A DNA stretch of 64,000 nt from Amylibacter marinus (GTDB taxonomy: Bacteria; Pseudomonadota; Alphaproteobacteria; Rhodobacterales; Rhodobacteraceae). The DNA lies in contig NZ_BSNN01000008.1 in the NCBI RefSeq assembly GCF_030160015.1, forward strand, positions 124,001-188,000, given 5' to 3'. Of this stretch, positions 1-64,000 are shown one piece after another (positions within the stretch are counted from its first letter, which is position 1; each line of letters starts with the position of its first letter). Below the pieces are notes generated by a model. It saw only the letters and a program-made list of their open reading frames with translations, ran no database searches and was not told the DNA's origin. A program made the position numbers and the translations under genes.

Positions 1-910
1 TTTCATCACCTGTGCCGTAACCGGATCCGGTGCTACCCAAGATCGCAGCCCCCATGTACCCCGATCGCCCAAACAAATCGCGGACTCGGCGATAGAGGCC
101 GCCAAGGCGGGCGCGGCCGTGGTGCATTGCCATGTGCGCGATCCAGAAACAGGCGCCCCAGCGCGGCGCTTGGATCTATACCGCGAGGTCACAGACCGCA
201 TTCGAGATGCAGAGGTTGATGTGGTGTTAAATTTAACTGCCGGCATGGGCGGGGATATGGTGTTTGGCCCCAGCGAATGCCCCCTACCCTTGGATGATAC
301 CGAGACTGATATGGCCAGCGCCAGCCAGCGCATGGCCCATATCGCCGAATGCCTGCCGGAAATTTGCACTTTGGATTGTGGCACGATGAATTTTGCCGAA
401 GCTGATTATGTGATGACAAACACCCCAGGGATGTTACGCGCTATGGGGCAGATGATGACCGATCTTGGCGTTAAACCAGAGATCGAGGCGTTCGACACCG
501 GCCATTTGTGGTTTGCCAAACAATTGGTCAAAGAAGGTATTCTTGAGAGCCCAGCCCTTGTTCAGCTGTGTATGGGGGTGCCTTGGGGCGCACCAAATGA
601 CTTGAGTACCTTTCTGGCTATGGTCAATAATGTGCCGCCAGATTGGCACTGGTCGGCCTTTAGCCTTGGCCGCGCACAAATGCCCTATGTGGCGCAATCA
701 ATTTTGGCCGGTGGCAATGTTCGTGTGGGACTAGAGGATAATCTGTGGCTGGACAAAGGCGTTTTGGCCACCAATGCACAGTTGGTTGAGCGTGCAGTCG
801 GTATCATCGAAGGATTGGGCGCACAGGTCATCGGCCCCGAGCAAGTGCGTACGCGCCTTGGCCTGATAAAACGCGCGCCAAGTGCGCAAGGGGTGATGCG
901 CAATGAGTAG
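1..910 (+). CDS. 3-keto-5-aminohexanoate cleavage enzyme family (BKACE), 5' partial; probable 3-dehydrocarnitine cleavage enzyme
   Basis: The reading frame is open from base 2, so the gene enters from the left edge; the first internal ATG is not its start. The protein is a DUF849/BKACE TIM-barrel enzyme: it shows the metal-binding His-x-His pair in VHCHVRDPETG, an AGMGGDMVFG loop, and VRVGLEDNLW with the conserved Glu near the C-terminus. BKACE enzymes condense a beta-keto acid with acetyl-CoA and release acetoacetate plus a new CoA ester. It overlaps the carnitine dehydrogenase-thioesterase gene by 8 bases, which points to 3-dehydrocarnitine as substrate and betainyl-CoA as product. Family is certain; the substrate is inferred from context. 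Confidence 0.88.
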   Translation, partial: FITCAVTGSGATQDRSPHVPRSPKQIADSAIEAAKAGAAVVHCHVRDPETGAPARRLDLYREVTDRIRDAEVDVVLNLTAGMGGDMVFGPSECPLPLDDTETDMASASQRMAHIAECLPEICTLDCGTMNFAEADYVMTNTPGMLRAMGQMMTDLGVKPEIEAFDTGHLWFAKQLVKEGILESPALVQLCMGVPWGAPNDLSTFLAMVNNVPPDWHWSAFSLGRAQMPYVAQSILAGGNVRVGLEDNLWLDKGVLATNAQLVERAVGIIEGLGAQVIGPEQVRTRLGLIKRAPSAQGVMRNE

Positions 911-2342
911 TGCTCCGAAAAGTGCTGCGATTATTGGCGGCGGGGTTATTGGCGGCGGATGGGCAGCGCGGTTTTTGCTAAATGGGTGGAATGTGCGTGT
1001 TTTTGACCCAGATCCAGAGGCCAGCCGCAAAATCAGCACTGTTCTAGACAATGCCCGCAGATCCCTGCCCGCGCTCTATGATCGCCTACTCCCCCCCGAG
1101 GGTAGGATCAGCTATCACGAGGCCCTATCTGATGCGCTGGACGGCGTGGACTGGATCCAAGAAAGCGTGCCAGAGAGGCTGGACATAAAACATGAAATTC
1201 ACGCCAATATCAACACCCATGCCCCAGAGGTCGCAATCATCGCATCCTCTACATCAGGTTTTAAACCTTCAGAGTTAAACACCAACGGCCAACGTATCAT
1301 TGTGGCCCATCCCTTTAACCCAGTCTATCTATTGCCGTTGGTCGAGTTGGTCGGAGATCCGGATCATTGTGCCAGAGCCAGCATGGTTCTGAACGCGCTT
1401 GGAATGTATCCCCTGATGGTGCGCAAAGAGATCGATGCCCATATCGCAGATCGCTTGCTCGAGGCTGTCTGGCGCGAAGGGCTTTGGTTGATCAAGGATG
1501 GGATTTGCACCACCAAAGAGCTAGACGATGCCATCTGCATGGGGTTTGGTCTACGCTGGGCGCAAATGGGGTTATTTGAAACATACCGCATTGCTGGAGG
1601 CGAAGCTGGCATGAGACATTTTCTGGCCCAGTTTGGCCCAGCGTTGAAGTGGCCTTGGACAAAGCTGATGGATGTGCCGGAATTTACCGAGAGCTTGGTT
1701 GATCTGATCTCTGACCAATCGGATGCCCAATCAGGCCATCTATCAATTCGACAACTAGAGCACCTGCGCGATGATAATCTGGTGGGAATGATGCGCTCAC
1801 TGAAAAAATCTCAATCAGGGGCTGGAGCGACGCTATCTACCCATGAGCAAACGCTGAAGTTACCAAAATCACATGACCTGCCCATCACCGTTTCGCGCGC
1901 CATCCCCCAAAGCTGGACTGACTATAACGGTCATATGAACGAAGCACATTTCCTAGAGGCCGCATCTCTTGCCACCGATCAATTCATGGAAATGATCGGA
2001 GCCGGGCCCGACTATGTTGCCGCAGGCTACAGCTATTTCACCGTCGAAAACCATATCCGATACCTAACGGAACTGCACAGTGGAGATCGCATATTTATCA
2101 CGACACAAGTGCTACAGGGTAAGGGGCGAAAATTGCATCTGTTTCACAGTATTATCGGGCCAAACGGGGATATTGCGGCTACGGTTGAAACCCTATTGGT
2201 GCATATGAATTTAACGACGCGCAAATCCGCTTTGCCCAGCGCAGAAATTGAGGAAAAGCTCAAATCCATTGCCAACGCCCATGCGGCCTATCCTATGCCA
2301 GATGGGGCCGGTCGGCATGTTGGCCAAGCGCGCACAGCTTAA
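903..2342 (+). CDS. L-carnitine dehydrogenase fused to betainyl-CoA thioesterase
   Basis: Two fused enzymes. Residues about 1-320 are a 3-hydroxyacyl-CoA dehydrogenase-type NAD enzyme with a Rossmann GGGVIGGGWAARF motif near the N-terminus, followed by the helical C-terminal domain. Residues about 325-460 are a 4HBT hot-dog thioesterase with the active-site sequence DYNGHMNEA. The dehydrogenase would oxidise L-carnitine to 3-dehydrocarnitine, and the thioesterase would hydrolyse the betainyl-CoA made by the upstream cleavage enzyme to glycine betaine. This fused form is known from alphaproteobacteria, whereas Pseudomonas has separate genes. The 8-base overlap with the preceding gene implies one transcript. 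Its stop overlaps that of the convergent regulator by 4 bases. Confidence 0.9.
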   Translation: MSSAPKSAAIIGGGVIGGGWAARFLLNGWNVRVFDPDPEASRKISTVLDNARRSLPALYDRLLPPEGRISYHEALSDALDGVDWIQESVPERLDIKHEIHANINTHAPEVAIIASSTSGFKPSELNTNGQRIIVAHPFNPVYLLPLVELVGDPDHCARASMVLNALGMYPLMVRKEIDAHIADRLLEAVWREGLWLIKDGICTTKELDDAICMGFGLRWAQMGLFETYRIAGGEAGMRHFLAQFGPALKWPWTKLMDVPEFTESLVDLISDQSDAQSGHLSIRQLEHLRDDNLVGMMRSLKKSQSGAGATLSTHEQTLKLPKSHDLPITVSRAIPQSWTDYNGHMNEAHFLEAASLATDQFMEMIGAGPDYVAAGYSYFTVENHIRYLTELHSGDRIFITTQVLQGKGRKLHLFHSIIGPNGDIAATVETLLVHMNLTTRKSALPSAEIEEKLKSIANAHAAYPMPDGAGRHVGQARTA

Positions 2343-3295
2343 TATGCTTTATTTCTGCGGCGCAGATTTTGGGGGGGATACCCAAACTGAGTCTTAAAGG
2401 CACGCGTCATCGCCGTGGCATTTTCATAGCCACAACGCACAGTTATTTCGGCCACCGATTTATTGGTCTCTGCGATCAACTTATGTGCCAAATTCAACCG
2501 CAAGCGGCGGTAAACGGCGCTTGGGGTTTCGTTTACCGCCGCGCGCATCCGCGTTTCCAACAGTTTTTGACTGGTGCCGACACGATGTGCCAAAATAGAA
2601 ATGGGCAGTGGCTTCTCAATATTTTGCTGCATAAGATGAAGCGCGCGATCTACAATTCCGGAATGTTTAGAAATGCGGCGATCAATACCGGTATTTTGAT
2701 CTGCATGCATGAACATCTGCGCAACATCAAACGCCAGCAATGCGCCATGGTCACGCGCGATCAGCTGTATGGTTAGATCAAAAGCGGCCATGGCACCAGA
2801 ACAGGTGATGCGATTCCCTGCAATTACAAACCGCTCTCGTACGACCTCTACCTCGGGAAACGCTTCTGCAAACGCCGCAAGCTCTTCCCAGTGTATGGTA
2901 GCGGGTACTCCATCCAACAAGCTCGCTTGCGCCATCAACCAGCTGCCTGTATCAAACCCCGCCGTAACTAAATAACGTCGCGCTGCGCTATGTATCGCGG
3001 CGCGCATATCTGCGCTGTTCAATGCGCGAAATTCGTAGGACGGCATAATCGCTAATAGGTCCCCCTGCCCCTGTTTCAAAGGTAGATGTGGCATAATTTG
3101 TAGCCCGCTAGAGCTGTCTACACTGTGCCCGCCGATAGTTAAAAATCGCCATTGATAGAGATTCTCGCGCGACAGGGTATTTGCTGCGCGCAGAGGTTCG
3201 ACAATATTTGCCAAACAGTGATTAGAAAAATGATCGAACAACAATAGATCGATTTTTTGTGTCCGCGTTGGCGCTGATTTTTTCGATTTTTGCAT
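2339..3295 (-). CDS. GlxA/CdhR-type AraC family transcriptional regulator
   Basis: A 318-residue regulator with an N-terminal DJ-1/PfpI-like amidotransferase-fold domain (residues about 15-190) and a C-terminal AraC double helix-turn-helix (about 215-315, ending in CGYENATAMTRAFKTQFGYPP). This is the architecture of GlxA-family regulators, including CdhR, which activates the carnitine dehydrogenase genes of Pseudomonas in response to carnitine. It lies between the carnitine dehydrogenase fusion (convergent) and the acyl-CoA dehydrogenase trio (divergent, 74 bases apart), so it is well placed to control both. The family call is firm; the ligand is inferred from neighbours. Confidence 0.85.
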   Translation of the reverse strand: MQKSKKSAPTRTQKIDLLLFDHFSNHCLANIVEPLRAANTLSRENLYQWRFLTIGGHSVDSSSGLQIMPHLPLKQGQGDLLAIMPSYEFRALNSADMRAAIHSAARRYLVTAGFDTGSWLMAQASLLDGVPATIHWEELAAFAEAFPEVEVVRERFVIAGNRITCSGAMAAFDLTIQLIARDHGALLAFDVAQMFMHADQNTGIDRRISKHSGIVDRALHLMQQNIEKPLPISILAHRVGTSQKLLETRMRAAVNETPSAVYRRLRLNLAHKLIAETNKSVAEITVRCGYENATAMTRAFKTQFGYPPQNLRRRNKAY

Positions 3296-3369
3296 GATAT
3301 TACTCTATTACGGCACGAACAAAATCCGCAAGCTGCGATCTAATCTCTGAAAAGAAATAGGAGCCGCCG

Positions 3370-4530
3370 ATGGATTTTGAGCTGAGCAACGAACAGCAGA
3401 TGATCGTATCTACAGTGCGCAATTTTGTCGAAAAGGAAATATACCCCCATGAGGCAGAGGTTGAGCGCACAGGAACCGTGCCATACGAGTTGGGGCAAGA
3501 GATCAAGCAAAAATGCATCGACCTTGGGTTTTACGCTTGTAATTTTCCTGAAACCGTTGGTGGCGCAGGTCTAAGCCATCTGGATTTCACATTGGTAGAG
3601 CGCGAGCTGGGGCGTGGGTCAATGGCGCTTACGCATTTTTTCGGCCGCCCGCAGAACATATTGATGGCCTGTAACGAAGAACAACGCGCACGGTATTTAT
3701 ACCCAGCCGTGCGCGGCGAACGTTCTGATGCTCTTGCTATGACAGAGCCTGATGCGGGTTCTGATGTGCGCGGCATGAAATGTCGGGCTTTGCGTGATGG
3801 CGATGATTGGGTGATCGACGGAACCAAGCATTTTATCTCGGGTGCAGAGCATGCGGATTTCTTTATCGTTTTTGTGGCAACTGGTGTTGATGAAACCCCA
3901 AGGGGCCCGAAAAAACGCATCACTACATTTTTGGTTGATCGCGATACCCCTGGGTTTGAGGTGCGTGCAGGATACACCTCTGTATCGCATCGCGGTTACA
4001 AAAACTATGTGCTCTATTTCAACAATTGTCGCCTGCCGAATGCACAGGTTTTGGGACAGGTTGATGGCGGATTTTCGGTTATGAACGATTGGCTATATGC
4101 CACGCGTCTAACCGTTGCCGCATTTTGTGTCGGGCGCGCTCGGCGTTGTTTTGATCATGCCTTAACCTATGCAGCAGAACGCCATCAGTTCGGGCAACCC
4201 ATCGGGAAATTCCAAGGTATTGGGTTTCAGATTGCGGATATGATCACCGAAATAGATGCGGCAGAATTTTTAACCCTATCTGCTGCATGGCGCCTTGATC
4301 GGGGCAAACCTGCCAACCGAGAGATTGCCTCGGCCAAACTATATGCATCTGAAATGCTGGCACGGGTCACAGATATGACATTGCAAATTTTCGGGGGAAT
4401 GGGATTGATGGATGATTTTCCAATCGAGCGGTTTTGGCGTGATGCGCGCGTAGAGCGCATCTGGGATGGAACCTCGGAAATTCAACGTCACATTATATCG
4501 CGAGACCTTCTGCGCCCATTGAGGGCATAG
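3370..4530 (+). CDS. acyl-CoA dehydrogenase, probable gamma-butyrobetainyl-CoA dehydrogenase
   Basis: A standard-length (386 residues) FAD acyl-CoA dehydrogenase: N-terminal helical domain, the AMTEPDAGSDVRGMKC flavin-contact segment and a C-terminal helical domain with QIFGGMGLMDDFPIERFWRDARV. It is first in a tight three-gene run with a CoA ligase and an enoyl-CoA hydratase, which resembles the route gamma-butyrobetaine to its CoA ester, to crotonobetainyl-CoA, to carnitinyl-CoA, described in Sinorhizobium and related to Escherichia coli CaiA/CaiD. AGGAG lies 7 bases before the ATG. Oddity: the usual catalytic Glu of the YEGTS motif is Asp366 (WDGTSEIQ). Another short-chain acid substrate is possible. 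Confidence 0.82.
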   Translation: MDFELSNEQQMIVSTVRNFVEKEIYPHEAEVERTGTVPYELGQEIKQKCIDLGFYACNFPETVGGAGLSHLDFTLVERELGRGSMALTHFFGRPQNILMACNEEQRARYLYPAVRGERSDALAMTEPDAGSDVRGMKCRALRDGDDWVIDGTKHFISGAEHADFFIVFVATGVDETPRGPKKRITTFLVDRDTPGFEVRAGYTSVSHRGYKNYVLYFNNCRLPNAQVLGQVDGGFSVMNDWLYATRLTVAAFCVGRARRCFDHALTYAAERHQFGQPIGKFQGIGFQIADMITEIDAAEFLTLSAAWRLDRGKPANREIASAKLYASEMLARVTDMTLQIFGGMGLMDDFPIERFWRDARVERIWDGTSEIQRHIISRDLLRPLRA

Positions 4531-4533
4531 GTT

Positions 4534-6549
4534 ATGACCCATAGATTATCGCGATTACTATACCCCTCATCCATCGCCGTTATTGGTGGCGGCGCATGGT
4601 GCGATCAGGTCATTCAACAATCGCGGAACATGGGCTTTGGTGGTGAGATTTGGCCGGTACACCCACGTAAATCCACAATCTCCGATTTGGCAACCTATGG
4701 ATCAATATCTGCACTGCCTGATGCACCTGATGCGGTTTTCATCGGGGTTAATAGACACGTTACTATCGACTTGGTTCGAGAACTTGCCTTGATCAATGCC
4801 GGCGGGGCGGTTTGCTTTGCAAACGGGTTTTCTGAGGCAAGCCAAGAAGATCCAAGCGGCGCGGCCCTACAAGATGCCCTGCTACAGGCCGCAGGTAAGA
4901 TGCCCATACTAGGGCCGAATTGTTATGGTTTTATCAATGCATTAGATGGGGCCTTGCTCTGGCCGGATCAGCACGGTGCACAGGGCATTCCTAATGGGGT
5001 TGCCATCCTTACCCAAAGCTCAAACATCGCCATCAACCTAACCATGCAACTGCGTGCTGTGCCGATAGCATTTGTAGTGACTTGCGGAAACATGGCCCAG
5101 ACGTCACAAGCAGAGATCGCGACAGCGCTACTAGATGACCCGCGTATTACCGCCATTGGTTTGCATGTAGAAGGGTTTTCAGATTTACGCGCATGGGAAA
5201 AACTGGCCCAAATAGCCCATAAGAAGGGTGTGCCCCTTGTTGTATTAAAGGTCGGCGCCTCTGTTTTGGCGCAATCAGCAACCCTGTCTCATACAGCTTC
5301 ATTGGCCGGTAGTGATGCGGGCGCTCAGGCCTTTCTAGATCGCCTTGGCATTGCACGTGTTTCCTCATTGCCCAGCCTGCTAGAAACGCTGAAACTGTTG
5401 CATATTCACGGGCCACTAAAGGCGCCAAAAATCGCTTCTATAAGCTGTTCTGGTGGCGAGGCCAGCCTCGTTGCAGATGCTGCTTTGCGTTATGCATTGG
5501 AATTCCCACCACTTAGCCATAAGCAAGAACAGGATTTGCGCGGCGTTGTAGGGCCCATGATCGCTTTGCAAAATCCATTGGACTACAACACCTATATTTG
5601 GCGTGATACGGCGGCAATGGGGGCTGCGTGGGCTGCAATGACTGGGGGCGAATTTAATCTCACCCTATCAATAGTGGACTACCCCACCACTGATGCAGTG
5701 GATTGGGATTGCGCAACAGAGGCGGCAATATTCGCCCATACTTCGACCGGATCTCCCTTTGGCCTTGTGGCGACTTTACCAGAACTCTTGCCTTTGAGCA
5801 CCGCTCAACGATTGATGAAAAACGGTGTGGTTCCCTTTTATGGGTTGGATGAAACCTTGGCCGCAATCAGCGCCTGCGCGCATCTTGCACCGCCGCATGA
5901 CGTGCCAATATTGCTGCCGCGTAATGTTTCTAACCCGGAAACAATTTTCGAGGCAGAAGCAAAACAGATACTGGCAAATCAAGGTCTCGACATCCCAAAA
6001 TCGATGCAAGTACAAAATCCCCGCGACCTGACCGAATTTACCACCCATGTTAACGGCCCTTTTGCCCTAAAGCGTATTGGGCTTGCCCATAAATCCGAGG
6101 CAGGCGCCGTGCGCCTTAACATTGCCGCCGATCAGGTGCAACGCACAGCCAAGGATATGGGTGGCGGTGATATCTTGATCGAGGAAATGATCTCAGAATG
6201 CGTAGTAGAGTTGTTGGTTGGGGTGACGCACGATCAAGCGCATGGGTATGTATTGACCCTTGGTGCCGGGGGCATTCATACCGAAATTCTGCGCGACACA
6301 GTTTCTCTGCTTTTACCCTGCACCCGGTCTGACGTAATGTGCGCGATGGAGAAACTACGCTGTTCACCATTGCTTGAAGGATACCGCGCTGCCCCCCCGA
6401 TCAATCGAGATGCGCTCTGGCGTGCGATTGATACGCTTCAGTCATACGTGTTTGAAAATGCAGATACGATCAGCGAGATCGAGGTTAACCCGTTGATTTG
6501 CACGGCCCAACGCGCCGTTGCCGTAGATGCTCTAATAAGGAAAGGATAG
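4534..6549 (+). CDS. ADP-forming acyl-CoA synthetase (fused alpha-beta, acetate-CoA ligase family)
   Basis: At 671 residues this carries all modules of the ADP-forming acyl-CoA synthetases in one chain: an N-terminal CoA-binding Rossmann domain (GGGAWCDQVIQQSRNMGFGG), two succinyl-CoA-ligase-like domains including HTASLAGSDAG, whose His is the phosphorylated residue in this family, and a C-terminal ATP-grasp domain (residues about 470-670, ALKRIGLAHKSEAGAV and ending EVNPLI). It would activate a carboxylate to a CoA thioester. The neighbours suggest gamma-butyrobetaine (or carnitine/crotonobetaine). It starts 3 bases after the dehydrogenase stop and ends 3 bases before the hydratase start. 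Substrate is inference. Confidence 0.82.
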   Translation: MTHRLSRLLYPSSIAVIGGGAWCDQVIQQSRNMGFGGEIWPVHPRKSTISDLATYGSISALPDAPDAVFIGVNRHVTIDLVRELALINAGGAVCFANGFSEASQEDPSGAALQDALLQAAGKMPILGPNCYGFINALDGALLWPDQHGAQGIPNGVAILTQSSNIAINLTMQLRAVPIAFVVTCGNMAQTSQAEIATALLDDPRITAIGLHVEGFSDLRAWEKLAQIAHKKGVPLVVLKVGASVLAQSATLSHTASLAGSDAGAQAFLDRLGIARVSSLPSLLETLKLLHIHGPLKAPKIASISCSGGEASLVADAALRYALEFPPLSHKQEQDLRGVVGPMIALQNPLDYNTYIWRDTAAMGAAWAAMTGGEFNLTLSIVDYPTTDAVDWDCATEAAIFAHTSTGSPFGLVATLPELLPLSTAQRLMKNGVVPFYGLDETLAAISACAHLAPPHDVPILLPRNVSNPETIFEAEAKQILANQGLDIPKSMQVQNPRDLTEFTTHVNGPFALKRIGLAHKSEAGAVRLNIAADQVQRTAKDMGGGDILIEEMISECVVELLVGVTHDQAHGYVLTLGAGGIHTEILRDTVSLLLPCTRSDVMCAMEKLRCSPLLEGYRAAPPINRDALWRAIDTLQSYVFENADTISEIEVNPLICTAQRAVAVDALIRKG

Positions 6550-6552
6550 ATT

Positions 6553-7332
6553 ATGTCTCCGTTGAAGATCCGCCAAGAAGATAACATCCTAGAGGTCGTT
6601 CTTGACCGACCAAAAGCGAATGCAATTGATTTAGCCACTAGCCGAGAAATGGGCAGAGCTTTTGCTCAATTTCGCGATGACCCAGATTTGCGCGTCGCGA
6701 TTATAACCGGATCGGGCACAAAATTCTTCTGCCCCGGATGGGATCTGAAGGCCGCCGCCGGGGGCGATGCGGTGGATGGGGATTATGGTGTTGGTGGATT
6801 TGGCGGGTTGCAGGAATTGCGCGACTTGAACAAGCCGGTAATCGCTGCGGTAAACGGCATCGCCTGTGGTGGCGGGTTGGAATTGGCGCTATCAGCCGAT
6901 ATGATTTTGGCCGCAAACCATGCAACCTTTGCATTGCCTGAAATACGCTCTGGTACCGTTGCCGATGCCGCCAGCATAAAGCTACCGAAACGCATTCCCT
7001 ATCATATCGCTATGGAGTTGTTGCTGACGGGGCGCTGGTTTGACGCAGCCGAGGCAAGAAGTTGGGGTTTGATAAACGAGGTATTGCCGGCCGGGCAATT
7101 GATGGATCGCGCATGGGAATTAGCGCGCCTCATAGCCTCTGGCCCGCCATTGGTTTATGCTGCTATCAAAGAGGTGGTGCGCGATGCAGAAAACAGCAAA
7201 TTCCAAGACACGATGAACAGAATTACTCAGCGCCAGTTGAAAAGTGTGGATATTCTATATGGCAGCGAAGATCAGCGCGAAGGTGCGCGCGCCTTTGCCG
7301 AGAAACGAGATCCTGTTTGGAAGGGACGGTAA
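6553..7332 (+). CDS. enoyl-CoA hydratase/isomerase family, probable crotonobetainyl-CoA hydratase
   Basis: A 259-residue crotonase-fold enzyme of normal length. It shows the oxyanion-hole segment KPVIAAVNGIACGGGLELAL and the second active-site block ALPEIRSGTVADAAS, where CaiD-like hydratases have PEVRLGLVPDAGG. As third gene after the acyl-CoA dehydrogenase and CoA ligase it would hydrate crotonobetainyl-CoA to L-carnitinyl-CoA. An AAAGGA ribosome-binding site lies just before the ATG, overlapping the end of the ligase gene. The crotonase family has many activities, so the precise reaction rests on context. Confidence 0.83.
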   Translation: MSPLKIRQEDNILEVVLDRPKANAIDLATSREMGRAFAQFRDDPDLRVAIITGSGTKFFCPGWDLKAAAGGDAVDGDYGVGGFGGLQELRDLNKPVIAAVNGIACGGGLELALSADMILAANHATFALPEIRSGTVADAASIKLPKRIPYHIAMELLLTGRWFDAAEARSWGLINEVLPAGQLMDRAWELARLIASGPPLVYAAIKEVVRDAENSKFQDTMNRITQRQLKSVDILYGSEDQREGARAFAEKRDPVWKGR

Positions 7333-7338
7333 TTGGCG

Positions 7339-8349
7339 CTAGGGCCTGTGACGCACAGGCCCAACTGATCCGCGACGCATGATTTTCGCGGGCAAGTCTA
7401 GGCTAGACATGGGGTGGTCTTCCTCTAGTCGCCTCATAATCTGTAGCGCCGCTTCAGCGCCCATTTGAGAGGCAGGTAAATCTATGGTGGTGAGGCTTGG
7501 ATAAGATTGGCGCGACCAATCCAGATTATCAAAGCCCATAACAGAAATATCCAGAGGGATGCGGATGCCTTGGCTCTGTAAGAGGAACATAACACCCAAG
7601 GCCAATACATCAGAGAAGCACAGAATAGCACTGGGGCGTTTATCCGTATTCAGGATTTCCATTGCCGCCCTGCGCCCGCCCTCGACACTTAGGTCGACCT
7701 CGAAAAAAAGTGTGTTGTCGGCAGAACCCAGAGCCATGCGCGCACCCTTTAGCCGCGTAACAGTTCTGTCATTCTCGGCTAAGCTCCCGTATACCACCGC
7801 AATATCGCGGTGCCCATGCTCCTGTAGATGGGCTATCGCGGCTTTTGCCAAGGCCTGATTGTCATATCCAATTGTGGGAATAGCGCTTTGATCATCGAAA
7901 ACCGATGTAAACACCAGCGGCTTTGCACAACGATCCAATAGGTCAATCAGCGCGGCACTATGCTTTGCACCTGTTAGAATAAAGGCTTCGGCCCCCATGG
8001 CGATCAATTTTTCTGCTGCGTCACATTCCATTTGCGCATCGGCATTGGAAATCGCCAAAACCAATGTGTAACCTCTCGCACTTAGGGTTTTTTCCACGGC
8101 GGTAATGTATTTTGCATAGACCGAATGATCGATGGTCGGAATAATCGCCGCAACGGTTTTGGATCGATTTGTGCTCAGGGCGCGCGCCGCAGGGTTGGGG
8201 ACGTAATTCAATTTCTTCGCCGCGGCTAAAACAGTGGCCCGCATTTCAGGGTTAACCTTGGGATTACCATTCATCACACGTGAAACTGTTGCTGTCGACA
8301 AACCTGTTTCGCGGGCAACATCCCTGATTTTTCCGATTTTTGGGGGCAC
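7339..8349 (-). CDS. LacI family transcriptional regulator
   Basis: A LacI/GalR repressor with an N-terminal helix-turn-helix (IRDVARETGLSTATVSRVMNGNPKVN), the hinge RALSTNRSKTVA and a periplasmic-binding-protein-like effector domain. The frame is open upstream to an ATG at 8520, but that start would add about 57 residues unlike the family and would overlap the divergent gene. I prefer the GTG at 8349, giving about 336 residues, the usual length; a GTG at 8391 is the alternative. It is divergent from the DUF1989-GcvT gene and a LacI-type palindrome sits between them, so it probably represses that gene and itself. Effector unknown. Confidence 0.85.
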   Translation of the reverse strand: MPPKIGKIRDVARETGLSTATVSRVMNGNPKVNPEMRATVLAAAKKLNYVPNPAARALSTNRSKTVAAIIPTIDHSVYAKYITAVEKTLSARGYTLVLAISNADAQMECDAAEKLIAMGAEAFILTGAKHSAALIDLLDRCAKPLVFTSVFDDQSAIPTIGYDNQALAKAAIAHLQEHGHRDIAVVYGSLAENDRTVTRLKGARMALGSADNTLFFEVDLSVEGGRRAAMEILNTDKRPSAILCFSDVLALGVMFLLQSQGIRIPLDISVMGFDNLDWSRQSYPSLTTIDLPASQMGAEAALQIMRRLEEDHPMSSLDLPAKIMRRGSVGPVRHRP

Positions 8350-8483
8350 TTGGGTATTCTTTCGTATTCGACTGGTATTTTTCCTTGACACAGAAAACGA
8401 ACAAATAGTTAACTGAGATATCCCGAATAGAATACCCCAATCCCGCCCCAAGGGCAAACGAGCAAAATTAACCACCCCACCAA

Positions 8484-8495
8484 GTAACCGGTTAC
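8484..8495. promoter_or_regulatory. Putative LacI-family operator
   Basis: A perfect 12-base palindrome, GTAACCGGTTAC, with the CG centre typical of LacI/GalR operators. It ends 19 bases before the ATG of the DUF1989-GcvT gene and lies within 150 bases of the preferred LacI start, so binding would block transcription of the divergent gene. Confidence 0.6.
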
Positions 8496-8514
8496 ACAGA
8501 AATGGTATATCACG

Positions 8515-10821
8515 ATGCAACAGCTAATCCCCCCTCGCATACGAGGCCTGAAGACATCCGATATCTACGTAAAAGAAGCCCAATGCGGCGAGGCTCAACG
8601 CCTTGATCTATTGGCGGGTTCCATCCTATCGATCACAAATGTCGAGGGGGGTTCCGCGGCCTATATCACCGCCCTATCGGCGGGGGATGTGAACTTTAGC
8701 CCAGATGTCTTTCATGCCGATGGGGTCCCCCTGCCACGGCACAGCCTTGGTTCTTTTGATGAACGTGAAATGATTGCCCTTACATCCGCACGCGGCGGGC
8801 AAATATCTGATGCGAGCTTTGCGCCACTTTTTGATGCCACATCAGAAGTCGGCGCACTACATGTCACCTCGCTACCATGCAATTGTACAGTCTTTGTTAT
8901 TGCACCAGTTGCACGGGATTATCTGTCACAGGGGGGGGGCGGGCGGTTTTCCATCCACATCCAACCACCTGCAGGGCATAGGCTGGATCAGGATTTACCC
9001 CCGCCATTGGGTCATGTGCGCGATGAGTGGCGCGTAAAGCGCGCAACAGCCCTATCCTATGAATTGACCAAGGGGCAATTTGTGCAAATCATCGATGTAG
9101 AAGGTCAGCAATGTTCAGATTTCATGGCAATGCGCAGCTCTGCGTTGGATGCTGGTGTTGAACGCTATATCGATTCAACCGTATCGCGTACAATGGCCCG
9201 CGCGGCTTACCCCCTGCCCGGTCTTCATGACAAATTTTACGACCAAGACATGCGTGCGCTATTATCTGTACGCCAAGATACAGTAGGACGCCACGATACA
9301 TTTGCCCTGGCCTGTACTGCACGCGGCTACGAGGATCGAGGCTTTCCAGGGCACATAAATTGCTCGGATAATATTTCAGAGGCCTTTGAACCCTATGGAA
9401 TAAAGCGGCGAGCAGCTTGGCCTGCCATCAACTTTTTCTTTAACTCTTGGATGGATCCCGATCATGGCCATCTGGCCTCTGATGAGGCATGGTCGCGTCC
9501 AGGAGATTATGTAGCACTAGAAGCCAAGACCGATTTGGTCTGTGTATCTACGGCCTGCCCAGATGATGTAGATCCCATCAACGGCTGGAATCCCACAGAT
9601 ATTCATATCCGCATTTACGAGGAGGATAGTTCAATTACCCATTCAGTAGCTTGGCGCGCTAACCCAGAGGATAGCGCAAAAATGACACGCCATTCAGCCT
9701 TTCACCCCCGCACATCTCAGCTCACCAGCTCCTTTACAGTCGCTCGTGATTTGTGGACGCCAACACATTTTGATACCACCGGTGCTATTGAGGAGTATTG
9801 GGCCTGTAAGAACGCCGCGACCCTGCAAGATATGTCGGGCTTGCGAAAATTCGATATCATCGGCCCTGATGCCGCGCGCCTGTTGCAACACTGCCTAACC
9901 CGAAACGTAGACAAGCTGGCACAGCACCGTGGGTTTTATGCGTTGATGTGCGACGAACGCGGTAGCGTCTTGGATGATGGCACATTGTTTTGTATCGAAC
10001 CCACCACCTATCGCTGGTGCTGTGGGTCTGATAACTCAGCACTCCATCTGCGTGAAATGGCCCAGGAGTTGGGGCTGAACGTTCATATACGTGCCCTAGG
10101 GCATCGGATGGTGAATCTGGCCATTCAAGGGCCGAAATCACGAGATATTCTACGCAAGCTAACCTATAGCAACCCTGCGCGTCCTGCCTTGGACAATATA
10201 AAATGGTTTGGCTTCACGATTGCGCGCCTTGGGGATGTAGATGGCCCCTCCTTTATGCTCTGTCGCACGGGATTTACTGGCGAACTGGGATATGAAATCT
10301 TCTGTGACCGCAATGATGCAACGGCTATTTGGGATGCCGTAATTGATGCGGGCCAGCCGGAAGGGCTGGTTCCAATGGGCGGTGAGGCCCTAGAGATGCT
10401 GCGCCTAGAGGCGGGATTGATGATTTCGGGAGCCGAATTTGGCCCAGATATAGATGCGCTGGAATCCGGCCTTGGGTTTGCTGTTGATTTCGCCAAAGAG
10501 GCATTTGTTGGGCGCGCGGCACTCATGCGCAATGCCGCAGGTGTTCGTCGCAAATTGGTCGGGATTAAATTAACGGGAGCCGAAGCCCCCGCCCATGGCG
10601 ATCCAGTCTATCTTGGGCGCGAACAGGTGGGGATGGTCACCAGCGCCAGCTATTCCCCGCAATTGGGGCATGCAATCGCTATGGCCCGCGTGGCGATAGA
10701 GCAATCCGAAGAAAATCAAGAACTAGAAATCGGGCGTCTTGATGGACATATGAAGCGGCATCTCGGTACGGTCTGTGCATTACCGTTCCTTGACCCCACC
10801 CGAAAAAAGGCACGCGCTTAG
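8515..10821 (+). CDS. DUF1989 - GcvT fusion protein (aminomethyltransferase family)
   Basis: A 768-residue protein. Residues about 1-150 form a partial DUF1989-like region, about 160-370 a full DUF1989 domain (urea carboxylase-associated family; CPDDVDPINGWNPTD resembles its metal site), about 385-640 the folate-binding GcvT domain (VNLAIQGPKSRDIL, CRTGFTGELGYEIF) and about 650-760 the GcvT C-terminal barrel (GMVTSASYSPQLGHAIAMARV). GcvT relatives move methyl or aminomethyl groups to tetrahydrofolate; the family includes DMSP demethylase and dimethylglycine/sarcosine enzymes. Next to carnitine and betaine genes, N-demethylation of a betaine breakdown product is plausible but not shown. Controlled, by inference, by the divergent LacI protein. 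Confidence 0.8.
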   Translation: MQQLIPPRIRGLKTSDIYVKEAQCGEAQRLDLLAGSILSITNVEGGSAAYITALSAGDVNFSPDVFHADGVPLPRHSLGSFDEREMIALTSARGGQISDASFAPLFDATSEVGALHVTSLPCNCTVFVIAPVARDYLSQGGGGRFSIHIQPPAGHRLDQDLPPPLGHVRDEWRVKRATALSYELTKGQFVQIIDVEGQQCSDFMAMRSSALDAGVERYIDSTVSRTMARAAYPLPGLHDKFYDQDMRALLSVRQDTVGRHDTFALACTARGYEDRGFPGHINCSDNISEAFEPYGIKRRAAWPAINFFFNSWMDPDHGHLASDEAWSRPGDYVALEAKTDLVCVSTACPDDVDPINGWNPTDIHIRIYEEDSSITHSVAWRANPEDSAKMTRHSAFHPRTSQLTSSFTVARDLWTPTHFDTTGAIEEYWACKNAATLQDMSGLRKFDIIGPDAARLLQHCLTRNVDKLAQHRGFYALMCDERGSVLDDGTLFCIEPTTYRWCCGSDNSALHLREMAQELGLNVHIRALGHRMVNLAIQGPKSRDILRKLTYSNPARPALDNIKWFGFTIARLGDVDGPSFMLCRTGFTGELGYEIFCDRNDATAIWDAVIDAGQPEGLVPMGGEALEMLRLEAGLMISGAEFGPDIDALESGLGFAVDFAKEAFVGRAALMRNAAGVRRKLVGIKLTGAEAPAHGDPVYLGREQVGMVTSASYSPQLGHAIAMARVAIEQSEENQELEIGRLDGHMKRHLGTVCALPFLDPTRKKARA

Positions 10822-11038
10822 CAGGTGGCCATCGATATGCCCCCCGCCCTTAAACCTGCCTTATAGGCTTGGACTTGTTGTATTAATCAACTACAATTGC
10901 CCCATGCTGGTGCAGATGGAGGCTTGCATGTCAAGCCCATTTGGTATACCTCGGCATACAACAAGCTTATCTCGGATTCGCCAGTTACACTGATACCCGT
11001 TGAGCAGCTTAATCTAACGCAAACAGACTGGGATAATC

Positions 11039-13831
11039 ATGAGCTTGTACACAGACTATTTAACCGAAATCGAAACTCGCAAAAAACAGGGCCTGAACCC
11101 CAAGCCAATCGATACGGCGGATTTGACAGATGAAATCATCGCCCAGATCAGAGATGCAAATCACCAGCATCGTGCGCAATCTTTGGATTTTTTCATCTAC
11201 AATACCCTACCCGGCACAACCAGCGCCGCAGGATCAAAGGCGCAATTCCTGAAAGAAATCATTCTGGGAACAGCCGAAGTAGCGGAGATCACCCCAGAGT
11301 TCGCATTCGAGTTGCTGATGCATATGAAGGGCGGACCTTCTGTTGATGTCTTGCTTGATTTGGCGTTAGGCGATGACGCGGATATAGCCAAGCAAGCAGC
11401 CGAGGTTCTAAAGACCCAAGTATTCCTATACGAAGCCGATACGGATCGCCTGAAGGCCGCATATGACGCGGGAAATAAAATTGCGCTAGATATCCTTGAG
11501 AGCTATTCCAAAGGTGAGTTTTTCACCAAGCTTCCCGAAATCGACGAAGAAATTGAAATCGTTACCTATATTGCCGCAGAGGGCGATATCTCTACCGATC
11601 TATTGTCTCCAGGTAATCAAGCGCACTCGCGCTCGGATCGTGAGCTGCACGGTAAATGTCTGATCTCAGAAGACGCGCAGAAAGAAATCCAGGCACTTAA
11701 AATTCAGCACCCCACCAAACAAGTGATGCTGATCGCTGAAAAAGGTACCATGGGTGTTGGCTCTTCGCGGATGTCTGGCGTAAACAACGTAGCCCTTTGG
11801 ACTGGTAAACAAGCAAGCCCCTATGTGCCCTTTGTAAACTTTGCACCAATTGTTGCAGGCACCAATGGTATCTCGCCAATTTTCCTAACAACCGTTGGCG
11901 TAACTGGGGGGATTGGTATCGATCTGAAAAACTGGGTCAAGAAATTGGATTCAGAAGGCAAGCCAATCCTGAACAACGACGACAACCCAATTCTGGAACA
12001 GCTATACTCGGTTGAAACAGGCACAGTTCTGAAAATCAACACCAAGAAAAAGAAGCTATACAGCGCCGATGGTGGCGAAGAATTGACCGACATTTCTGCC
12101 TCTTTCACACCGCAAAAACTAGAGTTCATGAAAGCAGGAGGCTCTTATGCGATTGTATTCGGCAAAAAATTGCAAACAGTCGCAGCCGAAATATTGGGTG
12201 TTGAACTAAAATCAGTATTCGCCCCCTCAAAAGAAGTGTCCCACGAGGGCCAAGGCATGACCGCCGTTGAAAAAATCTTCAACGCAAATGCGCGCGGTGC
12301 AACACCGGGCAAAACACTACACGCTGGGTCTGATGCAAGGGTCAAAGTGAACATCGTTGGGTCACAAGACACCACTGGCCTGATGACCTGCCAAGAACTG
12401 GAAGCGATGGCGGCAACTATCTTGTCACCCTCTGTAGATGGTGCCTATCAATCTGGGTGTCACACAGCTTCTGTTTGGGATTTCAAGGCCCAAGAGAACA
12501 CGCCTAAATTGATGGCATTTATGAACAAATTTGGATTGGTGACCGGTCGAGATCCCAAAGGCGTTTATCATTCAATGACAGACGTAATCCACAAGGTTTT
12601 GAATGATATCACTGTGGATGACTGGGCAATTATTATCGGCGGCGACAGCCACACCCGCATGTCAAAGGGCGTGGCCTTTGGTGCGGATTCTGGGACCGTT
12701 GCACTGGCGCTGGCGACAGGCGAGGCTACCATGCCGATCCCTGAATCAGTTAAGGTGACATTCAAGGGTCAAATGGCTGATCACATGGATTTCCGCGATG
12801 TAGTGCACGCGACACAGTCACAGATGCTGAAACAATTCGGCGACAACGTGTTCCAAGGCCGCATCATCGAGGTGCATATCGGCACATTGCTGGCCGATCA
12901 GGCCTTTACCTTCACGGATTGGACTGCGGAAATGAAGGCCAAAGCCTCGATTTGTATCTCTGAAGATGCAACATTGATCGAGTCATTGGAAATCGCCAAA
13001 TCCCGTATTCAGATCATGATAGAAAAAGGCATGGAGCATGAAAATGGCATGCTACAACGCCTGATAGATATCGCCAGCAACCGTATCGAAGAGATCAAAT
13101 CCGGTACCAAACCCGCGCTGGCTCCAGATGCTAATGCAAACTACTTTGCCGAGGTTGTTATTGATCTGGATGAAATCATAGAACCAATGATTGCCGATCC
13201 TGATGTGAACAATGTGGATGTATCCAAGCGCTATACCCATGACACCATTCGCCCGATATCCTACTATAAGGCCGAGAAGACGGTCGACCTTGGGTTTGTT
13301 GGTTCTTGTATGGTGCACAAGGGCGATATCAAAATCGTGGCCCAAATGTTGCGCAACCTAGAAAAAACCCAAGGTAGCGTATCCTTCAAGGCGCCACTGG
13401 TGCTAGCGGCCCCGACCTACAACATCATTGATGAACTGAAGGCCGAGGGTGACTGGGAAATCCTGCAAAAATACTCAGGCTTCGAGTTTGATGATAGTGC
13501 CCCTAAAAGCGATGCGCGTACTGAGTATGAGAATATTCTCTACCTAGAACGCCCTGGGTGTAACCTGTGTATGGGCAACCAAGAAAAGGCCGCCAAGGGC
13601 GATACCGTTTTGGCCACCTCAACCCGCCTGTTCCAAGGTCGTGTTGTGGAAGATAGCGCCGAAAAGCGGGGTGAATCCCTGTTGGCGTCAACGCCGGTTG
13701 TCGTTCTATCGGCGATCTTGGGTCGCACACCAACAATCGAGGAATACATAGCTGCCGTAGAGGGCATTGATCTTACAAAGTTTTCCCCACCCATCGCAAA
13801 GCCAGGAACAACACGTTCCGCGCATTTCTAA
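11039..13831 (+). CDS. acnB: Bifunctional aconitate hydratase 2 / 2-methylisocitrate dehydratase
   Basis: At 930 residues this has the AcnB order: an N-terminal HEAT-like domain (residues about 1-160), the swivelling domain, then the [4Fe-4S] catalytic domains. Visible motifs are QSGCHTASVWDF, IIGGDSHTRMSKGVAFGADSG and, near the C-terminus, LERPGCNLCMGNQEKA, which supplies two cluster cysteines. It isomerises citrate to isocitrate in the TCA cycle and can act on 2-methylaconitate. It is a single-gene unit followed by a strong terminator. The 217 bases before it hold no gene I can support. Confidence 0.97.
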   Translation: MSLYTDYLTEIETRKKQGLNPKPIDTADLTDEIIAQIRDANHQHRAQSLDFFIYNTLPGTTSAAGSKAQFLKEIILGTAEVAEITPEFAFELLMHMKGGPSVDVLLDLALGDDADIAKQAAEVLKTQVFLYEADTDRLKAAYDAGNKIALDILESYSKGEFFTKLPEIDEEIEIVTYIAAEGDISTDLLSPGNQAHSRSDRELHGKCLISEDAQKEIQALKIQHPTKQVMLIAEKGTMGVGSSRMSGVNNVALWTGKQASPYVPFVNFAPIVAGTNGISPIFLTTVGVTGGIGIDLKNWVKKLDSEGKPILNNDDNPILEQLYSVETGTVLKINTKKKKLYSADGGEELTDISASFTPQKLEFMKAGGSYAIVFGKKLQTVAAEILGVELKSVFAPSKEVSHEGQGMTAVEKIFNANARGATPGKTLHAGSDARVKVNIVGSQDTTGLMTCQELEAMAATILSPSVDGAYQSGCHTASVWDFKAQENTPKLMAFMNKFGLVTGRDPKGVYHSMTDVIHKVLNDITVDDWAIIIGGDSHTRMSKGVAFGADSGTVALALATGEATMPIPESVKVTFKGQMADHMDFRDVVHATQSQMLKQFGDNVFQGRIIEVHIGTLLADQAFTFTDWTAEMKAKASICISEDATLIESLEIAKSRIQIMIEKGMEHENGMLQRLIDIASNRIEEIKSGTKPALAPDANANYFAEVVIDLDEIIEPMIADPDVNNVDVSKRYTHDTIRPISYYKAEKTVDLGFVGSCMVHKGDIKIVAQMLRNLEKTQGSVSFKAPLVLAAPTYNIIDELKAEGDWEILQKYSGFEFDDSAPKSDARTEYENILYLERPGCNLCMGNQEKAAKGDTVLATSTRLFQGRVVEDSAEKRGESLLASTPVVVLSAILGRTPTIEEYIAAVEGIDLTKFSPPIAKPGTTRSAHF

Positions 13832-13860
13832 ACCGCGAGTCAGATCACTATTTTTTACCA

Positions 13861-13890
13861 CAGCGCCGAATAATCTTCGGCGCTGTTTTT
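13861..13890 (+). terminator. Rho-independent terminator of acnB
   Basis: A perfect 10-base-pair stem (CAGCGCCGAA / TTCGGCGCTG) with a 5-base loop, followed by TTTTT, 29 bases after the acnB stop. The stretch from here to about 14130 holds no gene I can support. Confidence 0.9.
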
Positions 13891-14152
13891 CATTGAGTCA
13901 GCGATGCCTGCATTTGTCGAACCAAGAGCACAGCGCATCTGTCTACCTCTAGATATCCGCGCCCCTTAACCTATGCTTTTATTACATTCAGATGACCTGT
14001 TTGGGATCTGGCGATCTGGTTCTGGATGCTTTAGCGCTCCCAATCGACATCCCCATCAAGCAATGCACAAGACGCAAAGCGACTATGCATTCTATGACAT
14101 TGTTATACATGCCCATCAGCCCTAGATTTAGCTCAAGGGAGGGAATTAAACG

Positions 14153-14422
14153 TTGAACTTAACAATGAGGTTTCCAATGCCACAAGTCCTACCAAAAAGC
14201 CAATTCGTAGAATACAAAACTGCTCCGCTAGCTATCCTTATGACTGCACTAAAAAAGTCAGGAAATGCTGCCCTAGACTTTCTTACTCAGGTTTCTATTG
14301 CACAGTCGCGCACCGCTCAAATCGAGCAGATGAACCTGTTATCAGATCATGAATTGGCCGAGCGTTTCCAAATCAACCGCGACCAAATCGTGACATATGT
14401 TTTCCGCGACAAGATGTATTAA
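14153..14422 (+). CDS. Small DUF1127-like protein
   Basis: A protein of about 81-89 residues. Its last third, IEQMNLLSDHELAERFQINRD followed by QIVTYVFRDKMY, matches the tail of small Rhodobacterales DUF1127-like proteins (a pattern of L-x-D-x-E-L followed by a terminal V-F-R-D). Function is unknown; DUF1127 proteins elsewhere take part in RNA maturation and phosphate or carbon homeostasis. Start choice: TTG at 14153 has AAGGGAGGGA about 9 bases upstream; ATG at 14177 has AGG at good spacing and would give 81 residues. It stands alone. Confidence 0.65.
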   Translation: MNLTMRFPMPQVLPKSQFVEYKTAPLAILMTALKKSGNAALDFLTQVSIAQSRTAQIEQMNLLSDHELAERFQINRDQIVTYVFRDKMY

Positions 14423-14821
14423 GGCATTTTCTCATACACATGTTGTGAACTGATGCAGGGGTTGTGGTAATCCCTGCCTATGAATTCATAGCAATCCTGA
14501 TCAGCTCTAATTTGATACTAAAAGCCCCCGCCAACTGGATCGCGCCAACCAAAGGCCCCGGTGTATAAACCAAGATTAGCTTGGGTATCGCCATCACAGG
14601 CCCTACCGCTTCTCACCTTGAAGAAGTTTCACAGCAACTACCATATTGACGCCAGATTCTTGGCCTGGGCATGCGCGATTGCCCCGATAAACGCCGTCGC
14701 AGATATGCAATGCCCGCACCTAGATCGCACCAATATATCCCGTATTGCCTAGGGGGTGCGATGGTCGGCAGGTTCGCTACGTCAAATCCGGCCATTAACC
14801 AGATCCTCGTATCCGATCCCA
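14423..14821. other. Intergenic stretch without a supported gene
   Basis: About 400 bases between the DUF1127-like gene and the glycerate kinase stop. Open frames here are short and interrupted on both strands. On the minus strand some in-frame pieces (about 14500-14820) look like a decayed coding sequence, but I cannot name it. Confidence 0.3.
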
Positions 14822-16087
14822 TTAGCCCGAATTTGGATACACAAGAATTGCGCGAAAATCATTTACGTTTGTCAGGGTTGGACCCGGTATTATCTGATCC
14901 TTCAGAGTTGAGAAAAATGTATGCGCATCATTTTCATGCAATGCGCGTGCTGGTGATATCCCGTGTTCGCGCGCGCGCCGCAAGCTATCTGGGCCGACAT
15001 ATGCGCCCGCCACCTCGGCCGCGCCATCAACCCCATCTGTGTCAGCCGCTACCAAATGTATTCCGGCTCGCCCCTCCAAGGCAATCGCCGCAGCCAGAGC
15101 ATATTCAGCATTTGGCCCCCCGATCCCGTTCCCGCGGCGGGTCACCGTACACTCCCCCCCCGATAGCATTAAAATCGGCCTATCACCTACGCTTAGATTT
15201 TGCTGCATTTCTATTGCCTGATGAACATGCGAGCGAGCCAAATCTCGGGCCTCACCTTCGATCGCGTCCCCTAGAATTTTCGCATTTAGGCCAGAATTTT
15301 GTGCCATCTTCGCCGCCGCATCTAACGATTGCAGAGGTGCGGCCACAATGATGTTTTCTACATTGTCAAAAATGGGGGCGTCAGGGGGCAATGTTTCGCC
15401 GGAATTCTGAATTGCTTCTCGCACCGCCCTTGAAATTGCAATCTGGCGATCCGCTAGTATCTGCAAGACTTCAGTAGTGGTGCTGCTGTCCCCCACCGTG
15501 GGACCAGAGGCGATCATCGCTATATCGTCACCGGGCACATCCGAGATCATCAAGCAGGTTACCTTGGCGGGAAAACAGGCCGCAGCCAGTTTACCACCCT
15601 TTACGCGACTTAAACGCTTTCGAATTACATTCATTTCTGAAATCGGCGCACCAGATGCCAGCAATGCCGCATTCACCTGGATTTTATCTGCCAAGCTGAC
15701 CCCATGGATCGGAGCACATAACAATGCCGAGCCACCACCAGAAATCAACACAAGAACATGGTCCTCTTCCGTTAACCCAGAAACCAAATCCATGATCTTT
15801 CTTGTCGCCTCTTGCCCCGCGGCATCGGGAATGGGGTGGGAGGCTTGGTGTATTTCAATCCCTTGGCAGCGTCGCGCATAACCATACCGCGTAACTACAA
15901 TACCTTCACAAGGGCCAATGGCAGTCTCTACTGCCTCAGCCATGCGGGCACTCGCCTTGCCTGCGCCAATAACGATTAGCCGCCCCTTGGGCCGATCTGG
16001 TAAAAACTTTGAGATCACCCGCATTGGATCTGCGGTTGCAACCGCACAGTCGAACAGCGCGGTCAAAAACTGCTTTGGATGGATCAC
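14822..16087 (-). CDS. Glycerate 2-kinase (MOFRL / DUF4147 family)
   Basis: The protein has the N-terminal DUF4147 domain (KGRLIVIGAGKASARMAEAVE, ISGGGSALLCAP, NVIRKRLSRVKGGKLA) and the C-terminal MOFRL domain (LSGGECTVTRRGNGIGGPNAEY, AADTDGVDG). These enzymes phosphorylate glycerate to 2-phosphoglycerate, in glyoxylate or hydroxypyruvate assimilation; older annotations call them hydroxypyruvate reductase (TtuD). The frame is open back to 16297, but I prefer the GTG at 16087, which has AAAGGGG at proper spacing and yields 421 residues, the usual length. ATG at 16120 is the alternative. No partner gene adjoins it. Confidence 0.85.
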   Translation of the reverse strand: MIHPKQFLTALFDCAVATADPMRVISKFLPDRPKGRLIVIGAGKASARMAEAVETAIGPCEGIVVTRYGYARRCQGIEIHQASHPIPDAAGQEATRKIMDLVSGLTEEDHVLVLISGGGSALLCAPIHGVSLADKIQVNAALLASGAPISEMNVIRKRLSRVKGGKLAAACFPAKVTCLMISDVPGDDIAMIASGPTVGDSSTTTEVLQILADRQIAISRAVREAIQNSGETLPPDAPIFDNVENIIVAAPLQSLDAAAKMAQNSGLNAKILGDAIEGEARDLARSHVHQAIEMQQNLSVGDRPILMLSGGECTVTRRGNGIGGPNAEYALAAAIALEGRAGIHLVAADTDGVDGAAEVAGAYVGPDSLRRAREHGISPARALHENDAHTFFSTLKDQIIPGPTLTNVNDFRAILVYPNSG

Positions 16088-16098
16088 GCTAGGCCCCT

Positions 16099-16266
16099 TT
16101 ATTTTTGTTTGTCGACACATCGTCCCGCACTCGTGATGAAAGGCTCTTCGCCACATTCGTTTTTCAAAACGCCAAGACACTGACCCTCTGATGCTTGCAA
16201 AACCGTTTCGCCACCGGTCTCGAGATATCCAACAAGATGCCGTGGCATACCGATTTTTGGCGCCAT
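16099..16266 (-). CDS. Possible 55-residue ORF upstream of the glycerate kinase
   Basis: An ATG at 16266 opens 55 codons (MAPKIGMPRHLVGYLETGG and onward, ending GRCVDKQK) that stop 11 bases before the preferred glycerate kinase GTG. Composition looks protein-like, but there is no clear ribosome-binding site and I recognise no family. It may be a gene remnant. Confidence 0.2.
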   Translation of the reverse strand: MAPKIGMPRHLVGYLETGGETVLQASEGQCLGVLKNECGEEPFITSAGRCVDKQK

Positions 16267-16640
16267 GGGCGGTATTTTGTATCAAACTTCGCCCCATACC
16301 TATATCGTTTATTTCTTTCTCGATCTACTAACGTGACTACCATTCCACCTTAAGAATTAGAGCTCGAGGTTCCGCCGATCAAACCGCCTTATTTCATTTG
16401 CATTACGAAGGAGAAACTGCGGATATTGCCCTGTGCGCGATTGATCTGCAATTTCGCCTTTTTCACAAGGACAAATTGGCGAATGGTGACCGAGCAACGA
16501 AAAATATCTCAGGACATCACCTATCGCAAATGCCGCGCCGCAGCAGTCAATATAAAGAACATCGCTGTTAACCGAGAGAGAAGTGCAACGGCAAGCCCAT
16601 TTTAGCAGAATAGAAAATTGGTTTCCCTTCCCGCTAAATT
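16267..16640. other. Intergenic stretch without a supported gene
   Basis: AT-rich sequence between the glycerate kinase region and the MarR-like gene. I find no intact gene, RNA or clear repeat in it. Confidence 0.3.
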
Positions 16641-16647
16641 GACTATA

Positions 16648-16665
16648 ATTTGTCAGTGTAATGAC
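16648..16665. promoter_or_regulatory. Putative MarR-type operator, copy 1
   Basis: AATTTGTCAGTGTAATGA lies 26 bases before the ATG of the MarR-like gene. A near copy, AATTTGTCAGCGTTATAC, occurs at 21144-21161 between the divergent binding-protein and oxoprolinase genes. The shared core ATTTGTCAGYGT at two promoters of one locus suggests a common regulator and autoregulation. Confidence 0.45.
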
Positions 16666-16691
16666 GTCAAAATGTAAAAGGAATAGTTGAA

Positions 16692-17204
16692 ATGTCAGAA
16701 GAAAAGCGACGAATAGTTTCCTCACGCCATTTGGCAGACGGCGAGAATTGGGAAGCATCCGAAGTCGAGTACGGGATGATTATTGCCTATAATGCGTTTT
16801 CCCGTTGGATGACACGTTGTATGTCTGCAGCTGGGAATACAGATCTAACACCTCTTGAAATCTTGGTATTACATAACACTAATCACCGTGGTCGCGACAA
16901 ACGCTTAACTGATATTTGTTTTCTTTTAAATATAGAAGACACACATACAGTGAATTATGCATTGCGGAAGTTACTTAAAATGGAGCTGATCACTTCTGAC
17001 AAGCGCGGCAAGGAAGTCTTCTATCGCACCTCATCAAGCGGTGAAGTGCTGTGCGAAGGATACAGAGAAGTGCGTGACCGGTGTTTTCTGGATGGCTTAA
17101 CCAAACTTGATATCTCTGGCCACGAAATGAGAGAGATCGCCAGCAATCTTCGTGCCCTGTCTGGGCAATACGACCAAGCAAGTCGTGCTGCATCTTCGTT
17201 TTAG
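16692..17204 (+). CDS. MarR-like winged-helix transcriptional regulator
   Basis: A 170-residue protein with a MarR-type winged helix: helices through LTPLEILVLHNTNH, then RLTDICFLLNIEDTHTVNYA as recognition region and the wing LITSDKRGKEVFYRTSS. It belongs to the predicted HTH regulator group often seen beside transport and hydantoinase genes. It lies at the end of a TRAP operon read toward it and its stop overlaps that of the binding-protein gene by 4 bases. Shared upstream motifs suggest it controls itself and the TRAP/oxoprolinase promoters. Confidence 0.75.
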   Translation: MSEEKRRIVSSRHLADGENWEASEVEYGMIIAYNAFSRWMTRCMSAAGNTDLTPLEILVLHNTNHRGRDKRLTDICFLLNIEDTHTVNYALRKLLKMELITSDKRGKEVFYRTSSSGEVLCEGYREVRDRCFLDGLTKLDISGHEMREIASNLRALSGQYDQASRAASSF

Positions 17205-18205
17205 TTGTCGCCATCATTTTTAACAGGCAAGTTCTTTTGCAGCCAACTTCGGGAACTTTTCCGCCAATCGTCAAACATTGTCGCACCTGCATCATTTAGA
17301 TCCGCCAAGAGTGCCTCTGTCGGTTCAAGAACCGTCATCCCCATTTCCTGTAGAATGCTCTCTTTTTCGGCTGTTTCTTTTTTGCTTAGCGTCCAACCTC
17401 TTTGTTCATATTCTTGAGCAATTTCCAAAAGCTTTTGTTGTTGATCGGATTCAAGATCATCAAAGAGGCGCTTGTTAATCAAAACAATGTTTTTGGGAAT
17501 CCAACCGCCAACCTTAGTATATTTGGTTGTATGTTTCCACAAACGAGCAGACACCCCCGTGGAAGGCGACGTCACAACAATATCGACCTGCTTAGCCGCC
17601 AGTGCAGCGTCTAAATCCTTTGCTTCTACCAAAACTGGTTCAGCGCCAAGCAAGGTTGCCATACTGGAGATTGTTGCGCTATAGGATCGCAACTTCTTTC
17701 CACTAAATTTTTCCCCTGCCGACAATTCGATATTTGAATAGAAATTTTGGGCAGGCCACGGAACCGCGTATAACGCCATCACCCCATGATCGGCCAAAAC
17801 CTCGTTTACAAGATTTTTTTGTGATGCCCACAACGCAGCCGCATCCTCATAATTTGTTGCCAAAAACGGTATCGAGTCCGCAGTAAAAATTGGATGCAAC
17901 TCATTTAAGCGCGACATGAAAACTTCAGCGATTTGTATTTCATTGGTTCTAACAGCTTCAAGGCTGTCCGCATGGGGCACCCGGCTTGCGCTGGGATACA
18001 AAGACAGGTCGTTGTTTGGCCACACCTCTTTTTGCAAAGCATTTATAAAATTTTGGAGATTTACGACATGAAACGTTTCTTTTGAATAGGGTGAGGAGAC
18101 AATCATTGGATTGGCATGCACCGCAACAGAATGGCCCCCTAGTGAATTTAGGAGGCCAAAACAGAAAGACACTATGCCCAAGAAACGTCCATTGAAACCA
18201 TACAT
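17201..18205 (-). CDS. TRAP transporter substrate-binding protein (DctP type), distal copy
   Basis: A 334-residue periplasmic binding protein with an N-terminal hydrophobic export signal (residues about 8-30) and a TRAP DctP fold. FLATNYEDAAALWASQ and YAVPWPAQNFYSN align closely with FVATSYEDAKALWAAQ and FSVPWPAQGLYTN in the protein encoded at 20119-21084, so the two are paralogues. It is the last of four genes in the operon (binding protein, small permease, large permease, binding protein). It would deliver an organic anion to the same membrane pair, or to a variant substrate. The substrate is unknown; context suggests 5-oxoproline or a hydantoin-like compound. Confidence 0.85.
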   Translation of the reverse strand: MYGFNGRFLGIVSFCFGLLNSLGGHSVAVHANPMIVSSPYSKETFHVVNLQNFINALQKEVWPNNDLSLYPSASRVPHADSLEAVRTNEIQIAEVFMSRLNELHPIFTADSIPFLATNYEDAAALWASQKNLVNEVLADHGVMALYAVPWPAQNFYSNIELSAGEKFSGKKLRSYSATISSMATLLGAEPVLVEAKDLDAALAAKQVDIVVTSPSTGVSARLWKHTTKYTKVGGWIPKNIVLINKRLFDDLESDQQQKLLEIAQEYEQRGWTLSKKETAEKESILQEMGMTVLEPTEALLADLNDAGATMFDDWRKSSRSWLQKNLPVKNDGDN

Positions 18206-18225
18206 ATTAATATAAGCCCATTACC

Positions 18226-19530
18226 CTACGATCGCGCCATCAAGTTTGGCAGGTATGTTACAATTTGAGGGAAAGCGCAAATCAAAACGACCCCTAGAAG
18301 CAACAACAAGAAAAAAGGGAATGCCGCCTTCGCTATGCGTAAGATATCAATCCCTGTGAGGCCTTGAATTACAAATAGGTTGAATCCCACCGGTGGTGTA
18401 ATTTGGCTCATTTCCACAACAATTACAAGATAGATTCCGAACCACAAAGGGTCAATTCCAACCGCAGAAACCATCGGCATTATGATAGAAGTCGTTAAAA
18501 CAATGACCGAAATACCGTCTAAAAAGCATCCCAACACGATAAAGAATATAGTTAGCGCGACCAACAATGCAGGCACGGACAAATTCATATCTGAAATCCA
18601 AGCTGCTAGATTGCGAGGCAATCCAGTAAAGCCCATTGAAATAGACAGAAAAGCAGCCCCTAGCAATATCAAGGCAATCATACAAGATGTACGTGTAGCC
18701 GACATAACCGCAGCACCAAATAGCGCCCAACTAAAAGATCCCGACGCCCATGCCAAAATGGTTGCAAGTACAACCCCTAGCGCAGCTGCATCCGTTGGAG
18801 ATGCCAGACCACCATAGATAGACCCAATCACGCCACCGATAAGTAATGCCACGGGGAGCAATCGGCGCGAAGCCATTAATTTTTCCTTGAAGGAAAACTT
18901 CTGCTCGATTGCTGGGATAAGGTTGGGATTCAGCCACGCACGAACAGCAACATAACCAGCGAATAATCCAATCAACATGATACCTGGCAACACACCCGCC
19001 ACGAACAAACGCGCAATGGATTGCTCGGTTGCCACACCGTAAACGATCAGGATAATTGATGGAGGTATTAATAGCCCCAGTGTGGCAGACCCTGCCAAAG
19101 TGCCTAAAATCAAACTTTCTGGATAGCCGCGTTTCGTCAACTCAGGGACTGACATCCGCCCTATAGTTGCAGCTGTTGCGGCAGAAGAACCAGACACAGC
19201 AGCAAACACTGCACAACCAAAGATATTGACGTGCAACAGACGACCGGGTGCCCGTCCAAGCCATGGCGCTAGGCCTGTGAACATGTCGTCACTCATCCGC
19301 GATCTAAGAAGTATTTCACCCATCAGAATAAACAAAGGGAGCGCGGTCAATGCCCAACTGTGTGAATGCCCCCAAAAGGTCGTTGCAACAATAAGACCCG
19401 CTGGAGCATTGGAAAACGCAACCAAACCGACGAGCCCCACAAGGGATAATGAAATCGCAACCCATAGCCCAGAAGCGAGGAGAGCAATCAAAACTACTAA
19501 AAGTGTTAAGGCTATAAAAGGATCAGACAT
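18226..19530 (-). CDS. TRAP transporter large permease subunit (DctM type)
   Basis: A 434-residue polytopic membrane protein with roughly 12 hydrophobic segments. Typical DctM features are GSSAATAATIGRMSVPELTKR, the GLLIPPSIILIVYG segment and, near the C-terminus, EMSQITPPVGFNLFVIQG. It is the ion-coupled translocation subunit of the TRAP system and starts 3 bases after the small-permease gene on the minus strand, so the two are co-translated. Confidence 0.93.
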   Translation of the reverse strand: MSDPFIALTLLVVLIALLASGLWVAISLSLVGLVGLVAFSNAPAGLIVATTFWGHSHSWALTALPLFILMGEILLRSRMSDDMFTGLAPWLGRAPGRLLHVNIFGCAVFAAVSGSSAATAATIGRMSVPELTKRGYPESLILGTLAGSATLGLLIPPSIILIVYGVATEQSIARLFVAGVLPGIMLIGLFAGYVAVRAWLNPNLIPAIEQKFSFKEKLMASRRLLPVALLIGGVIGSIYGGLASPTDAAALGVVLATILAWASGSFSWALFGAAVMSATRTSCMIALILLGAAFLSISMGFTGLPRNLAAWISDMNLSVPALLVALTIFFIVLGCFLDGISVIVLTTSIIMPMVSAVGIDPLWFGIYLVIVVEMSQITPPVGFNLFVIQGLTGIDILRIAKAAFPFFLLLLLGVVLICAFPQIVTYLPNLMARS

Positions 19531-19533
19531 GAA

Positions 19534-20058
19534 CTATACCTCGTCTGGAGTTTTTAGTATCGGCTTCCCTGCGCGTAGCAAGTCAACCAATGTATGCAAG
19601 ATCGCAACACATAGAAGACCTAAACCAAAGGTTGCGATGCTTTGTGGGATCCATAACTCTATTGGTACAATGCCATTGGAAACATCGCCGTAGTGCAAAC
19701 TTTCTTGAACCAGCCCAGCCATGAACCAAGTTATAAATGCGACCAAACCAGCGGAAACAGTTAAAATCAATGCCTCGAAATAAAATTGAATTCGCAAAGG
19801 CAACATATTCGTCACAAGGTTTACACGTATGTGTCCACCAGCACGCAATGTATGCGCCATTGCAAGGAACGTAGCGCCAGCAAGCATAAAGCCAGAAAAA
19901 TCTGCATATGACGGGATTGTTGATGGCAGAATTCCTGGGGCCAAACGCCCGAAAGCATTCAGAATTATTTGGGCGGTTATCAATAGACAAATTGCCAAGA
20001 TTAACCCTCCAGCGATCTTTCCTGATAGATCATAAAGCCGTTCGAAAAACTTGCTCAT
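19534..20058 (-). CDS. TRAP transporter small permease subunit (DctQ type)
   Basis: A 174-residue protein with four hydrophobic segments, the normal DctQ form. The frame is open to 20103, but the ATG at 20058 has AAAGGGGGG just upstream and begins MSKFFERLYDLSGK, like family members. It pairs with the large permease immediately downstream and follows the binding-protein gene by 60 bases. Confidence 0.9.
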   Translation of the reverse strand: MSKFFERLYDLSGKIAGGLILAICLLITAQIILNAFGRLAPGILPSTIPSYADFSGFMLAGATFLAMAHTLRAGGHIRVNLVTNMLPLRIQFYFEALILTVSAGLVAFITWFMAGLVQESLHYGDVSNGIVPIELWIPQSIATFGLGLLCVAILHTLVDLLRAGKPILKTPDEV

Positions 20059-20118
20059 TGTCCCCCCCTTTGGAGATATCGGGATAGCAGAACCATCCAC
20101 CATCCCGATAAATGCAAT

Positions 20119-21084
20119 TTATTTTTGATAAGTGCTCAAGATTGACTTCGCTTTATCTGAAGCTTTGGCGTTCCAATTATCAAGCATGGTACCACCGATT
20201 GCCTTAAGATCAGAAACCAATTCTGGGCTTGGCGTATAAACGGTGATCCCGTTTTCGGCCAAGGCAGTTGTCTTCGCTTCGGCTTCCGCAGCGGACATTT
20301 CCCAGCCGCGTATTTCCGCTGCTTCAGCGGCAGCAAGGACAGCAGCTTGTGTTTCGGCATCTAGACCATCAAACATTCTCTTGTTCACAACGACGATATT
20401 TTTTGGAACCCATGCATTGATTGGCGTGTAATGCGTAACAAAATCCCAAGCTGTAGAATTCACACCCGTTGAAGGTGAGGTAATCATCGCCGCAACCTGA
20501 CCGGTCGCGAATGCTTGAGGGATATTTGAAGCTTCGATTTGTACAGGAGCAGCGCCTGCCAATGTTGCAAACTCTTCTAGCGCAGCATTATAAGCACGGA
20601 AGCGTAGACCATTTAGGTCGGCAACTGTCTTGATTTCACCATTAGTATATAGGCCCTGCGCTGGCCATGGAACCGAAAACAAGGGTAACAAGCCTTGCTC
20701 AGCCAACAGCTCTGTAATCACTGGTCGTTGCGCGGCCCATAGTGCCTTTGCATCTTCGTAGCTCGTCGCAACAAAAGGTTGACTGTCTACACCATAGGCC
20801 AAATCTTCGTTTGACAAACGTGATAGAAAAAATTCACCAATTGCAACTTGGCGATTTCGAACCGCGCCCTTGATTTCTGCATGCGGAAAAAGAGATCCAG
20901 CCGAGTGTACAGTAATATCAAGTGAACCATTGGTTGCAGCGCGCAGATCGTCTGCAAACTGTGAAATGTTTTGTGTGTGGAAGGTCGTATCACCATATGG
21001 CGTTGGCATATCCCAATTTTCGGCGGCCGCACTTGTTGCTAGGGCGACAGCCGCAGCGGCTGCTATTTTAAGTGTCATTTTCAT
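20119..21084 (-). CDS. TRAP transporter substrate-binding protein (DctP type), proximal copy
   Basis: A 321-residue exported binding protein with a clear signal peptide (MKMTLKIAAAAAVALATSAAA, cleavage near Ala21). It carries the DctP signature region around residues 90-190, including FRAYNAALEEFATLAGAAPVQ. It is first gene of the TRAP operon and divergent from the fused oxoprolinase, with a palindromic operator between them. The shared promoter region links uptake to hydrolysis of the substrate. It is paralogous to the distal binding protein of the same operon. Confidence 0.92.
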   Translation of the reverse strand: MKMTLKIAAAAAVALATSAAAENWDMPTPYGDTTFHTQNISQFADDLRAATNGSLDITVHSAGSLFPHAEIKGAVRNRQVAIGEFFLSRLSNEDLAYGVDSQPFVATSYEDAKALWAAQRPVITELLAEQGLLPLFSVPWPAQGLYTNGEIKTVADLNGLRFRAYNAALEEFATLAGAAPVQIEASNIPQAFATGQVAAMITSPSTGVNSTAWDFVTHYTPINAWVPKNIVVVNKRMFDGLDAETQAAVLAAAEAAEIRGWEMSAAEAEAKTTALAENGITVYTPSPELVSDLKAIGGTMLDNWNAKASDKAKSILSTYQK

Positions 21085-21139
21085 TGTACTCTCCTGTTTT
21101 TAAATTCAGAACATCCGAATCTTTTCCTTGTCATTACGT

Positions 21140-21152
21140 TGACAATTTGTCA
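21140..21152. promoter_or_regulatory. Putative MarR-type operator, copy 2
   Basis: A perfect 13-base inverted repeat, TGACAA-T-TTGTCA, in the 114-base gap between the divergent TRAP binding-protein and oxoprolinase genes. Its right half continues into AATTTGTCAGCGTTATAC, matching the motif before the MarR-like gene at 16648. Confidence 0.5.
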
Positions 21153-21198
21153 GCGTTATACCAATAAAGCAAGAACATTTTGATTCGAGGAGAATGAT

Positions 21199-24100
21199 TT
21201 GGATAAGGTAACAGCGGACAAGTGGCAATTCTGGGTCGACCGGGGTGGTACCTTTACGGATATCGTCGCGCGTAAGCCTGACGGAAGCCTCTTAACCCAC
21301 AAACTCCTGTCGGAAAATCCTGAAATGTATCCAGATGCGGCAGTGCACGGGATCAAAACGCTACTTGACGTCAAGGGAGCCAACATTCCAAGCGGGAAAA
21401 TTTCTGCCGTAAAAATGGGCACCACGGTCGCGACCAACGCCCTTCTTGAGCGAAAAGGTGAGCAAACCCTGTTACTTATAACCAAAGGGTTTGGTGATCT
21501 GTTACGAATTGGGTATCAAAATCGCCCCGATCTTTTTGATTTGGACATTCAACTCCCGGAACTTCTTTATGACGATGTTATTGAAATAGAAGAACGCATC
21601 GATGCAGATGGCTCTATCGTTACCGAATTAAACTTGGATGCGACGCGCACAGAGCTCCTAAAGGCCTTCGATAATGGCTTTCGTTCAGTCGCTATCGCAT
21701 TGATGCATTCTTATCGACACACAGAACACGAAAAAACAATCGGTAGAATTGCGAAGCAAATTGGGTTTCAACAGATTACACTTAGCCACGAAGCAAGCCC
21801 GCTTATAAAGCTGGTATCGCGTGGGGACACCGCTGTTGTTGATGCCTATTTATCGCCAATCTTACGTCGCTATGTTCACCAAGTTACCACCGCTCTTAAT
21901 GCTGCGGAAGGTGGCTGTGACAGTTTGATGTTCATGCAATCTAATGGTGGATTGACCGATGCCAAATTATTTCAGGGTAAAGATGCAATTCTATCTGGCC
22001 CCGCTGGCGGCGTTGTTGGCATGGTGCGTACAGCCGCCGATTTAAAATTGGATCGCTTGATCGGATTCGATATGGGCGGTACGTCAACCGACGTTTGCCA
22101 CTATGCGGGGGATTTTGAGCGCTCTTTTGAAACTGAAGTCGCAGGTGTCAGAATGCGCGCGCCTATGATGTCAATTCATACGGTAGCTGCTGGTGGCGGT
22201 TCAATATTGTCGTACAGAGATGGACGTATGCAAGTTGGCCCCGAAAGTGCAGGCGCAAACCCAGGCCCAGCCGCCTATCGTCGAGGCGGCCCATTAACAG
22301 TTACCGATTGCAACGTTTTACTTGGAAAATTACAGCCATCACAATTTCCCTCCGTATTCGGGCCCAACGGCGATCAACCACTAGACGCAACAATTGTTCG
22401 AACCAAATTTGAACAGCTGGCATCGAAAATTGACAACGGGAAATCTGTTGAAGAAATTGCCGAAGGTTTCCTGAGGATTGCCGTTGAAAACATGGCCAAT
22501 GCAATCAAAAAGATCAGCGTCCAACGCGGCTATGATGTAACAAAATATACCATGAATTGCTTTGGCGGTGCGGGTGGTCAGCATGCCTGTTTGGTCGCTG
22601 ATACACTTGGTATGGAAAGCGTCTTCATTCACCCTTTCGCCGGTGTTCTTTCTGCATTCGGAATGGGTTTAGCGGATGTGCGCGCTATTCACGAACATCA
22701 GCTATCCAGCTCAATCAATAATGTAAATCAAGCGAAATCGGTTTTGGAGCGTCTAACCCTTGCCGCCGTATCAGAGGTATCCGATCAAGGCGTACACGAG
22801 CAGGACATTCACGTGGTTTCGACAGCGCATATTAGAACTGATGGATCACATCAAACTTTGGAGGTCCCCTTTGGAACACCAGAAGATATGGCGGATGCAT
22901 TCGCGACGGTTCACAAGCAACGATTTGGTTTCGTACCAAAATATGCGGACTTAATCATAGATCTTCTAACAGCTGAGGCAATTGGATCCACAGGTGAGAC
23001 CGTTACCCTACCTGACACCTTGGTTGAAAAATCGGGGGCGCAAACTGCGCGAATGTTCAGCAATGGCAAGTTTCGCGATGTTCCCTTGGTTGATCGCACG
23101 ACACTGTCAACCGGAGAGAAGGTGGCAGGCCCTGCGATTTTAACCGAGCCTACCGGCACAAACATCATTGAGAACGGTTGGGAGGCAGAATGTGTTGCTG
23201 GTGGAAACCTGATACTCAGGCGAATTGTTCCACTTCAACGTTCAGAGGCGATCGGAACAACAGTTGATCCGGTAATGCTTGAAGTATTCAACAACCTATT
23301 CATGTCCATTGCAGACCAAATGGGCGCAACACTTGCAAACACGGCCTACTCTGTGAACATCAAAGAGAGATTGGATTTCTCTTGTGCGATTTTCGACGCT
23401 CAAGGCGATTTGGTCGCGAATGCACCACATGTGCCCGTGCACCTGGGCTCCATGTCAGAAAGCGTTCGCTCAATCCTAGAACAAAATAGAGGTAAGATTC
23501 GTCAAGGCGACGTCTTTATGATGAACAACCCCTACAATGGCGGCACACATTTGCCTGATGTTACGGTTATCACGCCAATTTTTGACCAATCCGGCTCGAA
23601 TATAATTTACACAGTTGCATCGCGCGGCCACCATGCAGACATCGGCGGAACCACTCCCGGTTCTGCTCCACCTGATAGCTCGCATATTGCGCATGAGGGA
23701 GTCTTGATCGATAATTTCTTATTGGTGAAGCAAGGCGTATTACAGGAAGATGAAACCCGCAAATTACTTTCGTCAGGTGAATACCCTTGCCGCAATATAG
23801 ATCAAAACATGGCTGATCTAGCAGCACAAGTCGCTGCGAATGCGACAGGCGAACGTGAATTAATGAAAATCACACGACAATTCGGATCTGATGTTGTTCA
23901 CGCCTACATGGGGCACGTACAAGACAACGCAGAGGAAAGCGTGCGCCGCGTCTTGGATGTTTTGCACGATTGCCAATTTACCTACCCGTTAGACAGCGGA
24001 GCACAGATAAAAGTATCGATCAAAGTGGATAAAGCCACACGCGAAGCTCATCTGGATTTCACCGGAACATCACCACAAGATAAAATGAATTATAATGCGC

Positions 24101-24813
24101 CGCTATCGATTTGCCGTGCGGTAGTTTTATATGTATTCCGAACCCTTGTTGGGTCAAATATTCCAATGAACGAAGGATGCCTAAAACCCCTTAGCCTAAC
24201 CGTACCGACCGGAACAATGATCAATCCGGTTTCACCCGCGGCCGTTATTTCAGGGAATACCGAGGTTAGCCAAGCCATTGCTGATACTTTGTATGGCGCA
24301 TTGGGTGTCATCGCTGGAAGCCAGGGAACGATGAATAACTTCGTTTATGGTAACGAGCAGATGCAAAACTACGAAACCATTTGCGGGGGAACAGGTGCTG
24401 GTGACGGTTTTCACGGCGCTGATGCTGTTCACAGCCATATGACCAATACACGTATGACTGACCCCGAAGTTTTAGAAACTCGTTTTCCGGTACAGGTTGA
24501 TGAATTTTCAATACGACGTGGATCGGGAGGTGCTGGTGCATTTAATGGTGGGAATGGCATCATTAGGAAGTTGCGCTTCAAAGAGCCAATGACGGTGACC
24601 GTTCTAACGTCTCATAGAAAAATTCCACCACACGGCGCTGCAGGTGGCGCGCCAGGTGCAACGGGCGAGAATTCTGTGCTGCGCGCCAACGGGCAAACCG
24701 AAATACTAAATGGAAATGACGTGGCGATCATGAACCAAAACGATGTCTTCATCTTAAAATCCCCAGGTGGCGGCGGCTATGGAACTGAGGTTAGTGACGA
24801 TATGGATCGCTAG
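21199..24813 (+). CDS. 5-oxoprolinase / hydantoinase, fused HyuA-HyuB type
   Basis: At 1204 residues this is the full fused ATP-dependent form. Residues about 8-670 are the HyuA-like ATP-binding half (WVDRGGTFTDIV, VAAGGGSILSYRDGRMQVGPES, NCFGGAGGQHACLVAD). Residues about 690-1190 are the HyuB-like half (HVPVHLGSMSESV, NNPYNGGTHLPDVTV, SRGHHADIGGTTPGS, RRGSGGAGAFNGGNG). It hydrolyses 5-oxo-L-proline to glutamate with ATP, or a related cyclic amide. The start is TTG at 21199, preceded by AGGAG at 6-base spacing; no ATG fits the family start. The neighbouring TRAP operon presumably imports the substrate. Confidence 0.9.
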   Translation: MDKVTADKWQFWVDRGGTFTDIVARKPDGSLLTHKLLSENPEMYPDAAVHGIKTLLDVKGANIPSGKISAVKMGTTVATNALLERKGEQTLLLITKGFGDLLRIGYQNRPDLFDLDIQLPELLYDDVIEIEERIDADGSIVTELNLDATRTELLKAFDNGFRSVAIALMHSYRHTEHEKTIGRIAKQIGFQQITLSHEASPLIKLVSRGDTAVVDAYLSPILRRYVHQVTTALNAAEGGCDSLMFMQSNGGLTDAKLFQGKDAILSGPAGGVVGMVRTAADLKLDRLIGFDMGGTSTDVCHYAGDFERSFETEVAGVRMRAPMMSIHTVAAGGGSILSYRDGRMQVGPESAGANPGPAAYRRGGPLTVTDCNVLLGKLQPSQFPSVFGPNGDQPLDATIVRTKFEQLASKIDNGKSVEEIAEGFLRIAVENMANAIKKISVQRGYDVTKYTMNCFGGAGGQHACLVADTLGMESVFIHPFAGVLSAFGMGLADVRAIHEHQLSSSINNVNQAKSVLERLTLAAVSEVSDQGVHEQDIHVVSTAHIRTDGSHQTLEVPFGTPEDMADAFATVHKQRFGFVPKYADLIIDLLTAEAIGSTGETVTLPDTLVEKSGAQTARMFSNGKFRDVPLVDRTTLSTGEKVAGPAILTEPTGTNIIENGWEAECVAGGNLILRRIVPLQRSEAIGTTVDPVMLEVFNNLFMSIADQMGATLANTAYSVNIKERLDFSCAIFDAQGDLVANAPHVPVHLGSMSESVRSILEQNRGKIRQGDVFMMNNPYNGGTHLPDVTVITPIFDQSGSNIIYTVASRGHHADIGGTTPGSAPPDSSHIAHEGVLIDNFLLVKQGVLQEDETRKLLSSGEYPCRNIDQNMADLAAQVAANATGERELMKITRQFGSDVVHAYMGHVQDNAEESVRRVLDVLHDCQFTYPLDSGAQIKVSIKVDKATREAHLDFTGTSPQDKMNYNAPLSICRAVVLYVFRTLVGSNIPMNEGCLKPLSLTVPTGTMINPVSPAAVISGNTEVSQAIADTLYGALGVIAGSQGTMNNFVYGNEQMQNYETICGGTGAGDGFHGADAVHSHMTNTRMTDPEVLETRFPVQVDEFSIRRGSGGAGAFNGGNGIIRKLRFKEPMTVTVLTSHRKIPPHGAAGGAPGATGENSVLRANGQTEILNGNDVAIMNQNDVFILKSPGGGGYGTEVSDDMDR

Positions 24814-24900
24814 TGTTACTCACACTTGCAAGCCGAGTATTACTTAAACCAGAACTTGAGCAACAAACCAATCGGCAGAGGCAACCCTTAAGACGCGTCA

Positions 24901-24943
24901 AGGCAAGGGGCCGCAGAGTTCAATTTGCGCCCCCTTGCCTTTG
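24901..24943 (+). terminator. Terminator after the oxoprolinase gene
   Basis: AGGCAAGGGG at 24901 pairs with CCCCTTGCCT at 24931, with a 20-base loop, followed by TTTGTT. A second hairpin (GGGGCAGG 25162-25169 with CCTGCCCC 25180-25187) follows near the end of the minus-strand gene. The rest of 24814-25203 shows nothing I can support. Confidence 0.65.
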
Positions 24944-25203
24944 TTCAACATACTTAGGGACAGATTAATCGGCTAGAATAATTGCTGACCGGTCTGATCA
25001 GGCCGCAGTAATTGATCTATGATTAATGCTCGTACAAGACAGGCCCTTGGCTTGGTATGACGCTTTCTAGCGTCATTGGTTGGTACCCCAATGCGCATTG
25101 TATGCCGCAGCGCAGGTTCAATTGCCATCAAGGGCGACTGGATGGAGACAGACCCGCAATCGGGGCAGGTTTGCTTTCCCCTGCCCCTTAATTGTTCGCT
25201 AAC

Positions 25204-26136
25204 TTACTTTGCGCGAGGGCGAAACGGTTCCAACACCTCTACATCGACCGTCAGAATACGCGCGAAACGTTCTGCTACATCGTTGGTCACAGTCCAGTTG
25301 TGGCGGGTTTTAGCGACCAGTTCATTCCCATCTGGCAGAATGCCGGCCCAATCAAAAACAGCAGTCATTGCATAGGTGCCATCAGCGTTTTCGAATACGG
25401 AAAACCCGCTGATGACATGTGTACTTGCCTCGATCTGCGATCCAGGCCCCGCCAACCAAGCCTTGAACCCGTCAAAATCTGTGATTGCGCCCGAAGAGAA
25501 GTTTAAAGAGAACCCATCTGCCAGAATTTCACGCACCGGTTCGGGGTTGCGCGACGGATCTTCGATAAGGGCCAACCAATAGTGTACAAGGCTGCGCACA
25601 CGATTGTCAGCATAGGCATCAACAAACGCATCGGCCGTGCCATCCGAATTTTGCGAAATGGTTATTTCGGTAAATTTGGGCAGTACACCATCGGTAGCGG
25701 TCATTGCCATGGTATATGTCAGTTCCGCGGATCGAATGCTGCCACTCTCTAACATGCCTGCGTTAAGATAGGTGATATCGGCATTCAAAGCCAATGTGCC
25801 GTCATCATTGATGCTGACCTGCACATCGCGCACATCATGCGCGTTCTGCCAATGCCCAGGCAATTGCGCGACGCGCGCGGCATAATCATCCAGGCCCTTC
25901 GCTGTTCCCAGACCCGATACTACAACCACATCCTCGGCCAAAATATCCAGCGCATTCTCTATACCGCCATCAGGGCGTTCATAAAGCTGATACCAGCGAT
26001 AATACTGGGCCAAGGCACCATGCACCAAATAGCCGTTGCGGATATCTGTCTCGTTCATTTCATCTGCCATCGCTGTTGTCCCTGTCGACAGGGCGAGCGT
26101 TGCCGCGAGCGCAAATTTGTAAAGCATTGTTTTCAA
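25204..26136 (-). CDS. Exported protein with two SnoaL/NTF2-like domains
   Basis: A 310-residue protein with a signal peptide (cleavage after about residue 24, TTAMA-DE). Two related halves follow: residues about 35-160 (GALAQYYRWYQLYERPDGGIENALDILAED) and about 180-305 (LVHYWLALIEDPSRNPEPVREILADGF), each with the alpha helix plus curved sheet pattern of SnoaL/NTF2-like folds. No catalytic residues can be assigned. I do not recognise a specific function; a periplasmic ligand-binding or enzyme role is possible. It is a single gene. Confidence 0.7.
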   Translation of the reverse strand: MKTMLYKFALAATLALSTGTTAMADEMNETDIRNGYLVHGALAQYYRWYQLYERPDGGIENALDILAEDVVVVSGLGTAKGLDDYAARVAQLPGHWQNAHDVRDVQVSINDDGTLALNADITYLNAGMLESGSIRSAELTYTMAMTATDGVLPKFTEITISQNSDGTADAFVDAYADNRVRSLVHYWLALIEDPSRNPEPVREILADGFSLNFSSGAITDFDGFKAWLAGPGSQIEASTHVISGFSVFENADGTYAMTAVFDWAGILPDGNELVAKTRHNWTVTNDVAERFARILTVDVEVLEPFRPRAK

Positions 26137-26539
26137 TTTTAGTTTCCTTATTCTTGGGAGGAGTGAGGGCGCGTTCGAAATTTCTGATCGGCCCCCAAGG
26201 GTTGGTCCAAATTCATTGTTAATGCATGACGTGTCTTTGGTCTAGCGCGATGCGATGTAGGGCCAGCGGTCCAATTACAACCCCACCCAATCATGCATTA
26301 TCAGATGTAACTGAACATTTCCGAGTTTGATGCACGTCGGCCAAATCGATCAGATCTGATTGAGGATGCAATATTGATATCAACGTCGATCAAATTCATT
26401 TTCCAGTTCAGAAAGAAAATCATTTCTCAATCATCAACACTGTCCACATAACTATACCCATAATGTAAAAAACCATCTCAATCGCAAATCACACACCAAA
26501 GTGGCAAACAATCCGCGATATTCACAAAATTTTGAAAAA
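26137..26539. other. Intergenic stretch without a supported gene
   Basis: About 400 bases between the start of the SnoaL-like gene and tRNA-Thr. It should contain the promoter of the SnoaL-like gene; I see no clear RNA gene, repeat or ORF. Confidence 0.3.
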
Positions 26540-26614
26540 TGGTGCTGCAAGGGAGAATTGAACTCCCGACCTCGTCATTACCAATGACGCGCTCTACCAC
26601 TGAGCTACTGCAGC
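26540..26614 (-). tRNA. tRNA-Thr (anticodon GGT)
   Basis: Full cloverleaf on the minus strand: acceptor GCTGCAG/TTGCAGC (one G-U pair), D stem GCTC/GAGC, anticodon stem CGTCA/TGACG with loop TTGGTAA giving anticodon GGT, T stem GGGAG/CTCCC with loop TTCAATT, discriminator A and an encoded CCA. Confidence 0.96.
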
Positions 26615-26697
26615 ACTGTGAGGCGGGTTTTAGCAAAATCGTTTTTAAACGCAAGTGCAAACTAGACCAAAGATGCGCCTTACTTTAAAAGCACCCC

Positions 26698-26844
26698 ATG
26701 ACTAACGATATAGACAAGACAAACAAGCCGAAATCGACCGCCAAAATCAAAGCAGAGGCGCGCGAAGCTCGGCTAAAACAGCAATTACGCCAGAATTTGC
26801 ACCGACGCAAAGCCCAAGCGCGTGCAAAAAATGACACCGAGTAA
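26698..26844 (+). CDS. Small basic conserved protein upstream of murA
   Basis: A 48-residue, highly charged protein (starts MTNDIDKTNKPKSTAKIKAE) with a central Arg/Lys/Gln-rich helix (ARLKQQLRQNLHRRKAQARAK). It ends 15 bases before murA and appears co-directional with it. Short Lys/Arg-rich proteins of this kind precede murA in other Rhodobacterales, as I recall. Function unknown. Confidence 0.6.
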   Translation: MTNDIDKTNKPKSTAKIKAEAREARLKQQLRQNLHRRKAQARAKNDTE

Positions 26845-26859
26845 GGGGATTCTCTGAAT

Positions 26860-28125
26860 ATGGATTCGATCATCGTACAAGGCGGGGGTGCCCTCTCCGG
26901 GGAAATCCCGATCGCTGGCGCCAAAAATGCCGCCCTCACATTGATGCCGGCGGCCCTGCTTACGGATCAGCCCGTAACCCTGACCAATGTGCCTCGGCTG
27001 TCCGATATCTCTACCACCAATGAATTGCTGGCCTCACTGGGCACCGAAATCGCCGTGCTTTCTGATGGGCAGGTCATAGCCCTGCACACCAAAGAAATCA
27101 CCAATCACACGGCGCACTATGACATTGTACGTAAAATGCGTGCATCAATCTTGGTTCTGGGGCCAATGTTGGCCCGCGATGGTCAGGCCGCCGTTTCTCT
27201 ACCGGGGGGATGTGCCATTGGCGCGCGCCCCGTAGACATTCACCTAAAAGGCCTAGAAGCCATGGGCGCAGAAATCGATCTGCGGGATGGCTATGTACAT
27301 GCAAAGGCCTCAGGTGGCCTTAGTGGTACGGTATACGAGATGCCCTTCGCCTCGGTTGGGGCCACAGAAAACCTGCTGATGGCAGCAACACTGGCCAAGG
27401 GTACAACCGTTCTTAAAAATGTGGCACGAGAGCCTGAAATTGTTGATTTAGCTGATCTTTTACGCGCAATGGGCGCAAACATCAGCGGCGATGGTACCAG
27501 CACAATCACCGTTGAGGGTGTTGAAAAGCTAGGTGGTGCCACCCACTCTGTGGTCACCGACCGCATCGAATTAGGCACCTATATGCTGGCCCCAATAATC
27601 GCGGGCGGCGAGGTGGAATTGCTGGGTGGCAAACGCGCATTACTGGAATCCTTTTGCCAAAAACTGGAAGAGGCCGGCGTTGTCATTACAGAAACCCAGC
27701 GCGGTCTAAAGGTCGCGCGCGCTAATGGCCGTATCCATGCGGTAGATATCACAACAGAGCCCTTCCCCGGGTTCCCGACCGACCTACAGGCCCAGATGAT
27801 GGCTCTGCTATGTACCGCCAACGGAAAATCTGTGCTCAGCGAGACTATATTCGAAAACCGTTTTATGCACGCGCCCGAATTGGTGCGTATGGGCGCAAAC
27901 ATCGATGTACAGGGCGGCACCGCCACAGTGACCGGTGTCGACCAACTGAAGGGTGCGCCCGTGATGGCCACGGATCTGCGGGCCTCTGTATCGCTGATCC
28001 TTGCAGGGCTGGCCGCACAGGGCGAAACCCGTGTTGCACGGGTTTACCACCTTGATCGTGGCTATGAAAAAGTCGTATCAAAATTCCGCGGGATTGGTGC
28101 CAACATCGAACGGATCAAAGAATGA
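26860..28125 (+). CDS. murA: UDP-N-acetylglucosamine 1-carboxyvinyltransferase
   Basis: A 421-residue EPSP-synthase-fold enzyme of normal length. It transfers enolpyruvate from PEP to UDP-GlcNAc, the first committed step of peptidoglycan synthesis. Visible motifs are [19 protein letters not shown] at the N-terminus and the active-site Cys loop [13 protein letters not shown], the site of fosfomycin attack. AAGGGG lies upstream. It overlaps the DUF2948 gene by 4 bases and leads a housekeeping run conserved in the order. Confidence 0.98.
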
Positions 28126-28586
28126 CACAAGATGCAAGATTTGAGGATGGATCAGAAAAACCAATCCGCCTAAAGGCCCAAGACGCGGATGATATCGCGG
28201 TGATCTCATCCTTAGTCCAAGACGCAATCCTGCCCGCATCAGAAATCGCATGGCTACCAGCAGAGAACCGCTTTGGGCTTCTGTTGAATAGATTTCGCTG
28301 GGAAAACAAGAACCAAGACGCCGAACGGGTGCAAACCGTTTTGGTATTTGATTCCATTACCAAGGCAAAAACCGATGGCGTTGATCCCGCCAATAAAGAA
28401 CAAATTCTATCTATCCTGTCGCTAAGCTTCACCCCCACCGAAGACGGCTCTGGCTGGTTAACCCTAACCCTTGCAGGTGACGGCGAGATCGCCCTGTTTG
28501 CGGAATGCATCGACATCACCTTGAAGGATGCAACCAAACCCTATATCGCACCCTCAAAACGTAGACCAACCCATAAACTCGACTAG
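28122..28586 (+). CDS. DUF2948 family protein
   Basis: A 154-residue protein matching DUF2948, which occurs almost only in Alphaproteobacteria between murA and hisD. Recognisable stretches are [38 protein letters not shown] and [21 protein letters not shown]. It overlaps murA by ATGA and ends 8 bases before hisD. No function is known. Confidence 0.88.
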
Positions 28587-28594
28587 GGGGGCGC

Positions 28595-29908
28595 ATGCCC
28601 GTTATCCTCAATTCCCAAAACCCCAATTTCGATGCGGATTTCACCGCCCTGTTGCACACCAAACGCGAGGCCGATCAGGATGTGGACCATGTGGTGGCTG
28701 GGATCATCGCACAGGTGCAATCCCGCGGCGATGAGGCCCTTATTGAATACACCGAAAAATTCGATCACCTATCTCTAACGCCCGAAACACTTGCCTTCAG
28801 CCCTGCGGAAATAGATGCGGCAATTGCCACCGTCCCAAATGCGGAACGTTCAGCCCTAGAATTGGCCGCGACCCGCATCCGTGCCTATCACGAACGCCAA
28901 ATCCCCAACAATGAATGGTGGACAGGGGATCACGGCGAGGGCCTTGGCTGGCGCTGGTCGGCGGTAGAGCGCGCAGGGCTTTATGTGCCCGGTGGGCTGG
29001 CCTCCTATCCCTCATCGGTCTTGATGAATGCAATCCCGGCACAGGTGGCCGGCGTGGAAAACCTTGCTATTTGCGCCCCTACCCCCAATGGTAAATTCAA
29101 CCCGCTGGTGCTGCTGGCCGCGCGCCTGTCTGGGGTGGAAACCATCTACCGCATTGGCGGCGCACAGGCCATTGCCGCCATGGCCTTTGGGACAGAAACC
29201 ATCCCCAAGGTTGATACGATTACCGGCCCAGGGAACGCCTTCGTGGCCGCGGCTAAACGGCGCGTTTACGGCCATGTTGGCATCGATATGATCGCGGGGC
29301 CGTCTGAGATTTTGATCATCGCTGATCGAGACAATAACCCTGATTGGATTGCCCTTGATCTCTTGTCGCAGGCCGAACATGACGCCTCGGCGCAATCAAT
29401 CCTGATTACCGATGATGCTGATTTTGCGCATGGGGTGATCCGTGCCGTGGAAAAGCGTCTTGAAACGCTAGAACGGCGCGATATCGCGCGCCAATCTTGG
29501 CGTGATTTCGGCGCAGTAATTGTCTGCCAAGACCTAGAACAGGCCGCCACCCTATCAGACCGTCTTGCCCCCGAGCACCTAGAGCTCTGCGTTCAAGACG
29601 CTGAGAGTTACGCCCAAAAAATCCGGCACGCTGGGGCTATTTTCATCGGCGCTTATACTCCCGAGGCCATTGGCGATTATATTGGTGGCCCAAACCACGT
29701 ATTGCCCACCGCACGCTCCGCGCGCTTCTCATCTGGCCTATCAGTTCTAGATTTCATGAAACGCACCACCCTATCGCGCATGACACCAGCCGCCCTTGCT
29801 GCCATAGGCCCCTCTGCAGAGACCTTAGCAAAATCAGAAAGCCTAGAGGCCCATGGGCTATCTGTACGCGCACGCCTTGACCAATTGAACAAAGATACGC
29901 AAAGTTAA
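28595..29908 (+). CDS. hisD: Histidinol dehydrogenase
   Basis: A 437-residue zinc and NAD enzyme catalysing the last two steps of histidine biosynthesis, histidinol to histidine. It shows the family blocks AGLYVPGGLASYPSSVLMNA, GAQAIAAMAFGTE, DMIAGPSEILIIAD, LSQAEHDASAQSIL (zinc ligands), LAPEHLEL and GPNHVLPTARSARFSSGLSV. Length and order are standard. It is co-transcribed with flanking housekeeping genes. Confidence 0.98.
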   Translation: MPVILNSQNPNFDADFTALLHTKREADQDVDHVVAGIIAQVQSRGDEALIEYTEKFDHLSLTPETLAFSPAEIDAAIATVPNAERSALELAATRIRAYHERQIPNNEWWTGDHGEGLGWRWSAVERAGLYVPGGLASYPSSVLMNAIPAQVAGVENLAICAPTPNGKFNPLVLLAARLSGVETIYRIGGAQAIAAMAFGTETIPKVDTITGPGNAFVAAAKRRVYGHVGIDMIAGPSEILIIADRDNNPDWIALDLLSQAEHDASAQSILITDDADFAHGVIRAVEKRLETLERRDIARQSWRDFGAVIVCQDLEQAATLSDRLAPEHLELCVQDAESYAQKIRHAGAIFIGAYTPEAIGDYIGGPNHVLPTARSARFSSGLSVLDFMKRTTLSRMTPAALAAIGPSAETLAKSESLEAHGLSVRARLDQLNKDTQS

Positions 29909-29911
29909 TTC

Positions 29912-30382
29912 ATGTCATTTCTCACTGATCTTACCCTTGATGATCGCGGGCTCCCCGAGCCAACGCCAGAAATCGCCCAAGAGCGACGCATCGCCATTTT
30001 TGACCTGCTCGAGGAAAACAGCTTCGAGATCATCAAAGAGGGCGCACCCGATGGGCCGTATAAATTGACCCTTGGGATCAATGACCGCCGCTTGGTGTTT
30101 GATATCTCGGCTACCAACGATGCACCTGTTGCGCAGTTTCTGATTTCCCTATCGCCCCTACGTCAGGTGATCAAAGATTACTTTCAGATCGTAGAGAGCT
30201 ATTTTAAGGCCGTATCTACCCTGCCTCCGGCCCAAATCGAGGCAATAGATATGGGCCGGCGTGGCATCCATAACGAAGGTGCCGAACAACTGCGCGAGCG
30301 CCTTTCGGGTAAAATCGAGATCGACGAACAAACCGCGCGCCGCCTCTTCACGCTTATCTGCGCCCTACATTTCAGAGGATAG
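29912..30382 (+). CDS. UPF0262 family protein
   Basis: A 156-residue protein matching UPF0262, an alphaproteobacterial family of unknown function. Characteristic parts are AQERRIAIFDLLEENSFEI, SLSPLRQVIKDYFQIVESYF and DMGRRGIHNEGAEQLRERL. It starts 3 bases after hisD and ends 2 bases before the phosphatase gene. Confidence 0.9.
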   Translation: MSFLTDLTLDDRGLPEPTPEIAQERRIAIFDLLEENSFEIIKEGAPDGPYKLTLGINDRRLVFDISATNDAPVAQFLISLSPLRQVIKDYFQIVESYFKAVSTLPPAQIEAIDMGRRGIHNEGAEQLRERLSGKIEIDEQTARRLFTLICALHFRG

Positions 30383-30384
30383 TC

Positions 30385-30828
30385 ATGAATAACCTTCCCT
30401 CTTCTGTTCTGTTTTGCTGTGATCATAATTCGATCCGCTCTCCTATGGCCGAAGGCCTGATGAAAAAACATGTGGGTACCAAAAGTTTCGTGCAATCGGC
30501 AGGGGTTAAAAACATCAAAGACATCGATGGGTTTAGCATTACCGTCTGTGCCGAAGTCGGCGTAGAACTGGAAAAACATCAGGTACGTTCTTTCGAAGAC
30601 CTTGCGGATTTTGGCGATGATCTGGAAAGCTATGATTTGATCATAGCGCTATCGCCGGCCTCAGCCAGCATGGTACGCGACTTAACCAAGGATGCCGCCG
30701 TAGGCGTAGAGTTTTGGGACATCGCCGATCCGACCGGAGCCGGCGATAGCCGCGAGGCAAACTTAATTTCCTATCGTGCAGTGCGCGATGATATCATCAA
30801 TCGCATTGCCAAACGTTTCCCCCAATAG
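30385..30828 (+). CDS. Low molecular weight protein-tyrosine phosphatase family protein
   Basis: A 147-residue protein whose N-terminus carries the phosphate loop C-x5-R-S in CCDHNSIRSPMAEG, and which ends with the conserved Asp-Pro pair (DIADPTG) that supplies the general acid. It would be a cytoplasmic tyrosine phosphatase or arsenate-reductase-like enzyme; the absence of extra conserved Cys residues favours phosphatase. It is the last plus-strand gene of this run; the convergent upp gene ends 2 bases beyond. Confidence 0.87.
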   Translation: MNNLPSSVLFCCDHNSIRSPMAEGLMKKHVGTKSFVQSAGVKNIKDIDGFSITVCAEVGVELEKHQVRSFEDLADFGDDLESYDLIIALSPASASMVRDLTKDAAVGVEFWDIADPTGAGDSREANLISYRAVRDDIINRIAKRFPQ

Positions 30829-30830
30829 CG

Positions 30831-31463
30831 CTATTTGGTGCCAAACATGCGATCGCCAGCATCACCAAGCCCAGGAATAATATACCCCTGATCGTTCAAC
30901 TTCTCATCTACCGAGGCCGTTACAATCGGCACATCAGGATGCGCGACCTTCATCGCCGCCACACCCTCGGGCGATGCCAGCAAGCACAAAAACCGAATGT
31001 TGCGTGCGCCTGCCTCTTTCAGCATGTCAATGGCGGCAATCGATGAATTCCCCGTGGCCAGCATCGGGTCCACGGCAATGACCAGTCGCTGATCCAGCTG
31101 TGCAGGTACCTTAAAATAATATTTCACCGGTTTTAATGTCTCTTCATCACGGTACAGCCCCACAAAGCCCACCCGCGCCGAGGGCACCAAATCCAGAACC
31201 CCATCCAACAGCCCATTTCCGGCGCGCAAAATAGAAACCAGCGCCATTTTTTTACCCGCCATCACCGGTGCGGGCATTTCACACATGGGGGTTTGAATGG
31301 TCTTGGCGCTCATTTCCAAGTTGCGTGTGATCTCATAGGCCAATAACTGGCTAATCTCGCGCAACAACTGTCTGAAATGATTGGTGGGGGTGGTTTGATC
31401 GCGCATATGGGTCAATTTGTGCTGAACCAATGGATGGTCAACGATGGTTAAATGGTTTTGCAT
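30831..31463 (-). CDS. upp: Uracil phosphoribosyltransferase
   Basis: A 210-residue pyrimidine-salvage enzyme making UMP from uracil and PRPP. The PRPP-binding motif is [20 protein letters not shown] and the uracil-binding end is [19 protein letters not shown]. The frame is open to 31727, but the ATG at 31463 ([19 protein letters not shown]) matches the family start and has AGAGGTG upstream; the longer reading is not credible. Confidence 0.96.
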
Positions 31464-31665
31464 ATCCGCACCTCTGATGTTTTCCATAGGGTGCGCTAGG
31501 CTTAGGGGTAATTCAAGCGCTATCCAACGCAATTGCGTGTTCAATCCACGCCACATTGGACGAAAATTTATCATATTTTCCTTTTCTCTTGATATTTTGC
31601 CCCTAGGGGCGCATATGCCCTGCATCGGTGTAAAATATACACCAATCGTAACTAACGGAGACCAC

Positions 31666-31884
31666 ATGGCTAAAGAAGAACTTCTCGAATTCGATGGTGT
31701 CGTTGTAGAGCTTCTGCCCAATGCCACATTTCGGGTAGAGCTGGAAAACGGCCATGAAATTATCGCTCATACCGCTGGTAAAATGCGCAAAAACCGCATT
31801 CGTGTACTGGCTGGTGACAAGGTTCAGGTGGAAATGACCCCCTATGACCTGTCCAAAGGGCGCATTAATTTCCGCTACAAATAA
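31666..31884 (+). CDS. infA: Translation initiation factor IF-1
   Basis: Exactly 72 residues, an S1/OB-fold protein beginning [20 protein letters not shown] and ending [15 protein letters not shown]. It occupies the ribosomal A site during initiation. AACGGAG precedes the ATG; the longer open frame upstream is not part of the gene. It leads the infA-maf-RNase-yacG run. Confidence 0.98.
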
Positions 31885-31888
31885 TCCC

Positions 31889-32473
31889 TTGAAACTGATC
31901 CTTGGATCCGCCTCGCCCCGCCGGCGGGATCTGTTGGCGCAAATCGGCGTGCACCCCGATGAAATTCGCCCTGCGGATATAGACGAAACGCCCGAACAGG
32001 GCGAACGCCCCCTTGCCTATGTGCAACGTATGGCCGCCGAGAAGGCGCGGGCAATTGCGGCTGATGACGCGGCTCTAATCCTGACCGCAGATACAATCGT
32101 GGCCTGCGGGTTGCGCATCTTGGGCAAACCTACAGATGCGGCCCAAGCGGCAGATTACCTAAAACTGTTGGGCGGGCGACGCCACCGTGTCACCACTGCC
32201 ATGACCTTGCGCCGCGGCGCAAAAATCACCACCCGCAGCGTGACCACCAGTGTAAAGATGAAGCGCCTATCCGACCAAGAGCTCTCGCAGTATATCCAAT
32301 CAAAGGAATGGCAGGGCAAGGCGGGCGGTTATGCGATCCAAGGTATCGCCAGTGCCTTCATCCCCTTTATTTCCGGCAGCTATACAAATGTTGTTGGCCT
32401 GCCACTGGCCGAAGCAGCCACCCTACTCGCATCGGCCCAGTACCCAGTATCATTCGATGGAACTTGCTCATGA
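31889..32473 (+). CDS. maf: Maf family nucleoside triphosphate pyrophosphatase
   Basis: A 194-residue Maf/YhdE-type house-cleaning pyrophosphatase. Motifs are LILGSASPRRRDLLAQIG, the Asp-containing AADTIVACGLRILGKP and KEWQGKAGGYAIQG. The TTG at 31889 (reading MKLILGSAS as the family does), 4 bases after the infA stop, is the likely start; the upstream ATG at 31844 lies inside infA. It overlaps the RNase gene by ATGA. Confidence 0.92.
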   Translation: MKLILGSASPRRRDLLAQIGVHPDEIRPADIDETPEQGERPLAYVQRMAAEKARAIAADDAALILTADTIVACGLRILGKPTDAAQAADYLKLLGGRRHRVTTAMTLRRGAKITTRSVTTSVKMKRLSDQELSQYIQSKEWQGKAGGYAIQGIASAFIPFISGSYTNVVGLPLAEAATLLASAQYPVSFDGTCS

Positions 32474-33516
32474 AAAAAGGCCTGATTGCCGCGCTTGATC
32501 ACATTGATGGTCGCCCTGCAGCCGCATTGTTGCGCGATGGAAAGCTGATCGATCTGTTGATTGACCCGCCCGCAGGCGCTGTGCAACCCGAGGCCATCTA
32601 CCGCGCTAGAACAGGCCAGCAGATGAAGGGCCAAAACGGGCTAATCCTTGATATGGGCAAGGGTGCCAAGGGCTTCCTTAAGGGGGCCAAGGGCATCGCG
32701 CAGGGCACGGTTTTGTTGGTTCAGGCCGCAACCCATGCAGAGCCCCACAAGGCGACACCGGTGGTTCCCAAGATCATCTTCAAGAGCCGTTATTGCATCA
32801 TCACCCCGACCGCCCCGGGCATCAATATTGCCCGCCGGATCAAGGATGATGACCTGCGCGAAGAGCTTTTGGAAATCGTGCACGAGACGCTTCAAGGCGA
32901 TGCAGCTGATTTCGGTGTAATCATACGGTCTGCGGCCATGGGCGCACCTGCAGAGGATATCGGCGAAGATATCGCTGAAACCACCGCCACGGCAATGGCC
33001 GTTATGGCCCAGCAAAGCGGCACCCCAGAATTGCTACTACCCGCACCCAATGCCCATGCCCGCGCATGGCGCGATTGGATTGATCCTGAACCCAGCGACA
33101 TAGAAACAGATGCCGGCTGTTTTGAATATCTAGGCATCCTAGATCAAATCGACATGCTGCAAACCCCGCATGTGCGCCTGCCTAACGGCGCATCCATGGA
33201 AATCGAGCCGACCTCGGCCTTGGTGGCGATTGATGTGAACACAGGTGCGGATTTCTCGCTTGGCGCAGGGCTAAAGGCCAACCTAGCGGCGGCGAAAGAA
33301 CTACCAAAACAGCTGTCTTTGCGCGGCCTTGGTGGGCAGATTGTCATTGATTTTGCACCCTCGCCCAAAAAAGATCGCCGCCAGATCGAAACCGCCCTAC
33401 AATCAGCCCTGCGCCGCGATGGGGTGGATACCATTCTGGTGGGGTGGACTAACCTTGGGAATTTTGAGTTGCAACGCAAACGCGAACGCCTACCCCTCAG
33501 CGAGCTGTTATCATGA
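32470..33516 (+). CDS. Ribonuclease E/G family protein, short form
   Basis: A 348-residue RNase E/G relative. The catalytic DNase-I-like part is present with both magnesium-binding aspartates ([11 protein letters not shown] and [10 protein letters not shown]). Compared with Escherichia coli RNase G (about 490 residues) it has no obvious N-terminal S1 domain of full length and no Zn-link CPxCxG motif, so the tetramer interface is missing or different. It sits between maf and yacG, both overlapping by 4 bases, a fixed order in the group. Probably acts in RNA processing; specificity unknown. Confidence 0.87.
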
Positions 33517-33689
33517 GTTGCCCTATTTGCTCCAAATCAACGGATGAAAAATACCGCCCTTTTTGCTCGAAACGTTGTGCGGATATCGATCTGGGGAAAT
33601 GGCTAACCGGCGGGTATGTAATTGAAACGGATGACATTTCCGAAGACGACAGCCTGCCTGAACAACCACAGGGCACAGGCCCTCACTAG
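33513..33689 (+). CDS. yacG: DNA gyrase inhibitor YacG
   Basis: A 58-residue zinc-finger protein with the four-Cys arrangement CPIC ... FCSKRC and the following [15 protein letters not shown], as in YacG. It overlaps the RNase gene by ATGA and is the last gene of the run. YacG binds GyrB and inhibits DNA gyrase in Escherichia coli. Confidence 0.93.
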
Positions 33690-33723
33690 CCCTACAAGCG
33701 CCAAGTTTCACCGTTGCGCGGAC

Positions 33724-33746
33724 AAAAAAACAGCCCCGAAGGGCTG
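33724..33746 (-). terminator. Terminator of mmsA
   Basis: On the minus strand CAGCCC-TTCG-GGGCTG is followed by a run of seven T (the A run at 33724-33730). It lies 24 bases after the mmsA stop. Confidence 0.85.
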
Positions 33747-33769
33747 CTTTCATTCTTTGCGCTGTTTTC

Positions 33770-35269
33770 TTAGTCCATCGTTGGGATGCTAAATTCCCCG
33801 CCATCCTTCAGGCCAGATGGCCAACGCGATGTCACAGTCTTGGTGCGAGTATAGAACTTGAACGAATCTGTACCGTGCTGGTTTAGATCACCAAAGGCAG
33901 ATTTCTTCCAGCCACCAAAGCTGTGATAGGCCAATGGCACAGGAATTGGCACATTCACGCCCACCATGCCGATATTGATCCGGTTGGCAAAGTCACGCGC
34001 CGTGTCACCATCGCGGGTGAAAATCGCGGTGCCGTTGCCGTATTCATGATCCATGGCATAGCCGATGGCCTCTTCATAGGTTTTAGCACGCACAGTACAC
34101 AGAACCGGCCCGAAAATCTCTTTGGTATAGATATCCATATCCGGGGTTACGTGATCAAACAAATGCGGCCCGACAAAGAACCCATCTTCGTAGCCTTGCA
34201 GATTGAAATTACGGCCATCGACCACCAATTTCGCACCGGCATCTACGCCAGACTGAACCAAAGACAGGATATTGTCTTTTGCCGCATTAGTGACCACAGG
34301 GCCATAATCCACATCCGCACCGCTGGTATAGGGACCAACCTTCAAGGCCTCGACCTTGGGTGCCAATTTTTCGATCAAACGATCCGCAGTATCTTCGCCC
34401 ACAGGTACCGCCACAGAAATCGCCATGCACCGCTCGCCCGCAGCACCGTAACCAGCACCCAACAGCGCATCCGCCGCCTGATTCATATCGGCATCAGGCA
34501 TAATGATCATGTGGTTTTTAGCACCACCAAAGCATTGAACCCGCTTGCCGTTCGCACAACCAGTTGCGTAGATATATTCGGCGATTGGTGTCGATCCTAC
34601 AAAGCCAATGGATTGAATGGTGTCGTTGTGCAATAGGGCATCCACTGCCTCTTTGTCACCATTAACCACCTGCAAAACCCCATCGGGCAATCCAGCTTCG
34701 CTCATCAATTCGGCCAGCATCAAGGGCACCGTCGGCGCACGCTCGGATGGTTTCAGAACAAAGGCGTTGCCACAGGCAATTGCCGGAGCAAACATCCACA
34801 TCGGGATCATCGCGGGGAAGTTAAAGGGTGTAATGCCTGCAGAAACGCCCAGTGGCTGTTTCATAGAATACATATCGATGCCCGTTCCCGCGCTATCGGT
34901 AAATTCGCCCTTCAACAAGTGCGGTGCGCCAATACAAAATTCAGCAACCTCTAGCCCACGCTGAACATCACCCTTGGCATCAGGCAGGGTTTTGCCGTGT
35001 TCGCGGCTTAGGGCTTCGGCCAGCTTATCCATATTCTGATTTAGCAGATCAACGAATTTCATGAAAACCCGTGCGCGACGCTGGGGATTCATTGCTGCCC
35101 ATTTTGGCTGTGCCTCAGCGGCCTTGGCGATAATATCATCAACCTCGGCGGTTGTGGCCAAGGGGCATTGCGCCTGCACTTCACCAGTCGCGGGGTTAAA
35201 CACATCCGAGAAGCGGGTTGCCGCGCTCTTCGTCATTTGGCCATTTACGAAATTGGATATTTCTTGCAT
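33770..35269 (-). CDS. mmsA: CoA-acylating methylmalonate-semialdehyde dehydrogenase
   Basis: A 499-residue aldehyde dehydrogenase of the MmsA/IolA class, which turns methylmalonate or malonate semialdehyde into propionyl-CoA or acetyl-CoA (valine, inositol or beta-alanine breakdown). Visible are NFPAMIPMWMFAPAIACGNAFV, GFVGSTPIAEYIY and the active-site Cys in GAAGERCMAIS. The frame is open to 35329, but TGGAGG precedes the ATG at 35269 and that start matches the family. It is divergent from a LysR gene that probably regulates it. Confidence 0.95.
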   Translation of the reverse strand: MQEISNFVNGQMTKSAATRFSDVFNPATGEVQAQCPLATTAEVDDIIAKAAEAQPKWAAMNPQRRARVFMKFVDLLNQNMDKLAEALSREHGKTLPDAKGDVQRGLEVAEFCIGAPHLLKGEFTDSAGTGIDMYSMKQPLGVSAGITPFNFPAMIPMWMFAPAIACGNAFVLKPSERAPTVPLMLAELMSEAGLPDGVLQVVNGDKEAVDALLHNDTIQSIGFVGSTPIAEYIYATGCANGKRVQCFGGAKNHMIIMPDADMNQAADALLGAGYGAAGERCMAISVAVPVGEDTADRLIEKLAPKVEALKVGPYTSGADVDYGPVVTNAAKDNILSLVQSGVDAGAKLVVDGRNFNLQGYEDGFFVGPHLFDHVTPDMDIYTKEIFGPVLCTVRAKTYEEAIGYAMDHEYGNGTAIFTRDGDTARDFANRINIGMVGVNVPIPVPLAYHSFGGWKKSAFGDLNQHGTDSFKFYTRTKTVTSRWPSGLKDGGEFSIPTMD

Positions 35270-35367
35270 TTTTTCCTCCAGTAAATTTCCCCCTGTATTA
35301 CACTGCAATTTTACAATATAAAGAGGCAATATACCAAATCAATCATGCAAAAACGCAAAGAGGCTCC

Positions 35368-36282
35368 ATGGCAAATTGGGATGACTACCGCGTATTCCTA
35401 GAGGTCGCGCGCCGCGGCTCTCTCTCTGGTGCGGCCCCTGCATTGAAAATGGATCCAGCAACAGTGGGGCGGCGCATTCAACGCCTAGAAACCGCACTAA
35501 AGGCCACATTATTTGTGAAACTGCAACGCGGCTATGTTCTAACCGAGGCTGGGCAGAAATTACAAGATCAAGTCGAACAGATGGAGAGCACCGAGAAATC
35601 CCTACAGGGGACGATTTTCGAACAAGCCAATAGCCTAAGCGGATCCATTCGCATCGGTGCACCCGATGGTATCGCGAACTTTATTCTACCGAAAATCTGT
35701 GCCGAGTTTTGCAGCCTGCACCCCAATCTGGATTTGCAAATCTTATCGTTGCCGCGGGTTTTTAGCCTATCTAAACGCGAAGCAGATATCGCATTGATGG
35801 TCACGCCGCCGACCTCTGGCCGCCTGATGGTACGCAAGGTTTCGAACTATCACCTGCATCTTGCCGCGCACCGTGATTATCTGGCCCAACACCCCGTCCC
35901 CACCACCAAACAGGCGCTGAAAAGCCACAGGATCATCGGCTATATCCCCGATTTAATATTCGATAGCTCTTTGGATTATAGCGCCGAGATCACCCCAAAT
36001 CAGGGGCCAAACCTGTCCTCTAACTCGGTATCGGTTCAGATGCAGTTGGCCCAAAACAAGGGTGGAATTTGTCTGGCGCATGATTTTGCATTACCCCATT
36101 TTCAGGGTCTACAGATGCTGTTACAGGATCAGGTATCCGTTCAGCGCTCTTTCTATCTAGTGCGCCATAAGGATGATGTACAAAACCACAAAATTTCTGC
36201 AGTTTCCAAATTCTTGACCCAAGGCGTAAAATCCGAAATCTCACGCCTTGAATCCTTGGTTAAATCCGCACCTAGTGGGTAA
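35368..36282 (+). CDS. LysR family transcriptional regulator
   Basis: A 304-residue LysR protein with N-terminal winged helix (WDDYRVFLEVARRGSLSGAAP, VGRRIQRLETAL) and C-terminal substrate-binding domain. ATG at 35368 follows AGAGG and gives the proper start; the open frame upstream is not used. It is divergent from mmsA with 98 bases between the starts, a usual LysR arrangement, so it likely controls mmsA. Its 3' end overlaps the convergent dctM gene by 11 bases. Confidence 0.9.
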   Translation: MANWDDYRVFLEVARRGSLSGAAPALKMDPATVGRRIQRLETALKATLFVKLQRGYVLTEAGQKLQDQVEQMESTEKSLQGTIFEQANSLSGSIRIGAPDGIANFILPKICAEFCSLHPNLDLQILSLPRVFSLSKREADIALMVTPPTSGRLMVRKVSNYHLHLAAHRDYLAQHPVPTTKQALKSHRIIGYIPDLIFDSSLDYSAEITPNQGPNLSSNSVSVQMQLAQNKGGICLAHDFALPHFQGLQMLLQDQVSVQRSFYLVRHKDDVQNHKISAVSKFLTQGVKSEISRLESLVKSAPSG

Positions 36283-37666
36283 CGATCTCTGGGCCCATCA
36301 CCGCATTTGGCAATATGGTAGAAATCGCTGGAATGTATGTGATCATGATCAAGAACACGAACATGATCGCCAGAAACGGTAGTGCCGCGCGCACAACACC
36401 CATCATCGACATATTAGCAACCCCAGCGGTTACAAACAGGTTCAGCCCAACCGGCGGTGTGATCATGCCAATTTCCATGTTCACCACCATGATGATGCCC
36501 AAATGGATGGGATCAATCCCCAGCTCGATGGCGATCGGGAATACCAAAGGCGCCACAATAACCAACAGACCAGAGGGTTCCATAAACTGTCCGCCAATCA
36601 ACAGGATGATATTGACAATAATCAAGAACATCACCGGCCCAAATCCATAGGATATCATCGCCTCGGTGATCTTTTGGGGTAGTTGCTCGTCCGTAATCAC
36701 ATGTTTCAGCAACAACGCATTGGCAATCACAAACATCAGGGTGATGACCAATTTACCCGCCTCGAACAATGTGCGCCGCGTATCCTCGTGCCACAACGCC
36801 GTTACCAAGGCCTGTGGTCGTTGCAAGAGAGAGGATTTCACACCATCTTCCCCTGCGGCCAGCGGCCCCATGTCACGATAGATAAAAGACGCCACAATAA
36901 AGGCATAGATCGATGCCACCGCCGCCGCCTCGGTTGGTGTGAAGATCGCGCCAGTAATGCCGGGGATGCCATAGATCCCAATCATAATAATCGCAATCAA
37001 CAACAGGCCCCATACAGCATCAGAGAAGCTTTGATAAACCTCGCGCCAGCCCTTCCACTCGCCAGACGGCATGTTCTTTACACGCGCCATCACATAGATC
37101 CCAATCATCAGCATGGTACCGGCCAACAGCCCAGGAATAACCCCGGCCAAGAACATACGCCCTACCGAGACCTCTACCGCTGCCGCATAGACAACCATCA
37201 CAATCGAGGGCGGAATAAGAATGCCCAAGGTTCCCGCATTACAGATAACCCCAGCGGCAAACTCCTTGGTATAGCCAACCTGACGCATGGCCGCGATCAC
37301 AATTGATCCAATCGCCACCACAGTGGCAGGAGAAGACCCCGATAGGGCGGCAAAAATCATACAGGCCAGAACACCGGCAATGGCCAACCCCCCGCGAAAA
37401 TGACCCACCAATGCAATCGAGAATCGAATGATCCGCTTGGCCACTCCACCCGTAGACATAAACGAGGATGCCAAAATAAAGAATGGGATCGCCAGTAACG
37501 TTGAATGCCCCTCAAAGGCCTCGAACAGGGTTTGCGCAACAGAGGCCAAAGAGCTGTCTGAAAACACCAGCAAAAAAAGGATAGACGATAGGCCCAAGGA
37601 CACGGCAATCGGAACGCCGATCAGCATTAGTCCGATCACCATCGTGAATAATAGTAACAGTTCCAT
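36272..37666 (-). CDS. dctM: C4-dicarboxylate TRAP transporter large permease
   Basis: A 464-residue DctM protein with about 12 transmembrane segments, GSSPATVVAIGSIVIAAMRQ, GILIPPSIVMVVYAAA and EIGMITPPVGLNLFVTAG. An insertion of roughly 60 hydrophilic residues (about 270-330) is seen in the dicarboxylate subgroup. It forms the sodium-coupled channel with DctQ, whose stop immediately precedes its start. The dctBD genes nearby support C4-dicarboxylates as substrate. Confidence 0.93.
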   Translation of the reverse strand: MELLLLFTMVIGLMLIGVPIAVSLGLSSILFLLVFSDSSLASVAQTLFEAFEGHSTLLAIPFFILASSFMSTGGVAKRIIRFSIALVGHFRGGLAIAGVLACMIFAALSGSSPATVVAIGSIVIAAMRQVGYTKEFAAGVICNAGTLGILIPPSIVMVVYAAAVEVSVGRMFLAGVIPGLLAGTMLMIGIYVMARVKNMPSGEWKGWREVYQSFSDAVWGLLLIAIIMIGIYGIPGITGAIFTPTEAAAVASIYAFIVASFIYRDMGPLAAGEDGVKSSLLQRPQALVTALWHEDTRRTLFEAGKLVITLMFVIANALLLKHVITDEQLPQKITEAMISYGFGPVMFLIIVNIILLIGGQFMEPSGLLVIVAPLVFPIAIELGIDPIHLGIIMVVNMEIGMITPPVGLNLFVTAGVANMSMMGVVRAALPFLAIMFVFLIMITYIPAISTILPNAVMGPEIVTH

Positions 37667-38338
37667 TTATTTACCCTCTTCTTCGGCCAGTGCTTTGCCA
37701 GCCTCGGCCACATCATCTTCTGCTTCGTGGCTGACAATCATCATATCGATCTCGCCGCGCCACACACGCGCACCTGCCTGAACAAACCGAAATAACAACA
37801 GCGCCATAGACAATGGCATCACCAAGTAGGGCACAACCTTGGGCAATTTTTCATACTCGGCCCCCCCGTTGAATACATCCTCTAGCCAGCGCAGAAAAAA
37901 CGGCACAGGAATATCTTGGGTTTCATACCAGCCATTGCCGCGGAATTTCTCGACGAATCCCATGGGAAACCAGCGCCCCTCGGTCGGGGGCAGGTTGGCA
38001 TAGGGCGCCCAGTAATCCCAAGCCCCCTTCATCAGCAAGGCGGCATAAAGGATACAGCACCCCGTCACCACCAGCGCCAAGGTACGCCTGCGTTCTGGGC
38101 TTGCCATATTCACCAAGGCATCAACCCCAAGATGTGCGGTTTTCTTCACCGCATAAGAGGCCCCCAGCAATACCAACCAAGCGAACAAAAACACCGTCAA
38201 TTCTAGCGCCCAAAAAATATTAGAAACAAAAACATAGCGCGCAACAACATTGGCGAATGTCAGCACTGTCATGATCCCCAACAACAATGCGATTATGTTT
38301 TCTTCTAGATGATCAATTCTAGATCCTGAATTTGTCAT
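37667..38338 (-). CDS. dctQ: C4-dicarboxylate TRAP transporter small permease
   Basis: A 223-residue DctQ protein with four hydrophobic segments and an internal hydrophilic insertion (about residues 120-170), typical of the dicarboxylate subgroup. The ATG at 38338 (MTNSGSRIDHLEENI) has GGGGAG upstream; the open frame extends further but lacks such a site. It directly abuts dctM and follows dctP after a terminator-like hairpin. Confidence 0.92.
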   Translation of the reverse strand: MTNSGSRIDHLEENIIALLLGIMTVLTFANVVARYVFVSNIFWALELTVFLFAWLVLLGASYAVKKTAHLGVDALVNMASPERRRTLALVVTGCCILYAALLMKGAWDYWAPYANLPPTEGRWFPMGFVEKFRGNGWYETQDIPVPFFLRWLEDVFNGGAEYEKLPKVVPYLVMPLSMALLLFRFVQAGARVWRGEIDMMIVSHEAEDDVAEAGKALAEEEGK

Positions 38339-38354
38339 TTCAGCTCCCCAAATG

Positions 38355-38377
38355 AAAACGCGGCCAAACTGGCCGCG
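38355..38377 (-). terminator. Attenuator-type hairpin between dctP and dctQ
   Basis: A 7-base-pair GC stem (CGCGGCC / GGCCGCG) with a 5-base loop, followed on the minus strand by TTTT. It lies between the dctP stop and the dctQ start and would let the binding protein be made in excess over the membrane subunits. Confidence 0.75.
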
Positions 38378-38398
38378 TCTCACTGTTCTTTTACGTTT

Positions 38399-39403
38399 CT
38401 ACATAGACGCCTTATTGGCTTTTTGTGCCGCGGCAATATTTGCCTTGCCTACATCGCCTTCAAACTTGGCCCAAACAGGCTTCATCGCGTCTACCCATGC
38501 GGCGCGTTGCTCGGCTGTTAGTTGGCGCACAACGCCACCAGCATCAATTACCGCCTGCTTCGCTGCGGCGTTAACAGCGGTGGATTCCTTGTTGCGTGTC
38601 TCAGTTACCTCAGAAACAATCGTTAGGAATTGATCACGCACATCTGCATCCAAGCCATTTAACCAATCCACATTGGTGACCAAAAGGTAATCCAGAATAC
38701 CGTGATCTGTTTCGGTGGTTCCGTCTTGAACCTCGAAGAACTTCTTGCCGAAAATATTCGACCACGTATTTTCCTGACCGTCTACAACCCCCTGCTGCAA
38801 GCCGCCATAAACCTCAGAGAAGGCCATCTTCTGCGGGCTGGCACCCATGGCTTCCATTTGGGCAACCAACACATCCGATGACTGTACGCGGAATTTCAAA
38901 CCATTGGCGTCACTTGGAACCAAAAGAGGCTTGTTTGCAGACATTTGCTTCATGCCATTGTGCCAATAGGCCAGTCCCTGTAGCCCGCGGTTCTGCATGC
39001 TATCCAGCATGGCTTGACCAGCATCGGATGCCTGAAACGCCTCTACAGCATTGATATTGTTAAACATAAACGGCAAGTCGAAGATGCGGAATTGCTTGGT
39101 GAATTTTTCAAATTTTGACAAAGAGGGTGCGGCCAATTGCACATCACCCTGCAACATGGCCTCTAACACCTTATTATCATTATACAGCGTCGAGTTCGGA
39201 AAAACCTCCATACAGGCCTTGCCGTTCATCTCGTCATTTACCCGTTGCTCCAGCAGGCTAGCGGCAATTCCCTTAGGGTGCTTGTCCGTGTTGGTTACGT
39301 GGCTAAATTTAATAACCACCTCGCCGGAATCACAAGCGGCGCTGGCGATGGATGGCACTAAGGCAACTGCGGCAACACAGGCCGCTTTTAACATAATTTT
39401 CAT
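38399..39403 (-). CDS. dctP: C4-dicarboxylate-binding protein of TRAP transporter
   Basis: A 334-residue periplasmic binding protein with signal peptide (cleavage after SIASA, about residue 22) and the DctP family motifs FSHVTNTDKHPKG and the FRVQSSDVLVAQMEAMGA region with its substrate-carboxylate Arg, then VYGGLQQGVVDGQENTWSNI. It captures succinate, malate or fumarate for DctQM. It is divergent from dctB; a TATAAT box and an 18-base palindrome lie between. Confidence 0.95.
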   Translation of the reverse strand: MKIMLKAACVAAVALVPSIASAACDSGEVVIKFSHVTNTDKHPKGIAASLLEQRVNDEMNGKACMEVFPNSTLYNDNKVLEAMLQGDVQLAAPSLSKFEKFTKQFRIFDLPFMFNNINAVEAFQASDAGQAMLDSMQNRGLQGLAYWHNGMKQMSANKPLLVPSDANGLKFRVQSSDVLVAQMEAMGASPQKMAFSEVYGGLQQGVVDGQENTWSNIFGKKFFEVQDGTTETDHGILDYLLVTNVDWLNGLDADVRDQFLTIVSEVTETRNKESTAVNAAAKQAVIDAGGVVRQLTAEQRAAWVDAMKPVWAKFEGDVGKANIAAAQKANKASM

Positions 39404-39445
39404 TGTTCTCTCCCAATTGATTACACGTGTTCTAATCGTGCTAGC

Positions 39446-39476
39446 ATTATAAAGCTGTCATAAATTCTTTAGGCAA
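39446..39476 (-). promoter_or_regulatory. Candidate promoter of dctP
   Basis: On the minus strand TTGCCT (39471-39476) and TATAAT (39446-39451) are 19 bases apart, about 45 bases before the dctP start. I see no GG-N10-GC sigma-54 element in this gap. The spacing is slightly long, so the -35 box is uncertain. Confidence 0.4.
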
Positions 39477-39550
39477 ATCCAATATGCCCCCCGAAAATAA
39501 AGATTATTTTACAAACAGTTATCAATACGCAATCTCATGGATGTTCTGTT

Positions 39551-39568
39551 TGTGTGGTAATCCACACA
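39551..39568. promoter_or_regulatory. Probable DctD-binding palindrome
   Basis: TGTGTGG-TAAT-CCACACA, a perfect 7-4-7 inverted repeat between divergent dctP and dctB. It resembles the TGTGCGG-N4-CCGCACA upstream activating sites bound by DctD in rhizobia. Confidence 0.6.
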
Positions 39569-39639
39569 TTTTTCTTGCGCCTCTGTCCTTGGATGATCAT
39601 GCTGAAAATCGATCCTAAACAGGCCGATTCGATCCTTAA

Positions 39640-41331
39640 ATGACCCTGCTTCAACGCCCCCTTATCATTGCGCTTTACACGGTTTTTGCTTTGCTGTGTG
39701 GATTTGCAACTTATCAGTTGGCCTATAAGGCCGGCTTGGATCGGCTGGCAAAAACAGGGCTAGTACGTATAGCACAGGCCAACGATCGATTGTTGGGACA
39801 GCTATCAAAAATCAAAATAATTCCAGTCCTGCTTTCGGAAAGCCCGATTATCATCGAGGCCATTTCAAAACCGCAAGAAATCAACGCATTTCTTCTAGAT
39901 AAAGCGCTGGTATCCGGTGTTGATCGCATTTATGTCGCGCATACAAACGGCAATGTTCTGGCCTCGTCTGATGTAAATACCCCCGCCTCTCATCTGGGGA
40001 AAAATGTTTCTAATCACCCTGATTTCATCGCCGCTAAAAATGGCCGCCTAGGGTTTAGTCATCACCTGAACCCAGACAGCAACGCACGCGAATTCCATTA
40101 TACCAGTGGTATTTTTTCAGACACAGGGCCAACCATTGGCGTGGTTGGTGTGCATATCAATATCTCTGAATTAGAATTTGAATGGGCCATTGACGAAGTG
40201 CCTATTGCCTATTTTGATGCCACAAACACCATTTTTGTGTCAAATCGCCCTCAACTGGCCTTGCGCAGCTTTCACCACGGGCCCAATGCTCTCATCCCCC
40301 AAAGTGACCGCTTTTGGGGTCATCAGATAGTGCGGTTCAAAAATAACAGCACTTTGGCGGATAACAATCTGATACTCTCGCGTTTTATCCCACAATTGGG
40401 CATGACAGCCGTGGCCTTTCTGGATACCAGCGCGATTAAAGATACCGCCCAAATGCAATCAATGCTGGCCATTACCTTGCTTACAGCACTTGGTCTTGGC
40501 CTGACTATATTGGCCCAGCGCCGCCAAAGCCTATCCGATCAACTGGCCCTAGAAGAAGAAGCAAATTCGAAACTAGAGGCCCGCGTCGAGGCCCGCACCA
40601 AACAATTGCGCAGCGCCCAAAACCAATTGGTTCAGGCAGGCAAGCTTTCGGCGTTGGGCCAAATGGCAGCAAACCTAAGCCACGAGCTGAATCAACCCCT
40701 TGCCGCCATGCAAAACTTTTCGGAAAATGGCACCAAGTTGCTGGCTAAGGGCCGCGCAGGCGAGGCACAAGTCAATTTTTCCATGATCCAAACCCAAGTA
40801 GATCGCATGACTCGCATCATCCGAAATCTGCGCGCTTTTAGCCGGAAAGAGAACGAAGAAATTGAAACGGTGAACCTACAGGATGTGATCAAGGACGCGC
40901 TGACCCTAGCCGAGACACGATTGCAAAGGGAGGAAACTGTACTGATCCGCCATGGGAATACCGAACCGCTGTGGGTAAAGGGCGGGCAAATCCGCCTGCA
41001 ACAGGTGCTGATCAATCTGCTAAACAATGCCATGGACGCAATGGCGCACCAAGAAACCCGTTGTATCACGCTGTTTACTGAATGCACGGCCGAAACCGCC
41101 TCGGTGCGCCTGCGCGACACTGGCACCGGGCTAGAAAATCCCAACCGTGTCTTTGAGCCGTTCTATTCCACCAAGGATCGCGGCGCCAGCAAGGGGTTGG
41201 GGCTGGGGCTATCAATTTCCTATGGAATTATCGGCAGTTTTGGCGGTCATCTAACCTGCAAAAATTTGCCTGAGGGTGGCGCAGAATTCCAATTAGATCT
41301 CAACAGAATAGACCAAAGAGATAGGCCTTGA
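39640..41331 (+). CDS. dctB: C4-dicarboxylate sensor histidine kinase
   Basis: A 563-residue membrane kinase: transmembrane segment at about 5-27, a periplasmic double-PAS sensor domain (about 30-270), a second transmembrane segment (about 275-300), a coiled linker, then the HisKA domain with the phospho-acceptor in AANLSHELNQPLAAMQNF and the HATPase domain (LLNNAMDAM, RDTGTGL, KGLGLGLSISYGI). It is the DctB type that senses external dicarboxylates. The following dctD gene starts within its stop (TTGA overlap), so the two are translationally coupled. Confidence 0.93.
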   Translation: MTLLQRPLIIALYTVFALLCGFATYQLAYKAGLDRLAKTGLVRIAQANDRLLGQLSKIKIIPVLLSESPIIIEAISKPQEINAFLLDKALVSGVDRIYVAHTNGNVLASSDVNTPASHLGKNVSNHPDFIAAKNGRLGFSHHLNPDSNAREFHYTSGIFSDTGPTIGVVGVHINISELEFEWAIDEVPIAYFDATNTIFVSNRPQLALRSFHHGPNALIPQSDRFWGHQIVRFKNNSTLADNNLILSRFIPQLGMTAVAFLDTSAIKDTAQMQSMLAITLLTALGLGLTILAQRRQSLSDQLALEEEANSKLEARVEARTKQLRSAQNQLVQAGKLSALGQMAANLSHELNQPLAAMQNFSENGTKLLAKGRAGEAQVNFSMIQTQVDRMTRIIRNLRAFSRKENEEIETVNLQDVIKDALTLAETRLQREETVLIRHGNTEPLWVKGGQIRLQQVLINLLNNAMDAMAHQETRCITLFTECTAETASVRLRDTGTGLENPNRVFEPFYSTKDRGASKGLGLGLSISYGIIGSFGGHLTCKNLPEGGAEFQLDLNRIDQRDRP

Positions 41332-42542
41332 AAAACCAAGTTTTATTAATCGAAGATGACGATGCAATGCGCTATTCCTTGGCGCAAACACTGGATTTAG
41401 ACGGGTTCAGCGTACTGCAGGCCAATGGCCTGTCACAGGCCAAGCGCAGCATTCGCGCCAATTTCAATGGCGTGATCCTCTCAGATATTCGCATGCCCCA
41501 GAACGATGGGTTTGATGTGTTGAATTACACCCAGTCCATTGATCCAGATCTACCGTTGGTGATGCTGACAGGCCAGGCAGACGTGCCGATGGCCCTGCGC
41601 GCTATGAAGGCCGGCGCCTATGATTTCTTAGAAAAGCCCTGCTCAACCAGCGATCTTTTGGCCGTGCTTCACCGCGCATTGGAAATGCGAAAGCTCACGC
41701 TATCCAATCGACAGATGGAACAAAAACTGCGCCGTCAAGATGCTGCGAGTCTACATTTTCCGGGTGCATCCGCACCCAGTGCTGCATTGCGCGCGGATTT
41801 GCGTCGCGCTGCCGTCGGGGATGTGAATATTCACCTTACAGGCCCCGTTGGAGTAGGTAAAAAGCTCTGTGCCTATACCATTCACATGCTCAGCCAACTA
41901 CGCGTTGAAAACCTGTCGCTTAACTACGAACTGAACCCACAGTTGGATATCCGCAAGCTTGCAGTCCCCGATGTGCTCTGCGATCTCTCCCTAAAAAACC
42001 TGCACGTTACTACGGATCAGCAACAGCTAGATCTGATCGCATTTGCCAACCAACACGCCAACCTGCGCATCATTTCCTCTAGCCCCGCCCCGCTGGAAAC
42101 CTTTGCCTCCGTTTCCCTGATCGATGCTTTAAATCCCGCCCTTGTCCATGTGCCATCTTTGGAGGATCGGCGGGCAGATATCATTACAATATTTGAAACC
42201 TTTGTGCGACTGATCGCGCGCGGGCAAAATATTGATGTGCCCAGCCTAACACCAGAAATCCGCGATGACGTTGCCGCCCGCGACTGGCCTGGTAATCTGC
42301 CACAACTGCGCAGCTATGCCAATTCGGTGGTTCTGGGCCTAAGTGCACGGGGCAGTCATGCCAGCGACCTGAGCTTGGCAGATCAAATGGATGCCTATGA
42401 GAAACTGGTGCTAAGCGAGACATTAAAGCGCTATAATGGTCAGGCTAGCGCCACTGCCGCCGCGTTGGGCCTACCACGCAAAACCTTTTACGACCGCCTA
42501 ACGCGTCACGCGCTGCGACCCAAAGATTTTAAATCAGGATAG
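41328..42542 (+). CDS. dctD: Response regulator DctD with degenerate AAA+ domain
   Basis: A 404-residue regulator starting with TTG. Residues about 1-120 are a normal receiver domain (LIEDDDAMR, phospho-Asp in SDIRMPQNDG, Lys in FLEKP). The middle is a shrunken sigma-54-activator AAA+ domain: the P-loop reads GPVGVGKKL with Lys in place of Ser/Thr, there is no Walker B DE pair and no GAFTGA. The C-terminus keeps a Fis-type helix-turn-helix (SATAAALGLPRKTFYDRL). It probably binds the palindrome before dctP but acts without ATP hydrolysis or sigma-54. Confidence 0.88.
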   Translation: MKNQVLLIEDDDAMRYSLAQTLDLDGFSVLQANGLSQAKRSIRANFNGVILSDIRMPQNDGFDVLNYTQSIDPDLPLVMLTGQADVPMALRAMKAGAYDFLEKPCSTSDLLAVLHRALEMRKLTLSNRQMEQKLRRQDAASLHFPGASAPSAALRADLRRAAVGDVNIHLTGPVGVGKKLCAYTIHMLSQLRVENLSLNYELNPQLDIRKLAVPDVLCDLSLKNLHVTTDQQQLDLIAFANQHANLRIISSSPAPLETFASVSLIDALNPALVHVPSLEDRRADIITIFETFVRLIARGQNIDVPSLTPEIRDDVAARDWPGNLPQLRSYANSVVLGLSARGSHASDLSLADQMDAYEKLVLSETLKRYNGQASATAAALGLPRKTFYDRLTRHALRPKDFKSG

Positions 42543-43457
42543 ATCCGCAGGGTCTGCACGGGTAATAAACACCACCTCATGCCCATAAGAAACCATCTTG
42601 CGTGCCTCTGATAGCGCGGTTTCACCCTGCCCTTCTCCCCCCCCATAGGCCGCGCGCGCCGCATCTCTGCGGGCCAGCTCTAGGATCTCTTCGTGGAAGC
42701 CACGCTCATAGAACACATGATCTGCCTCTTGCAGGGCCTTAACATCACGCAGGGTGCGCAGATCGCTGTTAGGCTCTGATGCATGCACAAAAACCAAGCG
42801 GCTCTCGTTTACAATCTCAGCGCCCTTGACCGCAATTTGATCCTCGACCAAACCATATGCGCGCTCTCTTGCGCCAATCTGAAAGGCCTTGCGCGGGGCA
42901 TCGGCAAACACCCAACGCCAAAAATTACGCCGTTGATTTTCAGGCACCATCTGTGCAACCCGCTGGCGCATCCGCCCCGCAAAGGCCGCAAACTGCCCCA
43001 AATCAGGTTCTAACATCACCTCGATCGCGGTCTTAATCTGGCGCCCCAACACAGGTGCATCCCCCTCGGTGCCGATTGCCACAACCAGTGGCGCACGATC
43101 CACAATAGAGGGTGTCATCGCCTCGCAGAACTCGGGCATATCCACCACGTTAATCAGGGTGTTGCTCTCTTTTGCCATCTCAGCATGGGTCGCACCCTCG
43201 GCAACATCACCGGTCGCAGAAAACACCAGTTGTGCATTGCGCATCATTTCCACAGTTAAGGGGGGGGTAATGTGGTGAATGCGCCCCTCGGCCAAATACC
43301 TCGCCAGCTCAGGCTCTAATTCCTGCGCTACGACGCTTATCTGGGCGTTGGTTTTCAGCATCAGGCGGGCTTTTTGCGTGGCCTGTTCGCCCCCCCCGAT
43401 GATTAAAACCTGCCGATCCACCATGCGTAGGAACATCGGGAAATTATTCATGCTCAT
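42534..43457 (-). CDS. Precorrin-2 dehydrogenase / sirohydrochlorin ferrochelatase (CysG N-terminal type)
   Basis: A 307-residue protein with the NAD-binding siroheme synthase domain at its start (FLRMVDRQVLIIGGGEQATQKARLML) and the CysG dimerisation region after it (LGQFAAFAGRMRQRVAQMV). The SAM-dependent methylase half of CysG is not complete; a short uroporphyrinogen-methylase-like tail (residues about 215-300) carries LRTLRDVKALQEADHVFYER. It makes siroheme from precorrin-2 for nitrite or sulfite reductase. ATG at 43457 has GGAG upstream and overlaps the stop of the preceding gene as ATGA. The shape of the C-terminal part deserves an alignment. Confidence 0.82.
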   Translation of the reverse strand: MSMNNFPMFLRMVDRQVLIIGGGEQATQKARLMLKTNAQISVVAQELEPELARYLAEGRIHHITPPLTVEMMRNAQLVFSATGDVAEGATHAEMAKESNTLINVVDMPEFCEAMTPSIVDRAPLVVAIGTEGDAPVLGRQIKTAIEVMLEPDLGQFAAFAGRMRQRVAQMVPENQRRNFWRWVFADAPRKAFQIGARERAYGLVEDQIAVKGAEIVNESRLVFVHASEPNSDLRTLRDVKALQEADHVFYERGFHEEILELARRDAARAAYGGGEGQGETALSEARKMVSYGHEVVFITRADPADLS

Positions 43458-44440
43458 AGCTGAGTCTCCATTTGCGCATCCCATAAATCCTGCGCGCGTG
43501 TTAGCGCGGCTTGAAACGCGATGTTCTCTCGCTGTTGTAACACCACCGCGGCGGTAGTCTGTACAATTGATCGAGCAAAGGCATTCTCCTCTTTGCCTTG
43601 CCAGACCCGTAGAAGCGTATCCGCATCATCGCTGGCATCGGCTAGGCGCGTTGCCTTCATATCCTGTGCTGCGATCGTATAGGTAGTGTCGCTGCGATCC
43701 TTTAGGCAATATACCTCGGTGGCCTTACTGGGGTTGCATTCAAATTCCCCCCCGCCACCTTTGATCACCGCCATAGCGCGCTGACCCAGCAATTGGCTGG
43801 CCGATACCTGTAGGGCACGATAGCTGGGATGGAATACCCCAAGTACGCTTAGATCGGCACATGTGGGGTTAAATGCACGGCAAGCGGTGTTGACCGGACT
43901 GCGTAGCCCCAGAACATCGCGCAGTTGTAACAACTCTAGCGTTGGCGCACTGATTGTAGCCAAAGGCGTATAGGCAAAACCATCGCGTGCCAAGGATGCG
44001 CTGGCCTGTTCCACGGTTCCACAAACAGGCAGGCCCAGCGCTTGAACCGCCTGCATGACCCCCGCGCGGGATTTTTGATGTGAGTTCCAGCCATGCATGA
44101 ATACACGGTGCCCCGCGCGCGCCACCAACAGGGCCGATAGCAAGAACCAAGGCACACCGCGCGTGCGCCCCGCGGCATAGCTTGGCCAATCAATATCCGC
44201 CGGTAGGCCTGCCCACTCTGGCGCTTGTTGGCGCATCGCCTGTACAAATCCTGCGATTTCAGCCCCAGTTTCTCCGCAATAGCGCATTAACATAAACAAT
44301 GCCCCCACTGCATGAGGGGATGCGGTGCCAGATAAAATCTGTTCCATTGCATCGCGGGCTTCATCTTGGGAGAGATTGCGCCCCTTGGAAGGGCCACGAC
44401 CCATGGCATGTACGTATTTGGATAGATCACTCATGCTCAT
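43454..44440 (-). CDS. Glycosyl transferase family protein, TrpD2/YbiB-like
   Basis: A 328-residue relative of anthranilate phosphoribosyltransferase: N-terminal helical domain (LSQDEARDAMEQILSGTASPHAVGALFMLMRYCGET) and a catalytic-like domain (FMHGWNSHQKSRAGVMQAVQ, LGLRSPVNTACRAFNP, IKGGGGEFECNPSK). TrpD2 proteins such as YbiB bind nucleic acid in Escherichia coli and do not act in tryptophan synthesis. In roseobacters this gene often precedes siroheme and nitrate-assimilation genes; here only the siroheme gene follows. Confidence 0.83.
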   Translation of the reverse strand: MSMSDLSKYVHAMGRGPSKGRNLSQDEARDAMEQILSGTASPHAVGALFMLMRYCGETGAEIAGFVQAMRQQAPEWAGLPADIDWPSYAAGRTRGVPWFLLSALLVARAGHRVFMHGWNSHQKSRAGVMQAVQALGLPVCGTVEQASASLARDGFAYTPLATISAPTLELLQLRDVLGLRSPVNTACRAFNPTCADLSVLGVFHPSYRALQVSASQLLGQRAMAVIKGGGGEFECNPSKATEVYCLKDRSDTTYTIAAQDMKATRLADASDDADTLLRVWQGKEENAFARSIVQTTAAVVLQQRENIAFQAALTRAQDLWDAQMETQL

Positions 44441-44473
44441 GGTCTATCTCTGATGTATAGACAGAGTCCAGCA

Positions 44474-45649
44474 CTAGACCACCTGTCCCGCAGCCCAACC
44501 AGAAGACCACGCCCATTGGAAATTATACCCCCCCAACCATCCGGTCACATCAACCACCTCACCAATAAAATAGAGGCCCGGGTTCTTGCGCGATTCCATG
44601 GTTTTGGCGTCCAGCTCGTCGGTATTCACCCCACCCAGCGTAACCTCAGCGGTGCGATACCCCTCTGAGCCCACAGGCTTTATCCGCCAGTCATTCAACG
44701 CATCTGCAATAAGGCGTAGGGATTTATCAGATTGATCTGCGAGGTTTCGATCCAAACTCAATCCCTCTGCAATAAACCCCGCCAAAGATTTCGGCACGAT
44801 ATCCTGCAAGGCCGTCTTGGGGGCAATACGCCCGTTTTCGGCGCGTTTCGCACGCAATACCCCAAACCCATCAACCTTGGGGGCAAGGTTTATCGAGACC
44901 TCGTCGCCCTCGCGCCAATAGGACGATATCTGTAGTATCGACGGCCCTGATATGCCACGGTGGGTAAACAGAAAACCCTCGTCAAAACGTTGGCCATTGC
45001 AGCCCACAGATGCAAAAACAGATGTACCCGCCAAAGGTTTGATGCGCGCCAAATCACTGGGCGCAAAGGTCAGAGGCACCAATGCTGGCCGTGTTTCCAC
45101 CACAGATAGACCAAATTTCTCGGCAATCTGATAACCAAACCCCGTGGCGCCGATTTTGGGAATCGATTTCCCCCCACAGGCCACCACCACGGCCCTAGAG
45201 ACCATCATTCCGGAAGACAGGCTTACCTGATATTCATCCGTACGATCGATAGATTTAACCGAGGTATTCAGTGCTACTTCCACACCTGCCGCCTGCATTT
45301 CGCGCTGTAACATCGCGATAATTTCCTTGGCCGAACCATCACAGAACAATTGCCCCAAGGTTTTCTCGTGATAGGCAATCCCGTGGCGGCTGATCAAATC
45401 GATAAAATCCCACTGGGTGAACCGCGACAATGCCGAGACAGCAAAATAAGGGTTTTGCGAGATGAAATTTTCACGATTGATATCTAGGTTGGTGAAATTA
45501 CAGCGCCCGCCACCAGATATTCTGATCTTTTCGCCAATAGATTTGGAATGATCCACCACTAGAACAGAGCGCCCGCGCTTACCTGCCTCGATAGCACACA
45601 TCATTCCCGCAGCACCTGCGCCGATAACTATTACATCATACTTCTTCAT
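44474..45649 (-). CDS. NAD(P)/FAD-dependent oxidoreductase, HI0933/YhiN family
   Basis: A 391-residue flavoprotein with N-terminal FAD-binding motif VIVIGAGAAGMMCAIEAGKRG, the family tag KIRISGGGRCNFTN, a middle substrate-like domain, and C-terminal FIGEVVDVTGWLGGYNFQWA. Family members (TIGR00275) are aminoacetone-oxidase-like; physiological role unknown. The ATG at 45649 is chosen since the longer open frame runs through the tRNA-Gln gene on the other strand. Confidence 0.9.
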   Translation of the reverse strand: MKKYDVIVIGAGAAGMMCAIEAGKRGRSVLVVDHSKSIGEKIRISGGGRCNFTNLDINRENFISQNPYFAVSALSRFTQWDFIDLISRHGIAYHEKTLGQLFCDGSAKEIIAMLQREMQAAGVEVALNTSVKSIDRTDEYQVSLSSGMMVSRAVVVACGGKSIPKIGATGFGYQIAEKFGLSVVETRPALVPLTFAPSDLARIKPLAGTSVFASVGCNGQRFDEGFLFTHRGISGPSILQISSYWREGDEVSINLAPKVDGFGVLRAKRAENGRIAPKTALQDIVPKSLAGFIAEGLSLDRNLADQSDKSLRLIADALNDWRIKPVGSEGYRTAEVTLGGVNTDELDAKTMESRKNPGLYFIGEVVDVTGWLGGYNFQWAWSSGWAAGQVV

Positions 45650-45744
45650 AAAACCGCGCTTACGGTGCCTGATCAAATTAAACAAGAAAAAGGTGCATTT
45701 TTGGTCTTGCGGACTCAGAATAAGCGGCGTAAACAGCGCGCAGT

Positions 45745-45819
45745 TGGGTCGTAGCATAATGGTAATGCACCGCTTTTTGGTAGCGTAGAGTGTAGGTTCG
45801 AGTCCTACCGACCCAGCCA
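45745..45819 (+). tRNA. tRNA-Gln (anticodon TTG)
   Basis: Cloverleaf: acceptor TGGGTCG/CGACCCA (starts with T, as tRNA-Gln does), D stem GCAT/ATGC with loop AATGGTA, anticodon stem CCGCT/AGCGT with loop TTTTGGT giving anticodon TTG, T stem GTAGG/CCTAC with loop TTCGAGT, discriminator G and encoded CCA. The outermost anticodon-stem pair is a C-U mismatch. Confidence 0.92.
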
Positions 45820-45964
45820 ATCTCCTCAGATCGCTCATTTCTTATATCTGTTGCGCTGCACGGGTCTGCCCGTGACAACGGGTCTGAAATTGCATCAAGA
45901 TACCTGCCATGGTACATAGGCCACTCTATCGCCAAAACTTGTAAATACAGTTTCAGAGGATGCT

Positions 45965-46396
45965 ATGGAAACAGAATTCACCCCTCTTCTCTCTGCTATC
46001 GGAGGATGTTTAATCGGCCTGTCAGCGGTTGCATTGATGTATTTCCATGGCCGTATTTTTGGGGCGACAGGTATATTGGCGGGTCTGTTAGCCCCCAGCT
46101 CTGCTCAGGATTTCTCTTGGCGGGTGGCGGTGGTCGCGGGCATGATATCTGGGCCGATTGCGGTGGCCCTGGTCACGGGTTCCTTGCCCGATGTTGATAT
46201 CCCCGTATCCAGCAATATGTTGGTGCTTGGGGGATTGATTGTGGGCATCGGGGTAACCCTTGGGTCGGGCTGTACTTCTGGCCACGGCATTTGCGGGCTG
46301 GCACGGTTTTCGCCCCGCTCGCTACATGCCACGATTACGTTTATGATCTTCACCTTCATCAGCGTCTATAGTGTACGCCATATTCTGGGGCTATGA
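45965..46396 (+). CDS. YeeE/YedE family membrane protein (first of pair)
   Basis: A 143-residue inner membrane protein with about four transmembrane segments and the YeeE/YedE signature LGSGCTSGHGICGLARFSPRS. Members form a transporter-like fold that takes up thiosulfate or other reduced sulfur. Together with the next gene it makes the split two-gene form of the family. It overlaps the second gene by 4 bases. Confidence 0.9.
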   Translation: METEFTPLLSAIGGCLIGLSAVALMYFHGRIFGATGILAGLLAPSSAQDFSWRVAVVAGMISGPIAVALVTGSLPDVDIPVSSNMLVLGGLIVGIGVTLGSGCTSGHGICGLARFSPRSLHATITFMIFTFISVYSVRHILGL

Positions 46397-46821
46397 TTAT
46401 GCGTCTTTTGTCTCTTTATCTTATTGGGCTGATGTTTGGTATCGGCATCTCTATTTCTGGAATGGCAAACCCTGCTAAGGTTCTGAACTTTTTCGATATC
46501 ATGGGGGCTTGGGATCCATCGCTGATTTTTGTGATGGGTGCGGGCCTATTGGTCACTGTGATCGGCTATCGGCTGGTTTTGGCACAGGATGCCCCGCGCT
46601 ATGGCGATAGGTTTCGCCTACCAACCAAGCGAGACATTGATCCCCGCTTGATCGCTGGCTCGGCCTTGTTTGGGATCGGCTGGGGCATCGCGGGATTTTG
46701 CCCGGGCGGCGCAGTGCCGGCCCTTGGCACGGGGCGTGCGGGCGTATTTATATTCATCGTCTCGCTGATTTGCGGTATTTTCATCACCAAACGTATTCTG
46801 CACAACCAAACCGCCCCCTAG
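46393..46821 (+). CDS. YeeE/YedE (DUF6691) family membrane protein (second of pair)
   Basis: A 142-residue membrane protein with about four transmembrane segments. FGIGISISGMANPAKVLNFF and FGIGWGIAGFCPGGAVPALGTG are the pseudo-repeat counterparts of the first half, with a conserved Cys in GFCPGGA. It would pair with the upstream protein as one sulfur-compound transporter. Confidence 0.9.
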   Translation: MIMRLLSLYLIGLMFGIGISISGMANPAKVLNFFDIMGAWDPSLIFVMGAGLLVTVIGYRLVLAQDAPRYGDRFRLPTKRDIDPRLIAGSALFGIGWGIAGFCPGGAVPALGTGRAGVFIFIVSLICGIFITKRILHNQTAP

Positions 46822-46922
46822 TATTATCAGTGCCCCCCCATGGGATAACCGCATGCAAATCTGATTGCACCCAACCCTGATCGTGGGCTATGCATCCAAT
46901 ACCCCATAACCCCGAGGCCCAG

Positions 46923-47249
46923 ATGAAGTTAACACAAATAGAAGAATCAGTTTTCGTCAGTGGGCAAATCACCATCGGAGATCTACAAGACATTGTAGAA
47001 CAGGGGATCAAAACGATCCTGTGTAATAGGCCTGATGGCGAAGAGGTAGATCAGCCAAGCTATGCCGAGATCAACGATGCCGCCGCGGCATTAGGCCTGA
47101 AATCCGCCTATATCCCAGTTTCTCCCCGCGGTCTTACCCAAGAAAACATCGATGCCTTTGCCGATGCTTTGGGCAATGCGCCCAAGCCCATTTTGGCATA
47201 TTGCCGCACTGGCAATCGCTCGGCAGTCCTATTTCAAGCGGCGCGCTAG
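46923..47249 (+). CDS. TIGR01244 family phosphatase/sulfurtransferase-like protein (DUF442)
   Basis: A 108-residue beta-lactamase-hydrolase-like phosphatase domain. The C-terminal loop AYCRTGNRSAVLFQ carries the C-x5-R active site. In other bacteria this domain is fused to or found beside persulfide dioxygenase and YeeE/YedE genes in sulfide detoxification. ATG at 46923, after CCCGAGG, is preferred over the open frame 33 bases upstream. It follows the YeeE pair by 101 bases. Confidence 0.82.
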   Translation: MKLTQIEESVFVSGQITIGDLQDIVEQGIKTILCNRPDGEEVDQPSYAEINDAAAALGLKSAYIPVSPRGLTQENIDAFADALGNAPKPILAYCRTGNRSAVLFQAAR

Positions 47250-47268
47250 CCACGAAAAATTCACTAAA

Positions 47269-47886
47269 TTACCCCCTGACATAGGGGCCATTGGTGTTCC
47301 CAAAGTAGCTTCGGTTTTCAAAGTCAAATTCCCTAGCATATTTCACCATAAAATGCGCAAGGAATGTATTTATGCTGATCCTGATACGCGGGTCGGTCTC
47401 CATGAAATCATAGGGGCTATCAAGCGTTTTCCGCATCAACTCAGACCACCGTTGCGCGCCCTTGTCATTCATCAGTTGCAGCGCATTATGGGTGTGGTGG
47501 AGGCTGAGTCGATACTCAGCGCCATGATAAAATGGGCCACCGCCCATTACATCAATCCACATGGCCGCTTGGGTATTTACATGATGATACATCGGGCCGA
47601 CATTTTCAAAAACAGATGTAAACCACGCCTCATCCTGATACACTCGCGTATAAAAATCTCTGACAATGCGTACAATCGGGCGCTTGCCCAAAATCGAATA
47701 TAGTTGCCAAAATTGAATAGGTTCATCGGGGTCATCGGGCGCAGTCAGCGAAACAACCTCTGCGATGCTATCGGCGTTTTGGGGTAATATCCCCCTCTCT
47801 ATCGCGGATTTGATATAATCTTTCTGGCTCTTTTCGCTCATATACCCATGACTGGTCGCATAGCGCGCGAGGCTGGTTGTTGTCAT
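47269..47886 (-). CDS. Globin family protein (truncated-haemoglobin-like)
   Basis: A 205-residue protein whose core, FWQLYSILGKRPIVRIVRDF and the following helices to about residue 190, resembles bacterial truncated haemoglobins. YHGAEYRLSLHHTHNALQL contains the probable proximal His. Residues 1-55 are an N-terminal extension of unknown role. Likely a haem protein in oxygen or nitric oxide chemistry. It is convergent with the DUF442 gene. The family assignment is by pattern only. Confidence 0.65.
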   Translation of the reverse strand: MTTTSLARYATSHGYMSEKSQKDYIKSAIERGILPQNADSIAEVVSLTAPDDPDEPIQFWQLYSILGKRPIVRIVRDFYTRVYQDEAWFTSVFENVGPMYHHVNTQAAMWIDVMGGGPFYHGAEYRLSLHHTHNALQLMNDKGAQRWSELMRKTLDSPYDFMETDPRIRISINTFLAHFMVKYAREFDFENRSYFGNTNGPYVRG

Positions 47887-47973
47887 TGCATTCCTCTTTC
47901 ACGCCCTTGATCTAGCGCGGCCGGATTACTGCCCCCCATTATGCGCCAGCAAGCAGACTTGGAGGGCGCGCCG

Positions 47974-48954
47974 CTAGCCCAGACGTGCACGGTCATGGGG
48001 GCTGGTAAAATCAACAAATGGGCCCTTGGGGATGATCCGCGTAGGGTTTACACTGTTTTGGCTGGCGTAGTAATGGTTTTTGATGTGTTCCATATTGACG
48101 GTCTCGGCGATGCCTGGCTGTTGGTACAAATCCCGCAGATACCCCGATAGATTGGCGTAGTCTGAAATCCGACGGATATTACATTTAAAGTGTGCCACAT
48201 ATACGGCATCAAACCGTACGAGTGTGGTAAACAGGCGCCAATCGGCCTCGGTGATTACGTTTCCGCACAAATAGCGCTGACGCTCCAGGCGTTGGTCCAA
48301 CCAATCAATCGTTGCAAACAGAGGGGCCACGGCCTCGTCATAGGCCTCTTGGGTGGTCGCAAAACCCGCCTTATAAACGCCGTTGTTTACCGTGTCATAA
48401 ATACGCTCGTTTAGCGTATCAATTTCCCCACGTAGAGGCTCTGGATAGAAATCACCGGGCTTGGCGCCGATGCCATCAAAGGCGGAATTGAACATGCGAA
48501 TAATTTCGGGCGATTCATTAGATACGATTGTCTGGGTTTTCTTATCCCACAGCACAGGCACAGTTACGCGGCCAGAATAATCCTGCGCTGCGGCGGTATA
48601 GATCTCGTACATATACCGCGCGTTGTGAATGGGGTCATCGATGACGCCATCCCCTGCCTGAAACGTCCAGCCGTTTTCGGCCATGTACCAATGCACAACA
48701 GAGATCGGGACCATCTTTTCCAGGCCCTTTAGCGCCCTAAATATAAGGGTTCGATGCGCCCACGGACAGGCCAGAGACACATAAAGATGATAGCGATCCG
48801 GCTCTGCCATAAACCCTGCATCACCACCCGGCCCTGCAGAACCATCAGCGGTAATCCAGTTCCTAAACTGCGGGGCCTTTCGTATAAATCGCCCCCCCGT
48901 TTCCGATGTATCATACCATTGATCTACCCAACGACCGTCTTGTAGCAATCCCAT
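47974..48954 (-). CDS. Glutathionyl-hydroquinone reductase (YqjG/ECM4 family)
   Basis: A 326-residue glutathione transferase of the Xi class. The active-site Cys is in LACPWAHRTLIFRALKGLE, followed by VPVLWDKKTQTIVSNESPEIIRM and the C-terminal helical domain (TEADWRLFTTLVRFDAVYVAHFKCN). These enzymes reduce glutathionyl-hydroquinones with glutathione. It is a single gene; 48955-49234 holds nothing I can support. Confidence 0.94.
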   Translation of the reverse strand: MGLLQDGRWVDQWYDTSETGGRFIRKAPQFRNWITADGSAGPGGDAGFMAEPDRYHLYVSLACPWAHRTLIFRALKGLEKMVPISVVHWYMAENGWTFQAGDGVIDDPIHNARYMYEIYTAAAQDYSGRVTVPVLWDKKTQTIVSNESPEIIRMFNSAFDGIGAKPGDFYPEPLRGEIDTLNERIYDTVNNGVYKAGFATTQEAYDEAVAPLFATIDWLDQRLERQRYLCGNVITEADWRLFTTLVRFDAVYVAHFKCNIRRISDYANLSGYLRDLYQQPGIAETVNMEHIKNHYYASQNSVNPTRIIPKGPFVDFTSPHDRARLG

Positions 48955-49234
48955 ATTCTATACCTCTGTTAAGCGCACCCCCAAGTGGCGCCGCCCCACC
49001 AGCGTAGGCAAGAAATTCGGTTGCGGCAATGATATAAACACCGCCGCACCACCGTCGACCTATCCTCAGAACCACCTACAAAGCCATACTAGCGATATAG
49101 CCCTCGCTCAGGCACAAGCGTATCCAGACATGCCCTTGGCAGTTTTTTAGGCTTTACTGTGTTGATCCGCAGCTGAAAAACCACGCTCAAGACGGCCCGA
49201 GCCTCCATCTCTCTGCGTTAATGGCGTATCATGA

Positions 49235-50445
49235 TTATGCGGCTTCCTCGGCGCGGCGCCACATTGGGAAAGGATCAGGGTAATCGGGCAAATCGTCTGG
49301 GCCAGCGGCCGCCAATGCAGGCACCAAACACCCATCAAGGCGCGCCCTTAGCGCAGGCCAATCTATGCCCGCCCCAATGAACACCAGCTCTTGGCGGCGA
49401 TCCCCCAAGGCTCTTGCCAATGGGTCTGCATATAATCCCGCACACCCTCGTGATCTGGCCAGCTTTCTTTGGGTACCGATGCCCACCACGTACCCAGCGG
49501 CGTGATGCTGGACAATGCCCCAGCAAGGGAAAATTCCGCCACCCAGCCCGGTCTGGTAGAAATCCAGAAATGCCCCTTGGCGCGAATTACGCCAGATAAT
49601 TCTCCATTTAATGCATCCATGATCTTTGCAGGTACAAAGGGGCGACGCGCCCGATAAACGAAGGACGCGACGCCGTATTCCTCGGTCTCTGGGGTATGAT
49701 CCGCAAACCCATAAAGCTCTTTAGCCCACATCGGGTGTTCCTGCACCTTTTCAAAATTAAATAGCCCCGTATCAAGGATTTCTTGCACAGGCACATCCGA
49801 ATGATCGGTCTCGATAATTTTGGCATCGGCATTCAGGCTGCGAATGATCTTGCGCGCTGCATCCACGCGCTGCGGCCCCGCATCCGTCACCTTGTTCAGC
49901 ACAACAACATCCGCAAATTCAATCTGATCAGTCAACAAATGCACCAATGTGCGCTCGTCCCCCTCGCCCAGTGTTTCGCCGCGATCCTGTAGGAAATCAT
50001 GGCTGGCAAAATCAGTCAGTAGGTTCACGGCATCCACAACCGTAACCATGGTGTCCAGACGCGAAACATCCGATAAGCTCTGGCCCGTCTCATCACGAAA
50101 ATCAAACGTGGCGGCCACGGGCAATGGCTCGGAAATACCAGTGGATTCGATCAGCAGATAATCAAAGCGCCCCTCAGCGGCTAGGCGGCGCACCTCTTCC
50201 AGCAAATCGTCCCGCAGAGTACAACAGATGCACCCGTTCGACATTTCAACCAATGTCTCGTCTGTGCGGCTTAGCTCGGTGTCGGCACGCACCAAATCAG
50301 CATCAATATTGACCTCTGACATATCATTTACAATCACAGCCACCCTGCGGCCCTCGCGATTGTTTAGGACGCGATTTAATAGGGTTGTCTTTCCAGCTCC
50401 TAAAAAACCAGAAAGAACCGTGACGGGAAGGCGGATTTCAGACAT
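49235..50445 (-). pseudogene. CobW/COG0523 metallochaperone GTPase with C-terminal frameshift
   Basis: A G3E GTPase: Walker [16 protein letters not shown], metal motif GCICCTLR, and the CobW C-terminal domain. Family members insert or traffic zinc or cobalt. The reading frame from ATG 50445 (TGGAG upstream) breaks near 49407: after EPW the natural continuation [20 protein letters not shown] lies in another frame and ends at 49235. Adding one G to the run of five G there would restore the frame. As read, the protein ends at 49363 with 15 foreign residues. This is either a sequencing error in a homopolymer or a mild truncation. Confidence 0.8.
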
Positions 50446-50548
50446 AATATCTCCAGTTGTCAGCGAACACATCACGAAACTTAAATAGTTACGAGAATAA
50501 TGCAACAGCAAATGTTACGTATGAATTCCCATTGAAGGATCTACCCCG

Positions 50549-50968
50549 ATGAAACGCAACTCTCGCCTGTCACTGGCCCTGCACACCCTGGGCCATATGG
50601 CCGTAAATCCACGAAAAATGCGCACATCGGCCGAAATCGCCGAACATGCCGGCACCAACCCCGTGGTGGTACGCCGCGTCCTTGGAAAATTACGCCAAGC
50701 AGGCCTGCTGATCTCCGAGAAAGGCCACGCTGGCGGTTGGCAGTTGGCCCGTGAACCACAGGAAATCACGTTGGCGGATATCTACTTGGCGTTAGACGAG
50801 AGCCTGATCGCCACTGGGCGTACAGAGGAACCCTCGCGCTGTTCTGTGGAACATGCCCTACATCAAAAGGTCGCATCAGTGATGGCTGATATTGAGAAAA
50901 GCCTGATCGAGAGACTAGCCAGCACCACAATCGCCGAGGTCGGGGGCGCAGAGTCCGGCCACCTTTAG
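50549..50968 (+). CDS. Rrf2 family transcriptional regulator
   Basis: A 139-residue Rrf2-type winged-helix protein: MRTSAEIAEHAGTNPVVVRR as helix-turn-helix and LISEKGHAGGWQLAREPQEITLADIY as wing and linker. Only one Cys (RCSVEHAL) is present, so it is not the iron-sulfur IscR type; it resembles the YwnA subgroup. It is divergent from the CobW gene 103 bases away and may regulate it. Confidence 0.9.
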   Translation: MKRNSRLSLALHTLGHMAVNPRKMRTSAEIAEHAGTNPVVVRRVLGKLRQAGLLISEKGHAGGWQLAREPQEITLADIYLALDESLIATGRTEEPSRCSVEHALHQKVASVMADIEKSLIERLASTTIAEVGGAESGHL

Positions 50969-51371
50969 GCCTGCGCTGCCCTATGGGCAATCGACCCTAA
51001 ATTGCCTGTGCCACCCGCATTGGCCTGCATCAAATAGCGGGGGGGGTCGCGCGTTCCTGCTAGGGGAAACAGCCCCGCCTCGGTGCTGGCCGCCCCCTTG
51101 CGATCCAGCCAGCCACCCTTGTGACGCGCCAACAGGTTGGGCGGCACATCCACGATCAGTTCTAGTTTCTCGTGCAGGGCCTTTGCGGCGCGCTTTGCGA
51201 TAATCTGGCCGTTAATACCCTCCTAGAGGACTGCGTGATCCGTTATACCTCACAGAAATGATTGCCCCCGCCAATGGTGCCCAAGGACTGTGGAAACGCA
51301 TCAGAAGTATAAAAAGTGGTGATGGCCGCGCAACGATCCGACGCAGATCCATCTAAGATAGAATTGCCCAT
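50965..51371 (-). pseudogene. Remnant of a second rtcB-like gene (release-factor-H-coupled RctB type)
   Basis: Minus-strand fragments keep two RtcB landmarks in order. At 51371 to about 51240 a frame reads ATTFYTSDAF..SLGTIGGGNHFCEV then stops; GTxGGGNHF is a hallmark of RtcB. From about 51217 to 50965 a second frame reads LLARHKGGWLDRKGAAS, LFPLAGTRDPPRYL, ending in a damaged SIAHRAAQA where RtcB has SLAHGAGR. Start, N-terminus and the intervening part are gone and stops interrupt it. It lies just downstream of rtcR on the same strand. Assignment to the RctB subgroup is by memory of motifs. Confidence 0.6.
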
Positions 51372-51606
51372 AGAGTATTCCTAATTTTAAATTTTGGAAA
51401 TCTGACCTGTGGTCAGCATAGATGATCCAAGAGGAAGGCGTCTCGCCCTAGGCTTGGATCCACCCGTTCAGGGCATGAAACAAAATAGTCATATAAATGC
51501 CCCTTCGATTGAGCGTTAAAATCAGGTCACACGACCAGCAAGGGCCGCGTCATAGGCTCATAGCCCCCGCCTGATCAACACACCCGACACCAATGCCGCT
51601 ACTGTT

Positions 51607-53178
51607 CTATTCGGTCACGCTTGTCCAGCTTAGGTCAAACTTGTTTAGGTATTTCTTTAACCGGTCTGCATCGTTTTTGCTCTTCTTTTGCACACGTGAT
51701 GCGCCAAACAGACGCCGCCCAGCCGCGCTTAGGCTTTCGCTTTCGCGACAGGCACGAATTACATGGGCCAGCTGCACGCGATCGAACTCATCGACATCGC
51801 TGATAGATCCGCCCATGACATCCGCCAATAGCTTGGTGTCCGCGTTCTCGGCAGTATTTTCCCACTGTTGGCTTAGCGTTTCGATCTCGCGCTCGACCAT
51901 TGCCAATGTAATGCGCCCGCGCGGCGCCAATGTGCACATGCGTTGCATTGATGCGCTTAGATCGCGAAAATTACCTGCCCAATGGGTGGCGGGATTGGTT
52001 GCAAATTGTGAATACCGCTTGGCCGCATCCGCATTAAAGCTGAACCGCATACCCAATAATTTTTCGACACGGGCCAGTTCAAAATCCAAATTTGGCTGAA
52101 TATCTTCGGGGCGCTGGCGTAATGAAGGCAGATGAAATGTCCACAGATTAAGCCGCGCAAACAGATCGGGGCGAAATTTCCCTTGCGCCACCAGCTGGGC
52201 CAAATCCCTGCTGGCCCCAGCGATCAAATGAAAGCGGCTGGTCACTTCGTAATCAGATCCCAGCGGAAAGTATTTGCCACTTTCGACCGCGTGTAAAATA
52301 ATCGCCTGCTCATCCAAGCCCAGCTCGTCGATTTCATCCAAGAACAGGATGCCGCCATTGGCCTCTTGCAAAAGCCCGCCGCGCTCTGATTGCGTGCCCA
52401 TCGCGCCGCGCCGATGGCCAAACAACGTCGACATCGCCCGTTCGCCCTTTAGAGTGGAGCAGTTCACATGCACCAAACGCCCTTTTACACGGCGGCGCTG
52501 TAGTTTTAGCTCGTAGAGGCGCGATGCCAGCTCTGATTTTCCCGTGCCCGTAGGGCCCAGCAACAACAAAGGCGCATCCGAGGTGGTGGCCACCAGTTCC
52601 ATGCGTTCGATCAAGGCATTGAAATCACTGCTTCGCGTTTCAATCCCGCCCTTTAGCAGGGTGTTATATTCTTGGTGGACCAGATCAAAGCGTTTTTGCA
52701 GTGCATTATATTTGGAAAGATCAAGATCAACGACCTGAAAAGATCCCGCAGTGTCATCACCCTCGCGTGGTGGGCTGGTTTGAATCAATTTGGCAGGGAT
52801 ATGGCGCGACTCGGTTAGCAGGAACCAACAAATTTGCGCCACATGCGTACCCGTGGTCAGATGCACATGATAATTCTCGCGTTCGTCATCAAACCCATAG
52901 TCGCGTGCAAAATCAAACAAGGCCCCATACATCTCTTCGAAATCCCATGGGTCTTGGAAATTAATTTCCTGTAGCAAAACCTCGGTTTCTGGGCTGATGG
53001 CTGTGATGCCCTGTTTTACGTCATGGGCCAGACGACGATACCGCATATCATGGATCAGCTCGAAACGCGCCACAGGGAAATCTGCATGCTGACACAGCTG
53101 TATCGATGGGCGCCATTTGCGTTTGCGGCCCATATCCAATTGCGTGCCAAGGAATCCAATCACAACGTTTTTCTTCAT
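51607..53178 (-). CDS. rtcR: RNA-repair operon regulator RtcR (CARF - AAA+ activator)
   Basis: A 523-residue activator: CARF-type sensor domain (residues about 1-180, FLGTQLDMGRKRKWRPS, YHVHLTTGTHVAQICWFLL), AAA+ domain with Walker A GPTGTGKS at 208-215 and Walker B LFLDEIDEL, and a C-terminal helix-turn-helix (SLSAAGRRLFGASRVQKKSK). In Salmonella RtcR CARF binds 5' tRNA halves ending in cyclic phosphate and switches on rtcBA with sigma-54. Here the GAFTGA loop that contacts sigma-54 reads GAMGTQ (258-263). It is divergent from the stub, the tRNA-like RNA and rtcB. Confidence 0.93.
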   Translation of the reverse strand: MKKNVVIGFLGTQLDMGRKRKWRPSIQLCQHADFPVARFELIHDMRYRRLAHDVKQGITAISPETEVLLQEINFQDPWDFEEMYGALFDFARDYGFDDERENYHVHLTTGTHVAQICWFLLTESRHIPAKLIQTSPPREGDDTAGSFQVVDLDLSKYNALQKRFDLVHQEYNTLLKGGIETRSSDFNALIERMELVATTSDAPLLLLGPTGTGKSELASRLYELKLQRRRVKGRLVHVNCSTLKGERAMSTLFGHRRGAMGTQSERGGLLQEANGGILFLDEIDELGLDEQAIILHAVESGKYFPLGSDYEVTSRFHLIAGASRDLAQLVAQGKFRPDLFARLNLWTFHLPSLRQRPEDIQPNLDFELARVEKLLGMRFSFNADAAKRYSQFATNPATHWAGNFRDLSASMQRMCTLAPRGRITLAMVEREIETLSQQWENTAENADTKLLADVMGGSISDVDEFDRVQLAHVIRACRESESLSAAGRRLFGASRVQKKSKNDADRLKKYLNKFDLSWTSVTE

Positions 53179-53350
53179 ATCTTATCTTAAATTATAAACT
53201 CGTATAAATTTCAATAGCTATATTCTTAGAGAAACCTCTCATTCCTAATTTTACTCAACAAAACCAACCAGTTACGCATTTTGTTATTTTCCTTCCTGCC
53301 TGACCTCTTTTCCACCAAACAAGTAGAAAGAAACAGAAAGGACGAAAGCA

Positions 53351-53443
53351 ATGGCAAATACATCTCTATTCGCATCATACAAAGGGCCACAGCGCCTGCC
53401 CATAACAGCCCAAAAAGCGTCTTGCGAAACCCTGTCCCTCTGA
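53351..53443 (+). pseudogene. Truncated start of a Ro60-like TROVE-domain gene (rsr remnant), putative
   Basis: A 30-codon frame starting at ATG 53351 with a strong AAAGGA site 9 bases upstream reads MANTSLFASYKGPQRLP and stops at 53443. The opening resembles bacterial TROVE (Ro60/Rsr) proteins, which often begin with M-A-N-K-S-L-F. The rest of a roughly 500-residue Ro protein is absent. In many bacteria the order is rsr, Y RNA, rtcB, and here a tRNA-like RNA and rtcB do follow. It could instead be a short leader peptide. Confidence 0.4.
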
Positions 53444-53485
53444 CCTGAAATTAATGAAATAAGGAAACATTTCTTGGCGAATGCC

Positions 53486-53579
53486 GATGGAACTACATCT
53501 GATATGTCGTTGTCGCGGGTTCGATTCCCGCTCTTGTAAATGCAGGATAGCTCAGTTGGTAGAGCGCGCCCGTTTCATC
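53486..53579 (+). ncRNA. Circularly permuted tRNA-like RNA (YrlA/Y RNA-like) upstream of rtcB
   Basis: Elements in order: terminal stem GATGGAAC (53486-53493) pairing with GTTTCATC (53572-53579); a small hairpin ACAT-CTGAT-ATGT; T arm GCGGG-TTCGATT-CCCGC (53515-53531); acceptor 3' strand TCTTGTA (53532-53538); a 2-base AA loop; acceptor 5' strand TGCAGGA (53541-53547), pairing in all seven positions; D arm GCTC-AGTTGGTA-GAGC (53550-53565). So the tRNA elbow and acceptor stem are complete but the 3' half precedes the 5' half, the acceptor is closed, there is no CCA and no anticodon loop. This is the topology of YrlA-type Y RNAs. Confidence 0.8.
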
Positions 53580-53580
53580 C

Positions 53581-53598
53581 CCTTGTCGTCAAGGTTTT
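53581..53598 (+). terminator. Small hairpin with T run after the tRNA-like RNA
   Basis: CCTTG-TCGT-CAAGG followed by TTTT, between the tRNA-like element and the rtcB ribosome-binding site. It may terminate or mark the 3' end of the RNA while allowing read-through to rtcB. Confidence 0.45.
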
Positions 53599-53613
53599 AC
53601 AAAGGATAAAATT

Positions 53614-55029
53614 ATGACTGATACACAAACAGAAATCACATCCGAGCTTTTGAAATCTTGGGGGCATACCCCAAGCCCTGCTTTTGGCAAGGCCTTGGCC
53701 GAGGGTCAGGCGGCTTTGACTGCGGGCTACGACCTAGAACAAATCCGCGCAAAACTGCAGCGCCTTGTCCCGCCCCCTGCGCTGCCTACACTGCCGTTAC
53801 ACGGGGTTGGCGAAATCCCTTTTCACGTGAACATTGATGCTCAGGATGCGGACGAGGTGAAGAACGTAGAGGATGTGAAAAACACCATGACTATGGTGAT
53901 GCGCACGCCAACGGTTGTCTCTGGCGCAATCATGCCCGATGCCTGCCCCGCAGGCCCTATCGGCACCATCCCAGTGGGCGGCGTTGTTGCCGCGCGAAAC
54001 GCGCTTCACCCGGGCATGCATTCTGCGGATATTTGTTGCTCTGTTATGTTGTCCAACCTTGGCGATGCAGACCCAAAGGCCGTGCTAGATGCCGCGCAAT
54101 CCATAACTCATTTCGGCCCAGGTGGGCGCAAGCAGGGCCAGCGCTTCACCGTCAGCCAAAAGCTGATCGATGCCTTTGCGGCCAACCCTTTTCTAAACAG
54201 CCAGAAAATGCGCCGCATGATGGTTGAGCATATGGGCACCCAAGGCGACGGCAACCATTTCTTGTTCGTGGGTAAATCCCGCGCAACGGGCGATACCTGT
54301 ATGATCACCCATCACGGGTCGCGTGGGCCGGGGGCTGTTTTGTACAAGTACGGCATGGAGGTGGCGGAAAAATTCCGCAAGAAATTGTCACCCGAAACGC
54401 TGAAACAAAACGCATGGATTCCTGCGGATACACAAGAGGGGCGCGATTACTGGGATGCCCTGCAATTGATCCGCAAATGGACCAAGGTCAATCATAGCGG
54501 CCTGCACCAAGCAACGGCGGATGCCATCGGCGCAGGCGTAAAGGATCGTTTTTGGAACGAGCATAACTTCGTGTTTAAACGCGAGGATGTGTATTACCAT
54601 GGCAAGGGTGCCACCCCTGCTTGGAACGATTACGCATCCGATGCCACAGGGCTGACCTTGATCCCGCTGAATATGTCAGAACCGGTGTTGGTGGTGAGAG
54701 GCAAAGACCGCGATCACGGCCTAGGCTTCAGCCCGCACGGCGCCGGCCGCAATTATTCGCGCAGCGAGCACAAGAGGCGCAAGGTTGGCATAACGCCCGA
54801 GCAATTGCTGATGGCCGAAACCGCTGGCTTGGACATCCGGTTTCACGCGGGGCCAGTTGATGCCTCTGAATTGCCGTCCAGCTATAAATGCGCCGATACG
54901 GTGGTTGAGCAGATCAAGAAATACGATCTGGCCGAAATCACCGACTATATCGACCCATTTGGTTGCATCATGGCGGGGGATTGCCCCCCACCGTGGATGT
55001 CCAGAAAGGCCCGTAAAGGCCGCAGATAA
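53614..55029 (+). CDS. rtcB: RNA-splicing ligase RtcB
   Basis: A 471-residue RtcB of the bacterial repair type. It joins 2',3'-cyclic phosphate or 3'-phosphate RNA ends to 5'-OH ends with GTP and manganese. Key elements are HPGMHSADICCSVML (metal-binding Cys at 141/142), EHMGTQGDGNHFLFVG (metal ligands), ITHHGSRGPG, and FSPHGAGRNYSRSE with His375 as the guanylylation site. AAAGGATAAAATT precedes the ATG. It follows the tRNA-like RNA by 34 bases and is divergent from rtcR. No rtcA cyclase gene is in the window. Confidence 0.96.
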   Translation: MTDTQTEITSELLKSWGHTPSPAFGKALAEGQAALTAGYDLEQIRAKLQRLVPPPALPTLPLHGVGEIPFHVNIDAQDADEVKNVEDVKNTMTMVMRTPTVVSGAIMPDACPAGPIGTIPVGGVVAARNALHPGMHSADICCSVMLSNLGDADPKAVLDAAQSITHFGPGGRKQGQRFTVSQKLIDAFAANPFLNSQKMRRMMVEHMGTQGDGNHFLFVGKSRATGDTCMITHHGSRGPGAVLYKYGMEVAEKFRKKLSPETLKQNAWIPADTQEGRDYWDALQLIRKWTKVNHSGLHQATADAIGAGVKDRFWNEHNFVFKREDVYYHGKGATPAWNDYASDATGLTLIPLNMSEPVLVVRGKDRDHGLGFSPHGAGRNYSRSEHKRRKVGITPEQLLMAETAGLDIRFHAGPVDASELPSSYKCADTVVEQIKKYDLAEITDYIDPFGCIMAGDCPPPWMSRKARKGRR

Positions 55030-55032
55030 AAC

Positions 55033-55062
55033 ACCACCAGCGGGCCAACCGCTGGTGGTTTG
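55033..55062 (+). terminator. Terminator of rtcB
   Basis: An 11-base-pair stem ACCACCAGCGG / CCGCTGGTGGT with loop GCCAA, followed by TTTG, directly after the rtcB stop. Confidence 0.75.
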
Positions 55063-55396
55063 ATGCAAAAACATGCCCCAATCACGGCATTTTCTGCTGT
55101 CATATCTGTAGAGTTTCACAGAAATTTGCCATAGGTCGCCCCCAACAGGCCCAGAAACCCTATAAATCAATCATTGGCCGCAACCCCTATATCAACATAA
55201 CCCCGGATAACGCCACCTTGCTCAGAGCAGCCAGAAATTTACTCTTATTTAATGCGCACACCACAGCCTTTCCAGTGATCCCGATGCACCTGCATGGGGC
55301 TAGACAGGTGGGTCATGTAAATTCGAATTTGCAAAGACTGCCGCTCTCAGCTTAGCGTTGGATCTAACCCTATGTTAAGCTATCAAAGACCTTTAT
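55063..55396. other. Intergenic stretch without a supported gene
   Basis: About 330 bases between the rtcB terminator and a decayed gene. I see no gene, RNA or repeat I can support. Confidence 0.3.
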
Positions 55397-56041
55397 GTGA
55401 TTACGGCCTTGCTGTTGTCATTCACAACAGCTGCGCGCGCGGCAACCTGTGGTGTGGTTGTCTCTGATATTAGTATTGCCAATATCGAGCTGCGATCAGG
55501 CGTTAGCAATCAAGCAATCTCCAGCCTTACATTTACCAGCGCCGCTCCGTTGCTTGGCTTGGTTGGTGCTTGTATCCGCCTTGGGGCTGGCTCTGGCGGT
55601 TTTGGCACATCCAACAGCCCACGCGACCTATCCCATGGCTCGGGCCCCGGCGGCGGTAAATTAACCTATCAGCTTCGGCCAAATGGCTTCAACAGCTCGA
55701 ATGGGATCTGATCTGACCGCTTTATTGTGGTGCCCATATCACCCAAGGCACGCCATCGGACGGATCCGGGGCGTATTCCTCGATCTTCAGCGGATCAGAT
55801 GCGCTGATTGAATACGACATGAACAGCTGTTCAGATACGGGGGCGCAACACACCTTGGGGTGATCTGCCCACCAATGACGTGGGTTCAATGGTCATTGGC
55901 TGCGCCCAAACATTCAATGCCTATGGGCGCGTGCATCAAGGCCTGGCACCCGCATTCGGCTCATACGCAGACTTGGTTATTGTCACGGTCGAATATTCGG
56001 TTCGCAGGCCACCAGCTGGCACTGCGAAACCGATAGGTTGA
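55397..56041 (+). pseudogene. Decayed spore coat U (SCPU) domain protein gene
   Basis: The first frame, 55397-55711, keeps a signal-like start, the SCPU opening ATCGVVVSDISIANI and a degenerate CIRLGAGSGGF...SHGSGPGGGKLTYQL block. It then breaks. Pieces of a second SCPU domain follow in other frames, ending with MVIGCAQTFNAYGRVHQG and the closing GSYADLVIVTVEYS that is typical of this family, with stops between. SCPU proteins are secreted, chaperone-usher pilus-like subunits. No usher or chaperone gene adjoins, so this is a stranded remnant. Confidence 0.65.
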
Positions 56042-56085
56042 TATGATCAAAGGCATGGGGGCCTTGCTGATCTACCCGCAGAAAC

Positions 56086-57396
56086 CTACCTGTCGCGAAA
56101 TGCCTTCTGGAAATAACTTGCGATCGGTCTGGTCAAATAGGCAATGGGTTTTTCTGGTTGCGTAGAGATAAAGGCCGTTACGTCCATTCCGCTGACCAGC
56201 TTTTGGTGCATCAGGGCTGCATTCTCACGGTGCGAAATTTCCACAAAGGCCTCGTAGACGTATTTTTTGCGAATAGGATCCAAGGTCACATCGGCAGCAA
56301 TATGCGAAATCCGACCCGATAGAATAGGCAAGGCACGCGCATTGTAGGCGCGAAATTGCAGACGCGCATCTTGTTGTTGAAACACTTGATCAATATCCAC
56401 GCTTTCCACTTGGACAATGGCCTGCATGGTCTCTTGCTGGGGAATTATATCCAAAATTGGGGCCGCCGCGCGGATAACAAACCCATTCCCCGTCACCTTT
56501 AGGTTATGGATTGTACCGGCGATCGGGGCGCGCAGAACCGCCAAGCGCTGTTTGTAAATCACCGCCGAACGCTTGGCGATGGTTTCCAAAATCTCTGGCT
56601 CGATACGATCCAGTTCAATTTGGGCCTGATTGCGGGCCGTGTCCAGCGCATTGCTCTCGGACAGCTGATGCTCATTTAGCTTTTCCAGCAGCTCTCGCTG
56701 AACCGCACTCAGGCGCCCTATTTCGCCCGCTCTGTTGATGCGCTGTCGTTGCAGTGCTGAAACCCCAGATTGCCTTGCCCAGCCCGCGGCAAACAGACTG
56801 CTCTCATCAGAAAGCTCCTGCTCGATTACCGCCAGTTCGTCACGCTGTGCAGATATCTGCACATCGACCGCATCAATCTGCGCCTGCACCTGATCTATGC
56901 GGTTGTCGATGAACGCACGCCCGCGCAACAGCTGATCCCTATGGCGCTGTAACACGGCCTCTTGCGAGGCGATCCGCTCGGCCAATCCATTTATTTCTCC
57001 AATTTCAGAAATCAGCCCCCCCAGTTTGGGCAGGTGATCCAATCCGTCTCGCTCGGCGATCAAGCGGATGCGCCGCGCCAACAGCTCCGCCAAGATTTCA
57101 TCGATAGACAATAGCTCTATCTTCAGCTCTTTTGAATCCATGCGCGCGATCACATCACCCGCGTCCACATAATCACCCTCGCGCACTAACACATCGCTAA
57201 CGATACCGCCTATTGGGTGGCTTAGCACATGGGTGTCTTCCACTGTTTGCAGACGACCATGGGCAATAACCGCACCAGATATTTCGACCGACACAGACCA
57301 ATACCCCAGCCCCAACACTACCAACAAAATGGCCCCAAGCCCAACCCGCAGGGGCATCCCATCCCTAATCGCAGCAGTAAGCCCTACAGGGTTCAT
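56086..57396 (-). CDS. HlyD family type I secretion adaptor
   Basis: A 436-residue membrane-fusion protein: short cytoplasmic N-terminus, one transmembrane segment (GLGAILLVVLGLGYWSV), lipoyl half-motif (GAVIAHGRLQTVEDTHVLSHPI), a long periplasmic coiled coil (about 95-270) and the beta-barrel domain ending near LVSGMDVTAFISTQ. It links the inner-membrane ABC protein to an outer-membrane TolC-type channel, which is not in this window. The ATG at 57396 overlaps the stop of the ABC gene. Last gene of the six-gene minus-strand cluster. Confidence 0.93.
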   Translation of the reverse strand: MNPVGLTAAIRDGMPLRVGLGAILLVVLGLGYWSVSVEISGAVIAHGRLQTVEDTHVLSHPIGGIVSDVLVREGDYVDAGDVIARMDSKELKIELLSIDEILAELLARRIRLIAERDGLDHLPKLGGLISEIGEINGLAERIASQEAVLQRHRDQLLRGRAFIDNRIDQVQAQIDAVDVQISAQRDELAVIEQELSDESSLFAAGWARQSGVSALQRQRINRAGEIGRLSAVQRELLEKLNEHQLSESNALDTARNQAQIELDRIEPEILETIAKRSAVIYKQRLAVLRAPIAGTIHNLKVTGNGFVIRAAAPILDIIPQQETMQAIVQVESVDIDQVFQQQDARLQFRAYNARALPILSGRISHIAADVTLDPIRKKYVYEAFVEISHRENAALMHQKLVSGMDVTAFISTQPEKPIAYLTRPIASYFQKAFRDR

Positions 57397-59093
57397 CAAC
57401 CGCCCCCCGCCATCAACAGCACCGCATCTTGTGTTTGCTTATTACCGTGCACCAGACGACAACGACGCTGCGCAAGGCGATATAAATCGGATTTAAACGG
57501 CAGAGTGCTGGCCCTGCGCTCCAGCAGAACTAAGCTGCCCCCACTTGCAACATAGGCTTTGAGCGTCTCGGTGCATTGGGGCAAAAACACATCACTTAGA
57601 TAGGTTGAGGGCTGATCAATAACCAAAAGATCAGGCTGACGATAGACCGCACGCGCCAAGGCCAATAATTCTCGCATGGATTTTGCCAAGGGCAAGCCCA
57701 ACTCGTCTATCTGGGTTTGATAGCCCTGTGGCAACTCTAGGATTTGGCGGTGGATTTGTGCAAACTGTGCGGCGCGTTGAATTTCCGCACGATCCTCTGC
57801 TTGGTCAAAACCCGAAATATTGTCAGCCAAACTACCTTTTACAAAGACAGGAATTTCCGCCACATATCCAATAGTTTTTGCCAATTCATCGGCGCTAAGC
57901 ACGCTGGCGCGCACACCGCCGATTAAGACCATCCCAGAAAAGGGCCGCGCCGCCCAGACCATCGTTTCGCCCATAACGCTCTTACCACATCCCGCAGGGC
58001 CCTCTATCTGCACAATTTTTCCGCGCCCAATTTTCATGTTCAACTGCTCCAACAGGGGCTCTTGCGTTAACCCAGCCCGCAGATGCACATCGCGCAGCTC
58101 TAGTACCGGGGCCCCCTTCACAGGCGCCACAGCAATCCTGTGATCTGCGCGGTGGCGTTGCGCAAAAGTGGCGCCAATAACAGACCAATTTTCTCGGCAT
58201 TGTCGCAGGCCTGGGATGGTTTTTAAAAACGCAAGAAAAGGTAGGAACACTCGGTTCAGCATAACCACACTGGCCACCATCCCCCCAATCGTCAGCTGAT
58301 TTCCCAGCACCAGCCCCGCGCCCGCGCTGATTACAAAAACCGCAAATAACCAGCGGATCGTAGAGAGCGCTACATTAAACCCAACCGCAATATCATTGCT
58401 GTTCACGGACGCATTGCGCGACAGCCGGCGCTTATCTAACAGCCATTTCGCCTTGCTATCGCCGCCATATTGCCCGGATAGCCAAACCCCTGATTTCTCT
58501 AATGTGCGCATTGCACCTGTGGCCTGTTTCGAAATTTGCTCAGCACTGTGGCGCAGATTGGATGTTAGAAACCGCCCGCTAAAAAATACTGCCCCCAAAC
58601 AGGCCAACCCCAACAGCGACAACAGGCCGATGATCGGGCTAATGATAAAAACAATCCCAACAAAAATCGGAATCCACACCACATCCACCAAGTTCAACAG
58701 CCCGCCAGATTGAACAAAGGCCCGCAACGCATCCAAGCGCCCCAATCCAAGGCTGTTTTGCTCATTACTATTGGTCGAATATGGGGGCAGCAACAGCAGA
58801 TCAGCCTCCAGATCACGCTGAATTGCCACCGCAAATCGCACCAGTAACCGCCGCCGTGCATAATCGATAAACCCCATGGCCACGATTAACAAAGATGCAA
58901 TCAACGTTAACGCCATAAGGGTTTCGATCGAGCGCGCATTCAACACCCGATCATAAACCAACAGCATAAAAAACGGGGTGGCCAAAGACAAAATGGCCAC
59001 CACAAAGCTGAACCCGAAGGCCCAAAACAACAGCCAGCTGTGCGTCCAGAAGGCGCGCCAGTGCTTGTTTTGGAAACTCTCTTCACCAGACAT
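57396..59093 (-). CDS. Type I secretion ABC transporter, PrtD-like, with degenerate ATPase motifs
   Basis: A 565-residue permease-ATPase: six transmembrane helices (about 20-290) and a nucleotide-binding domain (about 330-550). There is no N-terminal C39 peptidase or C39-like domain. Walker A is intact (GPAGCGKS, 365-372). The Q-loop Gln is Glu (YVAEIPVF), the LSGGQ signature reads PLAKSMRE (468-475), the Walker B catalytic Glu is Gln494 (LLVIDQP) and the H-loop His is replaced (VLLERRAS). It should bind ATP but hydrolyse poorly, if at all. Adjacent to the HlyD gene and in the peptide cluster. Confidence 0.9.
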   Translation of the reverse strand: MSGEESFQNKHWRAFWTHSWLLFWAFGFSFVVAILSLATPFFMLLVYDRVLNARSIETLMALTLIASLLIVAMGFIDYARRRLLVRFAVAIQRDLEADLLLLPPYSTNSNEQNSLGLGRLDALRAFVQSGGLLNLVDVVWIPIFVGIVFIISPIIGLLSLLGLACLGAVFFSGRFLTSNLRHSAEQISKQATGAMRTLEKSGVWLSGQYGGDSKAKWLLDKRRLSRNASVNSNDIAVGFNVALSTIRWLFAVFVISAGAGLVLGNQLTIGGMVASVVMLNRVFLPFLAFLKTIPGLRQCRENWSVIGATFAQRHRADHRIAVAPVKGAPVLELRDVHLRAGLTQEPLLEQLNMKIGRGKIVQIEGPAGCGKSVMGETMVWAARPFSGMVLIGGVRASVLSADELAKTIGYVAEIPVFVKGSLADNISGFDQAEDRAEIQRAAQFAQIHRQILELPQGYQTQIDELGLPLAKSMRELLALARAVYRQPDLLVIDQPSTYLSDVFLPQCTETLKAYVASGGSLVLLERRASTLPFKSDLYRLAQRRCRLVHGNKQTQDAVLLMAGGG

Positions 59094-59141
59094 CTTACGC
59101 TCCGGGATTATGAGGTGGCATTTTGCACAATGGAAAAATAA

Positions 59142-59840
59142 TCAGTCTTTTTCCTGAGCCAGATTAAAGCTGATGATCACCCGATCCCCTGCAGGGCCTT
59201 TCTCGGTTGCCAGATTTGGGGCCACCGAATGGTAAAGCCAGCTGGGGAATATCAGCAATTTACCGCCCTTGGGGGTAAAATTCACCTTGCTCCAGCATTC
59301 TTGGCGGCGCTTGGTGTTTGCCGCATAGCGCGGGGGTGTCATCAAGTTCTGGGTGCGGGGATCAGTGAAATCAATATTCCCCGAATTCTTAGGCGTTTGC
59401 ACATAGTAAACCCCGCTCCATTGGCATCCAGGGTGAATATGGGCGCGGTTCGAGCTGCCTGGTGGGTTAATGATCGACCACATAGAGCCAATCTTCAGGC
59501 TGTAATCCGCGTGAAAATTGTTCTGTGCACTCAGCGATCTAGAACAGCTATCAATCAGGCGCACCAGCGGTTTGTATACTTTCTCGCGGTGCAGATTATT
59601 ATGGCTGTGCCAGCCCCCTAGGGCCTTAAAATTAGACCGTTGAATGCCCTTGGTATCGCGGTCTCGCTCAGCGTAAATCGCCTCTAGGATCAGCCGGTTG
59701 GCCTCTTTTTCAACCGCATCTGGTAATTGAAATGCAAATATCTGCGTTGGGAAATATAGGTTCTCGCTCACCTCTACAGAGTCATAAAATTCCTCTGCTC
59801 TGGTCGAGTTCTCTTCGATGTCAACTTTAATCTCGTTCAT
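59142..59840 (-). CDS. TIGR02466-type putative 2OG-Fe(II) oxygenase
   Basis: A 232-residue protein with the double-stranded beta-helix pattern of iron/2-oxoglutarate oxygenases. AHIHPGCQWSGVYYVQTP carries the first His ligands, and GKLLIFPSWLYHSVAPN the distal His, followed by RVIISFN with the Arg for 2-oxoglutarate. It matches the TIGR02466 group, seen in marine bacteria and phages. In this cluster it could hydroxylate side chains of the Asn/Asp/Glu-rich repeat protein; that is inference. It starts 1 base before the end of the upstream peptidase gene's stop region and is clearly co-transcribed. Confidence 0.78.
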   Translation of the reverse strand: MNEIKVDIEENSTRAEEFYDSVEVSENLYFPTQIFAFQLPDAVEKEANRLILEAIYAERDRDTKGIQRSNFKALGGWHSHNNLHREKVYKPLVRLIDSCSRSLSAQNNFHADYSLKIGSMWSIINPPGSSNRAHIHPGCQWSGVYYVQTPKNSGNIDFTDPRTQNLMTPPRYAANTKRRQECWSKVNFTPKGGKLLIFPSWLYHSVAPNLATEKGPAGDRVIISFNLAQEKD

Positions 59841-59841
59841 C

Positions 59842-61044
59842 TTAATCCTCCAAAATATAATCTTCGTTTTTCAAGGCCTCGCCCTGTTTAATAAATCTCT
59901 GTACATAACTATCGCACAGCAAAATTCTGCGCTCTTGGCTGTTCCAAAATGCGCCTTGGTCACAGTGATCGAAGTGAATTTCGACCGGGTGTGGCCAATT
60001 AAAGCGGCGCATTTCATTTGCAAAATCATGTAGTATCCCATCGGCCTGTAGCGCGATTTTCATCGGCCCATCGCCGTACACCAAGGACACATTCGAAGAG
60101 GGCTGATCCGCCTCTAATAAATGAGGACGCAATACGCCCCCCCAGCCCGCAATCTGATCAGGGGTGGTGTCAGAACAATCGTCTAGGTCGCGCTGACTGA
60201 AATCTAGCCACTCTACCTGTGACGCCCATTCTGCGGGATCAGCACCATATAGCAGGCAAGCCGCCTGATAGGCCCTGCGAATATCCAGCAAATGCTCTCT
60301 CTTAAAATCATAGGGGCGGTGTGCCGATTGCTGATCTTCGTATTTCCAGGAACGTACGCGATCGCCAATAATTTCAGGCGCTATATCCGTATGGATTTGC
60401 GTGATCCAAAGCGTTGCAAAGCTGTCGGCCATGGCCTCTTCGTTGGCCAAAACCGGCAGATTAAATTCTGATATCAAGGCATGCGCCATCTCGTGATACA
60501 GAACATGCATCATCGTATTGCGCGCAAATGTGCTGTCAAATGACTGTAGGGGGGGCTGGTCTGCTATGGGGGTATCACGCAATACCTCGCCCAGCGCCGC
60601 AATGGTATTTATTAGCGCTTGGTCAAATTCCCCTGCCCGCGCCGCTGGTATGAAACGATCCAGCAACACATCTTCGATCTGTTGCCCGCGCAGCCCTCTA
60701 ACCCCATTCGCCACGGCAAAGGTCAGCTTCTTGGCCTCTAAGTCCATCAATAACAGAAATGGGTTCTTGAGCGTTGGCACCTCTTGGCGCCATTTCGCAA
60801 ACTGCTGATCGCGGTAACTATCTAAATCGCTAAACCCCGGCACGCTCTGGCTCTGCTTTTCAATGATCACCCTTATGGTGAATTCCGAGATGTTTTCGGA
60901 TTGTTCTATAGTCTGCTGTAACAGGGTGGTCTGCGTTTCATCCAACAGCAGAGCGCGATCCAGCACATCCGCATGTGCCATATTTGCAGAGGTAAATCCC
61001 AGATGCACCACAAGCATCAGCCTCGCCCATATTTGTAATGTCAT
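59842..61044 (-). CDS. Exported TPM-domain / DUF4344 putative zinc metallopeptidase
   Basis: A 400-residue protein with signal peptide (cleavage after NMAHA, about residue 25). Residues about 30-155 resemble a TPM (YgcG-like) domain (FTIRVIIEKQSQ, LTFAVANGVRGLRGQQIEDVL). Residues about 175-395 match DUF4344 putative metallopeptidases, with the zinc site HEMAH at 184-188 and a likely third ligand Glu203 in LANEEAMADSFATL. It would act in the periplasm. The TPM plus DUF4344 pairing and its place beside a candidate secreted peptide suggest a processing role, not proven. Confidence 0.72.
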   Translation of the reverse strand: MTLQIWARLMLVVHLGFTSANMAHADVLDRALLLDETQTTLLQQTIEQSENISEFTIRVIIEKQSQSVPGFSDLDSYRDQQFAKWRQEVPTLKNPFLLLMDLEAKKLTFAVANGVRGLRGQQIEDVLLDRFIPAARAGEFDQALINTIAALGEVLRDTPIADQPPLQSFDSTFARNTMMHVLYHEMAHALISEFNLPVLANEEAMADSFATLWITQIHTDIAPEIIGDRVRSWKYEDQQSAHRPYDFKREHLLDIRRAYQAACLLYGADPAEWASQVEWLDFSQRDLDDCSDTTPDQIAGWGGVLRPHLLEADQPSSNVSLVYGDGPMKIALQADGILHDFANEMRRFNWPHPVEIHFDHCDQGAFWNSQERRILLCDSYVQRFIKQGEALKNEDYILED

Positions 61045-61065
61045 GTCGTTCCTCGCTGCTGGGGT

Positions 61066-61093
61066 GCCGCCATCAATCGAAACTGATGGCGGC
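61066..61093. other. Strong hairpin inside the peptide cluster
   Basis: A perfect 10-base-pair stem GCCGCCATCA / TGATGGCGGC with an 8-base loop, between the repeat-protein gene and the DUF4344 gene. The T run (61096-61100) is on the plus-strand side, so for the minus-strand operon it is a hairpin without a U tail, perhaps protecting the upstream mRNA. Confidence 0.6.
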
Positions 61094-61117
61094 GGTTTTT
61101 ATCAAAAGGTTTTGAAA

Positions 61118-61471
61118 TTAGGCCCAGTCGTACTGGTTGCCGCTTTCGTTACCTTCGTTGTCTTCGTTACCTTCATTGCCTTCGTTACCTTCGTTGCCTT
61201 CGTTTCCGGTATTGGTGCCATCGCTGTCACCCCAGCCTAGGTGGGATTCATCACCTTCGTTGCCTTCGTTATCCTCGTTGCCTTCGTTGGATTCGTTGCC
61301 TTCGTTACCCTCGTTGCCTTCGTTACCTTCGTTGCCGCCGCCACTGCCGCTGCCGCTGCCGCCAGCGTCACCGCCACCGCCGCCGCCACCGCCGCCAAAG
61401 CTAAAGCTTGCGGTTAGGTCAGATGCTAGAAGTTCTAACAATTCAGGGGTAATTACGTTTGTTGTTGTCAT
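61118..61471 (-). CDS. Gly-rich / Asn-Glu-x repeat protein, candidate secreted substrate or peptide precursor
   Basis: A 117-residue protein. Residues 1-25 form a leader-like amphipathic helix (MTTTNVITPELLELLASDLT); residues 26-34 are nine Gly, followed by a Gly/Ser linker, then two blocks of Asn-Glu-x triplets (47-73, nine units; 90-110, seven units) separated by DESHLGWGDSDG. It ends GNQYDWA. There is no Lys, Arg or Cys. The ATG at 61471 with AAGGA upstream is the start; the TTG 15 bases earlier lacks a site. I know no family. Its place among export, peptidase, acyltransferase and oxygenase genes suggests a precursor or secreted product. Confidence 0.72.
   Translation of the reverse strand: MTTTNVITPELLELLASDLTASFSFGGGGGGGGGDAGGSGSGSGGGNEGNEGNEGNEGNESNEGNEDNEGNEGDESHLGWGDSDGTNTGNEGNEGNEGNEGNEDNEGNESGNQYDWA
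61142..61333 (-). repeat. Tandem 9-base coding repeats (Asn-Glu-Gly units)
   Basis: Sixteen 9-base units, mostly AAC-GAA-GGC or close variants on the minus strand, in two arrays (61253-61333 and 61142-61204). They encode the Asn-Glu-Gly/Ser/Asp triplets of the repeat protein and lie in frame. Array length could vary between strains. Confidence 0.85.
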
Positions 61472-61574
61472 TTTATTGTCCTTCAAAAATAAATTTATAG
61501 CGGCGTTGGCTAACCACCAAATGAAGGAACTGCATGTGCATGTCCCAGTTTGTCTTTTTTGCCCGACATGTCAT

Positions 61575-63482
61575 CTAAGCAAAGCACCCAACATCTTGCA
61601 TGTTGGTATCTCTTGGTCCCCGTATCGAAGCCTTTCGTTGGTTTCGTCCTGTCCATCTGTTTACGCGGCGCACAGACCCGTCTGGCGCGCGGCGCAAGCT
61701 GGTGGCGACCTCATTTGGAAACCTATGTTCTGTCATCTCTTGCAGAACACTGCGAAGCACCTTGGGCTGTGTGATCCAGTCGTTGAAAAACAACCCAGAG
61801 CCACAATTCCACTCCGCATGGGATAGGGCGCTACCGGTTTTTAAAACCCGCCCCAAAACCGCATCGGACAACCATGCCCATGTGACCATCCCTGCGGGTT
61901 GGCCGCCTTGGTCTACAAAAATCTGCAAATTCCCGGCCCTCAGCGCCGGCAGGATTTCAACCGGCAAATAATAGCTCAGGGAAAATTGCCGGTGATAGGG
62001 AGAATCCGCCAACTGCTGGATGGCCATGCCAATCGCAGATAGCCCGTCATAGCTAGGGGCCTTAATCCACGGCCAAAACGCCACATGATCAGACGCGGCG
62101 CCCGCCCGCGCCTTATCCTGATGCGCCGCAATAAATGCATCTGGCGTCATCTTAGCATCCCCGCCCCCTAGACTGGCAATCGCAAAGGCCCCCAAGGAAC
62201 GCCAATACCGAAGCTGATCCAGCGGCATATCCACGCCATAGCGCACCGCACCATCCGCCTGCACCCAACCCAGCGGCCCAAAATCCGCGAACCAACCCAG
62301 ATCAATCTGGCCTGTCCAACAGGGAAACAGCGCATCAGACGACAGCCCCAGTATCGCTTGCGCCGCACCGCATTCGCGCACCGATGGCACCGCTGGAATT
62401 TTTAGATCACACGGACGCGGCGCTGGCTCAAACAGAAGCCACGCTAACAGACGGCCCATATCCTCCACAAAGGCATGCAGATCCTGTGCACCCTTGCACC
62501 GCAGGGCCAGCGCCGCAGATACCGCCCCGCTCAGACGCACCAGATCATCGCCACGGTGGTCAAAACTACAGCTTATAAATTGGGTCTCGACGCCAAAGCC
62601 ATTGACCCGAACCTGCTCATCACCAGAACTCACCGACTGATTCACCACACAGCTCTGGGAAAACGCATCGATCACCGCGCCCTGTCGGCCAAACACCTGC
62701 GCCAGCCCATCAATGACCGCATCAAACGCCCCTGCCGCGTCAAGCTGACAAGGGTCCCCCACCGCAATCGTTTTCCCATGCGCGATGGTTTCTATCGTAT
62801 CGGCCAAATAGGCCATCGCTTGCGTGCCGCTGGCGAATAGAGACGAAATACCCGTCGCATCGGATGATGCGAAAAGTTGCACAGCAATCAACCGCGCGAT
62901 TCCATAGTTCATGCGATAGTCATAGGCCCGCTCGGGGTTGGACAGGGCATCGCGGATCAGTGCTAAATCCTTGGTTGTATAGGTCGCGCTTTCTTGATGC
63001 CACACAGCAATCAAGCGCGCCTGAAGGCCTGCATCAATCCCCCCTGCCCCAACGATGGTTTTCAGCTCTCCAATAAATGCACAAACCTCGCGCGCAAGCG
63101 GGGGCATAAATTCAAACCCAGACATCAGCGCCTGAACCCCATGCGCTACCTCATGCCCTAGGCAAATAATATCCGCAGGCGTCCCAGACCAATTGAACCC
63201 AATCTCTATATCCTGATCATCTGTCACATGCGTATAGGGCCGTGAGGCTGTCTGAACAAAGCGCATGCGCTCTAGGCCTGCCGTAATGTCCGGCTGATCG
63301 ATAAACAGCTCTTTGAAACTTGGGATAATCAGATCATCTAGGCAATGCTGAAGGCTGGTGAATGTATAATGCCCTGCATCAAATTCACCCAAGCCTTGCC
63401 AGATCATAGGTGATTTAACCTCTGAAATCCGCTGTAATATGGCGGGGTTTAACCCGTGAATTTTCACCCAGTTGCTGAACAT
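61575..63482 (-). CDS. Fusion of M3-like metallopeptidase domain and HlyC-type toxin-activating acyltransferase
   Basis: A 635-residue protein with two recognisable parts. Residues about 20-290 resemble the M3/oligoendopeptidase F core: HEVAH at 110-114 and a Glu 25 residues later (Glu139 in FIGELKT), as in that family's zinc site. Residues about 480-610 resemble HlyC/RTX toxin lysine acyltransferases: SPYHRQFSLSYYLPVEILPAL with the His at 497, GQPAGMVTWAWLSD, EWNCGSGLFFNDWI with Asp568 (71 residues after His497; HlyC has His23 and Asp92), and VRRVNRWTG. The middle is unassigned. No signal peptide, so cytoplasmic. First gene of the cluster. Confidence 0.75.
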   Translation of the reverse strand: MFSNWVKIHGLNPAILQRISEVKSPMIWQGLGEFDAGHYTFTSLQHCLDDLIIPSFKELFIDQPDITAGLERMRFVQTASRPYTHVTDDQDIEIGFNWSGTPADIICLGHEVAHGVQALMSGFEFMPPLAREVCAFIGELKTIVGAGGIDAGLQARLIAVWHQESATYTTKDLALIRDALSNPERAYDYRMNYGIARLIAVQLFASSDATGISSLFASGTQAMAYLADTIETIAHGKTIAVGDPCQLDAAGAFDAVIDGLAQVFGRQGAVIDAFSQSCVVNQSVSSGDEQVRVNGFGVETQFISCSFDHRGDDLVRLSGAVSAALALRCKGAQDLHAFVEDMGRLLAWLLFEPAPRPCDLKIPAVPSVRECGAAQAILGLSSDALFPCWTGQIDLGWFADFGPLGWVQADGAVRYGVDMPLDQLRYWRSLGAFAIASLGGGDAKMTPDAFIAAHQDKARAGAASDHVAFWPWIKAPSYDGLSAIGMAIQQLADSPYHRQFSLSYYLPVEILPALRAGNLQIFVDQGGQPAGMVTWAWLSDAVLGRVLKTGSALSHAEWNCGSGLFFNDWITQPKVLRSVLQEMTEHRFPNEVATSLRRAPDGSVRRVNRWTGRNQRKASIRGPRDTNMQDVGCFA

Positions 63483-64000
63483 GGAACACTTTTAAAATCA
63501 AACAAAACAATCTATAGGTGTATTGATATGGTCAATCTCTCCTCCCTGTCAAACAAATAAGTTAATTTTTTATTTAGGCGAAATTCACCCCAGTTCAGAA
63601 TGGGTAAACACCCAATAGTCATTGGCCGGACCGAGAAAACTTATCCCCTGTGGCCTCTCAATAGAACCACCCCAAGAGGTCATCTCTGCTCGAATCTCCC
63701 ATGCAGTATCCTGTCATGGGCCTTGATACAGAGCGCTAGAGTTTTTTCATGAGTCTTTCATGAAAGGTATTGGTTCCGATGTCTAAGTTTTTAAATCTAA
63801 ACGGCATGAGGCAACGCATATGTGTTGTTTTCGCTATTTTAACTGCGACGCTGTGAACAGGCTGTTTGTCAACGACATCCCAGGGTGTACCGCGTCAGCA
63901 CTTATGAGTGCAGCCGGTTATGTTTTGCTAAGCTAGAGTTTTTCGCTCATCCTAATCCTAAGAAGCATATAAGATGAGAACGAGAACGGGGCCGAATGGA
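63483..64000. other. Right-edge non-coding region upstream of the peptide cluster
   Basis: Contains the presumed promoter of the minus-strand cluster. Two things stand out: a 12-base palindrome CTTTCATGAAAG at 63755-63766, and a 25-codon frame from 63780 (MSKFLNLNGMRQRICVVFAI, stopping at a TGA), whose reading continues past the stop into TGCLST, like a lipoprotein signal broken by a stop. I support no intact gene. Confidence 0.3.

Follow-up and report, generated by a model that had tools for sequence, protein, structure and literature searches.

In the window, the whole 64-kb stretch of DNA analysed here, the gene for the activator RtcR and the gene for the RNA ligase RtcB point away from each other across a gap of 435 bases, and a YrlA Y RNA lies in this gap on the rtcB strand (Table 1). 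Its end is separated from the rtcB start codon by 18 nt. The Pfam matches on either side agree with the placement between rtcR and rtcB that was given in an earlier note on this DNA.

Table 1. Features of the rtcR-rtcB region in window positions, with the evidence for each.
Feature	Position	Strand	Evidence
rtcR, CARF-AAA+ activator	51607..53178	-	NCBIfam RNA_repair_RtcR 717.5 bits (cut-off 650); Pfam RtcR 8.2e-77
Divergent control region, rtcR to putative Ro60 relic	53179..53350	.	Leader alignment
Putative Ro60 (rsr) relic	53351..53443	+	Start profile, DNA match, position; stop after 30 codons
YrlA Y RNA, whole unit	53474..53595	+	RF02553 67.8 bits; held-out model 103.9 bits
End stem, 5' strand	53474..53480	+	7 bp with 53586-53592; covariation, held-out model
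Inner stem, 5' strand (GATGGAAC)	53486..53493	+	Pairs with 53572-53579; covariation
T arm of tRNA-like half	53515..53531	+	Stem 5 bp, loop TTCGATT; covariation, held-out model
Acceptor-like stem	53532..53547	+	3' strand first, two-base turn, then 5' strand; covariation, held-out model
D arm of tRNA-like half	53550..53565	+	Sequence pairing; covariation, held-out model
Inner stem, 3' strand (GTTTCATC)	53572..53579	+	Pairs with 53486-53493; covariation
End stem, 3' strand	53586..53592	+	Pairs with 53474-53480; covariation, held-out model
rtcB, RNA ligase	53614..55029	+	Pfam RtcB 2.3e-35
Terminator-like hairpin after rtcB (ACCACCAGCGG/CCGCTGGTGGT)	55033..55059	+	By eye

The Rfam model of YrlA (RF02553) covers the unit over all 114 model positions, with an E-value of 4.5e-15. 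The score lies 1.2 bits below the gathering cut-off of 69 bits, and the best copies of three Ro60-bearing genomes fall below it as well (G003, 66.3 bits; G059, 65.2 bits; G112, 63.5 bits). At E <= 0.001, the element is the sole match to RF02553 in the 2.72-Mb genome. The tRNA-like half, consisting of T arm, joined acceptor strands and D arm, is present in permuted order, and the two ends, which carry the conserved blocks GCGAATGC, GGAACTACA and CTTGTCG, form a basal stem.

The arms read by the earlier note are all found in the sequence. The T stem pairs at five of five positions (53515-53519 with 53527-53531) around the loop TTCGATT, the acceptor strands at seven of seven, including two G-U pairs (53532-53538 with 53541-53547, linked by just 53539-53540), the D stem at four of four (53550-53553 with 53562-53565, GG in the loop), and the outer ends at eight of eight with one G-U. 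Its description of a circularly permuted tRNA-like layout, 3' half first, is borne out by the sequence, by RF02553, by covariation and by a model that excluded the window copy, and the extended anticodon-side stem is both present and covarying. Its span, 53486..53579, lies inside the element and was drawn too short, leaving the 7-bp end stem outside. The YrlA-type identity that it proposed is upheld by both covariance models, and the comparison with Y RNA and tRNA models that it recommended leaves the Rfam tRNA model at only 16.6 bits, where 29 are required. Judged by sequence and models together, the element is firmly assigned as a genuine, well-conserved, full-length YrlA Y RNA. The kind is already known, as is a position next to rtcB, from Salmonella.

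In the rsr-yrlBA-rtcBA operon of Salmonella, YrlA (RF02553; structure 6CU1, cited in PMC8394870) likewise shows permuted T, acceptor and D arms and a basal stem built from both ends, adjoins rtcB and has rtcR divergent. In contrast to that operon, the window genome has no detected Ro60 or RtcA, a single YrlA and an RtcR without GAFTGA. RtcA, which belongs to the Salmonella/E. coli-type rtc operon, was searched for in the whole genome and not found. The window RtcB is also only distantly like the RtcBs of loci with other RtcB types: it shares about 64-72% identity with the long matches to rtcB at Rhodobacterales-type loci and 26-28% with the matches at L068, L069, L070 and L076.

The GAFTGA motif of such activators contacts sigma-54. 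At this position the window RtcR reads GAMGTQ, and a search with one Pfam domain, the sigma-54 DNA-binding domain, found nothing in the window genome; the same search was positive in 4 of 14 control genomes, including Caulobacter. The combination of GAFTGA and rpoN that marks sigma-54-dependent RtcR activation of the Salmonella/E. coli type was not found here. Among the listed RtcR proteins, exact GAFTGA occurs in nine (L069, L071-L078), with GAYTGA in L079, and is missing from L031-L068, L070, L080-L082 and L110-L136, RtcRs of the same order included; near forms are GAITGA (L067), GAFSGA (L048) and GAFAGA (L049), and L083, where the motif is unreadable, stands outside these counts. A scan of 53150-53640 for sigma-54 promoters produced no convincing match, the best site agreeing at 8 of 12 consensus positions. 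These motifs and searches suggest that RtcR of the window's group is probably independent of sigma-54. The locus appears to have moved away from both RtcA and sigma-54. As a separate observation, many of 34 aligned leaders show by eye a recurring inverted repeat, TACGAT...ATCGTA, some 10-50 bases before the start of rtcR; it is a candidate RtcR binding site.

Statistical support for the fold

Folding energy by itself is unremarkable for the element. For 53474-53595 the z-score is -1.6, and 16 of 200 shuffled sequences fold as well or better; for 53486-53579 the corresponding values are -1.7 and 13 of 200. Because this test is weak, covariance was used instead. Twenty-seven YrlA copies, from the window and 26 of the 29 other loci, were aligned by sequence, and a consensus structure was obtained by applying RNAalifold to this alignment. 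One partial copy (L019), two low-scoring and deviant copies (L029 and L030) and five matches lacking a locus were omitted, and the omission of deviant copies favours the structure.

Standard pairs occupy 98.4% of the 829 pair cells. Two-sided changes are seen in 15 of the 31 pairs (shuffled mean 10.1), including every one of the seven acceptor-like pairs and four of the seven in the end stem. The earlier note had named a lack of compensatory change among relatives as one result that would count against it; two-sided changes were found in 92 cells, compared with a column-shuffle mean of 26.5 and with 4-14 when the strands were slid out of register, figures that somewhat favour the structure since a structure model served to collect the copies from which the structure was then derived. 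By these alignments the YrlA fold covaries strongly. In the end stem, the window has U-A, U-A and G-U where the majority of the 27 copies have C-G, C-G and G-C.

A held-out model was also built from the 26 relatives' copies, with the window excluded. Applied to the 64-kb window, it gives the element 103.9 bits, with an E-value of about 3e-26 (E-values of such models are rough), and the runner-up, at 16.2 bits, overlaps a real tRNA-Thr. By covariance model the element is far beyond chance.

Ro60, Y-RNA arrays and tRNA genes in relatives

The window RtcR was used to fetch 79 loci, of which 53 (L031-L083) are relatives at 50-73% identity; 52 of these are proteobacterial, many of them from Rhodobacterales. 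In 32 of the 53, a frame of 516-524 aa on the rtcB strand starts 168-230 bases from rtcR (the contig of L038 ends within the rtcR-rtcB gap). These frames encode Ro60/Rsr. All five that were tested match Pfam vWA_Ro60 (6.6e-14 to 2.8e-16), three of the five exceed the TROVE cut-off, and four tested against NCBIfam Rsr give 1.7e-18 to 3.9e-23, far under the equivalog cut-off. A profile of 25 relatives' Ro60 proteins matches D. radiodurans Rsr (2NVO) at 3e-28 and the Ro60 entries 9NEN and 1YVP at about 1e-18 to 4e-19. The idea that Y RNAs in this order always occur without Ro60, suggested by TROVE at E 1e-6 (0 of 292 genomes), was ruled out by the relatives' profile and by TROVE at E 1e-3, which gives weak hits in 22 of 50 RtcR-bearing genomes; of 14 such hits that were fetched, 13 lie beside rtcR and one just before rtcB.

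Between Ro60 and rtcB, each of the 26 loci with both genes in reach holds 2-7 Y-RNA hits, after removal of hits sharing more than 30 bases with an ARAGORN tRNA (6 of 150). Across the 150 model hits in relatives, these six included, both end blocks are present as written in 84 and the 5' block in 100, by a pattern that excluded short-Y-RNA variants. Some array members are YrlA; of 12 lower-scoring hits printed, eight are RNAs of 66-77 nt that have the basal-stem ends and lack the tRNA-like half, as expected if the stem is the part that holds Ro60.

The same interval contains one to three tRNA genes on the same strand in 17 of the 26 loci (L031, L032, L034-L037, L039, L041, L044, L048, L049, L051, L053, L056, L061, L066, L081). 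They run in the rtcB direction, interleaved with the Y RNAs, and are for Pro (TGG/CGG) in 12 loci, Gln (TTG) in 11 and Asn (GTT) in 10, the loci being related and not independent. CCA is encoded in the DNA at the end of all 33. ARAGORN recognises them as tRNAs, a few with unusual arms, such as the Pro genes of L035 and L066. A tRNA-Asn call within the rsr frame of L041 (and of L127) was excluded. The operon tRNAs are possibly spare tRNAs co-induced with the repair genes. In G142, a genome of the same genus, a tRNA-Asn occupies the rtcR-rtcB gap where the window has YrlA (L110:2300-2375); neither Ro60 nor YrlA was found in this genome, and the gap copy is an extra one, since another tRNA-Asn lies elsewhere in it. 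A literature search, mainly of titles and abstract openings, returned no description of Y RNAs without Ro60 or of Y-RNA arrays with tRNA genes, and an earlier description is possible.

Other genes occur in this region. In L036, a KptA/Tpt1 RNA 2'-phosphotransferase gene (PF01885, 2.9e-45) lies directly before rtcB, 4145-4795 bases from the rtcR start, and is preceded by a 388-aa frame with no Pfam match above cut-off. A frame of 335-374 aa without an assigned kind is located upstream of rtcR at the Ro60 place in L064, L082 and L132; in L064 and L082 it stands between rtcR and rtcB.

The window shares with the relatives' arrays the gene order round the gap and the Y RNA. Unlike them, it does not hold Ro60, 2-7 Y RNAs or the tRNA genes. 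Ro60 was not detected in the window genome, which is 99.98% complete, either with Pfam TROVE or, at E 1, with the profile of the relatives' Ro60; this profile, applied to 292 genomes of the order, recovers 18, each at E 1e-290 or better. Unlike a Ro60-bound Y RNA in the functional sense, the Y RNA has no detected Ro60 partner in its own genome, and by these searches the loss of Ro60 from the genome is well supported.

A trace of the gene appears to persist. A frame at 53351, 173 bases from rtcR, opens with MANTSLFASYKG and runs for 30 codons to a stop; intact Ro60 proteins open with MANKSVFASxKG, and most intact rsr genes start at about this distance from rtcR. On a profile of 14 distinct Ro60 starts, whose own members score at least 44, the frame reaches 26.8, the best of 2000 gap shuffles 14.2 and the best site elsewhere in the window 13.8. 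The DNA at 53338-53385 (48 nt) matches L035 across its rsr leader and gene start with 83% identity (E 1.6e-8); a protein-level search of the gap for Ro60 was non-significant (E 0.85). Given its start-profile score, its DNA match and its position, the frame is taken to be a remnant of the start of a Ro60 gene, and the window locus looks like a deletion derivative of the relatives' arrays. Traces of rsr starts are found at other loci without Ro60, namely 33 residues in L033 (E 2.6e-8) and an exact 20-base piece of the gene start in L050 and L110, where rsr is lost.

Several side observations concern this site. In relatives, the opening codons of rsr make up an inverted repeat, GCAAACA-AATCCG-TGTTTGC, which is kept in L050 and L110 after the loss of rsr and is present in L060 as an 8-bp version with altered arms; in the window only 4 bp pair. 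By eye, CGGATG...CATCCG is seen at the same site in L058, L062, L063, L065 and L118, where the longest stem reported by the script is another one, further on. In L033/L126 and L135, the Ro60 start remnant runs in frame into rtcB, and the ligase may have a Ro60-derived N-terminal tail.

Distribution in the order and the genus

The order sample comprises 292 genomes, the window's included, searched for RtcR at E 1e-20, Ro60 at E 1e-10 and YrlA at E 1e-6. RtcR was found in 27 genomes, Ro60 in 18 and a raw YrlA hit in 19, or 18 after G074 (L019, overlapping tRNAs) was dropped. Seventeen of these 18 have Ro60, the sole exception being the window genome; G033 has Ro60 and no YrlA hit. Nine of the 27 RtcR genomes have no Ro60 (G000, G142, G080, G136, G198, G209, G230, G246 and G257). 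RF02553 finds no YrlA in the eight other than the window genome, and the held-out model, run around their rtcR genes (L110, L114, L134, L117, L118, L126, L132, L135), gives no believable match; a weak 19.9-bit hit in L033/L126, antisense within rtcB, was left uncounted.

In the genus, 33 genomes (22 of them at least 90% complete) contain no YrlA besides that of the window; the raw tally was 2 of 33, from which G358 (L151, a tRNA pair) was dropped. L075 is the only one of the 53 fetched loci that has Y RNAs and no complete Ro60 frame; it comes from a metagenome assembly in which Ro60 is split across two frames, possibly through a sequencing error. The false RF02553 hits of 34-43 bits produced by the closely spaced tRNA genes of L019 and L151 call for caution in the automatic annotation of YrlA. 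The unusual point of the window is a YrlA in a genome without detectable Ro60, apparently by a deletion whose scar is visible.

Explanations for the probably orphaned YrlA

The preferred reading, which is judged moderately probable, is that YrlA was orphaned by the deletion of its partner, is the last survivor of a Ro60/Y-RNA array and has been kept for its tRNA-shaped half. As the relic and the relatives suggest, the deletion would have taken the Ro60 gene, bar its first codons, together with the other Y RNAs. RtcR would sense cut tRNAs and switch on a transcript with YrlA and rtcB, on which YrlA is probably carried along with the ligase gene and from which it would be cut out, while RtcB would reseal the cut tRNAs. 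With no Ro60, the tRNA-shaped half may engage PNPase or tRNA-handling enzymes, or may spare real tRNAs from nuclease. Continued function is plausible and moderately likely, and any particular role is one guess among several. That the tRNA-like half of an RNA outliving Ro60 still works as a functional tRNA mimic, co-induced with RtcB by a sigma-54-independent RtcR, is put forward only tentatively and is rather doubtful.

Background on YrlA bears on both halves of the RNA. Rsr is held by the basal stem; PNPase binds to the tRNA-like half, which is a target of modification by DusA and TruB (PMC8394870). The window RNA has both halves needed for a particle like the Deinococcus Rsr-Y RNA-PNPase (RYPER) particle described in the same paper; unlike in Deinococcus, the Ro60 component was not detected in the window genome. 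The earlier note, whose interpretation is partly supported overall, had considered the RNA as a possible decoy, sensor ligand or ligase substrate. It was written unaware that Ro60 is missing from the gap and was not detected in the genome, which gives a different view of what the RNA can do. It was equally unaware that the window RtcR has no motif for sigma-54 contact and that its genome gave no match to the sigma-54 DNA-binding domain. Against a decoy role, the YrlA tRNA-like domain is reportedly itself no substrate of the anticodon nuclease, competitive inhibition being offered as a possibility (PMC7790460).

Selection on the RNA is favoured by the comparison of YrlA with the Ro60 relic. At the 62 positions conserved in at least 90% of the other 26 copies, the window YrlA differs at one (G to A, column 16), and this change is offset by the opposite base. 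Over its first 36 bases, the relic has changed at 5 of 25 conserved positions, where intact genes have changed at 0-2 (Fisher's exact p 0.007, a small comparison of unlike sequences in one genome). The compensated pair may predate the loss of Ro60, since it is also present in relative L029. Other points tell against the orphan reading. It concerns a single genome, with no second Ro60-less YrlA among the 292 of the order; the other eight RtcR genomes lacking Ro60 show no YrlA; and the stem that would hold Ro60 is just as intact as the tRNA-like half, a state compatible with recent loss and with selection alike.

A rival reading is a neutral leftover, in which Ro60 was deleted recently and the YrlA, still undecayed, does nothing. 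The intact Ro60-holding stem is expected shortly after the loss, and the relic is still recognisable. Eight of the nine Ro60-less RtcR genomes show no YrlA, so the Y RNA is not generally retained once Ro60 is lost. However, the relic has already lost 5 of its 25 conserved bases, compared with one compensated change in 62 for the RNA, and such an inert leftover is on balance unlikely, while remaining a serious candidate.

A quite improbable alternative is that the tRNA-like fold acts in cis as a leader of rtcB, serving as a processing site or a 5' shield that sets the stability of the rtcB mRNA, with no free RNA. The short distance to the rtcB start codon would suit such a leader, and in 6 of 26 loci (L047, L052, L053, L056, L059 and L081) a Y-RNA hit ends 11-29 nt before the extrapolated rtcB start, that of L053 being the only one classed as YrlA. 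Nevertheless, in the other 20 loci every Y RNA ends more than 30 nt from rtcB, up to seven Y RNAs occur per locus, most of them far from rtcB, and rtcR and rtcB stand with no Y RNA between them in L033, L050, L058, L060, L062, L063, L065 and L110.

Debris of two tandem tRNA genes, in which the 3' half of one and the 5' half of its neighbour would be misread as a Y RNA, has a negligible probability: such pairs do trigger RF02553 (L151, a tRNA-Asp pair, 34.5 bits; L019, overlapping tRNA-Leu/tRNA-Ser, 42.8 bits), but ARAGORN finds no tRNA at the element, its acceptor strands are joined by two bases, both Y-RNA stems are present and covary, and the held-out score of 103.9 bits compares with 46.0 and 34.0 for these two tRNA pairs, so this reading is refuted on score and stems. 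A permuted two-piece tmRNA, the alphaproteobacterial kind, is just as remote: it would share the order of 3' half before 5' half, and the T arm matches the tmRNA model at 18.9 bits (cut-off 47), but the match covers just 18 of 374 model positions, ARAGORN finds no tmRNA in the window and the conserved ends are those of a Y RNA, on which grounds it was rejected.

If the RNA has outlived Ro60 and still works as a tRNA mimic, it would be the minimal survivor of a larger tRNA-damage operon of Rhodobacterales, comprising Ro60, a Y-RNA array, spare tRNA genes and the ligase. In a natural genome that has YrlA and RtcB, and in which the searches detected no Ro60, the two halves of the RNA are set apart and the question of their roles becomes testable. 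The operons of the relatives, with their Y-RNA arrays and extra tRNA genes, suggest that tRNA replacement or shielding may belong to the same response.
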